A stretch of DNA of 55,855 bases from Oxalobacteraceae bacterium (GTDB taxonomy: Bacteria > Pseudomonadota > Gammaproteobacteria > Burkholderiales > Burkholderiaceae_D): NCBI GenBank assembly GCA_027485795.1, contig JAIXQK010000081.1, forward strand, positions 1 to 55,855, written 5' to 3'. A program made the position numbers and the translations under genes. Under the pieces are notes generated by a model, which worked only from the letters and a program-made list of their open reading frames with translations, did no database searches and had not been told where the DNA came from. Numbering within the stretch: position 1 is the stretch's first letter; every line of letters starts with the position of its first letter. Positions 1 to 55,855 of this stretch are shown here, piece after piece.

Positions 1-1823
1 CGCACGGCCACGGTTTTTGCATCTCGCTCTTTGTCGCCGACTACCACAATGTAGGGCAGCTTCTGGACCGAGTGCTCGCGTATTTTATAGGTTATTTTCT
101 CGTTTCGCAAATCCGCCTGTACTCTAAACCCTTGTTTTTTCAGGGATTGCTCGATTTCTTTGGCGTAATCCGACTGCCCTTCCGAGATATTCAGGATAGA
201 CACCTGCACCGGCGCCAGCCACAGTGGCAAGGCACCGGCATGGTTCTCGATCAGCATGCCGATAAACCGTTCCAATGAACCCAGGATCGCCCGGTGCAGC
301 ATGACCGGCACCTTGCGCGTATTGTCGTCGGCCACGTACTCGGCTTCTAGTCTGACCGGCATCGAGAAATCCACCTGAATCGTGCCGCACTGCCATGGTC
401 GCCCAATCGCATCCTTCAGCGTGTATTCAATCTTCGGGCCGTAGAAAGCGCCCTCACCCGGCGTAATCTCATACTCGCAACCCGAACGCTTGAGCGACTC
501 AATTAGCGCGCGCTCGGCCTTATCCCACAGTTCGTCCGAACCGACCCGCTTCTCCGGACGCGTGGCTACTTTATAGATCACCTCGGTAAAGCCGAAATCA
601 CGGTACACCTGCTGCAGCAAGGACGTAAACGCGACGCACTCATCCAGAATCTGATCCTCGGTACAGAAGATGTGGCCATCGTCTTGCGTAAACCCACGTA
701 CCCGCATCATGCCGTGCAGCGAGCCTGAGGGCTCATTGCGATGACACTGACCAAACTCGCCATAACGCAGCGGCAGCTCCCGATACGAGTGCATATTCGA
801 GCGGAAAATCTGCACATGGCCCGGACAATTCATCGGCTTCAATGCATACGCCCGATTCTCGGAATCGGTCGTAAACATATTGTCTTTGTAGTTGTCCCAG
901 TGACCGGATTTTTCCCACAACGAACGGTCAAGAATCTGCGGCGCCTTGACTTCCTGATAGCCGTTATCTTGATACACATGGCGCATGTATTGCTCAACCT
1001 GCTGCCAGATCGTCCAGCCCTTGGGGTGCCAGAAAATCAGCCCCGGCGCCTCATCCTGGAAGTGGAATAAATCGAGCTGTCGGCCCAGTTTGCGGTGGTC
1101 GCGCTTTTCGGCTTCCTCCAACATGTGCAGGTAGGCTTCCTGATCTTCCTTCTTGGTCCAGGCGGTGCCGTAAATCCGCTGCAGCATTTCATTCTTCGAA
1201 TCACCGCGCCAATAGGCACCAGCTAGCTTCATCAGCTTGAATACTTTCAGCTTGCCGGTAGACGGCACGTGCGGTCCACGGCAGAGGTCAGTGAACTGAC
1301 CCTCCGAGTAGAGCGAGACATCTTCATTGGCAGGAATCGAGGCAATAATCTCCGCCTTGTAGTGCTCACCAATCGACTTGAAATACGCCACGGCTTCATC
1401 GCGTGGAATCACTTTGCGCTCGACTGGCTCGTCTTTCTTGGCAAGCTCGGCCATCTTTTTCTCGATCGCTTCCAAGTCTTCTGGTGTAAACGGGCGCTTG
1501 TACGAGAAATCGTAATAAAAGCCGTTGTCGATCACTGGGCCGATCGTGACCTGCGCCTCAGGGAACAGCGACTTCACCGCATACGCGAGCAAGTGCGCAG
1601 TCGAATGGCGAATCACCTCCAGACCGTCGGCATCCTTATCGGTGACGATGGCCAGATCCGCATCCTGCGTGATCAAGTGCGCGGTATCCACCAGCTTGCC
1701 ATCCACCTTGCCGGCGAGCGCCGCTTTGGCAAGGCCGGCACCGATCGATGCAGCTACCTGAGCTACTGTCACGGGCGCATCGAATTGACGCTGCGAGCCA
1801 TCGGGAAGTCGAACTGAAACCAT
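1..1823 (-). CDS. thrS: Threonyl-tRNA synthetase, 3' end cut by the window edge
   Basis: Charges tRNA-Thr with threonine in the cytoplasm. About 607 codons are visible; the family is usually about 635-645 residues, so roughly 30 C-terminal residues lie outside the window. Seen in order: an N-terminal TGS domain (about residues 1-60), the editing domain with the HSTAH motif (HxxxH), the class II catalytic core with MNCPGH and the motif-2 stretch [10 protein letters not shown], and most of the C-terminal anticodon-binding domain. The ATG at 1823 is preceded by AAGGAG at good spacing, and the protein begins [10 protein letters not shown] as is typical of the family. The translated sequence is intact. 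A terminator-like hairpin lies about 45 nt upstream, suggesting regulation by attenuation. In many proteobacteria thrS leads an infC-rpmI-rplT-pheST operon, which would lie to the left of this window. Confidence 0.97.
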
Positions 1824-1864
1824 GGGTGCTCCTTAGGAGTGTGTCGCGGCCGAGGCCACAGACG

Positions 1865-1892
1865 AAAAAAAACGCGGACCAGCCGCGTTTTT
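1865..1892 (-). terminator. Terminator-like hairpin in the thrS leader (putative attenuator)
   Basis: Read on the minus strand this is a GC stem CGCGG/CCGCG with a 5-nt loop, extended by A/T pairs to about 10 bp and followed by eight T residues: the form of an intrinsic terminator. It stands between the upstream leader and the thrS start at 1823, on the same strand, with no other gene for it to end. A second inverted repeat (ACTAGCAG at 1909-1916 with CTGCTAGT at 1935-1942) lies just before it. Position and order fit transcription attenuation of thrS; that function is inferred. Confidence 0.6.
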
Positions 1893-1909
1893 CTATGCAA
1901 GAAGACGGA

Positions 1910-1954
1910 CTAGCAGGAGATAAATTTCGCTACGCTGCTAGTTCGCGGTGTCAT
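1910..1954 (-). CDS. Possible 14-residue thrS leader peptide
   Basis: A short reading frame, MTPRTSSVAKFISC, begins at ATG 1954 about 130 nt before thrS. AAGG lies about 10 nt upstream of the ATG, a weak ribosome-binding site. Two of its first five codons are for threonine. Its codons 5-7 form the 5' arm of the leader hairpin and its stop codon lies in the 3' arm, an arrangement like classical leader peptides. Codons 3-4 (CCGCG) are complementary to the 5' arm of the terminator hairpin, so an alternative fold is possible. Two threonine codons are few, and chance cannot be excluded. Confidence 0.25.
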   Translation of the reverse strand: MTPRTSSVAKFISC

Positions 1955-2298
1955 AACCGTATCGCCTTTCTCGCTCTTACAGATGATTGTTGCGGTGTGT
2001 TGGTAGGGTCGGCTGAAATCAACTCAGAATCATCTACCAACTCAAGGTCTATAGCGCCATACAAGACAAGCAAGGCCGAAGTATAAACCCAAGGAACTGA
2101 GGGCGACAAGCAGGACTCGGCAACTCGGCCGCTGCACCATGGACGCGGCTAGCAGCAACAGCAAAACGCGTTCTAGCCCTTTAAGGGGTACCGCTCGAGG
2201 CCATGACAGTGTTCAAAAACGATGTTGAAGGCAGAGTTGCCGCTCTCGCCAACCCAAGGAGCGCCAGGGCTTGCCCGTACAGTGGCGGCGGGCATAAA
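1955..2298. other. Intergenic region between the thrS leader and the ccd operator
   Basis: This non-coding stretch must hold the thrS promoter on the minus strand and possibly the ccdAB promoter near its right end. I could not place a convincing -35/-10 pair for either. Open frames here overlap one another, lack ribosome-binding sites and have no recognisable protein sequence, so none is called. Confidence 0.4.
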
Positions 2299-2360
2299 AT
2301 GCGCACATACTTATGCGCACATACTTATGCGCACAAATTTATGCGTATATATTCATGCGA
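2299..2360 (+). promoter_or_regulatory. 14-bp tandem repeat array in front of ccdA (likely operator)
   Basis: Units begin every 14 bases at 2299, 2313, 2327 and 2341, with a partial unit at 2355. The first two are identical (ATGCGCACATACTT); the next two are ATGCGCACAAATTT and ATGCGTATATATTC. The array ends a few bases before the ccdA ribosome-binding site (GGAG at 2363-2366). Type II antitoxins of the ribbon-helix-helix class bind repeated operators in their own promoter, so an autoregulatory operator is the natural reading. The changes towards TATATAT in unit four may include the -10 region. Confidence 0.6.
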
Positions 2361-2372
2361 TTGGAGTTCACC

Positions 2373-2636
2373 ATGGCAGCCGCACACACCCCACGAAGCA
2401 GCCGAGCCGGGCCGCCCGGTAAGCGCGCCATCAACCTCAGCCTCAGTAGCGACGTGCTAGACGCCGCAAGGCAGCTGGGCATCAATATTTCGCAGGTATG
2501 CGATAGCCACTTGCGGGAGATCGTTCGGCTGGAGCAAGAGCGACAGTGGCGCGAAGAACATGCAGACTTTGTTGCAGCCTACAACGCGACGATCGAGTCA
2601 GAAGGCCTGCCCTTAGATGAGTGGAAGAGCTTCTGA
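2373..2636 (+). CDS. ccdA: Type II antitoxin CcdA
   Basis: Antitoxin that binds and neutralises CcdB and, with it, represses its own promoter. The 87-residue protein has the expected layout: a short basic N-terminus, a ribbon-helix-helix DNA-binding segment (KRAINLSLSSDVLDAARQLG region, about residues 17-45), and a C-terminal toxin-binding tail with the family-typical pattern GLPLDEWKSF. ATG 2373 was chosen because GGAG precedes it by about 7 nt; upstream in-frame ATGs fall inside the repeat array. It overlaps ccdB by one base (TGATG), so the two are translationally coupled. Chromosomal ccdAB pairs without a plasmid are known in many proteobacteria. Confidence 0.9.
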   Translation: MAAAHTPRSSRAGPPGKRAINLSLSSDVLDAARQLGINISQVCDSHLREIVRLEQERQWREEHADFVAAYNATIESEGLPLDEWKSF

Positions 2637-2953
2637 TGGCACGTTTTGATGTTTATGCCAATCCAGGTAACCACGCCAAGACCACGCCCTATCTGCTGGA
2701 TGTGCAAAGTAATTTGCTTGATGGCCTCGACAGCCGCATGGTGATCCCGTTACGCAGCCTGAAGCATTTCCCGAAGGTGAAGGTGGCGACCCAACTTACG
2801 CCAATATTCAAGATTAGTGGCAAGGACTATCTGCTGGAGACTCCAAAGATGGGCGCAGTGCCGCAGCGTGTTTTGAAGTCGCCGATCGCTTCGTTAGTAG
2901 ATTCGCAGGCAGAAATTACTGCCGCGTTAGATTTTCTATTTCACGGCTACTGA
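2636..2953 (+). CDS. ccdB: Type II toxin CcdB (gyrase poison)
   Basis: Toxin that traps the GyrA subunit of DNA gyrase on cleaved DNA. The 105 residues fit the family (about 100-105). It starts with the typical MARFDVYANPG and contains the conserved central sequence LDSRMVIPL. The C-terminal end, which contacts gyrase in the F-plasmid toxin, is FLFHGY here rather than the F-type W-G-I, so activity cannot be assumed. The start at 2636 overlaps the ccdA stop. A terminator belonging to the opposite-strand tRNA lies just downstream. Confidence 0.9.
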   Translation: MARFDVYANPGNHAKTTPYLLDVQSNLLDGLDSRMVIPLRSLKHFPKVKVATQLTPIFKISGKDYLLETPKMGAVPQRVLKSPIASLVDSQAEITAALDFLFHGY

Positions 2954-3010
2954 TCCGAAGAAAAATCGGCGGTCGGCAGCTTGAACACTGCACCAGGAAT
3001 GATGCAGACG

Positions 3011-3038
3011 AAAAAAATCCGCTCTCATCGGAGCGGAT
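3011..3038 (-). terminator. Intrinsic terminator of tRNA-Val
   Basis: On the minus strand, an 8-bp perfect stem ATCCGCTC/GAGCGGAT with a 6-nt loop is followed by a run of T. It lies about 65 nt downstream of the tRNA-Val 3' end. On the plus strand it could also serve ccdB weakly. Confidence 0.75.
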
Positions 3039-3102
3039 TCATCCCACCAGCGTCCCACCAAATCTGCACACCACGACAAGTGCTTGATTTGATGCGGTTT
3101 AT

Positions 3103-3179
3103 TGGTAGGCACGATTGGACTCGAACCAACGACCCCTACCATGTCAAGGTAGTGCTCTAACCAGCTGAGCTACGCGCCT
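3103..3179 (-). tRNA. tRNA-Val (anticodon GAC)
   Basis: A 77-nt cloverleaf can be folded: acceptor AGGCGCG/CGTGCCT, D arm GCTC/GAGC, anticodon stem CTACC/GGTAG with loop TTGACAT (anticodon GAC), T arm GTTGG/CCAAT with TTCGAGT, and an encoded 3' CCA. It reads GUC and GUU valine codons. Confidence 0.96.
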
Positions 3180-3190
3180 AAAGAAGCGAG

Positions 3191-3220
3191 ATTATAGCCA
3201 GCTTTGCATCCTAACGCCAA
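3191..3220 (-). promoter_or_regulatory. Promoter of tRNA-Val
   Basis: On the minus strand a perfect TATAAT (3191-3196) is preceded by TTGGCG (3215-3220) at 18-bp spacing. The -10 box ends about 11 nt before the first tRNA base, which fits a start just upstream of the mature 5' end. Confidence 0.7.
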
Positions 3221-3363
3221 GAACTCCAAGATTTTGCGGGTGTAGCTGAGCGCTTAAAGCTTCGGTAAGAGGGAATGCAAGGTGGGTTAGTGATTTACAT
3301 AAAGCCCTGGATAAGGCTTATTGAATGAGTTGGTGATTTGATATCCAGCGAACCGGGCCTGGC

Positions 3364-5604
3364 TTAAACGCGCTTCACCTCGGCCACGCCCTTCACTGCA
3401 CTAATCACTTTCAATGCGCGCTGCAACTGCTCGGTTGACGAAATCTCGCCCGTAAACGACATGTAGGCCTGCCCCTTACTGCTGCGGGTCGAGACACCAA
3501 TCACATTGATTTTTTCACGCAGAAAAATATCGGAGATATCGCGCAGCAGACCTTGCCGATCCTGCGCCAGCACGAACACGTCCACCGGATACACGGTATC
3601 GCTGCCGAGATCCCCCCAACTACTTTGCACCATGCGCTCCGGCGCACGCAGCACCATCTGCGACAAGTTCTTGCAACTGGCGCGGTGGATCGAGATGCCC
3701 TTGCCACGCGTGATAAAGCCGACGATAGGATCGGGGGGCGCCGGTTTGCAGCAACTCGCCATTTGGGTCAGCAACCCCTCAGTACCCAAAATCAGCACGC
3801 CCGCTTTGCCACCCTGCGTCACACTTGATGCGCGGCTCTTGCGTGTCAGTTGGCTCTCATCATCCAGCGTTGCGCGCTCATGCGCATCACCATGCAAAGC
3901 CTGCTCAATCAGCCGCAAACTCATTCGCTCGTTACCGACCGCAAGCAGCAGATCCTCCAGCTTGGCAAAGCCCAAACGATGCGCCAAATCATCCAGATTA
4001 ACCGCCGTCTTGCCTTCACGCTGCAGCGTCTTTTCAAGGAGCGCACGTCCATGAATCAAAGTTTGCGCCTGCTCTATCGCGTTGAACCAGGCACGAATCT
4101 TGGAACGAGTTCGCGGACTCGCGGTGTAACCATCTGACAGCCAATCGCGCGATGGCCCTGCAGTACCCATCGCCACCGACTCGCCTTTAGCGGTAATGAT
4201 CTCGACCGTCTGACCGTTCTTCAGCACGGTGTTGAGCGGCACCATCGTTCCATTGACCCGCGCACCACGGCAACGATGGCCCACATCGCTGTGCAACTGA
4301 TACGCAAAATCAATCGGCGTGGCGCCCATTGGTAACTCGATCAACCTACCCTGTGGCGTCAGAACATAGATACGATCATTGATGGCGGCTGCCTTCAACT
4401 GCTCGACCCACTGCCGCTCGCTGTCTTCCTGCCCGACCACGGTGTCCGTGATCTCGCTTTTCCAGTTCAGCAGCTGCCTCAACCAGGCAATTTTTTGGTC
4501 ATAGGAATCGTCGAGTGCATTCGCACCACCTTCTTTGTAGCGCCAGTGCGCAGCCACGCCGTACTCTGCAAACCGATGCATATCTTGGGTACGAATCTGT
4601 ACTTCCAGCGTACGCCCATCATCCGCCTCAACCACGGTGTGCAAGGACTGATAGCCATTTGACTTGGGTCGTGAAATATAGTCGTCGAACTCTTCAGCGA
4701 CCGGTGTCCAGATATCGTGAACGATCGACAGTACGGTGTAGCAAGTTTTTATGTCATCGACAATGACCCGAAACGCTCGCACGTCATGCAGGCGCGAGAA
4801 ATCAATCGCCTTGCCCTGCATCTTGTTCCAAATGCTATAGATATGCTTCGGCCTGCCATAAACCTCGGCGCGAATACCCGCCGCTGCCAGCTCGGACCGC
4901 AAACGTTTAATCGCGTCCTCGACAAACTGTTCGCGCTCGACCCGCTTCTCTTCAAGCATCTTTGCGACGCGCTTATAGCTGTCGGGTTCAGAAAACCGAA
5001 ACGATAAATCTTCCAGTTCCCACTTGAGCTGCCAGATGCCTAATCGGTTGGCGAGTGGCGCGTATAAATCAAATGTCTCACGCGCATAACGCAGCGTGAA
5101 CTCGCTCTCGCTCTTGATCTCGGCAAAGTGGCGTAGCGTCGCAAGGCGCGAGCACAAGCGCACCATGACCACCCGCATATCACTAGCCATCGCCAGCGTC
5201 ATCTTGCGCAAGGCCTCCAGCTGGCTGGCCGCACTGTTCTTGGAACGCTCGGCGTCCTTGCGCGTGAACATGCCCTCATGTAGCCGCATCAGCTGCCGAA
5301 TACCCGTGACCATATCGGCGACTTCTTTGCCGAAGCGCGGCTCAATCGCTGCAACCTGTTCAGGTACCACGACTGCCAGCTCGAACAATATGCCTGCAAT
5401 TCGTGTATCGGCATCCGCTTTCAGCGAGGCCAGTGCAGCAACCACACCGCGCGAGAAATCCATCGCATCTTGGCCGGTGGGCACCTGCTTGCCAGCATAG
5501 GGCTCACGCACAAACTCGATCGCATCCCGTAGCCGCGCCGCATCCTCGGGCCGCAGGCCTGTGCACAGCTCATCATCTCCGGCGCGGGTTACAACGAATA
5601 CCAT
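3364..5604 (-). CDS. relA: GTP pyrophosphokinase RelA, (p)ppGpp synthetase
   Basis: Ribosome-associated stringent-response enzyme making pppGpp/ppGpp from GTP/GDP and ATP. The 746-residue protein has the usual order: N-terminal pseudo-HD domain, synthetase domain (about 230-360), TGS domain (about 410-470), helical region, and a C-terminal ACT domain. In the N-terminal domain the catalytic His-Asp pair of hydrolases is replaced (FELA in its place), so hydrolysis should be lost. In the synthetase domain the motif EFDDYI is the acidic form typical of monofunctional RelA, followed by PKSNGYQSLH. The ATG at 5604 lies 2 nt after the stop of the hydrolase gene, so both are probably one operon. A separate SpoT-type enzyme would be expected elsewhere in the genome. 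Confidence 0.95.
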   Translation of the reverse strand: MVFVVTRAGDDELCTGLRPEDAARLRDAIEFVREPYAGKQVPTGQDAMDFSRGVVAALASLKADADTRIAGILFELAVVVPEQVAAIEPRFGKEVADMVTGIRQLMRLHEGMFTRKDAERSKNSAASQLEALRKMTLAMASDMRVVMVRLCSRLATLRHFAEIKSESEFTLRYARETFDLYAPLANRLGIWQLKWELEDLSFRFSEPDSYKRVAKMLEEKRVEREQFVEDAIKRLRSELAAAGIRAEVYGRPKHIYSIWNKMQGKAIDFSRLHDVRAFRVIVDDIKTCYTVLSIVHDIWTPVAEEFDDYISRPKSNGYQSLHTVVEADDGRTLEVQIRTQDMHRFAEYGVAAHWRYKEGGANALDDSYDQKIAWLRQLLNWKSEITDTVVGQEDSERQWVEQLKAAAINDRIYVLTPQGRLIELPMGATPIDFAYQLHSDVGHRCRGARVNGTMVPLNTVLKNGQTVEIITAKGESVAMGTAGPSRDWLSDGYTASPRTRSKIRAWFNAIEQAQTLIHGRALLEKTLQREGKTAVNLDDLAHRLGFAKLEDLLLAVGNERMSLRLIEQALHGDAHERATLDDESQLTRKSRASSVTQGGKAGVLILGTEGLLTQMASCCKPAPPDPIVGFITRGKGISIHRASCKNLSQMVLRAPERMVQSSWGDLGSDTVYPVDVFVLAQDRQGLLRDISDIFLREKINVIGVSTRSSKGQAYMSFTGEISSTEQLQRALKVISAVKGVAEVKRV

Positions 5605-5606
5605 GG

Positions 5607-6473
5607 CTATTCCAGAAAAAACTGGCGCGCAAGCGCGATCTGATCTTCATGCATAAACGTGGGCGCATGCCCGATGCCGGGCAACTCTACTAATTGTGCG
5701 TGTGGGCCACGCGTCGTCATCTGCTGCGCTGTCTCGCGCGTGAGCAGATCAGACTCACTGCCACGCACCAGCAAAACCGGGCAACGCACGGCGTCATAGG
5801 CAGCCCAGAGCGCTGCCTCGCCTTGTTGCGCGCTTTCTTCGGTCATCACCTTGAACGGCAACGCCAATGACACGTCATAGTGTCGGCGCCAGCGACCATC
5901 GTCGGTGGGTAGGAGCACATCGGCCGCGAGTTTGTCCCACTCCTGATCGGTGTGGGGGCCAAACGGGGCCGAGATAGTGCGTATGTAGTCGCGTGCCTGC
6001 TGAAAACTATCAAAGCGGAGATCTTCGCCGATGTAACTGCCAATGCGAGACAGTGCCTGAAAATTCAGTGCGGGCCCGACATCATTCATGACCATTTTAC
6101 GAATCGGCGCATCGGGCAATGCGGCAAGGCCCATACCAATTAGCGCACCCATTGAGGTACCAAACCAATCTACTTGCGGCACATTCAGCCGCGCAATCAA
6201 GGTAACCATGTCACTCACATACTGCGGCACCCAGTAATACTTGGGGTCTTTGAGCCAGTCTGACCGGCCGCGTCCAACAACGTCCGGGCAGATCACACGG
6301 TAGTGCTCAGACATCGAAGCGGCTAGCGCATCAAAGTCGTCCGACACCCGGGTGACACCATGTACGCACACTAATACCCGCGGATTGTGCGGATCGCCCC
6401 ATTCCTTATAGGCCATCGCATGCAGGCCAGCGGGTGACAGGCATTGCACCATATTGATCTGCGCTTGCATCAT
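5607..6473 (-). CDS. Alpha/beta hydrolase
   Basis: A 288-residue alpha/beta-hydrolase-fold protein of unknown substrate. Seen: the oxyanion region VCVHGV (about 36-41), the nucleophile elbow GTSMG with Ser near residue 107, a likely acid Asp in GSESDLL and the catalytic His in GIGHAP near the C-terminus. No signal peptide is evident, so it is probably cytoplasmic. The gene begins with TTG-ATG-ATG; the first ATG (6473) is preferred, with GGAG about 10 nt upstream. It precedes relA with 2 nt between, suggesting co-transcription, though no functional link follows from that. Confidence 0.85.
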   Translation of the reverse strand: MMQAQINMVQCLSPAGLHAMAYKEWGDPHNPRVLVCVHGVTRVSDDFDALAASMSEHYRVICPDVVGRGRSDWLKDPKYYWVPQYVSDMVTLIARLNVPQVDWFGTSMGALIGMGLAALPDAPIRKMVMNDVGPALNFQALSRIGSYIGEDLRFDSFQQARDYIRTISAPFGPHTDQEWDKLAADVLLPTDDGRWRRHYDVSLALPFKVMTEESAQQGEAALWAAYDAVRCPVLLVRGSESDLLTRETAQQMTTRGPHAQLVELPGIGHAPTFMHEDQIALARQFFLE

Positions 6474-6564
6474 CAAGGGGCGGTCTCCTTGTTAGTTTTT
6501 GTGATTTTAGCGGCACTGCCCGTAAAATCGTGTTGTTGATCATCTCATTGCAAAAGGAATGCCC

Positions 6565-7359
6565 ATGCAAACTCGCCCACTCGCCGGCAAAACCGCCCTA
6601 GTGACCGGCTCCACCTCCGGCATCGGCCTCGGCATTGCGCAAGCACTTGCTGCGGAGGGCGCGGCGATTGTCTTCAATGGATTTGGCGACGCAGCCCACA
6701 TCGCAGCGCTGCAAAAACAGACGGCTGAGCAGTTTGGCGTGAAGACCGCCTATTTCGGTGCCGACATGACCAAACCCGCTGAGATCGAGCAGATGATGAA
6801 CGATGCGCTCGCGCAATTCGGTAGCATCGATATTCTGGTCAATAACGCCGGTATCCAGCATGTCGCGAATGTCGAAGATTTTCCGGTTGAGCGATGGGAT
6901 GCCGTGATCGCCATCAACCTGACTTCGGCGTTTCACACCACGCGCCTCGCGCTACCGGCGATGAAGCAAAAAAACTGGGGGCGCATCATCAATATCGCAT
7001 CAGCGCACGGACTAGTCGCGTCGGCTGGAAAGTCTGCTTACGTCGCGTCAAAGCACGGCATAGTCGGCCTGACCAAGGTCACTGCGCTGGAGAATGCTCA
7101 GACCGGCATTACCTGTAATGCGATCTGCCCGGGCTGGGTACTAACGCCGTTGGTTCAGAAGCAAGTAGATGCGCGGGCTGCTGCAAACAGTATTTCAATC
7201 GATCAAGCCAAGCGCGAATTACTGATGGAAAAACAGCCTTCCGGCGAATTCGTCACGCCCGAACAACTAGGCGCGCTGGCTGTGTTCATGTGCAGCGACG
7301 CCGCGTCCCAAGTGCGTGGTGTCGCATGGAACATGGATGGTGGATGGGTAGCGCAGTAG
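6565..7359 (+). CDS. bdhA: D-beta-hydroxybutyrate dehydrogenase
   Basis: NAD-dependent short-chain dehydrogenase interconverting 3-hydroxybutyrate and acetoacetate in poly-hydroxybutyrate and ketone-body use. The 264-residue protein shows the Rossmann motif TGSTSGIG (14-21), NNAG (93-96), catalytic Ser146, Tyr159 and Lys163 (YVASK), and the family-typical CPGWVLTPLVQKQ. ATG 6565 is chosen over 6559 because AAAAGG lies 7 nt before it and too close to the other. The CoA-transferase genes scoAB lie a few kb downstream, separated by an inserted island. The 3' part is duplicated as a pseudogene at 8801-9210. Confidence 0.93.
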   Translation: MQTRPLAGKTALVTGSTSGIGLGIAQALAAEGAAIVFNGFGDAAHIAALQKQTAEQFGVKTAYFGADMTKPAEIEQMMNDALAQFGSIDILVNNAGIQHVANVEDFPVERWDAVIAINLTSAFHTTRLALPAMKQKNWGRIINIASAHGLVASAGKSAYVASKHGIVGLTKVTALENAQTGITCNAICPGWVLTPLVQKQVDARAAANSISIDQAKRELLMEKQPSGEFVTPEQLGALAVFMCSDAASQVRGVAWNMDGGWVAQ

Positions 7360-7367
7360 CGGAATAC

Positions 7368-7406
7368 AAAAACTTCAGGAGATACCAGCTATCCCTGAAG
7401 TTTTTT
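7368..7406. terminator. Terminator after bdhA
   Basis: A 12-bp stem (AAAAACTTCAGG with CCTGAAGTTTTT) and a 14-nt loop begin 9 nt after the bdhA stop. The plus strand ends in a T run and the flanking A run makes it symmetrical, so it could act in both directions. Confidence 0.75.
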
Positions 7407-7432
7407 GTAGCATTGCCTCACTAATAAAAATC

Positions 7433-7572
7433 TTAACTCGTTTTTTTGGAGCTCCTTATCGCCCAATTGGTCAATCGGTTCGGCGATTTCTTCCACTTAT
7501 TAATTTCTATATGATTTCCCACAAACCAAAGCAAATTAGCATTGAATTCCATACCTTCAAGTTTATGCCTGC
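7433..7572 (-). pseudogene. Decayed C-terminal extension of the effector-like gene 7573-8574
   Basis: Directly after the stop of the neighbouring gene the minus strand stays open in another frame down to a TAA at 7433-7435. It contains a 39-codon frame from ATG 7552 with no ribosome-binding site. The first bases can be aligned with the internal repeat of that gene: a single G present at 8043 in the repeat is missing after 7590 here, shifting the frame, and the AAA after GAT has become TAA. The stretch is best read as a broken continuation of the gene. Confidence 0.45.
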
Positions 7573-8574
7573 TTAATTTTTAATCTCGCAGAAAAGTTCT
7601 AGCGCTTTCTGATCGCCTCCCTGTAGTGCCCATCGAGCTAGTATTCTTGCCTGTTCCTTCGAGCAATCTACTCCATCTTTGAGCAGAATCTTGATAATAC
7701 TTAGAGCATTCTGAATCTCCGAATCGGTTGCACCTGGCTTGGTAAGTACTGTCAGCACCGCTGGAATCCCATCAGAAAACAGAGCATTAGGCGCATGCGC
7801 TTTAATGCTTGCAAACAATCCGGCATTTCCTTCGTAAATTGCTCGATAGCCCAAATAAGAAAAGAAACGCCCGCGCTCGCTATGCTGCATCACGAATTCA
7901 ACAATCAACTTGATGTCGCCATCGTTGGCTGATAAAGCCATTTCATAGAGCTGGTTTTCGATAGCTTTCAATTTTTGATTATCAAGATCCTGGTGCATAT
8001 CGATTTCTTGAAGTTTAAGCGCAACGGATTTTTTATCACGCAGGAAAAGTTCTAGCGATTTCTGATCGCCTCTCTGTACGCCTCTCTGTAGTAACCATCG
8101 AGATATTATTCTTGCCTGTTCCTTCGAGCAATCTACTCCATCTTTGAGCAGAATATTGACAATACTTAGAGTATTCTGAATCTCCGTCCACTGGCTGCCG
8201 CCTTCGTTGGCTGATAAAGCCAATTGATAGAGCTGGTTTTCGATAGCTTTCAATTTTTGATTATCAAGACCCTGGTGCATATCGATTTCTTGAAGTTTAA
8301 GCGCAACGAATTTTTCGTCGTGCTTGATAATCTTGGTCGATTCCAAATTTTGATCCGGCTGAACTTGCTCAGCAGAGGTTGCTGACGATTTCCTCGCATC
8401 CTCCCTGAAACTTGAGACATGTGGATTATTGCTCGTCGAGATAGACTTCATCTGAGGCACAGCGGAACCGCGATCTGCAGGTCTACGCGGTTTCCTGGTT
8501 TTTTTTGATGCTTCAATCGGATCGCTTTGAAAGGTATCAAATTTCTCATTTGATTTTGAATTTATAGGACGCAT
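7573..8574 (-). CDS. Ankyrin-like repeat protein, possible secreted effector (paralogue of 9230-9859)
   Basis: A 333-residue protein of unknown function. Residues 1 to about 80 are rich in Ser, Lys, Arg and Pro and look disordered (KTRKPRRPADRG). The rest holds helical ankyrin-like units such as ALSIIKILLKDGVDCS. A block of about 100 residues occurs twice: LKLQEIDMHQ...LDNQKLKAIENQLY and SKEQARI-RW-LQ are nearly identical in both copies, and the DNA copies (7923-8026 and 8205-8308) differ at about three positions. ATG 8574 is chosen because GGGGGA precedes it; a longer frame from 8643 lacks such a site. No signal peptide or membrane segment is seen. The gene is visibly AT-richer than its neighbours. 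The C-terminus is cut by a frameshift. A type III effector-like role is only inferred from the architecture. Confidence 0.6.
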   Translation of the reverse strand: MRPINSKSNEKFDTFQSDPIEASKKTRKPRRPADRGSAVPQMKSISTSNNPHVSSFREDARKSSATSAEQVQPDQNLESTKIIKHDEKFVALKLQEIDMHQGLDNQKLKAIENQLYQLALSANEGGSQWTEIQNTLSIVNILLKDGVDCSKEQARIISRWLLQRGVQRGDQKSLELFLRDKKSVALKLQEIDMHQDLDNQKLKAIENQLYEMALSANDGDIKLIVEFVMQHSERGRFFSYLGYRAIYEGNAGLFASIKAHAPNALFSDGIPAVLTVLTKPGATDSEIQNALSIIKILLKDGVDCSKEQARILARWALQGGDQKALELFCEIKN

Positions 8575-8800
8575 ATTTCCCCCAAAGAAAAATTGAGTGA
8601 TAAGCAAAGTTTTTCTGCCATTGATGTGCTGGTTATTGCACATAGGAATGTCGGTAACTGCCCATCCTGATCCGTTCCAAACGAGACAACGTCAAAACTA
8701 CTCTAAACCGATCAACCGTCGGCTTGTGGAGCGGCTAGTTGTTACGCCTGAGCTTCCTTAACTAATTGGAGATCATCGCGCCGCGTTCCACATCGGCGTT

Positions 8801-9210
8801 CACGATGCCGATATGAGCAACCCGGCTGAGATCGAGCAAATGATGAAAGACACGATCACGTAATTCGGTAGCGTCGACATCTTGATCAACAATGCGGGTA
8901 TCCAACATGTCGGAAACATCTCGGACTTTCTGGCCGAGCGATGGCGTGTGCTCAGACCGGCATCACCTGCAATGCGATCTGCCCGGGCTGGGTACTAACG
9001 CCGTTGGTTCAGAAGCAAGTAGATGCGCGCGCTGCTGCAAACAGAATTTCAATCGATCAAGCCAAGCGCGAATTGATGGAAAAACAGCCGTCAGGTGAAT
9101 TTGTCACACCAGAGCAGCTCGGCGCGCTGGCTGTGTTCATGTGCAGCGACGCCGCGTCCCACGTGCGTGGTGTCGCATGGAACATGGATGGTGGATGGGT
9201 AGCGCAGTGA
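8801..9210 (+). pseudogene. Truncated second copy of the 3-hydroxybutyrate dehydrogenase gene
   Basis: The first part (8801 to about 8945) matches bdhA codons for GADMTKPAEIEQMM through VERWD with many changes and an in-frame stop (CAA to TAA, around 8860). It then jumps to the region starting AQTGITCNAICPGW, losing about 190 nt including the catalytic Tyr-Lys. The last 260 nt are close to identical to bdhA 7095-7359, apart from scattered changes and a 3-nt deletion. The 5' third of the gene is missing. A frame of 89 codons is open from 8941, but with no catalytic residues and no ribosome-binding site it is unlikely to be functional. Confidence 0.85.
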
Positions 9211-9229
9211 AGTTAATGGTGGGTATAGC

Positions 9230-9859
9230 TCACGACTTAGGCGGAATCAGCTGCCCGTCTCGATCAATGAAGAGATGTCTAAAGTTCGGATATTCATCAA
9301 TAATCAATGTCAGAACTTCATTTGTCATGTTCCTCCTCAGGATATTCAGGACACTAACGCCATTTTTATCCGTGGCATTCCAATCGGCACCCATAATTAG
9401 CAGATCCAGCGCTGCATTCATCTGCTCGTCACTTAAAGAACTATTTGTCTTCAGAACTTGAATAACAGACTCTTCACGCATTTTTTTTAATGCAGGATGA
9501 TTTTTATCTTCACTAATTGAAAAATGAAACCCACGGTGAGAATAATGGTCCATCAGGTCGCCTAGTTCTGCCCAATTCTGATCTCGAATCGCTGATTGAA
9601 AATCATCTACGATGAACTGCAACGCTTCTTGCTCTGACATCGGCTGCCGAGCCGTTGTTCGGAGCATTGGTGATGAGTGAGACTGCGGCAAAGGTTCTGT
9701 CGGCTTGTTTTCCTTACCCAGAGACATTTTTGTCCGAACCGATGGTGGATTTTTAGCTTTAAACCGCTTCTTCGGCGGTTCGGGCGAAAGCGTCGAGTTG
9801 CTTATATCTGTGGCGGCGTCTCCACTAGGCATGTAGGTGGGAGTTTTTGATACGGACAT
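9230..9859 (-). CDS. Ankyrin-like protein, possible secreted effector
   Basis: A 209-residue protein of unknown function. The N-terminal 75 residues are rich in Ser, Thr, Pro and Lys (EPPKKRFKAKNPP) and look disordered; no hydrophobic signal peptide is present. The C-terminal part contains one clear ankyrin unit (LLIMGADWNATDKNG) and helical flanks. It is related to the gene at 7573-8574: both share an H-x-RG-x-F pattern followed about 35 residues later by VL-VL...NAL--LL--G-D. The ATG at 9859 has AAAGGGG 7 nt upstream. It ends 19 nt from the end of the bdhA pseudogene, facing it. A role as a translocated effector is possible from the layout alone; no secretion system genes are in the window. 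Confidence 0.6.
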   Translation of the reverse strand: MSVSKTPTYMPSGDAATDISNSTLSPEPPKKRFKAKNPPSVRTKMSLGKENKPTEPLPQSHSSPMLRTTARQPMSEQEALQFIVDDFQSAIRDQNWAELGDLMDHYSHRGFHFSISEDKNHPALKKMREESVIQVLKTNSSLSDEQMNAALDLLIMGADWNATDKNGVSVLNILRRNMTNEVLTLIIDEYPNFRHLFIDRDGQLIPPKS

Positions 9860-10006
9860 TGGTCGGCCCCTTTTTCCAGCAAGCCTTCTTCCTTAAGGCC
9901 TGTCTTGGTGTCAGAGTATGTCCAAAGCCAGCACGAATTTTCGAAAACATAGTACAAGTAGTACATCGTTCATTACTCTAAATGCCGGAAGCAACAGCTC
10001 ATAAAA

Positions 10007-10035
10007 AAGCCGGCGGGCTTAGTGCCGACCGGCTT
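10007..10035 (-). terminator. Terminator after scoB
   Basis: On the minus strand, stem AAGCCGG/CCGGCTT with an inner GC-rich loop is followed by a T run, about 26 nt after the scoB stop. Confidence 0.7.
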
Positions 10036-10060
10036 CACATTGAAACTGTAGTGCGTCAAC

Positions 10061-10702
10061 TCAGAACCTGATCTCGCACCCCGTGCTATCAATCAGTTCC
10101 TGCTGGGTTACACCCGGCGCCATCTCGACCAGCTTCAAGCCGTGCTCGGTGACATCCAGCACGCACAGGTCGGTAATGATGCGATCAACCACGCCCACGC
10201 CCGTGAGGGGCAAGTTGCAGTGCTCGAGTAGCTTGTGCGAGGTTGATCCGTCTTTAGCCTTGGCAACATGCTCCATCAGCACCACGACACGACCAACACC
10301 GGCCACCAAGTCCATCGCACCGCCCATACCTTTCACCATCTTGCCCGGAATCATCCAGTTGGCCAGATCGCCGCGCTCGGAGACCTGCATCGCACCGAGG
10401 ATTGCAATATTGATCTTGCCGCCGCGGATCATGGCGAAAGAATCCGCCGAGCTGAAAAACGATGCACCTTTCAATGCAGTCACCGTCTGCTTGCCGGCAT
10501 TGATCAAGTCGGCATCAATCGCCTCTTCGGTCGGAAACGGGCCAATACCGAGCAAGCCATTTTCGGATTGCAACCAAACCGTAATATCTTGCGGTACATA
10601 GTTCGCTACCAGCGTCGGTAAGCCAATACCGAGGTTCACATAAAAACCATCCTGCAGCTCTTGCGCGGCGCGCGCCGCCATTTGTTCACGTGTCCATGCC
10701 AT
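10061..10702 (-). CDS. scoB: 3-oxoacid CoA-transferase subunit B
   Basis: Beta subunit of succinyl-CoA:3-ketoacid CoA-transferase, which activates acetoacetate to acetoacetyl-CoA. The 213 residues match the usual length. The active-site glutamate motif [10 protein letters not shown] is present around residues 47-56, and [11 protein letters not shown]-like sequence follows as in the family. ATG 10702 (MAWTREQM) is used; the ribosome-binding site GGCGGAG precedes it. It lies 13 nt after subunit A, forming an operon with it. Together with bdhA it gives the 3-hydroxybutyrate to acetoacetyl-CoA route. Confidence 0.94.
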
Positions 10703-10715
10703 GGTGGTCTCCGCC

Positions 10716-11414
10716 TTACTGTGCACGTACGGTGCGTTGTTCGATGCGTTTCTCTGGGTTCGCGTTCACCACGATACGGTGAACAAAGATGCCCGGCGTA
10801 TGAACCATGTCGGGGTCGAGGTCGCCAAGTCCCACCATCTCTTCTACCTCAACAATAGTGAGCTTGCCTGCCATAGCCACGTTTGGATTGAAATTACGCG
10901 CGGTCTTGCGATACACAAGATTACCCACTGGGTCAGCTTTCCAAGCCTTGACCAGAGACACGTCGGCTACCAGGGCGTGCTCCATCACATACTGCTCACC
11001 ATCGAATAAGCGTACTTCCTTGCCCTCGGCGACGATGGTGCCTGCGCCGGTGCGTGTAAAAAATGCTGGGATACCCGCACCACCGGCGCGCAGTTTTTCT
11101 GCGAGTGTTCCTTGCGGTGTGAAATCCAGTTCCAGTTCGCCCGCCAGATACTGCCGCTCGAACTCTTTGTTCTCACCGACGTAAGATGAAATCATTTTTT
11201 TGATTTGACGAGTCGCCAGCAACAGGCCGAGTCCAAAGCCATCCACACCCGCATTATTTGAAATTGCGGTGAGATGCTTCACGCCGGTATCGCGTAATGC
11301 CGCAATCAGGGCCTCGGGGATACCGCACAGACCAAAACCACCCACAGCGATGGTCTGCCCGTCTTTCACCACATCCGCCAAAGCGCTGGCGGCGTCAGGG
11401 TAAAGCTTGTTCAT
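10716..11414 (-). CDS. scoA: 3-oxoacid CoA-transferase subunit A
   Basis: Alpha subunit of the same CoA-transferase. The 232-residue protein carries the CoA-transferase signature [10 protein letters not shown] (about 26-35), then [15 protein letters not shown] and [15 protein letters not shown] 11414 (MNKLYPDA) has AAGGAG at the right distance; the frame extends upstream but without family similarity. It is followed by scoB. Name scoA/atoD-type is based on family resemblance; close relatives act on other 3-oxoacids. Confidence 0.94.
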
Positions 11415-11531
11415 GATTCTCCTTGATGAAATACCGGAGCGATCAACCCGCCGCTGCAAAGTGATGCAGTGTCGATCGCGACTTGGTTGGCAAAAACAGA
11501 AACGATACCGTAAAAGTGTGACGATAGGCCA

Positions 11532-11957
11532 TCAGGCGCCTGTGCCGGTCAGCGCCTCCCGCACCTGCTGCGGTAAGGGCATGGATTTTTCTACGCGCTG
11601 ATCAACCCAGACCACCTTGGCGCCGCCCTCGGCGTACAAGACGTCGGGCGCGTCAATGCGACGAACTTGGTGCAGCATCTCGAAACTGGAACGACCCAGT
11701 GCACCCGCCCACGTGCAAACCTCGATCTCGCCGGGGTAACGCAGTTGCCTCAAAAAGGTGCAGTGTGCATTGATGATGACAGGCCCTATTCCATCGGGCG
11801 ATGGCGGGAAACCGAAAGCCTCGAAGGTTTCAATACGAGCCTGCTCAAGGTAACGGAAGTACACCGTGTTATTGACATGTCCCATGGCATCCATGTCACC
11901 CCAGCGTATCGCCATGCGCGAGCGATGAAGCTGTCGGAACCCCTCCGGTATCGGCAT
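11532..11957 (-). CDS. Acyl-CoA thioesterase, hotdog fold (4-hydroxybenzoyl-CoA thioesterase-like)
   Basis: A 141-residue single-domain hotdog thioesterase. The active-site motif D-MDAMGHVNN (about residues 21-31) with the catalytic Asp is present, followed by the long central helix YFRYLEQARIE. The substrate cannot be told from sequence. The ATG at 11957 overlaps the stop of the upstream dehydrogenase gene (TGATG), so translation is probably coupled and both likely belong to acyl-CoA metabolism together with scoAB. Confidence 0.88.
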   Translation of the reverse strand: MPIPEGFRQLHRSRMAIRWGDMDAMGHVNNTVYFRYLEQARIETFEAFGFPPSPDGIGPVIINAHCTFLRQLRYPGEIEVCTWAGALGRSSFEMLHQVRRIDAPDVLYAEGGAKVVWVDQRVEKSMPLPQQVREALTGTGA

Positions 11958-12733
11958 CAAAACACCGCCATACCATCGTCAGCGGTGATCACAGCGCCGT
12001 TCATGAAACGCGACTCATCCGCTGCCAGCAGTAGCAACAGGCCATCGAGATCAGAAGGTTGCCCGACCCGCTTGCGCGGCAGGATATTCACCAGTTTCTG
12101 TCCGCTCTCACTCGCGAAATAGTCGCGATTAATTTCAGTCTCAATGTAGCCAGGGCAAATCGCATTGACATTGATGCCGTAGCGTCCCCACTCCAGTGCC
12201 ATCGCCTTGGTCATCTGCACCACGGCTGCCTTGCTCATACAGTAAACACCAATTTGCGACAGTACGCGCAGCGCTGCAACCGAGGCGATGTTGATGACCC
12301 TGAAATGGCGGTTCGGCTCCGCCTTGGAGCGCAGAATCATGCGTTTGGCCACCTCTTGCGCCACGAAGAACGCGCCTTTGGTATTGGTCTCCATGACGTA
12401 GTCATAATCTTCCGGCGTGACATCCACCAGCTTTTGCGTGGTCGAGACACCCGAGTTATTGACCAGAATATCGATCGGTCCGGCTTCGGTCTCGGCGTGG
12501 GCGACGGCGGCCTTAATGCTACCGAGATCGGTTACATCCAACTGCACGATACGCGCCGCGCCGCCATCGGCCTCGATTTGCGCGCGTAACTCTTTCAGTT
12601 TTTCGGTGCGCCGAGCTGCCAAAACGACGGTGGCACCCGCTTCGGCCAAGACCTGTGCGAAACGCTCGCCCAAACCACTCGAGGCCCCGGTGACCAGCGC
12701 CACCTTGCCTGCGAAATTGACTTCAATGCCCAC
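11957..12733 (-). CDS. Short-chain dehydrogenase/reductase
   Basis: A 258-residue NAD(P)-dependent SDR enzyme. Seen: TGASSGLG cofactor motif, NNSG, catalytic Ser in NIASVAAL, YCMSK (Tyr-x-x-x-Lys) and CPGYIETEIN. The arginine-rich AARRTEKL after the second strand suggests NADP(H). The start is uncertain: GTG 12733 has GGGAG about 6 nt upstream and gives a normal SDR N-terminus, while ATG 12778 adds 15 residues but lacks a clear site. The gene overlaps the thioesterase gene. A 3-hydroxyacyl-CoA or related substrate is a reasonable guess from context. Confidence 0.85.
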   Translation of the reverse strand: MGIEVNFAGKVALVTGASSGLGERFAQVLAEAGATVVLAARRTEKLKELRAQIEADGGAARIVQLDVTDLGSIKAAVAHAETEAGPIDILVNNSGVSTTQKLVDVTPEDYDYVMETNTKGAFFVAQEVAKRMILRSKAEPNRHFRVINIASVAALRVLSQIGVYCMSKAAVVQMTKAMALEWGRYGINVNAICPGYIETEINRDYFASESGQKLVNILPRKRVGQPSDLDGLLLLLAADESRFMNGAVITADDGMAVF

Positions 12734-12870
12734 TTGGACTCCCTGTTGGTCAGATATTTTGGGTGAAGCCGTTATCATTACATGATTCCACCCGTCAAAG
12801 ACGTACCGAAAACCATCCCGGCCTCACCAGAGGCTAGCCCATTCCGCACCAGCGCCTACCTAAGCTCGCC

Positions 12871-14553
12871 ATGAATAGTCCCAGCCAGAACCCGAGTTTC
12901 ATTGACCAATTTGGCCCCCGAGAGGCCATGGACTATGACGTCGTTATCATCGGCGCCGGGCCTGCCGGGCTGTCGGCGGCGATCCGTTTGAAGCAATTGG
13001 CTGAGCAGCAAGGTCGCGAGCTGAGTGTTTGCGTGCTCGAGAAAGGCAGTGAGCCGGGTGCGCATATTCTGTCCGGCGCAGTGATGGATCCGACCGCTAT
13101 GCATGAGCTGTTTCCGGACTGGCAAACGCGTGGCGCGCCACTCAACACACCGGTCGCCGAGGATCGCTTCCTGTTCCTGACGGAAAACAGCGCCTATGCG
13201 ACACCCAACTGGTTGCTACCCGCTTGCTTCAAAAATCATGGCAATTACATCGTCTCGCTGGGCAACGTGGTGCGCTGGCTGGCCCAGCAAGCGGAAGCCC
13301 TTGGCGTCGAGATCTTCCCGGGCTTCGCTGCGGCCGAACTGTTGTTCGACGATCAAGGCGCCGTCATAGGCGTGGCCACCGGCAATATGGGGGTAGGAAA
13401 AGACGGTGCGCCGACGGCTGATTTCCAGCTGGGTATGGCCTTGAACGCAAAGTACACCTTGTTTGCCGAAGGCGCTCGCGGGCATTTGGGCAAACAGCTG
13501 ATCGCACACTATCAACTTGATGCTGGACGAGACCCACAGACCTACGGTATCGGACTCAAAGAACTGTGGGAAATCGATCCCGCCAAACACCAACCGGGTT
13601 TGGTGATTCATACCGCAGGCTGGCCACTGGATGCCGAGACCTATGGCGGATCTTTCCTCTACCACCTAGAAAACAATCAGGTCGCGGTGGGTTATGTCGT
13701 CGGGCTGGGGTATGAAAATCCTTACCTCTCACCCTTTGAAGAATTTCAGCGCTACAAAACGCATCCGTCGATTCGGGGTTTCTTTGAAGGTGGTAAACGA
13801 CTCTCCTATGGCGCGCGTGCAATTACTGCGGGCGGCTTGCAATCGCTGCCCAAGCTCACCTTCCCCGGTGGTGCACTGATCGGCTGCGATGCTGGATTTT
13901 TGAATGCGAGCAGGATCAAAGGTAGCCACGCTGCCATGAAATCCGGCATGCTGGCCGCTGAAGCTGCGTTTGATGCGATTGGTGCGGGACGTGCGCAAGA
14001 TGAACTGACCGCGTACACCACCAGCTTCGAAAAATCATGGCTGCATGAAGAACTGCATGTCGCGCGCAACTTCAAACCGGCCATGGGCAAAGGGCTGTAT
14101 CTCGGCACACTGTTGGTCGGGATTGATCAGGTGCTATTCCGTGGCAAGGCACCTTGGACGCTGCATCATGACCACCCCGATCATCTCGGACTACGACCTG
14201 CCGCAGAATGCACGCCAATCGCTTATCCCAAACCAGACAATGTGCTGACTTTTGACCGCTTGTCCTCCGTATTCATTTCGAATACCAACCATAATGAGCA
14301 TCAGCCTGCTCACCTGACACTAACCGATGCCGATGTGCCGGTTGCGGTCAACCTCACGACCTATGCTGGGCCCGAGCAGCGCTACTGCCCGGCCGGTGTT
14401 TATGAGTACGTGGAAGCACAAGGTCAATCACGTTTGCAGATCAATGCACAAAACTGCGTTCACTGCAAAACGTGCGACATCAAAGATCCAACGCAGAATA
14501 TTGTGTGGGTCACACCCGAAGGCGGTGGCGGTCCGAACTATCCCAACATGTAG
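12871..14553 (+). CDS. Electron transfer flavoprotein-ubiquinone oxidoreductase
   Basis: Passes electrons from reduced electron transfer flavoprotein to ubiquinone at the membrane, so linking acyl-CoA dehydrogenases to respiration. The 560 residues match the family. FAD-binding motif [14 protein letters not shown] (about 27-40), the central membrane-facing region, and the C-terminal 4Fe-4S cluster motif [12 protein letters not shown] near residue 530 with an earlier Cys in RYCPAG are all present. The protein ends in PNYPNM as is common. No strong ribosome-binding site precedes ATG 12871; MDYDVV at 12928 is an alternative. It diverges from the dehydrogenase operon. Confidence 0.95.
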
Positions 14554-14701
14554 CATCGCACTGCGCTATTGCCACCGGCGTGCTTATCGCCTACGTTACT
14601 GTTTCATCGGTTTTGCTGTCGCTCCTTCACTATCGACTGTTTAATCATTGCGCGCATCACTGCCCGCGCCCCGATATGCCAACCTGTTAATCGGCCTTTT
14701 C

Positions 14702-16063
14702 ATGCAAACCGGCCAAGCGAGTAATGACACCCCTGCTCAGGTTTCCCTGCCGGAAGCGATGCGCTACTGGCTGCGTCTGGGTCTGATCAGTTTTGGTGGG
14801 CCGAGTGGCCAGATCGCGCTCATGCATGATGAGTTAGTCGAAAAAAAGCGCTGGATTTCCGAACAGCGTTTCCTGCATGCGCTCAACTACTGCATGCTGC
14901 TGCCCGGACCAGAGGCGATGCAACTGGTCACCTACATCGGCTGGCTCATGCACCGCTCTGTGGGCGGCATCATGGCCGGCTGCCTGTTCGTGCTGCCCTC
15001 ACTGCTCATCCTGATAACGCTCAGTTGGGTCTATCTGGCCATGGGCGATGTGCCGGTGATCGCTGGCATCCTTTATGGCATAAAACCGGCTGTCGTCGCA
15101 CTGGTGCTGGCAGCGGCTTGGCGCATCGGGTCGCGTAGTCTTCATAATCGCTGGCTACTATCGATCGCCGTATTGGCCTGCGCGCTGATCAGTTTTGTAA
15201 AGCTTCCCTTCCCCGCCGTCATCGGCATCGCAGCGCTGTTGGGCGCGGTCGGTGCGCGCTACGCACCCAACCTGTTCGTCGCCGAGACCAAGACGTCGGC
15301 GAGCGACCCACATGCATCAAGCGCCCTCATTAATGACCATACCCCACCACCCGCGCATGGCGCGCTTCAATGGCGTGCACTACTTCGTACTATCGGGATC
15401 GGCATTGCACTCGGCGCCCTGCTACTGGTGCTGCTGAACCTCTTGCTCGGCTGGCGTAATCCGCTGGTACAAATGGGCTGGTTTTTTACGAAAGCGGCGC
15501 TCCTCAGTTTCGGTGGCGCGTACGCGGTACTGCCCTATGTTTACCAAGGCGCAGTCGATCACTTTGGCTGGTTGAGCGCAACCCAGATGATCGATGGCCT
15601 CGCGCTGGGCGAGACCACACCCGGCCCGTTGATCATGATCGTCGCTTTTGTCGGCTTCGTTGGCGGCTGGACGCAAGAAGTATTCGGGCCGTTTGCCTTG
15701 TTCTGGGCCGGTTGTGCCGGTGCGTTGGTGGCGACGGTATTTACCTTCCTGCCCAGTTTCGTGTTCATTCTGGCGGGCGCACCGCTGGTCGAAGCAACCC
15801 GGGGTAATCTGCGGCTAAGCGCGGTGTTGGGCGCGATCAGTGCCGCCGTGGTGGGCGTGATCGTCAGCCTCGGCGCGCTGTTCGCGGCGCATGTGTTCCA
15901 CTTGGAGCAAGCAGTCCTCCGCTGGGATTGGCTGGCAATCATGATTGCTGCGGCAGCGACGCTCGCCCTGGTGCGCTTCAAGGTCAGTACCGTGCGCTTG
16001 GTGCTGGCCTGTGCGATCACCGGCCTCGTGATATCTTACGCGCCCATCAGGCCGGTTTTTTAA
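14702..16063 (+). CDS. chrA: Chromate transporter, CHR family, two-domain form
   Basis: Inner-membrane chromate efflux protein. The 453 residues contain two homologous halves: the first with [21 protein letters not shown] and [14 protein letters not shown], the second with [20 protein letters not shown] and [14 protein letters not shown]. About ten hydrophobic segments are seen. ATG 14702 is chosen over an upstream TTG; neither has a good ribosome-binding site. Some members transport sulfate or have unknown substrates, so chromate specificity is inferred from the family. Confidence 0.9.
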
Positions 16064-16113
16064 CGGCGCTGCACCACTACTTCTTGATGGCGCCGCCGCC
16101 ATCTTCGTACCAC

Positions 16114-17229
16114 ATGACAGAACGCTTTATTCCCGTCGCTGATCTGCGCTACTTGCAATCGGTGCCGCATATTCCGCAACCGCTGACCCCTGCCACCGGT
16201 CTACTGTCCGATCGACTCGCGCGGCCTTTGCGTGATCTGCGAATTTCGGTTACCGATCGCTGTAACTTCCGCTGCGTGTACTGCATGCCTAAGGAAGTGT
16301 TCGATAAAGATTATCCCTACCTGCCGCACGCTTCGCTACTGTCGTTCGAAGAAATCACGCGCATCGCGAAAATCTTCATCGCACACGGCGTTGAGAAACT
16401 CCGCCTCACGGGTGGCGAACCACTGCTACGCAAAAATATCGAGAAGCTGATTGAGATGCTGGCCTCTCTGACCACACTCGATGGCAAGCCGCTGGATTTG
16501 ACGATGACGACCAATGCGTCGCTGCTCGCACAGAAAGCGCAGTCACTGAAGGATGCGGGCTTGAAGCGGGTCACGGTATCGCTCGATTCACTCGACGATG
16601 CCACGTTCAAACAAATGAATGACGTCGACTTCCCGGTCGCTGATGTACTTCATGGTATCGAGGTCGCACACAAGGTCGGGCTAGGGCCGGTCAAGGTCAA
16701 TATGGTCGTTAAGGGCGGCATGAATGACCAGGAGATCGTACCGATGGCGCGTCACTTCAAGGGCAGCCCGGCGATTCTGCGTTTCATCGAATACATGGAT
16801 GTCGGCGCGTCGAACGGCTGGAAGATGGATGAGGTAATTCCATCGGCTGAAGTCGTGCGCCGAATCAGCGAGCAGATGCCACTGGTTGAAGTCGAGCCGA
16901 ACTACACGGGCGAAACGGCCGAGCGCTGGCGCTATAAGGATGGCAGTGGTGAAATCGGCGTGATCTCGAGCGTCACGCAGGCATTCTGCAGCGACTGTAA
17001 CCGCGCTCGCCTGTCCACCGAAGGTAAGCTGTTCACTTGCCTGTTCGCGACCGGTGGCCACGACCTGCGCGCTCTAATGCGCAGTGGCCATAGCGACGAA
17101 GAGATCACCGCGGCGATTGCTCATCTGTGGGCACTGCGCGAAGACCGCTACTCAGAGTTGAGGACGATCAATACGGACGGACTTGCACGTCCGGTACGTA
17201 AGGTGGAGATGTCGTATATCGGTGGTTAA
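16114..17229 (+). CDS. moaA: GTP 3',8-cyclase MoaA, molybdenum cofactor synthesis
   Basis: Radical-SAM enzyme that starts molybdopterin synthesis by cyclising GTP. The 371-residue protein shows the N-terminal cluster motif CNFRCVYC (CxxxCxxC, about residues 50-57), [12 protein letters not shown], and the C-terminal 4Fe-4S cysteines [10 protein letters not shown] followed by FTC. It ends MSYIGG as is usual. An in-frame ATG at 16087 would add nine residues. moeA follows about 110 nt later on the same strand, so both serve molybdenum cofactor synthesis. Confidence 0.96.
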
Positions 17230-17241
17230 GATTGAACACCC

Positions 17242-17311
17242 GCTAACCCTACCGAATCCCGGCCTTCCCCGGGATGACAGATTCGATGCCCGGGGTCCAG
17301 CGTTTTTCCAT
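17242..17311. repeat. Palindromic intergenic repeat between moaA and moeA
   Basis: The stretch contains CCCGG and CCGGG units around GATGACAG and again CCCGGGG. It resembles dispersed GGGATGAC-type palindromes common between genes of beta-proteobacteria. With a single copy in the window, repeat status is inferred from resemblance only. Confidence 0.3.
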
Positions 17312-17337
17312 GGCGGTCGAGATATCTTGATTCACCC

Positions 17338-18618
17338 ATGACCAACACCCTCCGTCAAATTACTGAATCCATCGCAGGCTTCGATAGCGAGTCCTTGCGC
17401 GTTGAGATCGCGCAACGGGCGATTACACAGTTCATCAAGCCCGTCAATCAAAGCGAGCGGGTACCACTTAAGCAGGCACTCGGTCGTACGCTGGCGAGCG
17501 ACATCACGGCGCCCATTAACGTGCCGTCCTATGACAACTCGGCGATGGACGGTTACGCCTTTCGCGGTGCCGATCTTACGCAAGGCGAGGTCATACTCAA
17601 GATCATCGGAAAAGCTTTCGCGGGACATCCGTATCATCAACAGGTACAGGCGGGTGAATGTGTCCGCATCATGACCGGCGCGCCGATTCCACCGGGCTGC
17701 GACACCGTCATTCCTCAAGAATTGGTGACAGAGGCAAATCTGCAATCCATCACGATCGCAGCTAACGCAATTCAGACGGGTAGTAACTTGCGGCGTGCCG
17801 GAGAAGATTTACTTGCGGGAGCCACGGTACTACACCAAGGCCGCTTGCTGACACCGTCTGATCTTGGCGTGCTTGCATCACTCGGAATAGCGGAGCTAGC
17901 TGTGATGCGCAAACTTCGCGTCGCATTTTTCTCTACCGGCGATGAGCTACGGTCAATTGGTCAGCCACTCGATCACGGCTGTGTTTACGATAGCAATCGC
18001 TACACGCTTCAAGCGATGCTTGATCGCGCAGGATTCGAGGCCATTGATCTTGGCGTCGTGCGCGACGATCCAGTGGCGTTAGAAAAAACTCTGCGGGAGG
18101 CTTGCAAGCAAGCCGATGCCGTGATTACCACGGGGGGCGTCTCAGCGGGCGATGCCGATCATACGCGCGCAATGATGTCGCGACTCGGCGAGGTGCTGTT
18201 CTGGAAAATTGCCATGCGTCCGGGTCGACCGATGGCCTTTGGTCAGCTTGCAGTTGACGGAAAAACTGGTCTGTTCTTTGGCCTGCCGGGAAATCCGGTC
18301 GCAGTAATGGCGACGTTTTATTTCTTTGCGCGCGACGCCCTATTCCGCCTGCAGGGCACGACAACGGCACCGACACCGACAATCCAAGCTGTCAGTACCG
18401 ACATCATCAAGAAACGCCCAGGCCGTACCGAGTACCAGCGCGGTGTGCTGACCTTCGACATGCATGGCAGCGCCCGGGTTCGACTGACGGGCGCGCAAGG
18501 CTCAGGGATTTTAAGCTCGATGTCGGAGGCGAACTGTATGGTCGTGCTTGCGCATGACGAGGCCGATATTCAAGCTGGTCAATCGGTGAGCGCAATTCCG
18601 TTCGCCGGATTACTGTAG
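17338..18618 (+). CDS. moeA: Molybdopterin molybdenumtransferase MoeA
   Basis: Inserts molybdenum into molybdopterin-AMP. The 426-residue protein has the N-terminal MoeA pattern PSYDNSAMDGYAF, the cap region with IMTGAPIPPGCDTVI, and the central nucleotide-binding domain with FFSTGDEL, VITTGGVSAGDADH and FGLPGNPVA. A C-terminal beta domain closes it. The gene converges with the truncated hemoglobin gene, 14 nt apart. The lone molybdoenzyme subunit at 52.4 kb would need this cofactor. Confidence 0.95.
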   Translation: MTNTLRQITESIAGFDSESLRVEIAQRAITQFIKPVNQSERVPLKQALGRTLASDITAPINVPSYDNSAMDGYAFRGADLTQGEVILKIIGKAFAGHPYHQQVQAGECVRIMTGAPIPPGCDTVIPQELVTEANLQSITIAANAIQTGSNLRRAGEDLLAGATVLHQGRLLTPSDLGVLASLGIAELAVMRKLRVAFFSTGDELRSIGQPLDHGCVYDSNRYTLQAMLDRAGFEAIDLGVVRDDPVALEKTLREACKQADAVITTGGVSAGDADHTRAMMSRLGEVLFWKIAMRPGRPMAFGQLAVDGKTGLFFGLPGNPVAVMATFYFFARDALFRLQGTTTAPTPTIQAVSTDIIKKRPGRTEYQRGVLTFDMHGSARVRLTGAQGSGILSSMSEANCMVVLAHDEADIQAGQSVSAIPFAGLL

Positions 18619-18632
18619 TCCAACAGCTTGCG

Positions 18633-19034
18633 CTAGTCCGACTTATTCCGCATCCAATCTGCGGTTCCGAAGAAGGCCTCCAGTAAGAGGTCTTCCTTCT
18701 CCTCTCCGTAGCCCAGTTCACGCATCGCCAGCAGCATGCAGGTAAGCCAGTCGTCGCGCTCTTTCGATCCGATCGGAAACGGCAGGTGCCGCGCACGCAG
18801 AAAGGGCGCGCCGTATTTCTGCGTGTAGATGTCCGGTCCGCCGCTCCAGCCTGACAGGAATCGATACAGTTTTTCGCGCGACCCTTCCAGAGTCGTCGGA
18901 TGCATCGCGCGCAGTACTGCAAACTGCGGCTCGAGGTCCATCAAATCGTAGAAGCGATCAACCAACTCGCGCAGCTTTTCATCACCGCCAATCTGCTGGT
19001 ACAGCGTGGTCTGCTCGGATGCTTTCTGGTTCAT
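18633..19034 (-). CDS. Group II truncated hemoglobin
   Basis: Small heme protein of the TrHbO class; members bind oxygen or nitric oxide and may protect against reactive nitrogen. The 133 residues show Phe28-Tyr29 (B9-B10), the proximal His83 in ARHLPF, and Trp96 (G8), the group II marker. ATG 19034 (MNQKAS) was taken; a GTG four codons upstream is possible. It is transcribed away from the polysaccharide locus and towards moeA. Confidence 0.9.
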   Translation of the reverse strand: MNQKASEQTTLYQQIGGDEKLRELVDRFYDLMDLEPQFAVLRAMHPTTLEGSREKLYRFLSGWSGGPDIYTQKYGAPFLRARHLPFPIGSKERDDWLTCMLLAMRELGYGEEKEDLLLEAFFGTADWMRNKSD

Positions 19035-19197
19035 TACGTGAATCACTCTGTTCTATTCGCCGAATCATAGCGCAGGTATCCATGGACGCCTGAATCGCCC
19101 TCAAGCGTTGACGCTCCCCAAGCCAAGGCACTTCGAAAATGCTGTGCGCTCGAACCGCGTCGAATGGCTGACGATTGCAATACCCATGCGTCGGTCA

Positions 19198-20624
<1,427 letters not shown>

Positions 20625-20625
<1 letters not shown>

Positions 20626-21002
20626 TGACGATTCAGCCCCGCTATCTCGCGTTATTACTGCTTTTCTTTGGCCTGATGGTTTTAGTTGGTTCAGTACCAG
20701 GGAATGCAAACGCGCTCTCCGATCGTTTCGGCGACAAACCATTACATCTGATCGCCTACATCGGCCTTAGCGTGCTGTGTTACCGCGCATGGCTCGCTCC
20801 GCGAAAACAACGCATCGTCATCACGCTCTTGATGATCGCGCTTCTGGGCTTGATCGATGAGGGGATACAGGCGGCTCTACCCTACCGCAACGTATCGGTA
20901 GTCGACTGGTGCTTCGATTTTCTGGCAGCACTGATGAGTGTCGGCGCTTTATGGCTACAGGAGTCCTTCTCCACATTGCACAATCCTCATGCGAAAAATT
21001 AG
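20625..21002 (+). CDS. VanZ-like membrane protein
   Basis: A 125-residue membrane protein with about four helices and the VanZ-family features DKPLHLIAYIGLS and IDEGIQAALPYR...DWCFDFLA. Such proteins are found in many polysaccharide and glycopeptide-resistance loci; the biochemical role is not established. The start at 20625 overlaps the previous stop (TGATG), and its end overlaps the start of galU, so it is within the operon. Confidence 0.85.
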
Positions 21003-21909
21003 CAAAGCACTATTCCCAGTCGGTGGTATCGGTAAGCGTTTTCTGCCAGCCAGCAAGGCAACGCCTGAGGAAATGTTGCCCGTCGTCGATAAGCCCCTGA
21101 TTCAATTCGCGGTAGAGGAGGCCATCGCCGCCGGTATCAGTGAAATGATCTTCGTGACGGGTCGTCATACACGGGCTATCGAAGACCATTTCGATCAAGC
21201 GCTTGAGCTGGAAGCCGAGTTGGTGGCCGGTGAGCAAGAAGTGCTGCTGCAGGCGATTCGCGGGATCAAACCCGACCACGTGCAATGCATCTATGTTCGG
21301 CAGCCACAAGCGCTGGGGGTGGGTCACGCCGTACTCTGTGCTGAGCGCTTGCTACACAATGAGGCTTTCGCCGTCATTCTAGCCGATGACCTACTCGATG
21401 CTGAAGTGCCAGTCATTCAGCAAATGGTTCGTCTGCATGCTCACTATGGCAGCAGCATTCTTGGTGTCGAAGCCATACCGCTTGAAAAAAGTAGCGCGTA
21501 TAGCATTGTCGAGGGTCGACCGGTCGCAGATCGACTACTCAAGCTTGACGGCATCATCGAAAAACCAATGCCGCGCAACGCACCATCGAATATTGGCGTA
21601 GTAGGTCGCTACATCCTGACACCCTCAATTTTTCGCTACCTGCGTAGTCTGCCACCTAACGTCAATGGCGAAGTAGCGTTGTCCGATGCAATCGCGCAGA
21701 TGATTCAGTGCGAGGCAGTACTGTCATACCAGTTCATCGGCAAGCGTTTTGACTGCGGTACCAAGCTCGGCTATTTACGCGCAAGCGTGGAATTCGCACT
21801 CAAGCATCCGGAAGTCGCCAAAGAATTTCGCTATTTCCTGCAGCGACTCATGCTGGAGGAAGATGCGCTCAACGATCTAGCTACGCCGCAGATCGCCCTA
21901 CTGCCCTGA
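20989..21909 (+). CDS. galU: UTP-glucose-1-phosphate uridylyltransferase, GalU-like
   Basis: Makes UDP-glucose, donor for the initiating step and for UDP-galactose. The 306 residues contain MLPVVDKPLIQF, the product-binding ILADDLL region and EKP. The N-terminal nucleotide loop reads GGIGKRFLPASKATPEEML, where GTR/GxGTR of common GalU is GKR. This is a visible deviation, though nearby residues (LPA-KA-P-EML) are kept. The ATG at 20989 overlaps the VanZ-like gene by 14 nt. Other nucleotidyltransferases have related sequence, but GalU fits best. Confidence 0.88.
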   Translation: MRKISKALFPVGGIGKRFLPASKATPEEMLPVVDKPLIQFAVEEAIAAGISEMIFVTGRHTRAIEDHFDQALELEAELVAGEQEVLLQAIRGIKPDHVQCIYVRQPQALGVGHAVLCAERLLHNEAFAVILADDLLDAEVPVIQQMVRLHAHYGSSILGVEAIPLEKSSAYSIVEGRPVADRLLKLDGIIEKPMPRNAPSNIGVVGRYILTPSIFRYLRSLPPNVNGEVALSDAIAQMIQCEAVLSYQFIGKRFDCGTKLGYLRASVEFALKHPEVAKEFRYFLQRLMLEEDALNDLATPQIALLP

Positions 21910-21913
21910 AACC

Positions 21914-22930
21914 ATGACACAACCAAGCGTACTCGTGACCGGGGCTAGTGGTTATATCGGCTCACATACCTGTGTCTGTCTGCTGCAAAATGGTTGGCAT
22001 GTTATCGGTATCGATAATTTCAGCAATAGCTCACCCAATGTCATCCGCCGTATCGAGCAAATTGCACAGCGATCTATGTCATTCCATCTTGCGGATATAC
22101 GCGACAGCAGTGCAATCAGCGAGTTGTGTCGACAACAAAACATTACTGCGGTCATCCATTTCGCAGGGTTGAAATCCGTAAGTGAGTCCGTATCAAAGCC
22201 ACTCGATTATTTTGACAATAACGTTTGCGGTAGTGTGACTCTGCTACGCGTATTGCAGCAAGAAGGCGTTCGCCAACTGGTGTTCAGTTCATCGGCAACC
22301 GTCTATGGTGAGCCAAATACGGTACCAGTGACGGAAGATGCACCAACATCAGCGACCAATCCCTACGGTCGCAGCAAGTTGATTGTCGAGCAGATGCTGA
22401 GTGATCTGATCCAGGCAGATCCGACATGGCGTATCGCGACCCTGCGTTACTTTAATCCAGTCGGCGCCCATGAGAGCGGCTTGATTGGGGAAGACCCACG
22501 CGACATACCCAACAATTTGATGCCTTTCATAGCTCAGGTTGCGGTCGGTCGCCGCCATGAATTGCGCGTATTTGGTGATGACTATCCGACGATAGATGGT
22601 AGCGGTGTAAGGGACTATATCCACGTTATGGATCTAGCTCGGGGGCACTTGGCTGCGCTTCATCGCTTGTCGACGCATGCTGGTAGTTTCACAGTCAACT
22701 TAGGTACCGGCCGTGGTATCAGTGTGCTGCAAGCGGTCGCAGCGTTCGAGCAGGCCAGTGGACACACCATCCCAACCCGACGCGTAGCGCGACGCTCAGG
22801 TGATATCGCCACCTGCTACGCCTCACCAGCACGTGCAGCAGCGCTGCTCGGCTGGCAAGCTGAATACGATCTCGACAAGATGTGTACTGATCATTGGCGC
22901 TGGCAACGCAATAATCCCGACGGTTATTGA
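21914..22930 (+). CDS. galE: UDP-glucose 4-epimerase
   Basis: Interconverts UDP-glucose and UDP-galactose. The 338-residue length is typical. Seen: NAD-binding [10 protein letters not shown] (9-18), [12 protein letters not shown], catalytic SSSATVYG and Tyr-x-x-x-Lys in NPYGRSKL, then RYFNPVGAH and the C-terminal substrate domain. It starts 4 nt after galU, so it is co-transcribed. Confidence 0.95.
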
Positions 22931-22994
22931 CCGACCCCAACAGGGTCTGATGTACCTGCGCGGCCGCAACTGGCAGATTTATCACATCGACAGA

Positions 22995-24167
22995 ATGAGC
23001 GCCTCAATCATTTCGCTCATACTCATGATCCCGACCGAACCGATACAGCATCCCGAGGGCAAAGTCGCACTGGTGACCGGCATTACGGGTCAAGATGGTG
23101 CGTATCTTGCTGAATTATTGCTTTCCAAAGGCTATGTCGTCCATGGCATCAAACGCAGAGCCTCGCAATTCAATACCGGACGTATCGATCACTTGTATCA
23201 GGATCCTCACGAGACCAATCGACGCTTGATCCTGCACCACGGAGATATGACAGATACCGCATCGCTGATTCGAGTGATGCAGCAGTCACAACCAAATGAG
23301 GTCTATAACCTCGCTGCGCAGAGCCATGTAGCCGTGTCCTTCGAAGAGCCTGAGTACACCGCCAACTCGGATGCGCTGGGCACACTCCGGCTACTGGAAG
23401 CAATCCGTATCCTTGGTCTTGAAAAGAAAACCCGCTTTTATCAAGCTTCTACGTCCGAGCTGTACGGCAAGGTGCAACAAACGCCGCAGTCGGAAAAGAC
23501 GCCTTTTTATCCACGTAGCCCATATGCAGCCGCCAAGTTGTATGCCTACTGGATCACGGTGAATTACCGCGAGGCGTATGACATGTACGCTTGTAACGGT
23601 ATTTTGTTCAACCATGAGTCTGCGCGCCGCGGCGAGACTTTTGTCACCCGCAAGATCACCCGCGCCCTGGCGCGTATCGCGCTCGGTCTGCAGGACTGTC
23701 TATACCTGGGCAATCTGGATGCGCTACGCGATTGGGGGCATGCGCGGGATTATGTCGAGATGCAATGGCTGATGCTCCAGCAGCCACAGCCAGAAGATTA
23801 TGTCATCGCCAGTGGCCAGCAAAGCAGCGTGCGTGATTTCGTCAACATGGCTGCCCATGTACTCGGTATCACACTGTGCTGGCACGGCAAGGCTTGCGAT
23901 GAGATTGCGGTGGTCGACAATCCGGGGCCGCATGAGGGCGTACTCGCAGGCCAGGTCATTGTACGGGTCGATCCACGCTACTTCCGGCCCACTGAAGTCG
24001 AGACGCTGCTGGGTGATGCCAGCAAGGCACGTGATCAACTCGGCTGGACGCCGCGCACCCAGTTACCCGAACTGGTGCGAGAAATGGTTGAGGCTGATCT
24101 TGCCGCAGCACGCAAGTATGCTCTGGTGACCAGTAACGGCTTTGAAGCATTTGCGCATCATGAATAA
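22995..24167 (+). CDS. gmd: GDP-mannose 4,6-dehydratase
   Basis: Converts GDP-mannose to GDP-4-keto-6-deoxymannose, first step to GDP-fucose. Seen: [16 protein letters not shown] cofactor motif, [29 protein letters not shown] and [12 protein letters not shown]. Start uncertain: ATG 22995 gives 390 residues and ATG 23025 gives 380; the family is about 370. The stop overlaps the next gene's start. The middle ([17 protein letters not shown]) is fully conserved, so activity is likely. Confidence 0.95.
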
Positions 24168-25173
24168 GCCCGAACGTATTTTTGTTGCCGGGCATCGGGG
24201 CATGGTGGGCTCGGCACTGGTGCGTGCGCTACGTGCACGACCCGATGTCGAGCTGGTACTACAAACCCGTCAGCAACTGGATTTATGTGATGGCACACAG
24301 GTCGATACCTTCTTCGCGCGTTCAGGGATTGATACGGTCTATGTTGCCGCAGCGCGCGTCGGTGGCATACACGCCAATCACCACTACCCGGCTGAGTTCA
24401 TTCGCCAGAACCTGCTGATCCAGACTCATGTGATTCATGCAGCGTGGCGACACCATATCGGCAAGCTATTGTTTCTTGGGTCGTCTTGTATCTATCCCCG
24501 ACTCGCACCGCAACCGATTAGCGAAGAATCCTTACTGACCGGCCCGCTCGAGCCGACGAATGAACCCTACGCTGTTGCGAAAATCGCTGGCATCAAGCTC
24601 TGCGAAAGCTACAACCGCCAATACGGCACGGATTTTCGCTGTCTGATGCCGACGAATTTGTACGGCCCTGGCGATAACTTTCATGCCGAGGATAGCCACG
24701 TACTACCAGCGCTGATACGACGGTTTCATGATGCGATGATTCATGGTCAGCCACACGTCACGATCTGGGGCAGTGGCGATCCATTGCGCGAGTTCTTGCA
24801 TGTGGATGACTTGGCGACTGCCTGCCTGCACCTGATGGCCTTACCACGCGAGGAGCTCAACAAGCTAGTGACACCCCAGCGCTCGCATCTGAATGTCGGT
24901 AGCGGTGAAGAAGTACGTATCGGGCATCTCGCGACCATGATTGCAGAAGCGGTCGGTTATGAGGGGCATATCGCGTTTGATACTAACCGACCCGACGGAA
25001 CACCCCGCAAGCTGCTGGACTCCAGCAAGCTTCGTCATTTGGGCTGGCAGCCCAGTATCAGTTTGCGGGAAGGTATCGAAAGCACGGTTCAACACTATCT
25101 CGCGGCGCACGCGACTAGCTCGATGGATTTGGCGAGTCGTGGGTATGTTGAACGACCACAGCTGAGACTCTGA
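24160..25173 (+). CDS. fcl: GDP-L-fucose synthase
   Basis: Epimerises and reduces the Gmd product to GDP-L-fucose using NADPH. The 337 residues show [29 protein letters not shown] and the catalytic Tyr-Lys in [11 protein letters not shown], then [14 protein letters not shown]. The start at 24160 overlaps the gmd stop by 8 nt. Together gmd and fcl imply fucose in the polymer; the GDP-mannose supply genes are not in the window. Confidence 0.95.
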
Positions 25174-25185
25174 ATTAACGATTCA

Positions 25186-26598
25186 ATGTCTTCTGCACCC
25201 GATCCTTTTCTTCTGCTGCTAGTTGCTGTCTTGTCGTTGCCGATCGCGATCGCGGTGTGCCTGCGTGTGCCAGCGATAGTGACGCTAGGATTTATCGCAG
25301 TCTTGTACGTGTTCTCTTCATCAACCTGGGGGCAGCTGCAAGAAGAAAATACGATCTACGCCCGTGGCACCGGCATATTCGCGTTTTCACTATTGAATTT
25401 GCTGCTGTGGACTGCAGTGGCGGCCATGCTGATCAGAACAAATACGAGCCATATCCACCAGCAGAAAAGCGCGCCATCACCTTTCACCCCATTCTTGGCT
25501 GTCTTCAGCTGTATGTTGTTAGGACATCTGGTACTTGGCCTGATGTCGGGCGAAGAACCACTGAAGATATTAGGCTATAACGGCATCATCAATGTACTCA
25601 ACATGGCGCTATTCGCCCTGTTGATCCTGAGCGTGATCGATAGTGAGCAGCGCCGACGTCAATTACTGCTATTGCTACTAGGCTTGGCAGCAGCGCGCGC
25701 CGTATTTGGCTTGGTACGCTACCAATTCTTCGGCGGCGACAGTGCGAATCCCTATCGCAATTTCGAGAAGCTCGATATCAAGCTGGTGTATTTTGATATC
25801 GCTGATAACTATGTCGCTGCGCTCGCTGCCTTCTGTATCGCCTGGCTGCTGATGATGCCGGGTGTCAGGATGTCGCTCCACAAGCGCACACTCTTGCTCG
25901 GCCTGTTTACCATCGAGGTAGCAACGGTCGCACTGTCGTTTCGTCGCTCATCCTTGGTTGGCCTAGGATTGATGTTTGCGGTACTGCTGTGGCAACTACC
26001 GTGGCAACGCAGAATTCTATGTGGTGGTATCGGTCTAACCGCACTCGTGATGGGTGCTGCGACGCTGATGCGGGAGCGTCTGCAATTCAATACACAGCGC
26101 ACTGGATTTCTATCCTCGCTGCTGTATGACATTGGGCCCGCCCGCGCCACCGAGGTCAGCCGCTTTTATGAACTAGAGGCTGCCGCAAAAAGTCTGGACG
26201 GACAGTGGCTATTCGGTTTAGGGAGCTGGGGGACGTTTTACGGTAATGAAGATGCGCTTGACTATCACTTCGGCAAATTTGATTTTGTTCACAGCGGCTT
26301 CGGACATCTCATTCTAAAAAGCGGGCTGGTTGGTTTACTGCTATTTCTCGCCCTGCTCGCCGCCTGTGTACTGCACTATGTTCGTTACCGCTCGGCTATG
26401 CGCGGCAACTGTGCTTTATTGGCAGATATGAGTATGGCGGGGCTCTTGTTCTGGTTACCGACGCTGCTGATCGGTACACCCATCATTGAGTTTCGCAGCA
26501 TGCTGCTGATCGGCATGACACTCGCTCTGGTCTATCTGCACCCACGTATCGTGCGCAGCCAGACCAATCATTTGGCGCAACCCTATGCTGCTGCGTAA
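25186..26598 (+). CDS. O-antigen ligase/polymerase-like membrane protein (Wzy candidate)
   Basis: A 470-residue integral membrane protein with about ten to twelve helices. A large periplasmic loop lies in the second half (roughly residues 300-370, containing ARATEVSRFYELEAA, LFGLGSWGTFYG and DFVHSGFGHLILKSG). This H-S-x-x-x-x-x-L-K-G pattern and layout are those of the Wzy/WaaL superfamily. In a locus with a Wzx-like flippase and Wzc/Wza homologues it is the natural polymerase. Sequence conservation in this family is low, so the call rests on topology and context. Confidence 0.75.
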   Translation: MSSAPDPFLLLLVAVLSLPIAIAVCLRVPAIVTLGFIAVLYVFSSSTWGQLQEENTIYARGTGIFAFSLLNLLLWTAVAAMLIRTNTSHIHQQKSAPSPFTPFLAVFSCMLLGHLVLGLMSGEEPLKILGYNGIINVLNMALFALLILSVIDSEQRRRQLLLLLLGLAAARAVFGLVRYQFFGGDSANPYRNFEKLDIKLVYFDIADNYVAALAAFCIAWLLMMPGVRMSLHKRTLLLGLFTIEVATVALSFRRSSLVGLGLMFAVLLWQLPWQRRILCGGIGLTALVMGAATLMRERLQFNTQRTGFLSSLLYDIGPARATEVSRFYELEAAAKSLDGQWLFGLGSWGTFYGNEDALDYHFGKFDFVHSGFGHLILKSGLVGLLLFLALLAACVLHYVRYRSAMRGNCALLADMSMAGLLFWLPTLLIGTPIIEFRSMLLIGMTLALVYLHPRIVRSQTNHLAQPYAAA

Positions 26599-28090
26599 CT
26601 CGCTCTGGCATCTTTCGGGCTCGGCCCTGCCCGCACTGGTGGCACTTGCTACCGTGCCGTTGATGATTCATGGCCTTGGTTTGGAAGGCTTTGGCGTGGT
26701 GACACTGATCACCTCGGTGGTTGGCTACTTTGGCGTGCTGGATGCCAACTTGTCCGCAGGCTCGATCAAGTTCCTCGCCGAGCATCATGCACGACAAGAT
26801 CATCGTCGCTTTTCTGAGACCTTCTGGTTTGGCGCTGGTTTTTACAGCCTACTTGGTATGGTAGGTGGCTTGCTCCTGCTGATATTCGCAGAGTACCTGC
26901 TTGATCACTTGTTCAAAGTTTCAGCTACCCTCCATGCGGATGCACTACTTGGAATGCAGATTGCCGCCTTGGGTTTTGCGCTACTTCAGATACAAAACTA
27001 TTTGCTGGTAGTGCCGCAAGCCTTACAACGCTTTGATCGCTCTGCAAGCGGCGAAGCCTTCTTCGGCGTGCTGGTTAACTTGGTCTCGGCCGTGGTAGCA
27101 CTGCGAGGCGGCGGCATCAGCGGCGTTCTGGGCGCAAGAGTGTTGGTGTCACTGTTGAATCTGCTTTGGCTGGTGTGGCTGATGCGGCAGCTTGCCATAC
27201 CACTGCAACCCTGTCTGCCCCGAGCCGAGGTTTGGCGCGCGCTCGCAAATTTTTCTGCGCATAGCTGGTTATCACGTACTGCGTCAATGCTGCATCAATA
27301 CGCAGATAAATTAATCGTCGGGGCATTGGCCGGACCAGTGGCACTCGCGATTTATACCGTACCTAGTCAGTTGGCAACAAGGATCCTTGGGCTGACCTAC
27401 CGCTTGTCTGCGGTTGTTTATCCACGTGTATCGGCGCTGGCGGCAACTGGTGAGCAGCATCAATTACGTGTGCTCTATCTGGATGCAACCCGTATCCTGA
27501 CTTATCTGAATTGCGCCGTACTCGGCATGATCGCCATCACCGGGGAGCACTTTCTCTCCGAATGGGTAGGACCTGAATTTGTCGCACTCGGTTATCCAGT
27601 CTTATTGCTTGTCACCTTGGGTCTGTTGATCGATTCGCTGACCACCCTGCCATCTCTGGTTAACGATGGTCTTGGTCATCCAAAAATTAGTGGACGCTTT
27701 GCCATCGCACGCGGTTTGCTCGGGGTTGCCATGGTCTGGGTTGGCACATCCCAGTACGGGATTATCGGCGCTGCGGGCGCGCACCTACTGTGCTCGATAC
27801 TGATGACGCTCTTGTTTTTAATCTATGTGCATGGACGTACCGTGCCCGCCTCGCTACAAGAAACACTGCGGCTGTGTTGGGCACCTAGCGCCTATATCTG
27901 CGGTACCGCCTTATTGTTGATGCTACCAATCCGTTGGGTATTGCCCATCTCGTTGTCCGGCCTGATATGGCTAGCGAGTATCAGTGGGATCACACTGTTG
28001 CTCGCAGGTTGGTTTTTCATTGCGCGGATGGATGAGCGTGCCGTCTTGCTTTCATTCACCCGCCGCCTGATACCCAGAGCATCACGATGA
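26585..28090 (+). CDS. Polysaccharide flippase, Wzx/PST family
   Basis: Flips the lipid-linked repeat unit across the inner membrane. The 501-residue protein has 12-14 hydrophobic segments and the family-typical N-terminus LLRNSLWHLSGSALPALVAL with VPLMIHGLGLEGFGV. It overlaps the polymerase gene by 14 nt and the next glycosyltransferase gene by 4 nt (ATGA). Confidence 0.88.
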   Translation: MLLRNSLWHLSGSALPALVALATVPLMIHGLGLEGFGVVTLITSVVGYFGVLDANLSAGSIKFLAEHHARQDHRRFSETFWFGAGFYSLLGMVGGLLLLIFAEYLLDHLFKVSATLHADALLGMQIAALGFALLQIQNYLLVVPQALQRFDRSASGEAFFGVLVNLVSAVVALRGGGISGVLGARVLVSLLNLLWLVWLMRQLAIPLQPCLPRAEVWRALANFSAHSWLSRTASMLHQYADKLIVGALAGPVALAIYTVPSQLATRILGLTYRLSAVVYPRVSALAATGEQHQLRVLYLDATRILTYLNCAVLGMIAITGEHFLSEWVGPEFVALGYPVLLLVTLGLLIDSLTTLPSLVNDGLGHPKISGRFAIARGLLGVAMVWVGTSQYGIIGAAGAHLLCSILMTLLFLIYVHGRTVPASLQETLRLCWAPSAYICGTALLLMLPIRWVLPISLSGLIWLASISGITLLLAGWFFIARMDERAVLLSFTRRLIPRASR

Positions 28091-29310
28091 GAATCCTGAT
28101 GGTAAGCGAAGATCTTCCCGCCCAGGGAATGGGTGGGTTGGCGCGTCATGTGCTCGCCCTATCGCGCGCGCTCGTCGCGGCAGGTCATCAGGTTGACCTG
28201 ATGGGCAATGATGATGAGCTCATTAGCGCGACAGGTGAAGCATTGGATATTGATGGCCACTTTATTCCTGCACTGCATGGACAGTTCGATGGCTGGAAAG
28301 AATTCGCTCTGGGCAGCTTCATACCGTACAAGCGAAGCATCATCGCACATCGCTTTGCACGTGCCATCCTGCGTCGTGCTGGAAACTACGACGTTATTCA
28401 TTATCACGGACACCTGCCGAATATTGCTTACTTCATTCCGTCAAACATCAACTTCATCCAAACTCGGCATGATCAGGGCAGCGATTGTCTGATTCATACT
28501 CGCTTTACCCGCGGTCAGATTTGTCGCGCCACTGATCCAGGGACGTGTGCCCAGTGTCGTAGTGAACGATCGAACCGACTACAGCGTTCGGTATCTGCTA
28601 TTGCAGTGCGACAGTACCGAGCGCAGGTTGCGGCCGGCTTCAAACGCCACAAGACCGTATTTGTCTCTGATTTTTTGCGACGCAATGTTGCGCGTACTTT
28701 CGGTCCTGGCCCCTGGGGCGTCACGGTGCATAACTTTATCGATACACGGGCTGTCCAAACCGCGCGAACGATGAGCGGTCGATGGAGCGATGACGACCGG
28801 CTACAGGTTTTCATTGCTGCGAAGCTCTACGCTGCCAAAGGGGTGACACAGTTTCTCGAGACTCTCACGTCACCACAATATCAACGACTAGACATCAGTG
28901 TCGCGGGCGACGGCCCAGATCTAGAGGCGCTCAGCATGCGCTTCCCTTACGTAGATTTTCTTGGTTGGCGCAGCGGTGCCGAGACCTTGCAGCTGGCGGC
29001 TGGTGCTCAAGCCATTGTGGTGCCATCGATCTGTGAAGAAGCCTGTGCCTCCACTATTATCGAAGGGCTGCTGCTCGGGAAAACGGTGTTCGCGCTGAAT
29101 CTGGGTGGTACGCCCGAGCTTCAGGCCTATGAATCCGCCCCAATGCAATTGCGGCTGTATCCCGCTATGGTCGCATTGGTCGAGGGCTTGCTCGCCTTTC
29201 AACCCCATCCCGACTTTGCACTTTCTCCCCGCACACCCACTGGTAGCGCTGAAGCCGCTGGTCGTCTGCTAGCACTTTACCGGCTGCCCCCCGGGCCAAT
29301 CACTCACTGA
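28087..29310 (+). CDS. Glycosyltransferase, GT4-type (GT-B fold)
   Basis: A 407-residue cytoplasmic glycosyltransferase. N-terminal MVSEDLPAQGMGGLARHVLALSRAL is the acceptor-side motif with GG loop; the C-terminal half has FIAAKLYAAKGV, VAGDGPDLEAL and the E-x7-E region VPSICEEACASTIIEGLLLG. The donor sugar cannot be told. A cysteine-rich stretch in the middle (ICRATDPGTCAQCRSE) resembles a small metal-binding insert seen in some relatives. Confidence 0.87.
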   Translation: MRILMVSEDLPAQGMGGLARHVLALSRALVAAGHQVDLMGNDDELISATGEALDIDGHFIPALHGQFDGWKEFALGSFIPYKRSIIAHRFARAILRRAGNYDVIHYHGHLPNIAYFIPSNINFIQTRHDQGSDCLIHTRFTRGQICRATDPGTCAQCRSERSNRLQRSVSAIAVRQYRAQVAAGFKRHKTVFVSDFLRRNVARTFGPGPWGVTVHNFIDTRAVQTARTMSGRWSDDDRLQVFIAAKLYAAKGVTQFLETLTSPQYQRLDISVAGDGPDLEALSMRFPYVDFLGWRSGAETLQLAAGAQAIVVPSICEEACASTIIEGLLLGKTVFALNLGGTPELQAYESAPMQLRLYPAMVALVEGLLAFQPHPDFALSPRTPTGSAEAAGRLLALYRLPPGPITH

Positions 29311-29327
29311 GACTGAGACCGATACTG

Positions 29328-30095
29328 ATGCCATACCCGACTGTCTCTGTGATTACCTGTACGCGCAACAGCGAACCCTGGGTGGCCGAATCCATCGCCT
29401 CGGTTTTGAAGCAGCGCTCAGTGTGCGTGGAGTATATCTTTGTCGATGGCGGCTCTAGTGACGGTACGCTACAGCGTATACGTGACCTCCAGCGGCCCTA
29501 CACACTGATTGAAAACATCCGGGGCGGCATCAGCGAGGCGATGAATGTGGGCATTGAAGCGGCACGTGGCGAGATCATCGCACACCTGCACTCGGATGAT
29601 TTTTACTTGCATGAAGATGTTTTACTCACTGTTGCAAAGGCATTCCAGCAATACCACTGTCGCTGGTTATATGGTCGTACCTTAAGCTGCATCGGGGGTC
29701 GCTTGTGTCCCGAGGGCTTCATCGCGCCTGCTTTCAGTCAGGCAGCACTCTTGCGCGGAAATTTCATCCCGCATCCTGCTACCTTTGTGACACGCGAATT
29801 GATCTGGCGCGCTGGTGGATTTGATCCTCGGCTACGCTACGCGATGGATTATGACTTGTGGCTCCGGCTTTCCCGTATGGCACTACCGCTCGCACTGCCA
29901 CAAGCGTTAACAGCGTTTCGTGAGCATGCTGGAAGTGTATCGACCCGTGAACGTGCGCAAGCAATGCGGGAAGATCTGAAAGTGAGACTGGCACATACAG
30001 GTATCGATCCAGTCGCACGGGCGATGCACTTACTCCGTTATGCAGTGAGACGTCAGCGTGCACGATCAACCCCGACCGAGGTGGCTCATGCGTGA
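29328..30095 (+). CDS. Glycosyltransferase family 2 (WcaA-like)
   Basis: A 255-residue GT-A enzyme. It starts PTVSVITCTRNSEPWVAESI and has the donor-binding FVDGGSSDGT, the metal-binding HLHSDDFY (D-x-D type), and MDYDLWLRLS late in the domain. It resembles colanic-acid type WcaA/WcaE transferases. Its end overlaps the next transferase gene by 8 nt. Confidence 0.87.
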   Translation: MPYPTVSVITCTRNSEPWVAESIASVLKQRSVCVEYIFVDGGSSDGTLQRIRDLQRPYTLIENIRGGISEAMNVGIEAARGEIIAHLHSDDFYLHEDVLLTVAKAFQQYHCRWLYGRTLSCIGGRLCPEGFIAPAFSQAALLRGNFIPHPATFVTRELIWRAGGFDPRLRYAMDYDLWLRLSRMALPLALPQALTAFREHAGSVSTRERAQAMREDLKVRLAHTGIDPVARAMHLLRYAVRRQRARSTPTEVAHA

Positions 30096-30984
30096 CTTTT
30101 CGCTGATACTTGCCACTGTGGGCAGAACCGTCGAACTGAACCGATTATTCGATGCCCTGGCGGCGCAGAGCTATCGAGACTTTGAAGTCATCGTGGTCGA
30201 TCAAAACCGAGATGATCGGTTATTGCCGGTACTGCACCGTGCGCGCTATCTGGGGCTGGTATTGCGGCATCTGCGACATTCACCGCCCAATCTGGCCTTG
30301 GCGCGTAACGCAGGTATCGCCGCCGCAGATGCGCGCTGGATTGGCTTTCCGGATGACGATTGCTGGTATCAACCGCAGACACTGGCTCGCATTGCACTAC
30401 GCACGCGACGCTTTGACCGCCCACAGGGCATCGTCACACGTTGGGCAGAGCAGGATCCTCCGCATGCACCAGCCCCGCTGAGCTGGGAGCGTTCATCACG
30501 ATTTCGTGATCTGCCGGTTTCGTCGATTACGCTCTTTTTTCAGCGTGAGTTGCTGGATCGGATTGGTGGCTTCGACGGCCGGCTAGGCGTTGGTCAATGG
30601 TTTGGCGCTGGCGAAGAAACCGATATCGTACTGCGCGCCTTACGCGCTGGTGCGCGACTGGTATACGAACCCGGCGCACTAGTTCATCATCGCGTTGAGA
30701 CGGCGAGCGTCACACATAGCCGTATCATGCGACATGCCGCCACCACACGCGCCCGAGGAACGGGTGCCATGTATGCAAAGCACCAACTGCCGCTCTGGGT
30801 CATTGCGCGAGGTTTGATGTCCCCGGTTGTGAAGCCACTGGTACGTGGACAACTCGGTGCAGAGCTCGCGCATGGCGCAGCCATAGCGCAAGGACGTTGG
30901 CAAGGCTGGCTACGCTGGTGGTCATTGCACGGACCCGACCCGACTCGCCTATCGTCCGACCGTGCAATGCTGCGCAGTCCATGA
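30088..30984 (+). CDS. Glycosyltransferase family 2
   Basis: A 298-residue GT-A enzyme beginning MRDFSLILATVGRT, with VVDQNRDDRL, the metal-binding FPDDDCWY and the late motif GAGEETDIVLRAL. The C-terminal 80 residues carry a basic amphipathic and partly hydrophobic region that may touch the membrane. Start at 30088 overlaps the preceding gene; it overlaps the deacetylase start by 4 nt (ATGA). Confidence 0.85.
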   Translation: MRDFSLILATVGRTVELNRLFDALAAQSYRDFEVIVVDQNRDDRLLPVLHRARYLGLVLRHLRHSPPNLALARNAGIAAADARWIGFPDDDCWYQPQTLARIALRTRRFDRPQGIVTRWAEQDPPHAPAPLSWERSSRFRDLPVSSITLFFQRELLDRIGGFDGRLGVGQWFGAGEETDIVLRALRAGARLVYEPGALVHHRVETASVTHSRIMRHAATTRARGTGAMYAKHQLPLWVIARGLMSPVVKPLVRGQLGAELAHGAAIAQGRWQGWLRWWSLHGPDPTRLSSDRAMLRSP

Positions 30985-31817
30985 GCGCGCTTCCGCGCTT
31001 CTCAATGTCGGTCGATGATGGCCATCCGCTTGATCTACGCATGGCAGATCTGCTTCACTCGCATGACATCAAAGCGACCTTCTATCTGCCCTTGGCGAAT
31101 CAGGAGGGTGCACCCGTGCTGTCACCCGCCAGTATGCGTCAACTCGCACAGACATTTGAGGTTGGATCACACACACGCTCCCACCGTTTTTTGAATACCC
31201 TGCCGGGCGCCGAGGCTTGGCGAGAGATCGTTGACGGCAAACAGCAGCTACAAGATCAGATCGGCGAAGAAGTTGAAGGATTTTGCTATCCGGGTGGACG
31301 CTACCAGCACTTACACAAGCTACAGGTACGCTCTGCTGGCTTTCGCTATGCGCGCACCACTCAAAATCTGCGCATCGATGTGGAATTTCCAATATATGAA
31401 ATGCCAACGACTGCGCAGTTCTATCCGCATACACGCACCGTATTTTTTCGTAACTTTATCTCGCAGCGGCATTGGACTAAGCGCCGTGCAGCGCTCAGCG
31501 TCTCAATGACTGCAGATGATTGGTTGATACGGCTGTATGCCCTATTGGATTTTTCAATCGAGCGGCAAGGCGTGTTTCATTTATGGTGTCACTCGATCGA
31601 TATTGAAAAACTTCAGCTGTGGAATCAGCTCGATACCTTCCTTAGACGTGTCGCTGATTATATTGGTACAGAGCAGCGGGTCTATAACCGCGATCTGATC
31701 GTAGCATCAGCCGCCGTGTCTACCGTAGATGGCAGTCAGAAATCGGCTGTAAAAGCATTTAATGTAAATGCATTCAAAGCAAGGGAATTCAATAGGGAGG
31801 AATCCGATGAAAATTGA
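30981..31817 (+). CDS. Polysaccharide deacetylase family protein (NodB-like)
   Basis: A 278-residue protein with a carbohydrate esterase 4 fold. MSVDDGHP supplies the catalytic/metal Asp pair (family T-F-D-D-G variant), VGSHTRSHRFLNTL the metal-binding His-x3-His, and FCYPGGRY motif 3. It ends in a low-complexity tail (KAFNVNAFKAREFN). No signal peptide is present, so it may act on lipid-linked precursors or in the cytoplasm. It could remove N-acetyl groups from a sugar of the repeat unit; the substrate is unknown. Confidence 0.85.
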   Translation: MSALPRFSMSVDDGHPLDLRMADLLHSHDIKATFYLPLANQEGAPVLSPASMRQLAQTFEVGSHTRSHRFLNTLPGAEAWREIVDGKQQLQDQIGEEVEGFCYPGGRYQHLHKLQVRSAGFRYARTTQNLRIDVEFPIYEMPTTAQFYPHTRTVFFRNFISQRHWTKRRAALSVSMTADDWLIRLYALLDFSIERQGVFHLWCHSIDIEKLQLWNQLDTFLRRVADYIGTEQRVYNRDLIVASAAVSTVDGSQKSAVKAFNVNAFKAREFNREESDEN

Positions 31818-32631
31818 TTCAATCACCAGCGATTCAATACCCTGCGATTCGATGACAAATCATTCAGACGCAAAAATCAATCGAGTTACAACCACGATCC
31901 TCGGTACAAGGATAGATGCGCTCTCATGGGAACAACTGTTAGGTCGTATCGTGCGCTGGGCCCAAGCGGGGCAGTCGCGAATGATCTGCCTTTGCAATGT
32001 GCACTCGGTAGTCACCGCCAAGCATGATGCGGCACTGGCAAACGCACTAAAGCGAGCGGATCTCAACCTACCGGATGGAGCGCCCATCGCCTGGCTGATG
32101 CGGCAACGTAGCTGGCCTGAGCAGCAGCGGCTATCCGGTCCTGATCTGATGTGGCAGCTGATGCGAGAAGCGGAAAAACTACAACTCTCCGTGTTCCTGA
32201 TGGGCGCAACGCCCGCCACCTTGGGCCGCCTCAGGGGGGTATTAGGTAATGCATTTCCTCGCTTGATGATTGCCGGCAGCCTATCACCCCCCTTTCGGCC
32301 CCTTAACGAGCTTGAACATGGCGGCTTTGTCGATCAAATCAATCGCTCCGGTGCGAGCATCGTGCTGATCGGGCTGGGCTGCCCCAAGCAAGAAATCTGG
32401 ATGGCGAAATGGGGCCATGCGATTAGCGCTGTCATGATTGGGGTTGGCGCCGCCTTTGATTATCACGCTGGTAGCTTGCGCCGAGCGCCACCCGTCTGGC
32501 AGCGTATCGGTCTTGAATGGTTATACCGTCTACTGCAAGAACCGCGCAGACTTGCGCGACGTTATTTACTGACCAATACCTTATTTTTGCTGGCGCTGCC
32601 GGCTGAGCTTTGGCGATCGAGACAGCGCTGA
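31807..32631 (+). CDS. WecG/TagA/CpsF family glycosyltransferase
   Basis: A 274-residue enzyme of the GT26 family. Conserved LNLPDGAPIAWLMR and RLSGPDLMWQLM, then GLGCPKQEIWMAK and GVGAAFDYHAGSLRRAP, all hallmarks. ATG 31807 has a strong AGGGAGG site. The first 25 residues contain a repeated DSI/DSM pattern (SITSDSIPCDSM) not typical of the family. It is the last gene of the plus-strand arm; its end overlaps the opposing beta-helix gene by 51 nt. Confidence 0.9.
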   Translation: MKIDSITSDSIPCDSMTNHSDAKINRVTTTILGTRIDALSWEQLLGRIVRWAQAGQSRMICLCNVHSVVTAKHDAALANALKRADLNLPDGAPIAWLMRQRSWPEQQRLSGPDLMWQLMREAEKLQLSVFLMGATPATLGRLRGVLGNAFPRLMIAGSLSPPFRPLNELEHGGFVDQINRSGASIVLIGLGCPKQEIWMAKWGHAISAVMIGVGAAFDYHAGSLRRAPPVWQRIGLEWLYRLLQEPRRLARRYLLTNTLFLLALPAELWRSRQR

Positions 32632-34236
32632 GCGGGTTGCATCTTGTTCATCTGCGATTCGTGATCGCCAAGCGGCGATATCGAGCATACCCATGCCCTC
32701 GACCTCGGCAAATCGTTTGGGTGGGTTCTGATAGTCATTTGAACTGAAGTCGGCAAAGCGTTTGACATAGGTGCTGCCGTGTCGACTCCAGAGTCGATAG
32801 ACGGGTACTTCGCCAGTACTAACGAATTGATTTTGAGAGACCTGATTTCCCGAGATGCTCGCAAATGGCGCAGTCTCGTTAAACAAAACATGCTCATGCC
32901 GGTTATTGACGAAGCGGTTTGCCACAATCTGATTATCAAAACCATTGTGTAGCTCAATACCGCCGCCGTTGTTCTCAAGATGATTGGCGGATACGCTGAC
33001 ACCGTTGGCAAAATCATCGAGATAAATCCCGTAGGCACTGCGTCCGGCAAGCCCGCTGACGCGGTTGCGCTCAATGATCGTGTTCAAGCGCTGCCGATCT
33101 CGCGCAAAGGTATAGATACCACCGCAATCCGACAAACGCAGGCAGGCACGTGCGATCACGTTGTCTGACACACGCGCATCACGAAACACCCGGATACCGA
33201 TATAGGCAGCATCGCTGATCTGGTTACGCTCAACCAGCACGTCGCGCGCCGTCTCGAACACGATCACGCCTTTTGACCGGCGTGGCATGCCAAGCATGCC
33301 AACACCGTCGAATCGGCTATCGCTTACTGAAATTGCGATCGCATCGTCGTCCGCACGTAGCCCATGTTGTTGGCTACCTTTCACCCACAGGCTTTGCACG
33401 CGTGCGCCACTCCCCAGTAATAGCGCTTCCTCTGAGCTATTGATGATCTCGGTATCACGAACCACCAGATTTCGGCTACCGCTGCCATCGACACCGACAC
33501 TTGCGCCGAAAATTCGAACACCAACAATAGCAACCCCCTGCGATCCGCGTGCATCAATTGCGCGCGAACGCTGTGATGCCCAGGCACGGCCTTCGGGTGA
33601 TTTACCGTCATGCGGCCACACAAACAGTAAGCCCTCATGCCACGCCCATTCGCCGGGTGAATCCAGCATCCAGCGCATACCTTCGAGGTAGAACTCAGTC
33701 TCCGGCAGCAAACCAAAGCCTTCATCATCACCCGGTGCAAGCGTCAACAACCCAGCTTGGTAGCCTGCTACTGCACGGCTTTGTATCAGCCAGTCTGCTG
33801 CGCGCCAGACAATACTCGCGTGACTCAGATCATCATTCGGTAAAGTAACTCGTAGTTGTTGTGGCGATTGCCGCTTGCCCTTGAGCCAGGGTACTGATGT
33901 GTTCGGGTGATGGGCTAAGGCGATGAACTCCTCACCGAGTTGTAATTGCGACGGTCTGAACGAAGTAGCGGCGAACCAGACTTGCGGACGACGCGGATCG
34001 CGCGCCCAACCCTTGACCGGGATCGCCGGTGTCAATGTCGCTTTGCCACAGCTTCCGGCCGTACGAACCGTGACATTGCGTGCCTGAACCAGCTTGAGTT
34101 CACCACTGTAGACCTCACCACAATCAAGCCATAGCGTCTCTTGATCGGGAACGACAACAGGCATCGGGCGTATGGTCTGGGCAGCAGCGCATAGGCTCAG
34201 TAAGTACAAAATAATGAAGAATAGATAGCGCGCCAT
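32581..34236 (-). CDS. Secreted right-handed beta-helix protein
   Basis: A 551-residue exported protein. ATG 34236 begins a signal peptide (MARYLFFIILYLLSLCAAAQ, cleavage likely after AAA/AQ). The C-terminal half (about residues 230-470) is a series of beta-helix rungs with repeated V-x-x-N-x-I/V patterns (VERNQISD, VSANHLENN, IVANRFVNN), as in pectate-lyase-like and polysaccharide-epimerase/lyase folds. No specific catalytic motif is recognised. The frame extends to 34344, but that part overlaps the terminator of the gene before it. In this locus it could modify or cleave the exopolysaccharide. Confidence 0.8.
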   Translation of the reverse strand: MARYLFFIILYLLSLCAAAQTIRPMPVVVPDQETLWLDCGEVYSGELKLVQARNVTVRTAGSCGKATLTPAIPVKGWARDPRRPQVWFAATSFRPSQLQLGEEFIALAHHPNTSVPWLKGKRQSPQQLRVTLPNDDLSHASIVWRAADWLIQSRAVAGYQAGLLTLAPGDDEGFGLLPETEFYLEGMRWMLDSPGEWAWHEGLLFVWPHDGKSPEGRAWASQRSRAIDARGSQGVAIVGVRIFGASVGVDGSGSRNLVVRDTEIINSSEEALLLGSGARVQSLWVKGSQQHGLRADDDAIAISVSDSRFDGVGMLGMPRRSKGVIVFETARDVLVERNQISDAAYIGIRVFRDARVSDNVIARACLRLSDCGGIYTFARDRQRLNTIIERNRVSGLAGRSAYGIYLDDFANGVSVSANHLENNGGGIELHNGFDNQIVANRFVNNRHEHVLFNETAPFASISGNQVSQNQFVSTGEVPVYRLWSRHGSTYVKRFADFSSNDYQNPPKRFAEVEGMGMLDIAAWRSRIADEQDATRSALSRSPKLSRQRQQK

Positions 34237-34286
34237 GTTCTGCTGAATCATGCAGCAGCCTGCGCGAGTTACATTGCAGCCAAACA

Positions 34287-34313
34287 AAAAAAGGCCAGCA
34301 CAAGGCTGGCCTA
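34287..34313 (-). terminator. Terminator after the GH16 gene
   Basis: On the minus strand AGGCCAGC-x5-GCTGGCCT is an 8-bp perfect stem followed by seven T residues. It lies about 55 nt after the GH16 stop and before the beta-helix gene, which therefore probably has its own promoter or is reached by read-through. Confidence 0.85.
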
Positions 34314-34366
34314 TCAAACATCCGGTGTCACCGGATGCATTCACCCACCATCAAAACTGTTGCTGA

Positions 34367-35461
34367 TTACAACTTCCAAGCGCGCACATAATTCACTTCG
34401 TACGAGTTGGCGATACCTGTCGGTGTTGTGTTATCTGGCTGACCAGATGCACTGCCATACCAGAGATCAAGCATGAGGTACATCGGATCCGGCATGGCAA
34501 CCGCTTTGCTGTACACCGGCTTACCGTCGAAATAGAAGGTTTGCATACCCGCTTCCCACTTCAGTGCGTATTTGTGGAAAGCCGCTGAAAGATCACTGGT
34601 GACCATGGTCTTGGTACCACCAAGCTTGCCTGCGTCTATCCAGATGGTGGCTGCATAGGCGGTCGGATGGAAGTTAGCATCTGACCAGCCGCTGTTCGGT
34701 CCGCCACCGGCATAGGCTTCCATGACGTCAATCTCGGGGCGCCGGGTGCCTATATGGTTAAACAACCAAAACGCAGGCCAGGTACCCTTACCAATCGGCA
34801 GCTTGGCTTCGATTTCGAAGAAGCCGTAAGTCTGGTAGTACTTGCCATCGGTATCGATGGTGCGGTTGAAGAATTTGCCGCTGGCATCACGCTGCGGCCA
34901 GATTTTCAGGCTACCGTTGGATACCGCATAGTTCTTGGTCGCGTTAGATGTTTCATACCAGATCTTGTCATTCCACTTGGTCGCATCGAGCGTAGTACCT
35001 GTGAATTCGTCCGAGAAAGTCAAGGTGAACGCACCACTTTGACCAAATGGTTGTGGATTGACTGTAGCGGTTGAGCCGGTGGCAGCACTGGTCGATCCCG
35101 AGGTAGTCGCACCCCAGCCACCGGGGGTGCTAGTCGTCCCGCTCGTGGTGCCTGTCGTCCCAGTCGTGGTTCCAGTAGTACCGGTCGTGCCGGTGGTGCC
35201 CGTTGTGCTGGTACCGGTGGAGCCCGTCGTTGTGCTACCAGATCCCGATGGAACCGGACTGGTGCTGAGTGATGCAGTTTGGACAGCGCCGCTGGCGAGC
35301 TTGGTACTTGCACTGGCTGATGTGAGATTGCCATTGGCATCGAGGGTGTACTGCGCAGTTCCAGAGCCAGCGCCACAAGCGGTCAGCATCACTGAGACGC
35401 CTGTGAAGGCAGTCAGCGAAAGCGTACGCATGGCGGTGACGTCAAATGACACTTTTAACAT
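34367..35461 (-). CDS. Secreted lipoprotein with glycoside hydrolase family 16 domain
   Basis: A 364-residue endo-glucanase/carrageenase-like enzyme. The N-terminus has a lipoprotein signal with lipobox LTAC (Cys29). A linker of about 60 residues made almost only of Gly, Thr and Ser follows (roughly 70-130). The catalytic domain holds the GH16 motif EIDVME: Glu243 nucleophile, Asp245, Glu248 acid/base. ATG 35461 has GGGAG; an internal ATG at 35431 would give a more compact signal. Polysaccharide loci often encode such a hydrolase for chain trimming or release; the exact glycosidic bond is unknown. Confidence 0.9.
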   Translation of the reverse strand: MLKVSFDVTAMRTLSLTAFTGVSVMLTACGAGSGTAQYTLDANGNLTSASASTKLASGAVQTASLSTSPVPSGSGSTTTGSTGTSTTGTTGTTGTTGTTTGTTGTTSGTTSTPGGWGATTSGSTSAATGSTATVNPQPFGQSGAFTLTFSDEFTGTTLDATKWNDKIWYETSNATKNYAVSNGSLKIWPQRDASGKFFNRTIDTDGKYYQTYGFFEIEAKLPIGKGTWPAFWLFNHIGTRRPEIDVMEAYAGGGPNSGWSDANFHPTAYAATIWIDAGKLGGTKTMVTSDLSAAFHKYALKWEAGMQTFYFDGKPVYSKAVAMPDPMYLMLDLWYGSASGQPDNTTPTGIANSYEVNYVRAWKL

Positions 35462-35627
35462 CAAGTATTTCTCCCACGTAAATTTTGTGATCTCAGACAA
35501 GAGATCGCATGCAAATGCTTGTGTCAGAGCATTGCTTTACGAGAAGAGTTCCAGAAAGAAATAGAAAGATTTCTTTGTGGAAAATTTGTCAATTCAAATA
35601 ACAGGTACTAATCGGCGCAAGAAATCA

Positions 35628-35652
35628 GGCAGGCAGTTAAAAACTGCCTGCC
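35628..35652. repeat. Perfect 11-bp inverted repeat between GMC and GH16 genes
   Basis: GGCAGGCAGTT, a 3-nt loop, then AACTGCCTGCC. It lies about 80 nt after the GMC oxidoreductase stop. No T run follows on either strand, so a standard intrinsic terminator is not clear; it may end transcription weakly or protect the transcript end. Confidence 0.5.
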
Positions 35653-35679
35653 AAGGCGGGGAGGTATTGAAGCTAAGGG

Positions 35680-35713
35680 TTGAAGCGTCGGCTTGAAGCG
35701 TCGGCTTGAAGCG
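35680..35713. repeat. 13-bp direct repeat after the GMC gene
   Basis: TTGAAGCGTCGGC occurs twice head to tail (35680, 35693), and the third unit at 35706 keeps TTGAAGCG only. The array ends 18 nt before the GMC oxidoreductase stop codon on the opposite strand. Confidence 0.6.
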
Positions 35714-35730
35714 CCAGGCGAAAGCCCGCT

Positions 35731-37422
35731 TTAGCGAGAAGCCGTCACCGACAAGGTGGAAGTCGTTTGATCGATCGCTGAGCTATCCATCGGTGCACTG
35801 CTGGAGGATCTCAGCTCTGCCACTATGTGCGTCGCGAGCCGCATAGCCAGCGCAGCGATAGTAATAGTTGGGAAATTGGCACCTGCCGTCGGAAACACTG
35901 AGCTACCCGAAATGAAAAAATTACTGTAACCGTGCACTCTACAATCCCGATTCACCACGCCTTTGCGCTCATCATCATGCATGCGCGTAGTCCCCATATG
36001 GTGCCAAGTGCCCTCGGGCTCGAAACTACTTGGCCAACCGGATTTTTCTATCGCTGGCAATGCGCTGACTTGCGCAATATCTCGGGTTTGCAAGGTCTGG
36101 CTGATAAGAGCAAGGGTTTTATCGGCAGTACGCCGTACAAGAGGATCAAGTTTCCAACAAACTTCCACCCGCGGCATGCCAAGCGCATCGCGTTGGGTGG
36201 TAGACAAGCTGACGCGACTATTCGGATCGGGAAGCGGCTCAACAATCAGCTGAAAGCCCACATTGCGTATCAGGAAACGGGGATGGCATAGCCGTGTGAA
36301 GCCATATAAGAATGTATTGAATGGATCACGCGCCATCGCCAGCGCGTCATCGGTTAGCGTATGCCCGGGTTGATCTTTTTTCAAAAGCGACTGTTTGACG
36401 CGAAACAGTGCCTTAGCTCCCTCACTACCCTCTCCCGGAAATTCTGAGCAAAAACATACACGCGCATTCAGCACGCGCTCCCGCTGCATCGCTTGTGGCG
36501 TCAAGGCGAGCTGCGCAGCGATATGCTGGCCGTGCGCAGACACCGCCTTGTTCATATAGTGATACTTGATGTCGTATAGCTTGTTACGCGACCACTGCTG
36601 CTTAAATTGAACCTGGCCAACTACCATACGCGGGTGATCCATGAAGTAGCGTCCCACCAGATCATGTTGATTCCCCACGCCCTGACTGAACACTCGGTTG
36701 GACGCAAGCAGCAGCCGCGCATTCTCGATACCACCGCTGGCCAGCACAAACAATCGTGCCGCCACAGTCATGCTCTTGCCGTTGAGTGTCTGCACACGGA
36801 CTTGCTTGATCCGCATCGCCAGCAGATCGGGAACCAGCTCAGTCACATTCGCATACAAGAATACCCGTACATGACGCGCTAGCTTGAGCTCTTGTCGATA
36901 ATGCTTGCCGAACCGAACGGGTGGGCTGAACTGCGATATCGTATCGCGCACATCCCCGTCACCAAGTGGCAGGCGTCGCACATCCTTTCGGCCGATCGCC
37001 TGCTCCCAGTAATGGGGGTCGAAGTTGATCGGCCCCAGCTTGAGCAGTTCGTGTGTTCGTGCATAGTAAGGTGCGATCTCGTCGAGACCGAAGGGCCAAC
37101 CGCTATTCGGTATCCAGTCACGCTGTTCAAAGTCCCAGGCATCCAGCGGTCGACTCCAACCACCCCAGCAATTGCTGCTCCCCCCTAAAAATCGTGCACG
37201 GCAACCATCGGCAAATTGGTAATCAATACCCGTTGAACGCCCGCGGTACAAATCACGGTTCGCATCATCGGGCTCAAAGCCACCACTCTCCAGTACGCAG
37301 GTATCGACGCCCGCCTGCTCCAACTCGCGCGCAATCGTTAATCCGGCAACACCACCCCCGATAATGCAAACAGTCACGATCAATGCTTTACCGTCATTGA
37401 TCTGGCGCGTGTCGATGAACAT
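35731..37422 (-). CDS. GMC-family FAD-dependent oxidoreductase
   Basis: A 563-residue flavoenzyme. The N-terminal FAD motif is IIGGGVAGLTIARELE, followed by GGSSNCWGGWSRPLD, then ASGGIENARLLLAS mid-protein. The C-terminal part carries TWHHMGTTRMHDD and GSSVFPTAGANFPTITIAALAMR, typical of GMC sugar/alcohol oxidases. No signal peptide is seen. AAGGAG lies before ATG 37422. Members in exopolysaccharide loci are thought to oxidise a sugar of the repeat unit, but the substrate here is unknown. Part of the minus-strand operon. Confidence 0.87.
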   Translation of the reverse strand: MFIDTRQINDGKALIVTVCIIGGGVAGLTIARELEQAGVDTCVLESGGFEPDDANRDLYRGRSTGIDYQFADGCRARFLGGSSNCWGGWSRPLDAWDFEQRDWIPNSGWPFGLDEIAPYYARTHELLKLGPINFDPHYWEQAIGRKDVRRLPLGDGDVRDTISQFSPPVRFGKHYRQELKLARHVRVFLYANVTELVPDLLAMRIKQVRVQTLNGKSMTVAARLFVLASGGIENARLLLASNRVFSQGVGNQHDLVGRYFMDHPRMVVGQVQFKQQWSRNKLYDIKYHYMNKAVSAHGQHIAAQLALTPQAMQRERVLNARVCFCSEFPGEGSEGAKALFRVKQSLLKKDQPGHTLTDDALAMARDPFNTFLYGFTRLCHPRFLIRNVGFQLIVEPLPDPNSRVSLSTTQRDALGMPRVEVCWKLDPLVRRTADKTLALISQTLQTRDIAQVSALPAIEKSGWPSSFEPEGTWHHMGTTRMHDDERKGVVNRDCRVHGYSNFFISGSSVFPTAGANFPTITIAALAMRLATHIVAELRSSSSAPMDSSAIDQTTSTLSVTASR

Positions 37423-37449
37423 ACGACTCCTTATGCGATCTGCTTCGAT

Positions 37450-38514
37450 TCAACGGTGGCGTTGATGTCGTACCCATGCCCGAACTGAGGCCAGCAGGTG
37501 CGCTATCAGAGGGCCAGGCTGCTGTACTAAAGACCATGCATCGCGAAACACCAATACTTGTGATAGCACCTCTCGCTCACCACCGAGTCGGGTCTTGTAG
37601 TCATATCGCCCCCAAAGAAAGTGAAATTGCTGACATCCTTTGGCTATTGCATCTTCAATCGTCAGCGCACAGCATAGAAGGCCCAGCCGAAGATCATCGT
37701 AGGCAGGATCATGGGCAATCACGTGCATGAAAACCTCACCGCCCACCGAAGTGCATAGCAGCCCAGCGCATGGTTGACCGTCGATCTCAATGATGGATAA
37801 CTGTCCGCGCTCAAGCACGATCTGGCAAATCTCGCGCTCTTCAATAGCGCTCATTCCGAAACGCTTGCCCTTGACCTGCATGCGGGCGCGGTTAAACTGA
37901 ATGATCTGCTTGATCTGCGCAAGACTTAATTCATTACAACCAAACGTTCGAAAATTAAATGTCGGTGCGCGCTGCTGCGCTCGGCGCAGGTAGTAGCGTA
38001 GTTTCTCGCGTGTACGCGCAGACAGAGATCGCTGCCATTGTTCTGAACTAGGAGGCAGCTTTAACAGGAAGTCATCTGATACAGCCACCGATAAGCTGAT
38101 GTATTGCTTGGGTAGCGCGGCGATTCTGACGGCATGAATGCGTATCATGTGAGGCTTGGGATATAGCGCAAATACGGCATCGGCAAAATCGCCAAGCACT
38201 TGCGCTGAGAGCACAAACACCTCATTCAATACGCGTATTTGATGCTGATGGCGCTCGAAAAGAATTACGGCTGAAATACAGCCATCGCGCCGCGCTACCC
38301 AGGCTTCAATACGCGGTGTCATGGCACCTGAAATCCTGAGCTGCGCCTCCGAGCAGTAGATGCTGCGATAGCATCTTTCTAGCGCCGGCCAAACATAGTC
38401 GGGCAAGGGCCATCGATGGAATTCGGTGGCAAGGCCAGGATCTTGAGCACGTGCGAGACGAAGAATATCTATCCCGGGCACCGATATCTCGGTCGCTAGT
38501 GCGTGATGATTCAT
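37450..38514 (-). CDS. GNAT-fold acyltransferase-like protein (BioF2/FemAB-like)
   Basis: A 354-residue protein with a C-terminal GNAT-type domain: SARTREKLRYYLRRAQQ, followed by IIEIDGQPCAGLLCTSVGGEVFMHV and AYDDLRLGLLCCALTIEDAIAKG, then FHFLWGRYDYKTRLGG. This is the pattern of the acetyltransferase domain group often found beside exopolysaccharide export genes. It may add an acyl group to the polymer. Its start overlaps the Wzc-like gene stop (ATGA). Confidence 0.78.
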   Translation of the reverse strand: MNHHALATEISVPGIDILRLARAQDPGLATEFHRWPLPDYVWPALERCYRSIYCSEAQLRISGAMTPRIEAWVARRDGCISAVILFERHQHQIRVLNEVFVLSAQVLGDFADAVFALYPKPHMIRIHAVRIAALPKQYISLSVAVSDDFLLKLPPSSEQWQRSLSARTREKLRYYLRRAQQRAPTFNFRTFGCNELSLAQIKQIIQFNRARMQVKGKRFGMSAIEEREICQIVLERGQLSIIEIDGQPCAGLLCTSVGGEVFMHVIAHDPAYDDLRLGLLCCALTIEDAIAKGCQQFHFLWGRYDYKTRLGGEREVLSQVLVFRDAWSLVQQPGPLIAHLLASVRAWVRHQRHR

Positions 38515-40775
38515 GCGCCCGCCGTTGCTTGCTTAGTGTTGGGGGAGTAGCTAATCTGACGGAGTTTTCCGTAGCCGTAGTGTTTGCCGTAGCGGTAACC
38601 ACTCGCATCCTCGGCGAGGTCATTGAACACCATACCTTTGGCAGCAAGACCTGCGCGTGCGAGTCGTTTCAGTGCCTCGGCAACTTCACCTGGTAGGGTG
38701 CGCCCGGCACGCGCCGTCAGCAAGATAGCGCCGGCATGTGTGCCCAAGACGAGGCTATCGGCAACTGCTAATAGAGGAGCGGCATCAATCAGCACCAGAT
38801 CATACTGTGGTGCGAGTTGGCCCAACATGGTCGCTAGCTCTGGGCGCAGCAGTAACTCAGCCGGGTTCGGTGACAAGCTACCGGTCGCGATGAAATCAAG
38901 ATTTTCCAGCACAGAAGGGCGCAGTACTCGCTCAAGCTGCGTCCCATTCAGCAGGTCCGCCAAACCCATTGCGCGCTCGCTGTGAAAATAGCGATGGAGC
39001 TGTCCATCCCTCAAATCGCCGTCAATCAGCAGTACGCGCTTTCCGGAGGCCGCCATGATGGCCGCCAAATTCACCGATAAAAACGATTTTCCGATGCCTT
39101 CGGTCGGGCCGGTGATCAGAACAATATTATTGGCGCTTTGCTTCATGCAGAATTGCAGCGCGCTTCGTAAATTGCGTAAGCCTTCGACGGCCACGTCCAT
39201 ACTCGCGACTCGCGACAGCAGCGATAGTTTGGTCGGATCACGGCTAGTCGCCACCAATGTCTGCTGTATCTGACTATGCGGGATGCTGGCATAGATCGGC
39301 AGGCCGAACATGCGCTCAAGCTGCTCCGGGTCATCAACAGTGCGCCGAATTGAACGCCGCAAGAAGGCAAGCATCACACCAATGCAAATGCCGAGGAACA
39401 TCGCTACCGCAATAATGCGTGGGCGATTCGGTGTCACCGGTTGATCTGGCCGTTCAGGTGTATCAATCAAACGTACATTACTGGTCCGCGCAACCGTGAT
39501 CAGTTGCAGTTGCTGCGCCGAGGTGATGAGTGCAGTGTACAGCTCGCTATTAACCTTCACCTCGCGAGCCAGTCGCACCATCTCTTGCTCCAACAGCGGT
39601 AATTGCCGAAGCTGGGTTGCGGTATCGCGCAGCTCTTGTGCCAGCTCTCGCACTTGCTGGTCAATCGCGGTGACTGCGGGATGCGCTGCGGTATAGCGCG
39701 ACAGTAGCTCCGTTCGCTTTTGCTCAAGCTCGATTTTGCGTGTGCGCGCTGCAGAGGATCGTTGCAAGTTGAGCCTACCCTCTTCCCCAACGTCGACTGC
39801 TCCATGCGTATTGCGGAATGCGTTATAGCGCGCCTCAGCTTGCTCCAGCTGTTGCTTTACCTCGGGTAATCGCTGATTCAGATAGGCCAGCGAGCGATCA
39901 GCCTCCTCGGTACGACGCGCGCCATTTTGTGCAAGATACTCACGGCTGATCTCGGTCAGTAGCCGATAGACCTCTAAAGCGCCAGCACCCTTCAGCGTCG
40001 CTACGATCACACCGGATTGCTTGCCCACCTCTTGGACATCCAGTGCTTTTTGTACAGCTTCGATCGTTGCCATGCGTGAGCGACACACGAGTGAAAATCG
40101 TGTCCCTGGGACACCTGACAGCCTATCGATCCGTAGATCAAGCGGGCCATAGGCCGTAGTCTCGGTAAGACTTTGGCCGGTACGGCCCTCAATACTGATT
40201 CCGCTATCGTTATCACTCAGTTGGTAGCGACCGCCCCCCAATACACGCACGCTGAACGACCGGTTTTCAAGATACTCCGGCACATCGAATAGACCAACCT
40301 CGATACGCTCATCGCCCCAAGCGTAACCACCAAGACCCCGCAACGCGGGTAGGTATTCGGCAAGACCCACTGCTGCGATCAAACCACCGATAATGGGGAA
40401 ACGCTCTGGTCTTGCGGTGATATTCAAACCCAGCCGATCAATCGCGCGCGCAATCACGAGACGAGAGCGTATCAGCTCGACCTCTGCAGAGGCGGCAGTC
40501 TTGTAATCGATGATGGCACCTGCTTCGCCGAGAATATTTTTTGGATCGCGCTGTCCCTTCTCTTCGACCTGAACCATCAGGCTGGTCTCATAGACTGGCC
40601 GCGCGGTGAAGGCATACAGTGTGCCTAGCAAGGTCACGATCAGCGTCACCCAGCCGATCATCCAAGCATGGCGAAGCAAGACGTCAAGGTAAGCACGTAG
40701 CTCGGAGGTGTGATCATCCGACAAAATAAGGGGCTGCTCGCCCATATGGCTCAGCTGCAAAGGTGGTTGCGGCAT
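38511..40775 (-). CDS. Wzc-like polysaccharide co-polymerase with tyrosine kinase domain
   Basis: Inner-membrane chain-length regulator and autokinase. The 754 residues comprise a Wzz domain with TM1 near residue 35-55 and TM2 near 445-465, a periplasmic coiled-coil region between, and a cytoplasmic BY-kinase domain with Walker A GPTEGIGKS, Walker A' VLLIDGDLRDG and Walker B YDLVLIDAAP. The C-terminal tail holds a tyrosine cluster (GYRYGKHYGYGK, then SYSP) for autophosphorylation. It lies 40 nt after the wza-like gene and overlaps the next by 4 nt. Confidence 0.93.
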   Translation of the reverse strand: MPQPPLQLSHMGEQPLILSDDHTSELRAYLDVLLRHAWMIGWVTLIVTLLGTLYAFTARPVYETSLMVQVEEKGQRDPKNILGEAGAIIDYKTAASAEVELIRSRLVIARAIDRLGLNITARPERFPIIGGLIAAVGLAEYLPALRGLGGYAWGDERIEVGLFDVPEYLENRSFSVRVLGGGRYQLSDNDSGISIEGRTGQSLTETTAYGPLDLRIDRLSGVPGTRFSLVCRSRMATIEAVQKALDVQEVGKQSGVIVATLKGAGALEVYRLLTEISREYLAQNGARRTEEADRSLAYLNQRLPEVKQQLEQAEARYNAFRNTHGAVDVGEEGRLNLQRSSAARTRKIELEQKRTELLSRYTAAHPAVTAIDQQVRELAQELRDTATQLRQLPLLEQEMVRLAREVKVNSELYTALITSAQQLQLITVARTSNVRLIDTPERPDQPVTPNRPRIIAVAMFLGICIGVMLAFLRRSIRRTVDDPEQLERMFGLPIYASIPHSQIQQTLVATSRDPTKLSLLSRVASMDVAVEGLRNLRSALQFCMKQSANNIVLITGPTEGIGKSFLSVNLAAIMAASGKRVLLIDGDLRDGQLHRYFHSERAMGLADLLNGTQLERVLRPSVLENLDFIATGSLSPNPAELLLRPELATMLGQLAPQYDLVLIDAAPLLAVADSLVLGTHAGAILLTARAGRTLPGEVAEALKRLARAGLAAKGMVFNDLAEDASGYRYGKHYGYGKLRQISYSPNTKQATAGA

Positions 40776-40815
40776 TCGATCAGTTTCCGAGGGGTGAGTC
40801 GAGAAAGCGTAACAA

Positions 40816-41958
40816 TCAACGTCCGGGCGCCGGCGTAGTGGCGATGACCGCAGTCGGTAGCGAACCAGGGATCATCGCGCTGACCGTACGACTCCAGTTA
40901 GTAAGTGCGGTCGCGGCGACATACACCACATCCTTGGGCTGTAACTCGAATCCCTCGGCAACGGCTAATGCGCCGGGAGCATTAGCATCTAGTTGGTACA
41001 CGCGTGATGAACCGACCGAGCGCCTCACGACGTACACCTTGCGCGCATCACCCGTCACTGGATTGATACCCCCGGCTTCGCCTAAAGCCTCATTCAGTGT
41101 GAGTCGCCCGTTGCGCATCGGTAGCGCACGGGGTGAGCTGACTTCGCCAGACAGAAAAACCTTGTTATCGTCGCGCGACATGACCCGTACCAGATCGCCA
41201 TTGGCCAGCATGATCAATGCAGGATTAACGCCGCGTTGTACCAGCTGCGGCAAATTGATGGCATACGTCTTTTGTTCGCGGGTGAGAAGAATTCGGCTCT
41301 GATCTGCTAATGGATTCATGCCGCCGGCGCGATTGATAGCCTCGGTCAGTGTCATCGGCATGTCGTTGATGGGCTGCACGCCGGGCAACTTGATCTCGCC
41401 GTCGACGTAGATACGCTGACTACGGTAGTGCTGGACTTTGAGCGTGACCTTGGGATCACGCAAGTAGGTCGCGAGTCGTTTGCTCAGTAATGCATGAACT
41501 TCGCTCGGTGTCAGACCAGCGACCTTTATCCGGCCCGCATAGGGAAAATCCAGCATGCCGTTCTGATCGATCTCGAAGCCGGAGCCGGGTTGCATCGGGC
41601 TGGCCGCAACACCAATCGCGCCCATACCTGCAGCGGGCAAAGGTGGCAGCATGGTCGCCGATAACTCAGGGTGATCCCAGACAACGATGCTGAGTACATC
41701 TCCCGCACCAACCCGATACGGCTGTGCAGGCTTCATCAGCACGCTGACATCTTCCAGTGCACGCTGCTCGCGCGCCTGCTGCTCCGACTTGACCAAGGCA
41801 GGCGTGATCAATTCGATCGCAGGATTCACTTCCTTGGCTTCGTCACCTTCAACGACAGTCGCCTTGGAAAATTGTATGCCGGGCGCCATCGACGAACACC
41901 CTGCAATACAGAGCACGAGAGAAATCGCAACAACGCTTATCAGGTCACACCTTCGCAT
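40816..41958 (-). CDS. Polysaccharide export outer-membrane lipoprotein, Wza-like
   Basis: Forms the outer-membrane export channel. The 380-residue protein has a lipoprotein signal (lipobox IAGC, Cys21), the poly-export domain starting with YRVGAGDVLSIVVWDHPEL, then two SLBB domains (IYVDGEIKLPGVQ and VFLSGEVSSPRAL) and a C-terminal helix with SRTVSAMIPGS. ATG 41958 follows GGGGAG at 5 nt, and this ribosome-binding site is inside a perfect hairpin. First gene of the minus-strand polysaccharide operon. Confidence 0.93.
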   Translation of the reverse strand: MRRCDLISVVAISLVLCIAGCSSMAPGIQFSKATVVEGDEAKEVNPAIELITPALVKSEQQAREQRALEDVSVLMKPAQPYRVGAGDVLSIVVWDHPELSATMLPPLPAAGMGAIGVAASPMQPGSGFEIDQNGMLDFPYAGRIKVAGLTPSEVHALLSKRLATYLRDPKVTLKVQHYRSQRIYVDGEIKLPGVQPINDMPMTLTEAINRAGGMNPLADQSRILLTREQKTYAINLPQLVQRGVNPALIMLANGDLVRVMSRDDNKVFLSGEVSSPRALPMRNGRLTLNEALGEAGGINPVTGDARKVYVVRRSVGSSRVYQLDANAPGALAVAEGFELQPKDVVYVAATALTNWSRTVSAMIPGSLPTAVIATTPAPGR

Positions 41959-41963
41959 CAACA

Positions 41964-41989
41964 CTCCCCACGAACGCTAACGTGGGGAG
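41964..41989 (-). promoter_or_regulatory. Hairpin covering the wza-like ribosome-binding site
   Basis: CTCCCCACG and CGTGGGGAG form a perfect 9-bp stem with an 8-nt loop. On the minus strand the 3' arm ends in GGGGAG, the Shine-Dalgarno sequence 5 nt before the ATG. A second copy of CCCCACGTA (minus strand, near 41994-42002) lies just upstream and could pair with the same 3' arm. The layout suggests control of translation or an alternative-pairing switch; function is inferred. Confidence 0.55.
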
Positions 41990-42028
41990 GACTCTACGTG
42001 GGGTAAGCCCTCTGATGCTTGACGGTAC

Positions 42029-44548
42029 TCAGCCTTCTCGCAGGGTGAGTATGGGCGGCCTCGACAGCACGCGATGTAATCCGAACCAGCCACCTGCCAA
42101 GGCGCTGGCCACACCCAAGGCCAGCCCCACAAGGAGTACCGTCGGCCGGAAAATCCATTCCACATCAAGCACCTGATACGCCAGTACCCAACCGACTGCA
42201 GTAGCACCGATCGCCGCCAGCAAGCCTGCACTGCCACCCACCAGAACGCACTCAACCCATTGCGCATTCGAAAGCTGCGCACGGGTCGCTCCGAGTGCGC
42301 GTAGCAAAGCTGATTCATGCGCACGTTCATGCTGTGACACCAGCATCGCTGCCGCAAGCACCATCACCCCTGCCGCAAGCGTGAACAAAAACAAGAACTC
42401 GACTGCGCTCACCACCTGACTAATCACCTGCTGTACCTGCACCACCATGCTACCGACATCAACAATCGTCAAGTTAGGGTAATCCCGTACCAGTTGATTC
42501 ACCAACGCTTGCTTCGACGGTGGCAAGTAGAACGCAGTAATCGAGGTACTGGGCAGGGCAGCGCCCGCGGCCGGATCAAGGATGACAAAGAAATTGACCC
42601 GCATCGATCCCCAGTCCAGTTTGCGAATACTGGTAATCGTCGTCTCAACCGGCACGCCGGCAACATCGAAACGCAAGCGATCGCCCAGCTTCAAGCCGAG
42701 TGTCTTCGCAATACCCTGCTCAACCGAAGACTCACGCTGCGCCGACGCATCAAACCAACGTCCCTGCACAATCGTATTCGCGGGCGGTAGCGATGGCATC
42801 GTCGACAAATTGAACTCACGCTCTATCAGTCGCTGCGCACGCTCTTCTGTGAAACTTTGCGGACCGATGACCGTATCATTGCGTTGAATCAGCCGACCTC
42901 GAATCATGGGATAAAGCTGAACATCGCCCATCCCATTGGCGTGCAAAATTTCTTCAATCGGCGCTCGCTGCTCGGGTTGTATGTTGATGATGAAATGATT
43001 GGGCGTATCCGGCGGTGCTGATTGCTGCCACGCGGAGAGCAAGTCATGGCGCGTCACCGTGAGTAGGAGTAGCGCCATCAAGCCAAGCGCCAGCGATACG
43101 ATCTGCAGCACGCTTGCCGCGGGGCGGCGCCGCAATGAATCCAGCGCAAAGCGCCAGGCAGGTGCATCCAGCGATGTCCGAGTCAAGCGCAGTACACGCA
43201 ATAGCGCCCACGCACAACCGGCGAACAGCACGAGTGCTGCAGCAAAACCACCCGCAGTCCACAGCCCCAATTTCAGCTCACCGGTTTGCCACAGTAGTAG
43301 TGTTACAAAGCACACCAGCGCAATCAGGTAACCTGCCAGCGTAAATGGCTGTGGCACCGGTTGTTCGCGACGGATCACGCGGTTATGCGGTACGTTTCGT
43401 AATTGCAGGACCGGCGGTAGCGCAAACCCAAGTAACAAAAGCAAACCCGTCAGTACGCCTTGCAACAAGGGCAGCCAACCCGGTGCCGGAAGGGCAACTT
43501 GCATCAGTGAGCCCAACCACTGCAACAACAAGAAATGGGCGCCGAATCCGGCCATCGCACCGATCACGCCACCCGCCAGACCAATCAGTAAAAATTCGAT
43601 CAAGTAGATCTGCGTGACCTCATTTTGCTGAAGCCCGAGGCAACGCAGCATCGCTACACCATCCAGATGACGCTGCATGAAGCGTCGTGCCGCCAGCGCA
43701 ATCGCCAGCGCCGCCAACATAGCCGTCAACAGACTCACCAGCGCAAGAAATTGACGTGCCCGATCTAGCGTGGCCCGCATCTCGGGCCGCCCCGCGTCAA
43801 GCGCCTCCAGCTGAACACCGCGCGTGTCAGTGGTCTTGATCTGATCTTCCAGCCACAGCCGGTACGAGCGTACCTTGTCCGGGTCACCCGCTACTTGCAA
43901 ACGATAGGTGATCCGCGAACCGGGTTGCAGCAAGCCGGTTACCTCTAAATCTTCAAGAGCGATCATGACGCGAGGCGCGAAGCTCATGAACCCTGCGCCG
44001 CGGTCCTGCTCCAACAAAATCGTCGCCGAAATCCGGAAGCTGCCCTCGCCCAGTTTCAGTGTCGCACCCTGAGTAATCTGCCGTGAGGCCAAAAAACTCG
44101 CGTCTACCCAGACCTCGCCACGCTTAGGCGCGCCACGCGCGGTATCGGTTGTTCCGGCGCGCTCCAGTTGCAAGTTGCCGCGTAAGGGGTAGTCCGATGA
44201 CACTGCTTTTACCGCCACCAATCGCGTATCGACCTGCTCGCCATCCCCTGTGCTGGCCATACTCGGGAAGGTCACGGTGTCTGCGAGCGATAGCGAAAGA
44301 CGCTGGGCTTCAGTGCGCCATGCCTGATTCAATGGATAGTCGCTGCGTACCAACAGGTCAGCGCCCAGCAACTGCGCGGCATCACGGCTAAGCGCACGAT
44401 TCATGCGATCCACGAAAAACCCGACTGCCGACGATGCAGCAACGGCAATCACCAGTGCCAGCAACAAAAAACGCAATTCACCAGCGCGCCAGTCACGGCG
44501 GGTCATACGCACAGCATGGGCAAAAATCAGGGCGGTGTTGCGAATCAT
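42029..44548 (-). CDS. FtsX-family ABC transporter permease (YbbP-like)
   Basis: An 839-residue inner-membrane protein with two FtsX/MacB-like cores. N-terminal TM (LLLALVIAVAASSAVGFF), a large periplasmic domain, then TM groups near residues 255-380 and 390-490, a second periplasmic domain, and C-terminal helices ending in VLSRPPILTLREG. It fits the YbbP/AttF-like permease class, which usually works with a YbbA-like ATPase, but no ATPase gene is adjacent here. ATG 44548 follows GGAG. The gene lies head-to-tail with wza, but unrelated in function. Confidence 0.87.
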   Translation of the reverse strand: MIRNTALIFAHAVRMTRRDWRAGELRFLLLALVIAVAASSAVGFFVDRMNRALSRDAAQLLGADLLVRSDYPLNQAWRTEAQRLSLSLADTVTFPSMASTGDGEQVDTRLVAVKAVSSDYPLRGNLQLERAGTTDTARGAPKRGEVWVDASFLASRQITQGATLKLGEGSFRISATILLEQDRGAGFMSFAPRVMIALEDLEVTGLLQPGSRITYRLQVAGDPDKVRSYRLWLEDQIKTTDTRGVQLEALDAGRPEMRATLDRARQFLALVSLLTAMLAALAIALAARRFMQRHLDGVAMLRCLGLQQNEVTQIYLIEFLLIGLAGGVIGAMAGFGAHFLLLQWLGSLMQVALPAPGWLPLLQGVLTGLLLLLGFALPPVLQLRNVPHNRVIRREQPVPQPFTLAGYLIALVCFVTLLLWQTGELKLGLWTAGGFAAALVLFAGCAWALLRVLRLTRTSLDAPAWRFALDSLRRRPAASVLQIVSLALGLMALLLLTVTRHDLLSAWQQSAPPDTPNHFIINIQPEQRAPIEEILHANGMGDVQLYPMIRGRLIQRNDTVIGPQSFTEERAQRLIEREFNLSTMPSLPPANTIVQGRWFDASAQRESSVEQGIAKTLGLKLGDRLRFDVAGVPVETTITSIRKLDWGSMRVNFFVILDPAAGAALPSTSITAFYLPPSKQALVNQLVRDYPNLTIVDVGSMVVQVQQVISQVVSAVEFLFLFTLAAGVMVLAAAMLVSQHERAHESALLRALGATRAQLSNAQWVECVLVGGSAGLLAAIGATAVGWVLAYQVLDVEWIFRPTVLLVGLALGVASALAGGWFGLHRVLSRPPILTLREG

Positions 44549-44564
44549 CCAAATCTCCAAAAAT

Positions 44565-44589
44565 CACGCCCGCGTACTACGCGGGCGTG
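44565..44589 (-). terminator. Terminator after the DksA-like gene
   Basis: CACGCCCGCG-TACTA-CGCGGGCGTG on the plus strand is a perfect 10-bp stem; on the minus strand it is followed by ATTTTTGG. It stands between the DksA-like gene and the ribosome-binding site of the permease gene, so it could end the first or attenuate the second. Confidence 0.8.
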
Positions 44590-44613
44590 TGGATGATACC
44601 CCTGCTGGCAAAA

Positions 44614-45006
44614 CTACATCGTGGCGCCGCGTCTCCCACCCTGGTAGGTATGCTCGAAATTCTGCTGGCAGCGCGCGCAACGTTCGGAAGTAGGCATCAC
44701 CAGCAGTCGCTCAAACGGTATCGGGTAGCCACAGCTGACGCACTCACCGTAGCGACCGCTTCGCAGGCGCTGACGGGCCTGCTCGACGGCGCGAAGTTCA
44801 TGCAGATCGCGTGTTACTGATGCATTACCGAGATCGACCGACAGGTCAGCAAACGATAAGTCTCCCGGATCGGGTGACTCACCCGCGACTTGCGCGAAGT
44901 CTTCTTGCTGAATCATCTCTCGGTGAATATCCTCACGTAGTGCCTTTTCACGCTGCGCCAGAATCTCTTCAAGTTGCGCCCTGTGGCGTCCGCTGAGCTG
45001 CTCCAT
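44614..45006 (-). CDS. TraR/DksA-family zinc-finger protein
   Basis: A 130-residue protein with an N-terminal coiled coil (about residues 5-80) and a C-terminal four-cysteine zinc finger, Cys89-x2-Cys92 and Cys110-x2-Cys113. It lacks a clear DxxDxA tip motif of canonical DksA, reading DLSFADLSVD there. Relatives bind RNA polymerase near the secondary channel; this is a short paralogue rather than the main DksA. GGGAGG lies just before ATG 45006. Confidence 0.85.
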   Translation of the reverse strand: MEQLSGRHRAQLEEILAQREKALREDIHREMIQQEDFAQVAGESPDPGDLSFADLSVDLGNASVTRDLHELRAVEQARQRLRSGRYGECVSCGYPIPFERLLVMPTSERCARCQQNFEHTYQGGRRGATM

Positions 45007-45376
45007 GGTGACCTCCCGTTGGCAAGAGAATTCAGTACTGAAATACGGTCGGTAGATTCTGTGCCTTTGTAGATCACCTTACTTGATTCAACGCAAACCG
45101 ATGGGTGTGCTTGAATCATCCTGTGGTATTTCCCACCTCATGCTGAGTAAGCTACCCATTACCTCAAAGCCAACATCCCGCTAGCGAAGCGGTGTAACCA
45201 ATTCGATCAGCGATCGTCTGGTCGCTCATGAGAATTCGCGAGGAAAGCGACTGACTCATTTTCATGCATGTTGCCGCGCCATTGACTTGTCTCAATCGGA
45301 CTACGCTGTATTTCGGAGGGATTCCCGCTAGACTCTTTTCTCCTTTTTAACACCCCTATTTTTTTTGAACTTAAGG
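45007..45376. other. Intergenic region upstream of a small hypothetical gene
   Basis: About 370 nt with no supported gene. A minus-strand frame 45207-45485 exists but lacks a ribosome-binding site and recognisable sequence. The stretch TTTTTAACACCCCTATTTTTTTT near 45346-45366 is T-rich and could hold part of a promoter for the plus-strand gene that follows, or for the DksA-like gene on the other strand. Confidence 0.35.
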
Positions 45377-45391
45377 ATGACGAGTGCGACC

Positions 45392-45685
45392 ATGCAAACC
45401 AATTGCCTTTCAGATCCCACACCAACTTCTGAAATTCTGATGGATACTTTTCTGCATTCATCTGCCCGAACGGGTGATAGCGCACGCGAAGTCTGGCTAT
45501 CGCGTCAGGTGATGCTGAGTCTGGTTCGTTTGGTGCGTACCGAGCAACTACTCGCGATCCGCCGTTCGGTTAACCGGCTCGTCCCAAGCAATCTTTTGGT
45601 GAGCCCCATACGAGGTACACGTGGGCGACGCGGTATGGGCGGGTATCCCGGTCAGACGCAATTCGTTTTTGACAGCGATGAATGA
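45392..45685 (+). CDS. Small hypothetical protein
   Basis: A possible 97-residue protein, not recognised. The middle (REVWLSRQVMLSLVRLVRTEQLLAIRRSVNRLV) looks helical and basic; the C-terminus is Gly/Arg-rich (RGTRGRRGMGGYPG). ATG 45392 or 45377 could start it; AAGG lies before the latter but too close. No signal peptide. It converges with the J-domain gene, 30 nt apart. Its reality is uncertain. Confidence 0.4.
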   Translation: MQTNCLSDPTPTSEILMDTFLHSSARTGDSAREVWLSRQVMLSLVRLVRTEQLLAIRRSVNRLVPSNLLVSPIRGTRGRRGMGGYPGQTQFVFDSDE

Positions 45686-45715
45686 GCTTGGTCACATCGC
45701 TCGATGAGGTGTTTT

Positions 45716-46153
45716 CTAAGACTGGAATAGCAACACCAGCATGATACCCATCATACCTATCGATGCCCACAAGGCAATGGTGATCACTGGTCGGTTTGGC
45801 TGATCGGTGAGTTCCTGCCAGACCTGAAAAAATGACTGGCTGGCGCTACCAGCCGAAGGACGCCGACGCCGCTCGCGTCCATTCCAGATTTTCTCAGGCG
45901 ACTGCGAGGTAGTGCGGATGTCTTGCGCCTCGCGCTTGGCAATCCACGCATCATGATGTGAGCGTCGGGAGGGATCGGAAAGTGTCGCGTACGCTTCGTT
46001 GATAAGCTGGAAGGTCTGGGTTGCTTTCTCACTGCCACCATGCCGGTCCGGATGAAACTTATGGCACAGCGTCTTGTAAGCCGCACGAATAACTTCGGGT
46101 GGCGCATCCCGTGCAACCTTCAAGTTGTCATAGTGTGTGTGTAACTTGCCCAT
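45716..46153 (-). CDS. J-domain protein with C-terminal membrane anchor
   Basis: A 145-residue protein with an N-terminal J-domain (about residues 5-70) containing His34-Pro35-Asp36, needed to stimulate DnaK. A basic linker (GRERRRRPSAGS) and one hydrophobic helix near the C-terminus (PVITIALWASIGMMGIMLVLLF, about 122-143) follow. The layout suggests a membrane-attached co-chaperone. The start at 46153 or 46162 is uncertain. Confidence 0.85.
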   Translation of the reverse strand: MGKLHTHYDNLKVARDAPPEVIRAAYKTLCHKFHPDRHGGSEKATQTFQLINEAYATLSDPSRRSHHDAWIAKREAQDIRTTSQSPEKIWNGRERRRRPSAGSASQSFFQVWQELTDQPNRPVITIALWASIGMMGIMLVLLFQS

Positions 46154-46318
46154 ATTTATCATTCAATCAATGCTTTTGCGCACATTAAGTGCGACCCTCA
46201 GACCCCTGCTTGAGCCGTATCAATTTTTCGTAGCTGGACTGCGCCTAGCATTCGAAAATTGGTTGAAACATCGTGCGCCAATGCGTATCAAATTCTGCAA
46301 GCCTCGGGGAGCATACAG

Positions 46319-46762
46319 ATGGCCAAGCAATGGGTGATCGTCGCCGACAGGACGAGAGCAAGAATTTTCGAGAACGATGGTAACTTGGACAAACTCAACG
46401 AGGTAGAAGATCTACTGAACCCTGAAGGCCGATTTTCTGATGCGGAGTTCCATCACGATGCTAGAGGTCGATTCTGTGGCAAAGGTAACAGTCAGCATTC
46501 TCATACTGCACAACCACGAGTCAGCAAGGCCGTACATGATGAGGAGAATTTTTCGCGTCAGCTTGCAGCGCTACTCGATCAAGGTTACGAGGCAAGCCGC
46601 TACGACAGCCTGGTGGTTGTAGCCCCTCCCGCTTTCTTAGGCATATTGCGCAAACAATTCTCGGATAAAGTCGGTAAACGGATCGTCAAACAATTCGACA
46701 GCGACATCTCAAGCTACGCAGCGCGCCAGATCAGCGAATACCTGAAACGCCATCTGCACTAA
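46319..46762 (+). CDS. Host-attachment family protein
   Basis: A 147-residue protein of the family annotated as required for attachment to host cells (AtsE-like; related to the eRF1-like baeRF fold). Seen: WVIVADRTRARIFEN at the start, DARGRFCGKG in the middle, then SLVVVAPPAFLGILRKQF and a C-terminal ISEYLKRHL. GGGGAG lies 8 nt before ATG 46319. The cellular role in free-living bacteria is not established. Confidence 0.8.
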   Translation: MAKQWVIVADRTRARIFENDGNLDKLNEVEDLLNPEGRFSDAEFHHDARGRFCGKGNSQHSHTAQPRVSKAVHDEENFSRQLAALLDQGYEASRYDSLVVVAPPAFLGILRKQFSDKVGKRIVKQFDSDISSYAARQISEYLKRHLH

Positions 46763-46813
46763 ACCCATTCAAGGAAATTTACCCTGACCCAGCGCGAGCT
46801 ATTGCGTGCCCAC

Positions 46814-47227
46814 TTAGCAGTCCCCTTTCTTACGGTGACCCGGTGGGCAACGGCCGTACCCAGGTGACTCTTCTCGATCAGGCTCGCGATGGCGGTCGCG
46901 GCCACGACGCTGATCATCCTGCCACCCGCCCTGCTGAAATTGCCATCCCTGCGGGCTCTGTATCCACTCAGGCTGTACGAAGACATAACCAACGCGTGCA
47001 CGCTCCCAACGCCCAGGTACCCAACGGTAATCATTGCCGTCCCACGCCCAGTAACCACGCACCCAAACATGCGCTGGCCGCGTTGGTGGCAAAGGCTCAT
47101 AGCGAGCTGGGGGCGGCGGCGTACCTCCCGAGGAAATCGTGATGCCCCATTGAATATTTGGCTCGGCTATTGCCGGACATAGTGTCGCGACGAGGATAAG
47201 GGTAATGGCGAATAAGCACCTTTTCAT
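46814..47227 (-). CDS. Secreted WXXGXW-repeat protein
   Basis: A 137-residue exported protein. Signal peptide MKRCLFAITLILVATLCPAIA; then repeats of the W-x-x-G-x-W type: VRGYWAWDGNDYRWVPGRW and WIQSPQGWQFQQGGW. The C-terminus is rich in Arg, Asp and Gly. The family is found in the periplasm or envelope of beta-proteobacteria; function unknown. GGAGG precedes ATG 47227. Confidence 0.82.
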   Translation of the reverse strand: MKRCLFAITLILVATLCPAIAEPNIQWGITISSGGTPPPPARYEPLPPTRPAHVWVRGYWAWDGNDYRWVPGRWERARVGYVFVQPEWIQSPQGWQFQQGGWQDDQRRGRDRHREPDREESPGYGRCPPGHRKKGDC

Positions 47228-47247
47228 GAAACCTCCAGACTTACTAC

Positions 47248-48171
47248 CTAGTCACTTTTACTCACCTGTTTTGAGATCACGAATTTTTTAGTAGCTTCAT
47301 CCTTCACAAACGACCAATCTATTACTTCCGGACTTTCCGCTATATTTTTATTACCACGCTGGATTGCTACGATTTTTTCTTGAACTATCTTGTTGTCTTC
47401 GGAGCGAACAATATAGTCATCAACTGCATCAAAAATAATGTCAGCGATTTCTTCCCGATTCTTGTACTCTATCTGATCGGTAGCTTCTAAAACGACATCA
47501 ATCAAACTTTTTTTTCCTTCTGAATTTTTAGGAGGATCTCCTAACCAATTCTCATATTCATCCATGAAATCACGGAGTTGTTCAGCAACTTGGTCATTTT
47601 TCTCATTTGGAGTTAACTCATTGAGGATTTTCTGGATATTTCTTGCTACGCCCAAGGTAAGCCACCCGAATTGCTTTTTTTCGGCACATTCTTTCCAGTC
47701 AATCTTTAAAAAGTGTTGCGAGACAATCTTATCCAGATCTTTGATTGGTGAGGCAGGAACAATACGATTCTCCCCCAAGACTTTTCCGGTAGCGACTTGC
47801 TCTAGATCTTCATACAGCAATGTGCAATGTGCGACTGTCTCTCGGAACATCTTGTTATCGACAATGCCGGAACGCTTGATCTGCTCAAGTAATGCCTTTG
47901 ACTCTGGCTTATTTCGAAAGTGACTACTCAAATAGTTTTTCGCCCACAGTTTTCCATGCAAAGCCATAAAGCCTCTAAAGCAGCGCGCCCAAAGACTTTT
48001 TGCGCGAGCTTGATCTTCTGCTGGGCAGAACACAACATGGGTAGGATTCCAACGCCCCTTCGCGTCGAAAAAATCGATATCGATCAGCAACTCGCGATCA
48101 ACAGGACGCGCATCCTCTGGCGCATACTGAGGGGCCGACGACGAGGGATCAGAGTGACTCAGAGGTCGCAT
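47248..48171 (-). CDS. Unrecognised 307-residue protein
   Basis: Not recognised. It starts (ATG 48171) with a Ser/Pro-rich stretch (RPLSHSDPSSSAPQYAPEDARP), then RELLIDIDFFDAKGRW, and becomes mainly helical and charged (KDLDKIVSQHFLKIDWKE, DQVAEQLRDFMDEYENWLG). No signal peptide, membrane segment or cysteine motif is seen. The AT content is higher than neighbouring genes, suggesting acquisition. It lies 20 nt upstream of the WXXGXW-repeat gene on the same strand, so the two may be co-transcribed. The frame runs to 48216 but without a ribosome-binding site. Confidence 0.65.
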   Translation of the reverse strand: MRPLSHSDPSSSAPQYAPEDARPVDRELLIDIDFFDAKGRWNPTHVVFCPAEDQARAKSLWARCFRGFMALHGKLWAKNYLSSHFRNKPESKALLEQIKRSGIVDNKMFRETVAHCTLLYEDLEQVATGKVLGENRIVPASPIKDLDKIVSQHFLKIDWKECAEKKQFGWLTLGVARNIQKILNELTPNEKNDQVAEQLRDFMDEYENWLGDPPKNSEGKKSLIDVVLEATDQIEYKNREEIADIIFDAVDDYIVRSEDNKIVQEKIVAIQRGNKNIAESPEVIDWSFVKDEATKKFVISKQVSKSD

Positions 48172-48392
48172 CGATATCAGCTGGCATTGCAGATGCCAGA
48201 TCAGTATGGAATGCACCTAGTCTGCCATCCGGAGACAAGGCTGCATTCGCAGGAATGTATTGCTGGTGTACTACGCCGACGGAAGGTAGTTGCTAAATGA
48301 AAGAACTGCTTGCGCGGTGGGAGAGCCGCAGAACCTGATAGTCACAGCACGCTGTGCCGCCGACCATGACAGGGTAGTGCTTTGAGGGAAGA

Positions 48393-49034
48393 TCAGGTCT
48401 CGATCAGCCCGTGCCGTACTGCAATCAGCGTTAGCTCTGCCTGGTTGGCCGCGCCAAGTTTTTGCTTCACGTTGTACAAGTGCGTGCCCACGGTACGCGG
48501 CGATATGGTCAGTAACTCAGCAATCTGATTCACCGACAAACCCTTGGCGAGTTGGATAAAGACACCGAACTCGCGCTCTGATAGCACCTCGATCGGGCTT
48601 TTCTCGCCATTAAACTCTTCCAAAGCCATGCGCTGCGACAGGCTGGCTTCGATATACATACGCCCCTCGGCGACTTGACGAATCGCGTGCATCAACTCAT
48701 CAGGCGCACTGCGCTTGGACAGATAGCCCAGTGCACCGGCCTTCAGCATGTAGCGTACATAGCTAGGGTCTTCGTGTGATGATAGACCCAGCACCTTCGC
48801 ACCTTTGTCGCGCGCAACAATACGGCGCGTCGCCTCAACACCCATGGTGCCACCGAGCGAGATATCCATCACGATCACATCGGGTTTCGCCACCGGGATC
48901 TGTTGGTAGGCGGCTTCCGCAGAGTCCGCCTCTGCAACCACCTTGATATCGTCGGTCGACTCCAGCAGCATACGAAAGCCGAAGCGCACTACCGCGTGAT
49001 CATCGACCAGCATGACGTTAATCGTTTTTTTCAT
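48393..49034 (-). CDS. Response regulator, NarL/UhpA (LuxR) type
   Basis: A 213-residue DNA-binding response regulator. The receiver domain (2-120) has the acidic pair in MLVDDHAVVRFG, the phospho-acceptor Asp in VIVMDISLGG, and Lys in GYLSKRSA. The C-terminal LuxR helix-turn-helix is LSEREFGVFIQLAKGLSVNQIAELLTISPRTVGTHLYNVK-type (about 150-190). It begins 1 nt after the stop of the sensor kinase gene, so they form one operon and a cognate pair. Confidence 0.93.
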   Translation of the reverse strand: MKKTINVMLVDDHAVVRFGFRMLLESTDDIKVVAEADSAEAAYQQIPVAKPDVIVMDISLGGTMGVEATRRIVARDKGAKVLGLSSHEDPSYVRYMLKAGALGYLSKRSAPDELMHAIRQVAEGRMYIEASLSQRMALEEFNGEKSPIEVLSEREFGVFIQLAKGLSVNQIAELLTISPRTVGTHLYNVKQKLGAANQAELTLIAVRHGLIET

Positions 49035-49035
49035 C

Positions 49036-50454
49036 TCATACCTCGCCGGTCGGACTCAGCGGCAAACTCACCCGCACCGCCAAGCCACCTTCGGCACTGC
49101 TGCCAAACACAATATCACCACCGAAAGCGGCGGCACGCTCTTGCATGCCACGTACGCCGTAGTGTCCCTCGCGCTTCAAGGACTCGGCACCTTTGCCATT
49201 ATCGGCGATCGTGATCTTCAGCAGTTGATTCTCTACGCCGATCACCACCATCGCCCGGTTGGCGCCTGAATGCCTGACCACATTGGTCACCGCCTCTTGC
49301 ACGATGCGGTAGGCAGATAGCTCTAGCTGATCATCTAGCGGGGGCAAGCCCTCACGCGCAACCGATAACTCGAATCGAACCTCTGTGTGGTTTTGCTGGG
49401 TTTCTGTCAACAGATCGCGTACTGCGTCGACCAAGCCCATGCCCTCGAGTTGAATCGGACGTAAGCGCGGTATCAAACGCCGCATGGCGTCCGAGGTCAT
49501 GCCTGCAGTATCGAACAACATATTGGCGTGCCGCTCGAGCGGGCCACCGGCGACATCCGGGTGCTGCATCATTGACTTCGCAATGCTACGAATGGCCGTG
49601 AGCGACTGCCCTAGCTCATCATGCAGTTCGCGCGCGATGGCAGCTCGCTCTTCTTCAATACGCGCATGCAGCAGCATCGTGAACTCGCGCTGCGCTTCCA
49701 GCCTGGCCTGCGCCTCGGCACTAGATTGACGTACTTGAATATTGTCCTCGACGGCTTGCGCCATGCGATTGAAAGCCCGCCCCATCTCGCCAGCCTCTTT
49801 ACCTTGTAGCGGCGGTAGTCTGACGTGATGGTCACCCTGCTCAATCTCACGCAAGCCACGCTCGATCCGCTCGAGCGGCGCCATCCATTTGCCGACTAGC
49901 CAAAACACCACCAGATCGGCCAGTAAAAGCACCAAGAACTGTGAGAACAGGATGTCGTAGAGATTGTCCCAGCCATCCAGAATGGCGCGTGTCGGGTTCG
50001 CGGTTAAAACCAGCTTCGCGCCATCCAAGGGAATAACCCGCTCGGTCAACGGTGGACGAACCAACGAGGTGTACCAGGTGGGGGCGTCGCGCCCGGCTTT
50101 GTAAAGCGATGGCGGCGACTCGTACAATAAAGTACCGGCAGTGTCATACAGGCGGATATCGTTGGCACGCACACGCCCAGTGTCGCGCAAGAATTCCACC
50201 AACTCAGGCATCAAGTCGCGCGAATAGAAGTGACTGATTCGACCGAGCAACTGGGTCGCGATGCGGCTGGAGGCTTCCATTTCCTCGCGCACGCTGGCCC
50301 GGGTGCCGGCGATCTCGACAGCGAACAGCACCGCAAAAATCAACACCGTCAGGCCGGAGAAGATCAAATTGATCTTCAGCCGCAGGCTCATGCCAGTGGC
50401 CCGGGCAGGTAGATGCTGCGCTGCAGTGTTGGCGGTCGCGCCGTCGGTGTTCAT
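49036..50454 (-). CDS. Sensor histidine kinase, NarX/UhpB type
   Basis: A 472-residue membrane sensor. TM1 near residues 28-48 (INLIFSGLTVLIFAVLF), a periplasmic sensor domain of about 120 residues, TM2 (FLVLLLADLVVFWLVG), HAMP (APLERIERGLREIEQGD), HisKA_3 dimerisation with phospho-His in IARELHDELGQSL, and HATPase_c with DNGKG and GVRGMQERA. ATG 50454 (MNTDGA) is used; the frame reaches 50547 and ATG 50391 (MSLRLK) is also possible. It diverges from the pqqA gene 235 nt away. Confidence 0.9.
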   Translation of the reverse strand: MNTDGATANTAAQHLPARATGMSLRLKINLIFSGLTVLIFAVLFAVEIAGTRASVREEMEASSRIATQLLGRISHFYSRDLMPELVEFLRDTGRVRANDIRLYDTAGTLLYESPPSLYKAGRDAPTWYTSLVRPPLTERVIPLDGAKLVLTANPTRAILDGWDNLYDILFSQFLVLLLADLVVFWLVGKWMAPLERIERGLREIEQGDHHVRLPPLQGKEAGEMGRAFNRMAQAVEDNIQVRQSSAEAQARLEAQREFTMLLHARIEEERAAIARELHDELGQSLTAIRSIAKSMMQHPDVAGGPLERHANMLFDTAGMTSDAMRRLIPRLRPIQLEGMGLVDAVRDLLTETQQNHTEVRFELSVAREGLPPLDDQLELSAYRIVQEAVTNVVRHSGANRAMVVIGVENQLLKITIADNGKGAESLKREGHYGVRGMQERAAAFGGDIVFGSSAEGGLAVRVSLPLSPTGEV

Positions 50455-50689
50455 GGTGATTTGTGGGGGCTGGACGCCCTTCGGGTAGACTGTGCTAGCG
50501 AGGCCGGATGATATCAGCCCACCCGTTGCAGCACCGGGCGCGGCCAAGGACAGTCCGGGCGGTTCATGAATTTCATTAGATTCAATTCAGACATTCACCG
50601 ATGCCGGGCAAGTCGGGTTCGAGCATGATCCACTCCACCGTCTAGATATCTGGGCGGTGTTTCACAAATCTAACTTACTGGAGATCATC
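50455..50689. other. Divergent intergenic region, likely promoters of the kinase operon and pqqA
   Basis: A 235-nt non-coding stretch between divergent units. An inverted repeat CCACCG...CGGTG (around 50636-50659) lies about 30 nt before the pqqA ribosome-binding site and could be an operator. No clear sigma-70 or sigma-54 boxes could be assigned. Confidence 0.35.
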
Positions 50690-50764
50690 ATGGCATGGAC
50701 TACACCTGCAGCAACTGACCTGCGTTTCGGTTTCGAAATCACTATGTACATCGCTAACCGTTAA
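50690..50764 (+). CDS. pqqA: Coenzyme PQQ precursor peptide PqqA (orphan copy)
   Basis: A 24-residue peptide starting [16 protein letters not shown] and ending ITMYIANR. It has the conserved E-x-x-x-Y: Glu16 and Tyr20, the two residues joined by PqqE and built into pyrroloquinoline quinone, inside the family consensus [15 protein letters not shown] is 6 nt before the ATG. Two hairpins follow, the second an intrinsic terminator, so it is a single-gene transcript. The usual partners pqqB, C, D and E are not next to it or elsewhere in the window. It lies beside a NarL-type two-component system; related regulators control PQQ-dependent alcohol oxidation in other bacteria. Confidence 0.93.
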
Positions 50765-50777
50765 TTCACGGTTTGCA

Positions 50778-50796
50778 AGCCGGTCCTAGACCGGCT
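50778..50796 (+). repeat. Hairpin directly after pqqA
   Basis: AGCCGGTC-CTA-GACCGGCT, an 8-bp perfect stem 13 nt after the pqqA stop, with no T run. It may stabilise the short transcript, as hairpins between pqqA and pqqB are known to do in other bacteria. Confidence 0.6.
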
Positions 50797-50813
50797 GAAT
50801 ACAGAATTAAGAG

Positions 50814-50842
50814 AGACGGCTCCATTGGAGCCGTCTTTTTTG
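50814..50842 (+). terminator. Intrinsic terminator of pqqA
   Basis: AGACGGCTCC-ATT-GGAGCCGTCT, a 10-bp perfect stem followed by TTTTTT. It ends the pqqA transcript before the opposing rmuC gene. Confidence 0.9.
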
Positions 50843-50909
50843 CCTAATAAGTTATCGAAGTATTAATTTTCCCGCCCCACGGGATGGTACTCATCCGCCT
50901 CTGGCAAGC

Positions 50910-52304
50910 TCAGGCCGCTTTATCCTCCGGGTCTGCGGTCTCATCGAGTGCTAGCTCGCCATCATCCGATATCCGCGTGGCATCAGCATACGGCAACAGA
51001 TCAAGCTCTAGTTCAGCCTTGTCGACCAAATCCTGCGGCAGCGCGGCTTTGACCGCCACCCCCAGGCGCTCGAAATCCTTGGCCTGTTTGATCAAATTCC
51101 CTCGGCCCTGATATAGCTGACCAAACGCTTTGGTGTAGCTGCTACGCGCCGCATCAAGTTTGCCGCCCAGCTCTTCCATCGATCGAACAAACACCGCCAG
51201 CTTGTGATAAAGCTTGCCGGCGCTTTCCGCCAGAGCGGCGCTGTGCGCGTTTTGTTTTTCAAGACGCCATAGCTGACGCACGATATTCAGACTGGTGAGC
51301 AAGGTGGTGGGCGTTGCCACCAGCACATTACGCTCGAGTGCTTGCTGAAACAAGCTCTCATCGGCACGCAAGGCCTCAACAAATGCAGACTCAACCGGTA
51401 CGAACATGAACACCATCTCGGGTGAATTCAACTCACCCAGTTCAAAGTAGCGCCGATCGGCCAGCTCTTTAATACGGTCAGCGACGGCTTTGACGTGCTC
51501 GGATAGCGCCTGCTTGCGGTCCAGTTCATCCTCGGCATTGACATAGCGGGTGTAGGCATTGAGCGAGACCTTGGCATCCACAATCAGATGCTTGGCATCT
51601 GGCAGGTAAATGATCACATCCGGGCGCCGCTTGCCATCTTCGCTTTTGAAGGTGACCTCGCGCCGGTAATCCTTACCCTCCTGTAGACCAGAACGCGCCA
51701 GTACATTCTCAAGAACTAATTCACCCCAGTTGCCTTGCTTCTTAGCCTGCCCTTTGAGCGCGGTCGCCAGATCATGCGCCTCGGCGGTCATTTGCAGGTT
51801 CAAGGATTTCAGGCTGTCCAATTCCGATTTCAGCATCGCCTGCTGCTGCGCATCTTGGTAATGCATCTCTTCAATGCGTTTCTTGAACTCATTGAGTCGT
51901 TCTTTGAAAGGATCCAGTACATGACCCAAGCTTTGCAGATTTTGCTCGCTAAAGCGACGTGACTTGTCTTCCAAAATCGTACTAGCTAGGTTCTGGAATT
52001 CCTCGGTCAAGCTCTTGCGTGCTGACTCACTCATTTCTTGCAGACGCAGACGCTGCTCTTCTGCATGCCGCTGCTGCTCCGTAGTGCGTGCGGTCTCCGC
52101 TGCCAGCTCGCGCTGCACGCCTGATAACTGCGCCTGCAAATTATTGGCCAACTCTGAGGCCTGCACCAGCTGCGTCTCTAGTGCACGCAAGCGCTCCTGC
52201 GCTACGGCCTGCTCGGCGCTGTAGCGGCCTCTCATCCAAAGCGCCATCAGCAGCAAGCCGATGGCCAGACCAACTAAGCACGCCAATACCAAAGCGACAT
52301 CCAT
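50910..52304 (-). CDS. rmuC: DNA recombination protein RmuC
   Basis: A 464-residue protein of the RmuC family, which limits DNA inversions and has a PD-(D/E)XK-like nuclease fold. An N-terminal membrane helix (LVLACLVGLAIGLLLMALWM) and a long coiled coil (about 30-190) come first, then the conserved core QGNWGELVLENVLARSGL, RRPDVIIYLPDAKHLIVDAKVSLNAY, and MVFMFVPVESAFVEAL. An acidic tail ends it. Confidence 0.94.
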   Translation of the reverse strand: MDVALVLACLVGLAIGLLLMALWMRGRYSAEQAVAQERLRALETQLVQASELANNLQAQLSGVQRELAAETARTTEQQRHAEEQRLRLQEMSESARKSLTEEFQNLASTILEDKSRRFSEQNLQSLGHVLDPFKERLNEFKKRIEEMHYQDAQQQAMLKSELDSLKSLNLQMTAEAHDLATALKGQAKKQGNWGELVLENVLARSGLQEGKDYRREVTFKSEDGKRRPDVIIYLPDAKHLIVDAKVSLNAYTRYVNAEDELDRKQALSEHVKAVADRIKELADRRYFELGELNSPEMVFMFVPVESAFVEALRADESLFQQALERNVLVATPTTLLTSLNIVRQLWRLEKQNAHSAALAESAGKLYHKLAVFVRSMEELGGKLDAARSSYTKAFGQLYQGRGNLIKQAKDFERLGVAVKAALPQDLVDKAELELDLLPYADATRISDDGELALDETADPEDKAA

Positions 52305-52436
52305 CCAGTTTCTCCCTAGCCTTTATGGGTCAGTTTACCGTGTCGCGCCGCCGATTTCACTTTCCAAAGCTCAAGCGGCGCATTTCTTCCATGCTTTAGA
52401 ATCCAGTTGGTAAACCTCACCCCACGGAGTCATCGC

Positions 52437-54578
52437 ATGAGCATCGTCCCCACCCGCCCCGCTCGCCGCACCTTTTTGAAGCAATCTGCTGCACTGAGCG
52501 GTGCCTTTGTGCTGGGCATACAGGGGGCCGCCGCTAATCCGGGCGCTACCGAAGTTACGCACTGGGTCGTGATCGCACCCGATGACACGGTAACCATCCG
52601 CATCGCCCGCTCTGAGCTTGGCCAAGGCACATTTACCGGGCTGGCCCAGCTGGTAGCGGAAGAACTTGCTTGCGACTGGAGCAAGGTGCGCCCCGAGTAC
52701 GCTGATGTCAACGAACATATCCGTCGCAACAAGATATGGAAAGACATGTCTACCGGCGGTAGCCGTGGTATCCGCGATTCCCATGACTATGTCCGCAAAG
52801 GCGGCGCTGCTGCACGCATGATGCTGATTGCCGCCGCTGCCCAGCAATGGAACGTGCCCGTTTCTGAGTGCCGCGCAGAGAATGGTCGGGTGATTCATAG
52901 CTCGGGCAAAACATTACGTTATGGCGAACTGGCAGCGCTGGCATCGACGCTGCCAGTACCAGAGAATCCACCGCTGAAAAATCCCAAAGACTGGAAGATC
53001 GCGGGTACCTCACCTGCACGCTTCGATATTCCAGCAAAGGTAAATGGATCGCAAATCTATGCGTCCGACATTCGCCTACCCGGCATGCTCCATGCCTCGA
53101 TATTGCAAAGCCCGGTCTTCGGTGGTTTCTTGAAGAGCCATGACGATAGCGCTGCCAAGGCGATGCCGGGGGTGAGGCATGTTGTCACGGGTGATGACTG
53201 GATCGCGGTGCTTGCCACCAACTGGTGGCAAGCCAATGAGGCGCTCAAGAAAGTAAAAGTCAGCTGGGAGAACGGCGATAAAGACAAAGTTTCCAGCGAT
53301 TCCATCATGGCCAATCTGCGCGAAGGCCTGACGCAAGCGAACGCTCCGATCGCACGCAAGGACGGCGATGTTGATAAAGCATTCGCCAATGCGCATAAGG
53401 TACTCGAGGCCGAGTTTTACACCGGCTTTATGAATCACGCCACCATGGAGCCGCAAAACGCTGCTGCGCTGTACACGGCAGACAAATTAGAAGTTTGGGT
53501 TGGTACGCAAAATGGCGAATCGTCGATTGCCGCTGCAGCCGATGCTTCAGGCTTACCACTGCAAAAAATTCATATTCATAAAATGCACGCTGGTGGTGGG
53601 TTTGGTCGACGCGGTCCGCATCAGGATTTCACCAAGCAGGCCGTCAAAATCGCGATGGCCTTACCCGGCACGCCCATCCGCTTGCAATGGTCGCGTGAAG
53701 AAGACATGCGTCAGGGCCGCTACCGTCCAGTATCGCTGGTCAAGATTCGCGGTGCGCTCGATAAAGATGGTCAGTGGCTGGGTTGGCATGTGCGGCAGTC
53801 GGATCAATCGATTGCGATTACGGTTTACCCGCAATTCATCAAAGACGGTGTTGACCAGATTAATACCCGGGTTTTTAGGGATAACCCCTACGCCGTGCCG
53901 AATTTCACCAACGAGTATGTGATGCGGGATGTTCACGTACCCCCAGGGTTTTGGCGCGCGGTTGCACATACCAATAATCCGTTCTACCGCGAATGCTTTA
54001 TTGATGAACTTGCACATGCCGCTGGCAAAGATCCGGTGCAATTCCGTCGTCCGCTATTACAAGGCAAAAAAGACCTGGCGGTACTAGATGCTGTAGCTAA
54101 GGCCATCGGCTGGGATAAAGCGCCGGCTGCTGGTATCCATCGAGGCATCGCCGTGGTTGACTCTTATGGCAGTTTTACTGCCGCCGCGGTCGAACTCAAA
54201 CTTACCAATGGCAAAGAGATCGAGGTCAAACGCGTTGCGGTGGCGATCGATAGCGGCCATGTAGTGCATCCGGACGCAGTGAAGGCCCAGATTGAAGGCG
54301 GTGTGTTCTGGGGTCTTTCAGCGATCATGGGTGAAGAGATCACGATCGAAAACGGCGCAGTAAAACAGTCGAATTTCCATGACTATCCACTAGCTCGCAT
54401 TAACGTCAAACCAGAAATTATTCCGGTGCTGGTTCCCACCTTCGACTTCTGGGGTGGCGTGGGTGAGCCGCCGATCGGTGGCGTCATTCCTGCGATGGTG
54501 AATGCACTGTTCTCGGCGACCGGCAAGCGTATCCGCTCGCTACCCCTCAAACACCACGGCTTCCGCTACAAAACCTGA
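52437..54578 (+). CDS. Molybdenum hydroxylase large subunit, isoquinoline 1-oxidoreductase beta-like
   Basis: A 713-residue exported molybdoenzyme subunit. The N-terminus carries a twin-arginine signal (RRTFLKQSAALSGAFVLG), so it is exported folded. The molybdenum-cofactor motifs are SELGQGTFTGLAQLVAEEL, GGSRGIRDSHDYVRKGGAAAR, GGGFGRRGPHQDF and the C-terminal GVGEPPIGGVIPAMVNAL with the likely catalytic Glu. Start ATG 52437 is preceded by GGAG. The small 2Fe-2S subunit (IorA-like), usually adjacent, is missing on both sides. Substrate is unknown; aldehydes or N-heterocycles are known for relatives. Confidence 0.9.
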   Translation: MSIVPTRPARRTFLKQSAALSGAFVLGIQGAAANPGATEVTHWVVIAPDDTVTIRIARSELGQGTFTGLAQLVAEELACDWSKVRPEYADVNEHIRRNKIWKDMSTGGSRGIRDSHDYVRKGGAAARMMLIAAAAQQWNVPVSECRAENGRVIHSSGKTLRYGELAALASTLPVPENPPLKNPKDWKIAGTSPARFDIPAKVNGSQIYASDIRLPGMLHASILQSPVFGGFLKSHDDSAAKAMPGVRHVVTGDDWIAVLATNWWQANEALKKVKVSWENGDKDKVSSDSIMANLREGLTQANAPIARKDGDVDKAFANAHKVLEAEFYTGFMNHATMEPQNAAALYTADKLEVWVGTQNGESSIAAAADASGLPLQKIHIHKMHAGGGFGRRGPHQDFTKQAVKIAMALPGTPIRLQWSREEDMRQGRYRPVSLVKIRGALDKDGQWLGWHVRQSDQSIAITVYPQFIKDGVDQINTRVFRDNPYAVPNFTNEYVMRDVHVPPGFWRAVAHTNNPFYRECFIDELAHAAGKDPVQFRRPLLQGKKDLAVLDAVAKAIGWDKAPAAGIHRGIAVVDSYGSFTAAAVELKLTNGKEIEVKRVAVAIDSGHVVHPDAVKAQIEGGVFWGLSAIMGEEITIENGAVKQSNFHDYPLARINVKPEIIPVLVPTFDFWGGVGEPPIGGVIPAMVNALFSATGKRIRSLPLKHHGFRYKT

Positions 54579-54609
54579 CACCCTAGTGTGAAACATGCGT
54601 GAAAGATGT

Positions 54610-54629
54610 AGGGCCTCATTCGAGGCCCT
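54610..54629 (+). terminator. Hairpin after the molybdoenzyme gene
   Basis: AGGGCCTC-ATTC-GAGGCCCT, an 8-bp perfect stem 32 nt after the stop codon. It has no T run, so it is only a weak terminator candidate. Confidence 0.45.
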
Positions 54630-54799
54630 GCTTGCAACCAACTGCCCCCAACAAGCTTATTTCCTTCACGCACCGTGCCGAGCTGCGACTAATTCTGCGC
54701 GCTAGCCTGCTGAGACTTGTTGACCGAGGATGGGTCAGACCAGTCCTGTAAAATATTGGGTTTATCTGATTCATTTATCAAACCCACAAGAACCCGTAC

Positions 54800-55603
54800 A
54801 TGGAATACGTCGCGAACACATCCGGATGGAGACAATCCATCGAGAATTTCATCGGTCATACGAAGGTGCAGCATACGCTGGTCGTACTGATTGTTGTTAA
54901 TGCATTGATTCTCGGCTTGGAAACCAGCCAAAACATTATGGCTGTGGCTGGTTATGAATTACATCTGATCGACCAGATTATTCTTTGGATATTTATCGGC
55001 GAACTGGCACTACTAATGACTGCGCGCGGGTTTAGATTCTTCAAAGACCCTTGGTGCGTGTTCGACCTGATCGTGATTGGCATTGCACTGATACCTGCAA
55101 CAGGCAGCCTCTCAGTGTTGCGTGCTCTGCGAGTACTGCGAGTGCTGCGCTTGGTCAACAAGATAGACAGCATGCGCAAGGTGGTGATCGGCTTGCTGCA
55201 TTCACTGCCGAGCCTAAGCTCTGTGTTTGGTTTGATTATGGTGATTTTTTATGTGTTCGCCGTCATCGCTACCAATATGTTTGGCTCAAAATTCCCGGAT
55301 TTATTCGGCGATCTGGGTACCACCATGTTCACCCTGTTTCAGGTGATGACGCTGGAAAGCTGGTCTGAGGGCGTGGCTCGTCCAGTTATGGAAATCTTCC
55401 CGCATGCCTGGCTGTTTTTTGTCATCTTCATCTTCATTGCGACCTTTGTGATCATTAATCTGTTTATCGCAGTGATCGTTGATTCTCTGAACTCGAGTAA
55501 GCAGGCAGGCCAGCCCAAACCAGAAGATCTGGTCCTGGTTGAATTACGCATACTGCGTGACGAGCTTGCAGAACTACGCCACCAAGTCGCCAGCCGAAGA
55601 TGA
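54800..55603 (+). CDS. Bacterial voltage-gated sodium channel (BacNav-type ion channel)
   Basis: A 267-residue six-helix channel subunit, expected to form a homotetramer in the inner membrane. S1-S3 are visible at about 25-100; S4 carries regularly spaced arginines (Arg108, 111, 114, 117 in VLRALRVLRVLRLV). The pore loop has TLESWSE (184-190), the filter sequence of bacterial sodium channels. S6 is AWLFFVIFIFIATFVIINLFIAVIV-like, followed by a cytoplasmic coiled coil (LVLVELRILRDELAELRHQV). Length matches the family (about 260-275). Confidence 0.92.
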   Translation: MEYVANTSGWRQSIENFIGHTKVQHTLVVLIVVNALILGLETSQNIMAVAGYELHLIDQIILWIFIGELALLMTARGFRFFKDPWCVFDLIVIGIALIPATGSLSVLRALRVLRVLRLVNKIDSMRKVVIGLLHSLPSLSSVFGLIMVIFYVFAVIATNMFGSKFPDLFGDLGTTMFTLFQVMTLESWSEGVARPVMEIFPHAWLFFVIFIFIATFVIINLFIAVIVDSLNSSKQAGQPKPEDLVLVELRILRDELAELRHQVASRR

Positions 55604-55730
55604 GCGAGTTGTCACCACTTTTCTGAATCGAGGATAGCGGCTTGTTTTCATGCCGCAGTCCTGATGGATGGTCAGCTTTGCTTTCCTACCTTTTGCCCAT
55701 TTCTCAAAAAAGTAGCAACCGAAAAGAAAA

Positions 55731-55759
55731 ACGGGTCAGCACTTTTGGCGCTAACCCGT
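55731..55759 (-). terminator. Terminator after tRNA-Arg
   Basis: On the minus strand ACGGGTTAGC pairs with GCTGACCCGT across a 9-nt loop (one mismatch), followed by a T-rich run. It starts about 20 nt after the tRNA 3' end. Confidence 0.7.
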
Positions 55760-55779
55760 TGATCTTATTGCAGTATTTG

Positions 55780-55855
55780 TGGCGCGGCCGGCAGGAATTG
55801 AACCCACGACCCCTTGGTTCGTAGCCAAGTACTCTATCCAGCTGAGCTACGGCCG
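55780..55855 (-). tRNA. tRNA-Arg (anticodon ACG), missing its first base at the window end
   Basis: The cloverleaf folds with acceptor 3' strand CGGCCGC, D arm GCTC/GAGT, anticodon stem CTTGG/CCAAG with loop CTACGAA (anticodon ACG), T arm GTGGG/TTCAATT and encoded CCA. The window stops one base before the expected 5' G. The A34 would be converted to inosine, reading CGU, CGC and CGA. Confidence 0.93.

What the first reader, a model, noticed from the sequence alone, without database searches (positions are those of the whole stretch)
50690..50842. Orphan pqqA gene of 24 codons with its own terminator
The peptide carries the PqqA consensus with Glu16 and Tyr20, a proper ribosome-binding site, and a hairpin plus an intrinsic terminator after it. 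No pqqBCDE is beside it, so it is a separate transcription unit. Either PQQ synthesis genes are elsewhere and this is a dedicated or extra precursor gene, or the peptide is kept by a host that lacks the rest of the pathway. Such short genes are commonly missed in annotation.
Basis: partly seen in the sequence, partly recalled or inferred. Interest (0 to 1): 0.7.

Follow-up and report, generated by a model that had tools for sequence, protein, structure and literature searches.

The report
Solo gene for PQQ precursor peptide
A tiny gene for the peptide from which bacteria build the redox cofactor PQQ stands alone in this genome, away from the other PQQ genes, beside a sensor-regulator pair and a conserved putative control site, which suggests that the cell sets PQQ output by how much precursor it makes.

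Summary
Window 50690-50764 encodes a 24-residue PqqA (Glu16, Tyr20; TIGR02107 39.6 bits, cutoff 20) with a GGAG site, a hairpin and an intrinsic terminator. It is the only pqqA found in the genome. pqqBCDE are intact on another contig, without a pqqA, and one complete PQQ-dependent alcohol dehydrogenase is present, so the 'host lacks the pathway' option fails. Solo or extra pqqA genes are in print (Methylosinus OB3b; Methylophilaceae), so the kind is known. Three things go further. (1) In the 19 genus genomes where pqqA was found, a copy lies divergently beside a histidine kinase. (2) A palindrome, CTCATGA-WWW-TCATGAG, lies upstream of pqqA across the order (60 of 74 copies with at most 1 mismatch; 33 of the 44 not used to write the pattern; 0 of 74 shuffles). 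(3) The genus's pqqBCDE group with its own family, its kinase (100% support) and regulator (73-77%) with other families. I conclude that a regulated pqqA module probably displaced the native pqqA. The message is predicted to start in a stem-loop and end in a terminator: a short, protected transcript. Regulator binding, transcription and transfer are inferred, not shown.

The parts
50690..50764 (+). pqqA, PQQ precursor peptide, 24 aa
   Evidence: TIGR02107 39.6 bits, PF08042 40.7 bits; only PqqA match in the genome; synonymous-only variation in 18 of 19 variable codons
50563..50579 (.). palindrome TTCATGAATTTCATTAG, putative binding site of the adjacent response regulator
   Evidence: only exact match in the 3.24 Mb genome; conserved upstream of pqqA across the order
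50593..50604 (+). conserved block ATTCACCGATGC between palindrome and -10-like element, over the expected -35 region
   Evidence: several invariant columns of alignment A3
50624..50629 (+). putative -10 hexamer CATGAT, 61 nt after the start of the palindrome; not picked up by the sigma-70 consensus scan
   Evidence: CATNAT at offset 61 or 62 from the palindrome in 21 of 23 genus copies, unrestricted search
50636..50659 (+). 10-bp stem-loop that begins after 6 unpaired nt following the -10-like element, about at the predicted transcript start
   Evidence: predicted folds; a stem in this place is predicted with differing sequence in most genus copies
50680..50683 (+). ribosome-binding site GGAG
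   Evidence: sequence; GGAGAT invariant in 19 aligned copies
50778..50796 (+). first 3' hairpin
   Evidence: 3 of 6 consensus pairs have changes on both sides
50814..50841 (+). intrinsic terminator, stem 50814-50836 plus T run
49036..50391 (-). sensor histidine kinase (HAMP, HisKA_3, HATPase_c), divergent from pqqA
   Evidence: Pfam (on the longer 49036-50547 frame); homologue beside pqqA in 18 of 18 other genus genomes with pqqA; start at ATG 50391 chosen from relatives
48393..49034 (-). NarL/GacA-type response regulator (receiver + LuxR HTH)
   Evidence: Pfam, NCBIfam (best matches below their cutoffs); 90-99% identical in the 6 genus relatives compared

Best explanation
This is a working, stand-alone precursor gene for PQQ. 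Its short transcript supplies PqqA, which is consumed one molecule per PQQ (general knowledge), to PqqD/PqqE and the other Pqq enzymes encoded on another contig. It belongs to a module with a divergent histidine kinase-response regulator pair; when the kinase is stimulated, the regulator is proposed to bind the palindrome about 65 bp upstream of the predicted start and turn on pqqA, and recognisably little else. The message is predicted to begin with a stem-loop and to end in a hairpin plus terminator, which should make it abundant and stable. In evolution, this module probably entered an ancestor of the genus from another family and displaced the native pqqA in front of pqqBCDE. Shown: the gene, the absence of a linked pqqA, the conserved kinase, the motif statistics and the discordant trees. 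Inferred: transcription, regulator binding, RNA stability, the signal sensed and the direction of transfer.
For: Gene identity and uniqueness. pqqBCDE intact on C167: TIGR02108 417.7, TIGR02111 342.3, TIGR03859 107.8, TIGR02109 536.3 bits, all above cutoff; PQQ-dehydrogenase on C178 558.4 bits against 480.05. pqqC in 18 of 18 genus genomes searched. Kinase beside pqqA in 18 of 18 relatives' loci and in the window. Palindrome upstream of 60 of 74 pqqA copies at <=1 mismatch, against 4 of 71 with enough downstream sequence and 0 of 74 shuffled; of the 44 copies not used to write the pattern, 21 are exact and 33 within 1 mismatch. 18 of 20 exact sites in 18 genus genomes precede a pqqA; reversed-pattern control 0 (against the coordinates). 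Motif with <=1 mismatch in 29 of 33 genomes with a kinase homologue at E < 1e-37 and 0 of 10 without. CATNAT at offset 61 or 62 from the palindrome in 21 of 23 genus copies. 5' stem-loop, 3' hairpin and terminator segments fold better than shuffles on average while control and coding segments do not. The pqqBCDE tree puts the genus with G026 (support 86) and with G026+G031+G023 (94) of its own family, and the AU test rejects grouping with G089/G294, whereas the kinase tree joins the genus to G089 and G294 (100) and the regulator tree joins it to G089 (77), then G294 (73). No kinase orthologue was seen in 12 other genomes of the family. In print, the solo pqqA of Methylosinus OB3b is listed at RPKM 11,857 and 13,927 against 161-372 for pqqB, pqqC/D and pqqE (PMC3615186, passages).
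Against: No expression or binding data. The pattern was written after seeing genus copies and a few others. The kinase-motif association follows clades, the E-value cut of 1e-37 was set after seeing the table, and 4 of 33 kinase-bearing genomes lack a site within 1 mismatch at the copies examined, among them G294, whose pqqA lies near the kinase (2 mismatches). The SH test does not reject grouping the genus with the whole kinase clade (p 0.096; AU 4e-4); the regulator tree's support is moderate. PqqA is too short for a tree, and the peptide of G294, one of the two nearest kinase relatives, differs from the genus's at 6 positions. The sigma-70 scan did not find the -10-like element and named another weak site at 50661-50688 (2 found, 1.1 expected). 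RNAalifold found no consensus fold for the 5' region. Second genus copies show weaker 5' structure (0 of 7 with z < -2). No PqqF above cutoff was found, so the peptidase step is unassigned. The assembly is 183 contigs at 95% completeness, so a second pqqA could be missing, and G004 and G015 of the genus show no pqqA at all.
Confidence: 0.7

Rival explanations
1. Vertical operon split: the ancestor had pqqABCDE beside the kinase-regulator pair, pqqBCDE were moved away by rearrangement in the genus, and the rest of the family lost the kinase-regulator pair. Function is the same, without transfer.
For: In G046, G089 and G196 a divergent kinase lies 227-283 nt (match edges) from a pqqA that heads pqqBCDE, the same geometry as in the window at 269 nt. 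G079 and G123 show a comparable split, with pqqC 39-46 kb from both pqqA copies. The SH test does not reject a joint clade.
Against: The genus pqqBCDE group with G026, G031 and G023 of the same family, which have pqqA at the operon head, no palindrome and no kinase orthologue. The genus peptide differs from those of G196, G089 and G046 at 1, 2 and 3 positions but from those of G026, G031 and G023 at 4 each; G294 differs at 6, so this is weak.
Confidence: 0.25
2. The palindrome is bound by some other regulator, and the neighbouring kinase-regulator pair controls something else.
For: No binding data. G320 keeps the kinase-regulator pair with no pqqA or pqqC match. In G055 two pqqA copies on a contig with no listed kinase match also carry the site.
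Against: Site and kinase homologue co-occur, 29 of 33 against 0 of 10. 18 of 20 exact genus-wide sites are upstream of pqqA. A dyad suits a LuxR/NarL-type dimer (general knowledge).
Confidence: 0.2
3. A vestigial or silent pqqA; PQQ is imported or made from an unassembled second copy.
For: The assembly is incomplete (95%). Eight genus genomes have a second pqqA.
Against: The peptide is invariant from residue 3 on in 19 genus copies, with only synonymous change in 18 of 19 variable codons. RBS, promoter-like elements and terminator are kept. pqqBCDE are intact. No pqqA remnant was recognised upstream of pqqB in 14 loci (one, L063, scored 30 against a shuffle maximum of 28).
Confidence: 0.05

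Closest known systems
Unlinked pqqA of Methylosinus trichosporium OB3b (PMC3615186, passages seen)
   Same: A pqqA absent from the annotation, away from pqqBCDE, described as highly expressed while the rest of the pathway is modest to low
   Different: An alphaproteobacterial methanotroph; the passages seen mention no adjacent kinase pair or palindrome
Multiple pqqA copies of Methylophilaceae (PMC4109929, passages seen)
   Same: 3-12 pqqA copies with typically one copy of the remaining genes, so most copies must be away from them (my inference)
   Different: Extra copies there; here pqqA copies were found only away from pqqBCDE in the genus genomes inspected (one exception, G010)
pqqABCDE operon beside a kinase-regulator pair in G046, G089, G196
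   Same: Divergent kinase, homologous regulator, similar PqqA, palindrome upstream of pqqA
   Different: There pqqA heads pqqBCDE; in the window pqqBCDE are on another contig and group with another clade
AgmR/ErbR and PedR2/ExaE regulation of PQQ and PQQ-dehydrogenase genes in Pseudomonas (PMC12997753, passages seen)
   Same: LuxR-type regulators; AgmR controls PQQ supply at a distance from the dehydrogenase genes
   Different: AgmR acts on the pqqFABCDE operon and several ped genes; here the recognisable target is pqqA alone. Orthology to AgmR was not tested

Membership tests
PqqA (TIGR02107 / PF08042) | score above the curated cutoff | tested here: met
   39.6 against 20 and 40.7 against 21.1 bits
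PqqA (TIGR02107 / PF08042) | conserved Glu and Tyr, joined to make PQQ, with three residues between them | tested here: met
   Glu16 and Tyr20; role from PMC12997753 passages and general knowledge
PqqA (TIGR02107 / PF08042) | PqqB, C, D and E in the same organism | tested here: met
   all four on C167 above cutoff
PqqA (TIGR02107 / PF08042) | gene linked to pqqBCDE (usual, not required) | tested here: not met
   different contigs; no linked copy also in 12 of 58 order genomes with both genes (own genome and G014 are among the 12)
PqqA (TIGR02107 / PF08042) | peptide converted to PQQ | not testable with these tools
   needs biochemistry
PQQ peptidase PqqF (TIGR02110) | score above cutoff in the own genome | tested here: not met
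   best 54.2 bits against 320
NarL/FixJ-type two-component regulator of PQQ supply | receiver plus LuxR-type HTH beside a HisKA_3 kinase | tested here: met
NarL/FixJ-type two-component regulator of PQQ supply | regulator binds and controls pqqA | tested here: inconclusive
   motif location and co-occurrence only

The most novel reading that the evidence does not exclude
A cofactor pathway whose substrate gene was swapped: a foreign pqqA came in with its own kinase-regulator pair and replaced the native pqqA, while the native pqqBCDE stayed. As a result the two-component system controls the ribosomal precursor alone, and the cofactor's output is set by transcription of a roughly 200-nt message that begins and ends in hairpins.
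Probability: 0.42. Interest if true: 0.65.

Novelty: new variant of a known kind. Interest (0 to 1): 0.5.

Why it matters
The conserved palindrome and adjacent sensor kinase give a concrete, testable handle on what signal sets PQQ production in this order (Burkholderiales, judging from the named relatives). The discordant trees suggest that a precursor gene can be replaced independently of its processing enzymes. The gene is also easy to miss: scans that look only beside pqqBCDE would call this genus unable to make PQQ.

Tried and rejected
Host without the PQQ pathway: rejected. A pqqA remnant in front of pqqB: none recognised in 14 genus loci; 13 scored within their 20 shuffles, L063 scored 30 against a shuffle maximum of 28. 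Consensus RNA fold of the 5' region by RNAalifold: no pairs on the MAFFT alignment; the 3' region gave only the first hairpin; single-sequence folds with shuffles were used instead. Regulator site at pqqB of the own genome: the C167 match at 7704-7720 has 2 mismatches and overlaps the pqqB start codon, so I count it as chance (where the reversed control gave 2 hits against 6). Foldseek of the kinase model: the rows shown are histidine kinases or photoreceptor kinases (WalK, DesK, VraS and others), so the sensor was not identified. Motif search in papers: uninformative, 4,073 papers held at least one term, the ten listed only the shortest one. Literature searches for unlinked pqqA: one search gave 2 papers, none; the precedents came. 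The 1995 M. extorquens pqqD paper is not held and was seen only as a citation and table note.

Errors of mine found on checking: the script did not read the letter R, so its printed mismatches are one too many; counts are taken. The -10 search was confined to offsets 58-65, so I repeated it without limits (21 of 23 at 61 or 62, none in L015 and L024, one extra hit at 41). Support values printed came after midpoint rooting, which shifts labels; those given here are read from the unrooted trees, which lowered the regulator-tree support to 77 and 73. I lowered confidence from 0.72 to 0.70, the novel case from 0.45 to 0.42, and raised the vertical rival from 0.22 to 0.25 for that reason.

Rows dropped before counts: I pasted 59 of the 72 pqqC rows, leaving out one fragment of G082 and 12 rows with E of 4e-8 or weaker, and 70 of the kinase rows, whose listing was itself cut, so the kinase-near-pqqA count is a lower bound. 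In one search one copy (L040) was skipped for short upstream sequence, and 3 of 74 had too little downstream sequence. In one search, 43 genomes whose pqqA loci I held were used, not all genomes with pqqA, and for several not every copy. In one search one genome (G142) was left out of the tree for having fewer than 3 genes.

Full report
The gene. Window 50690-50764 encodes [24 protein letters not shown]. It is PqqA by two curated models (TIGR02107 39.6 bits, cutoff 20; PF08042 40.7, cutoff 21.1), with Glu16 and Tyr20. A search of the window's own genome (3.24 Mb, 183 contigs, 95% complete) finds this one PqqA and no other. Downstream lie a hairpin and a terminator.

The rest of the pathway. 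PqqD is found once, on contig C167; the stretch around it holds pqqB, pqqC, pqqD and pqqE in one row, all above their NCBIfam cutoffs, and a convergent ABC transporter whose ATPase matches TIGR03864, 'PQQ-dependent alcohol dehydrogenase system' (306.3 bits, cutoff 302.25). No pqqA was found there and no remnant was recognised. One complete PQQ-dependent alcohol dehydrogenase (C178, TIGR03075 558.4 bits, cutoff 480.05) and two fragments at contig ends (C65, C44) were found. No PqqF reached its cutoff. PQQ synthesis and use are therefore likely.

The genus. Among 56 genomes (own included), 28 have PqqA; in the genus it is 19 of 21, 8 of them with two copies. pqqC is in 18 of 18 genus genomes searched. 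A homologue of the window's kinase lies beside pqqA in 18 of 18 relatives' loci. Seven second copies were inspected (genomes G002, G006, G007, G012, G013, G017, G018): each carries the same peptide and a hairpin with T run behind it; in the six scanned with Pqq proteins no pqqBCDE lie near, the seventh (L042) was judged from its ORF list only. The exception is the eighth genome, G010, which holds a complete pqqABCDE operon of a different type, either contamination or a replacement. Named records close to the window's kinase are six MAGs labelled Oxalobacteraceae, Burkholderiaceae or Betaproteobacteria.

How unusual is an unlinked pqqA? In 300 genomes of the order, 62 have PqqA and 58 of these have a clear PqqC (rows filtered as told). 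In 46 of 58 a pqqA lies within 2.5 kb of pqqC; in 12 of 58 none does; 91 of 137 copies are unlinked by that measure. Some of these may be contig ends. Unlinked copies are thus common here. In print, Methylophilaceae are said to carry 3-12 pqqA with mostly single copies of the rest (PMC4109929, passages), and in Methylosinus OB3b the solo pqqA was missed by annotation and is listed at RPKM 11,857 and 13,927 against 161-372 for pqqB, pqqC/D and pqqE (PMC3615186, passages). In M. aquaticum 22A, pqqA1A2 and pqqBCDE respond differently to methanol and metals (PMC5784242, passages).

The control site. Aligning the region upstream of pqqA shows a near-palindrome, TTCATGAWWWTCATKAG. The looser pattern YTMATGAWWWTCATKAR was written from genus copies and a few others. 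In 74 distinct pqqA copies fetched, its best match in -260 to -40 is exact in 45 and has at most 1 mismatch in 60; downstream, 4 of 71 testable copies reach 1 mismatch; shuffled upstream sequence gives 0 of 74. Of the 44 copies not used to write the pattern, 21 are exact and 33 within 1 mismatch. In the own genome the only exact site is the one at pqqA (6 sites at up to 2 mismatches, reversed control 2). Over 18 genus genomes there are 20 exact sites, 18 of them upstream of a pqqA copy by the coordinates; the other two are in G009, about 190 nt past the pqqA stop, and near a contig start in G005; the reversed-pattern control gives 0. Two of the three genomes without an exact site (G004, G015) have no detected pqqA; the third (G014) has a 1-mismatch site. 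Across 43 genomes, a site with at most 1 mismatch is present in 29 of 33 with a kinase homologue at E < 1e-37 and in 0 of 10 without (Fisher p 5e-7); the cut was set after seeing the values and the genomes are not independent.

Promoter and message. In 23 genus copies, a CATNAT hexamer lies 61 or 62 nt after the start of the palindrome in 21, with one further CATNAT elsewhere and none in two, while the distance from the hexamer to ATG varies from 55 to 79. In 14 of 19 kinase-side copies the first paired base of the 5' stem-loop follows 6 or 7 unpaired nt after the hexamer, about where transcription should start, so the RNA is predicted to begin with the stem-loop. The sigma-70 consensus scan did not report this hexamer and gave another site, 50661-50688. 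Against shuffles, mean z is -2.20 for the 5' segment (11 of 19 below -2), -2.73 for the first 3' segment (12 of 19) and -3.97 for the terminator segment (16 of 18), compared with 0.02 for an upstream control and 0.29 for the coding sequence. That terminal stem-loops stabilise mRNA is general knowledge recalled, not tested here.

Origin. A tree of PqqB+C+D+E (999 columns, 31 genomes) groups the genus with G026 (86) and with G026, G031 and G023 (94) of its own family, whose pqqA heads the operon without a palindrome. Forcing the genus to group with G089 and G294 is rejected (AU p about 5e-188; 7e-39 when G248, sister of G294, is added), and with the whole kinase clade too (AU 4e-4, but SH 0.096). 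The kinase tree joins the genus to G089 and G294 (100); the regulator tree joins it to G089 (77) and then G294 (73). Twelve other genomes of the family show only kinase matches of E 8.9e-37 or weaker that start at residue 116 or later and so leave out most of the sensor part. The peptide differs from those of G196, G089, G046 and G294 at 1, 2, 3 and 6 positions and from those of G026, G031 and G023 at 4 each. I read this as displacement of the native pqqA by a module of regulator, kinase and pqqA; a vertical split with losses remains possible.

Verdict. The gene is real and of a known kind. What I did not find in print, with searches (open-licence papers only, most results seen as listings), is the palindrome tied to pqqA across the order, a kinase-regulator pair whose recognisable target is the precursor gene alone, and the mixed origin of precursor and enzymes.

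Noticed in passing
L003 7984-8931 (G000 C167), and loci L054, L055, L112, L116, L118: An alpha/beta hydrolase (Pfam Abhydrolase_1 / S33; prolyl-iminopeptidase-like by recall) lies divergent to pqqB in the genus and beside the kinase-regulator pair in other families, while no PqqF passes its cutoff; a candidate for the peptidase step of PQQ synthesis.
   Followed up: partly
L047 1529-4704 (G010 C45): One genus genome holds a complete pqqABCDE operon of a different type (peptide MKWEQPTATDLRF...) as its only pqqC; contamination or a whole-operon replacement.
   Followed up: partly
L040-L043, L045, L046: Second pqqA copies of the genus share neighbours in varying combinations; by Pfam in L043 these are an FAD oxidoreductase (DAO), a multicopper oxidase and a SET-domain protein.
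   Followed up: partly
L113 5322-7318 (G320): A genome with the kinase-regulator pair but no pqqA or pqqC match; the pair may have another target or be a relic.
   Followed up: no
L117 6642-6658 (G079): The palindrome (1 mismatch) also occurs about 140 nt upstream of a pqqB that has no pqqA in front of it.
   Followed up: no
L080 5509-5525 (G009), L024 and L025 downstream of pqqA: A second exact palindrome about 190 nt beyond the pqqA stop in G009, and 1-mismatch sites downstream of pqqA in G014 and G002; possibly promoters of other genes.
   Followed up: partly
window 52407-54578: Molybdopterin-binding oxidoreductase (MoCoBD_1, MoCoBD_2); its partner subunit was not looked for.
   Followed up: no
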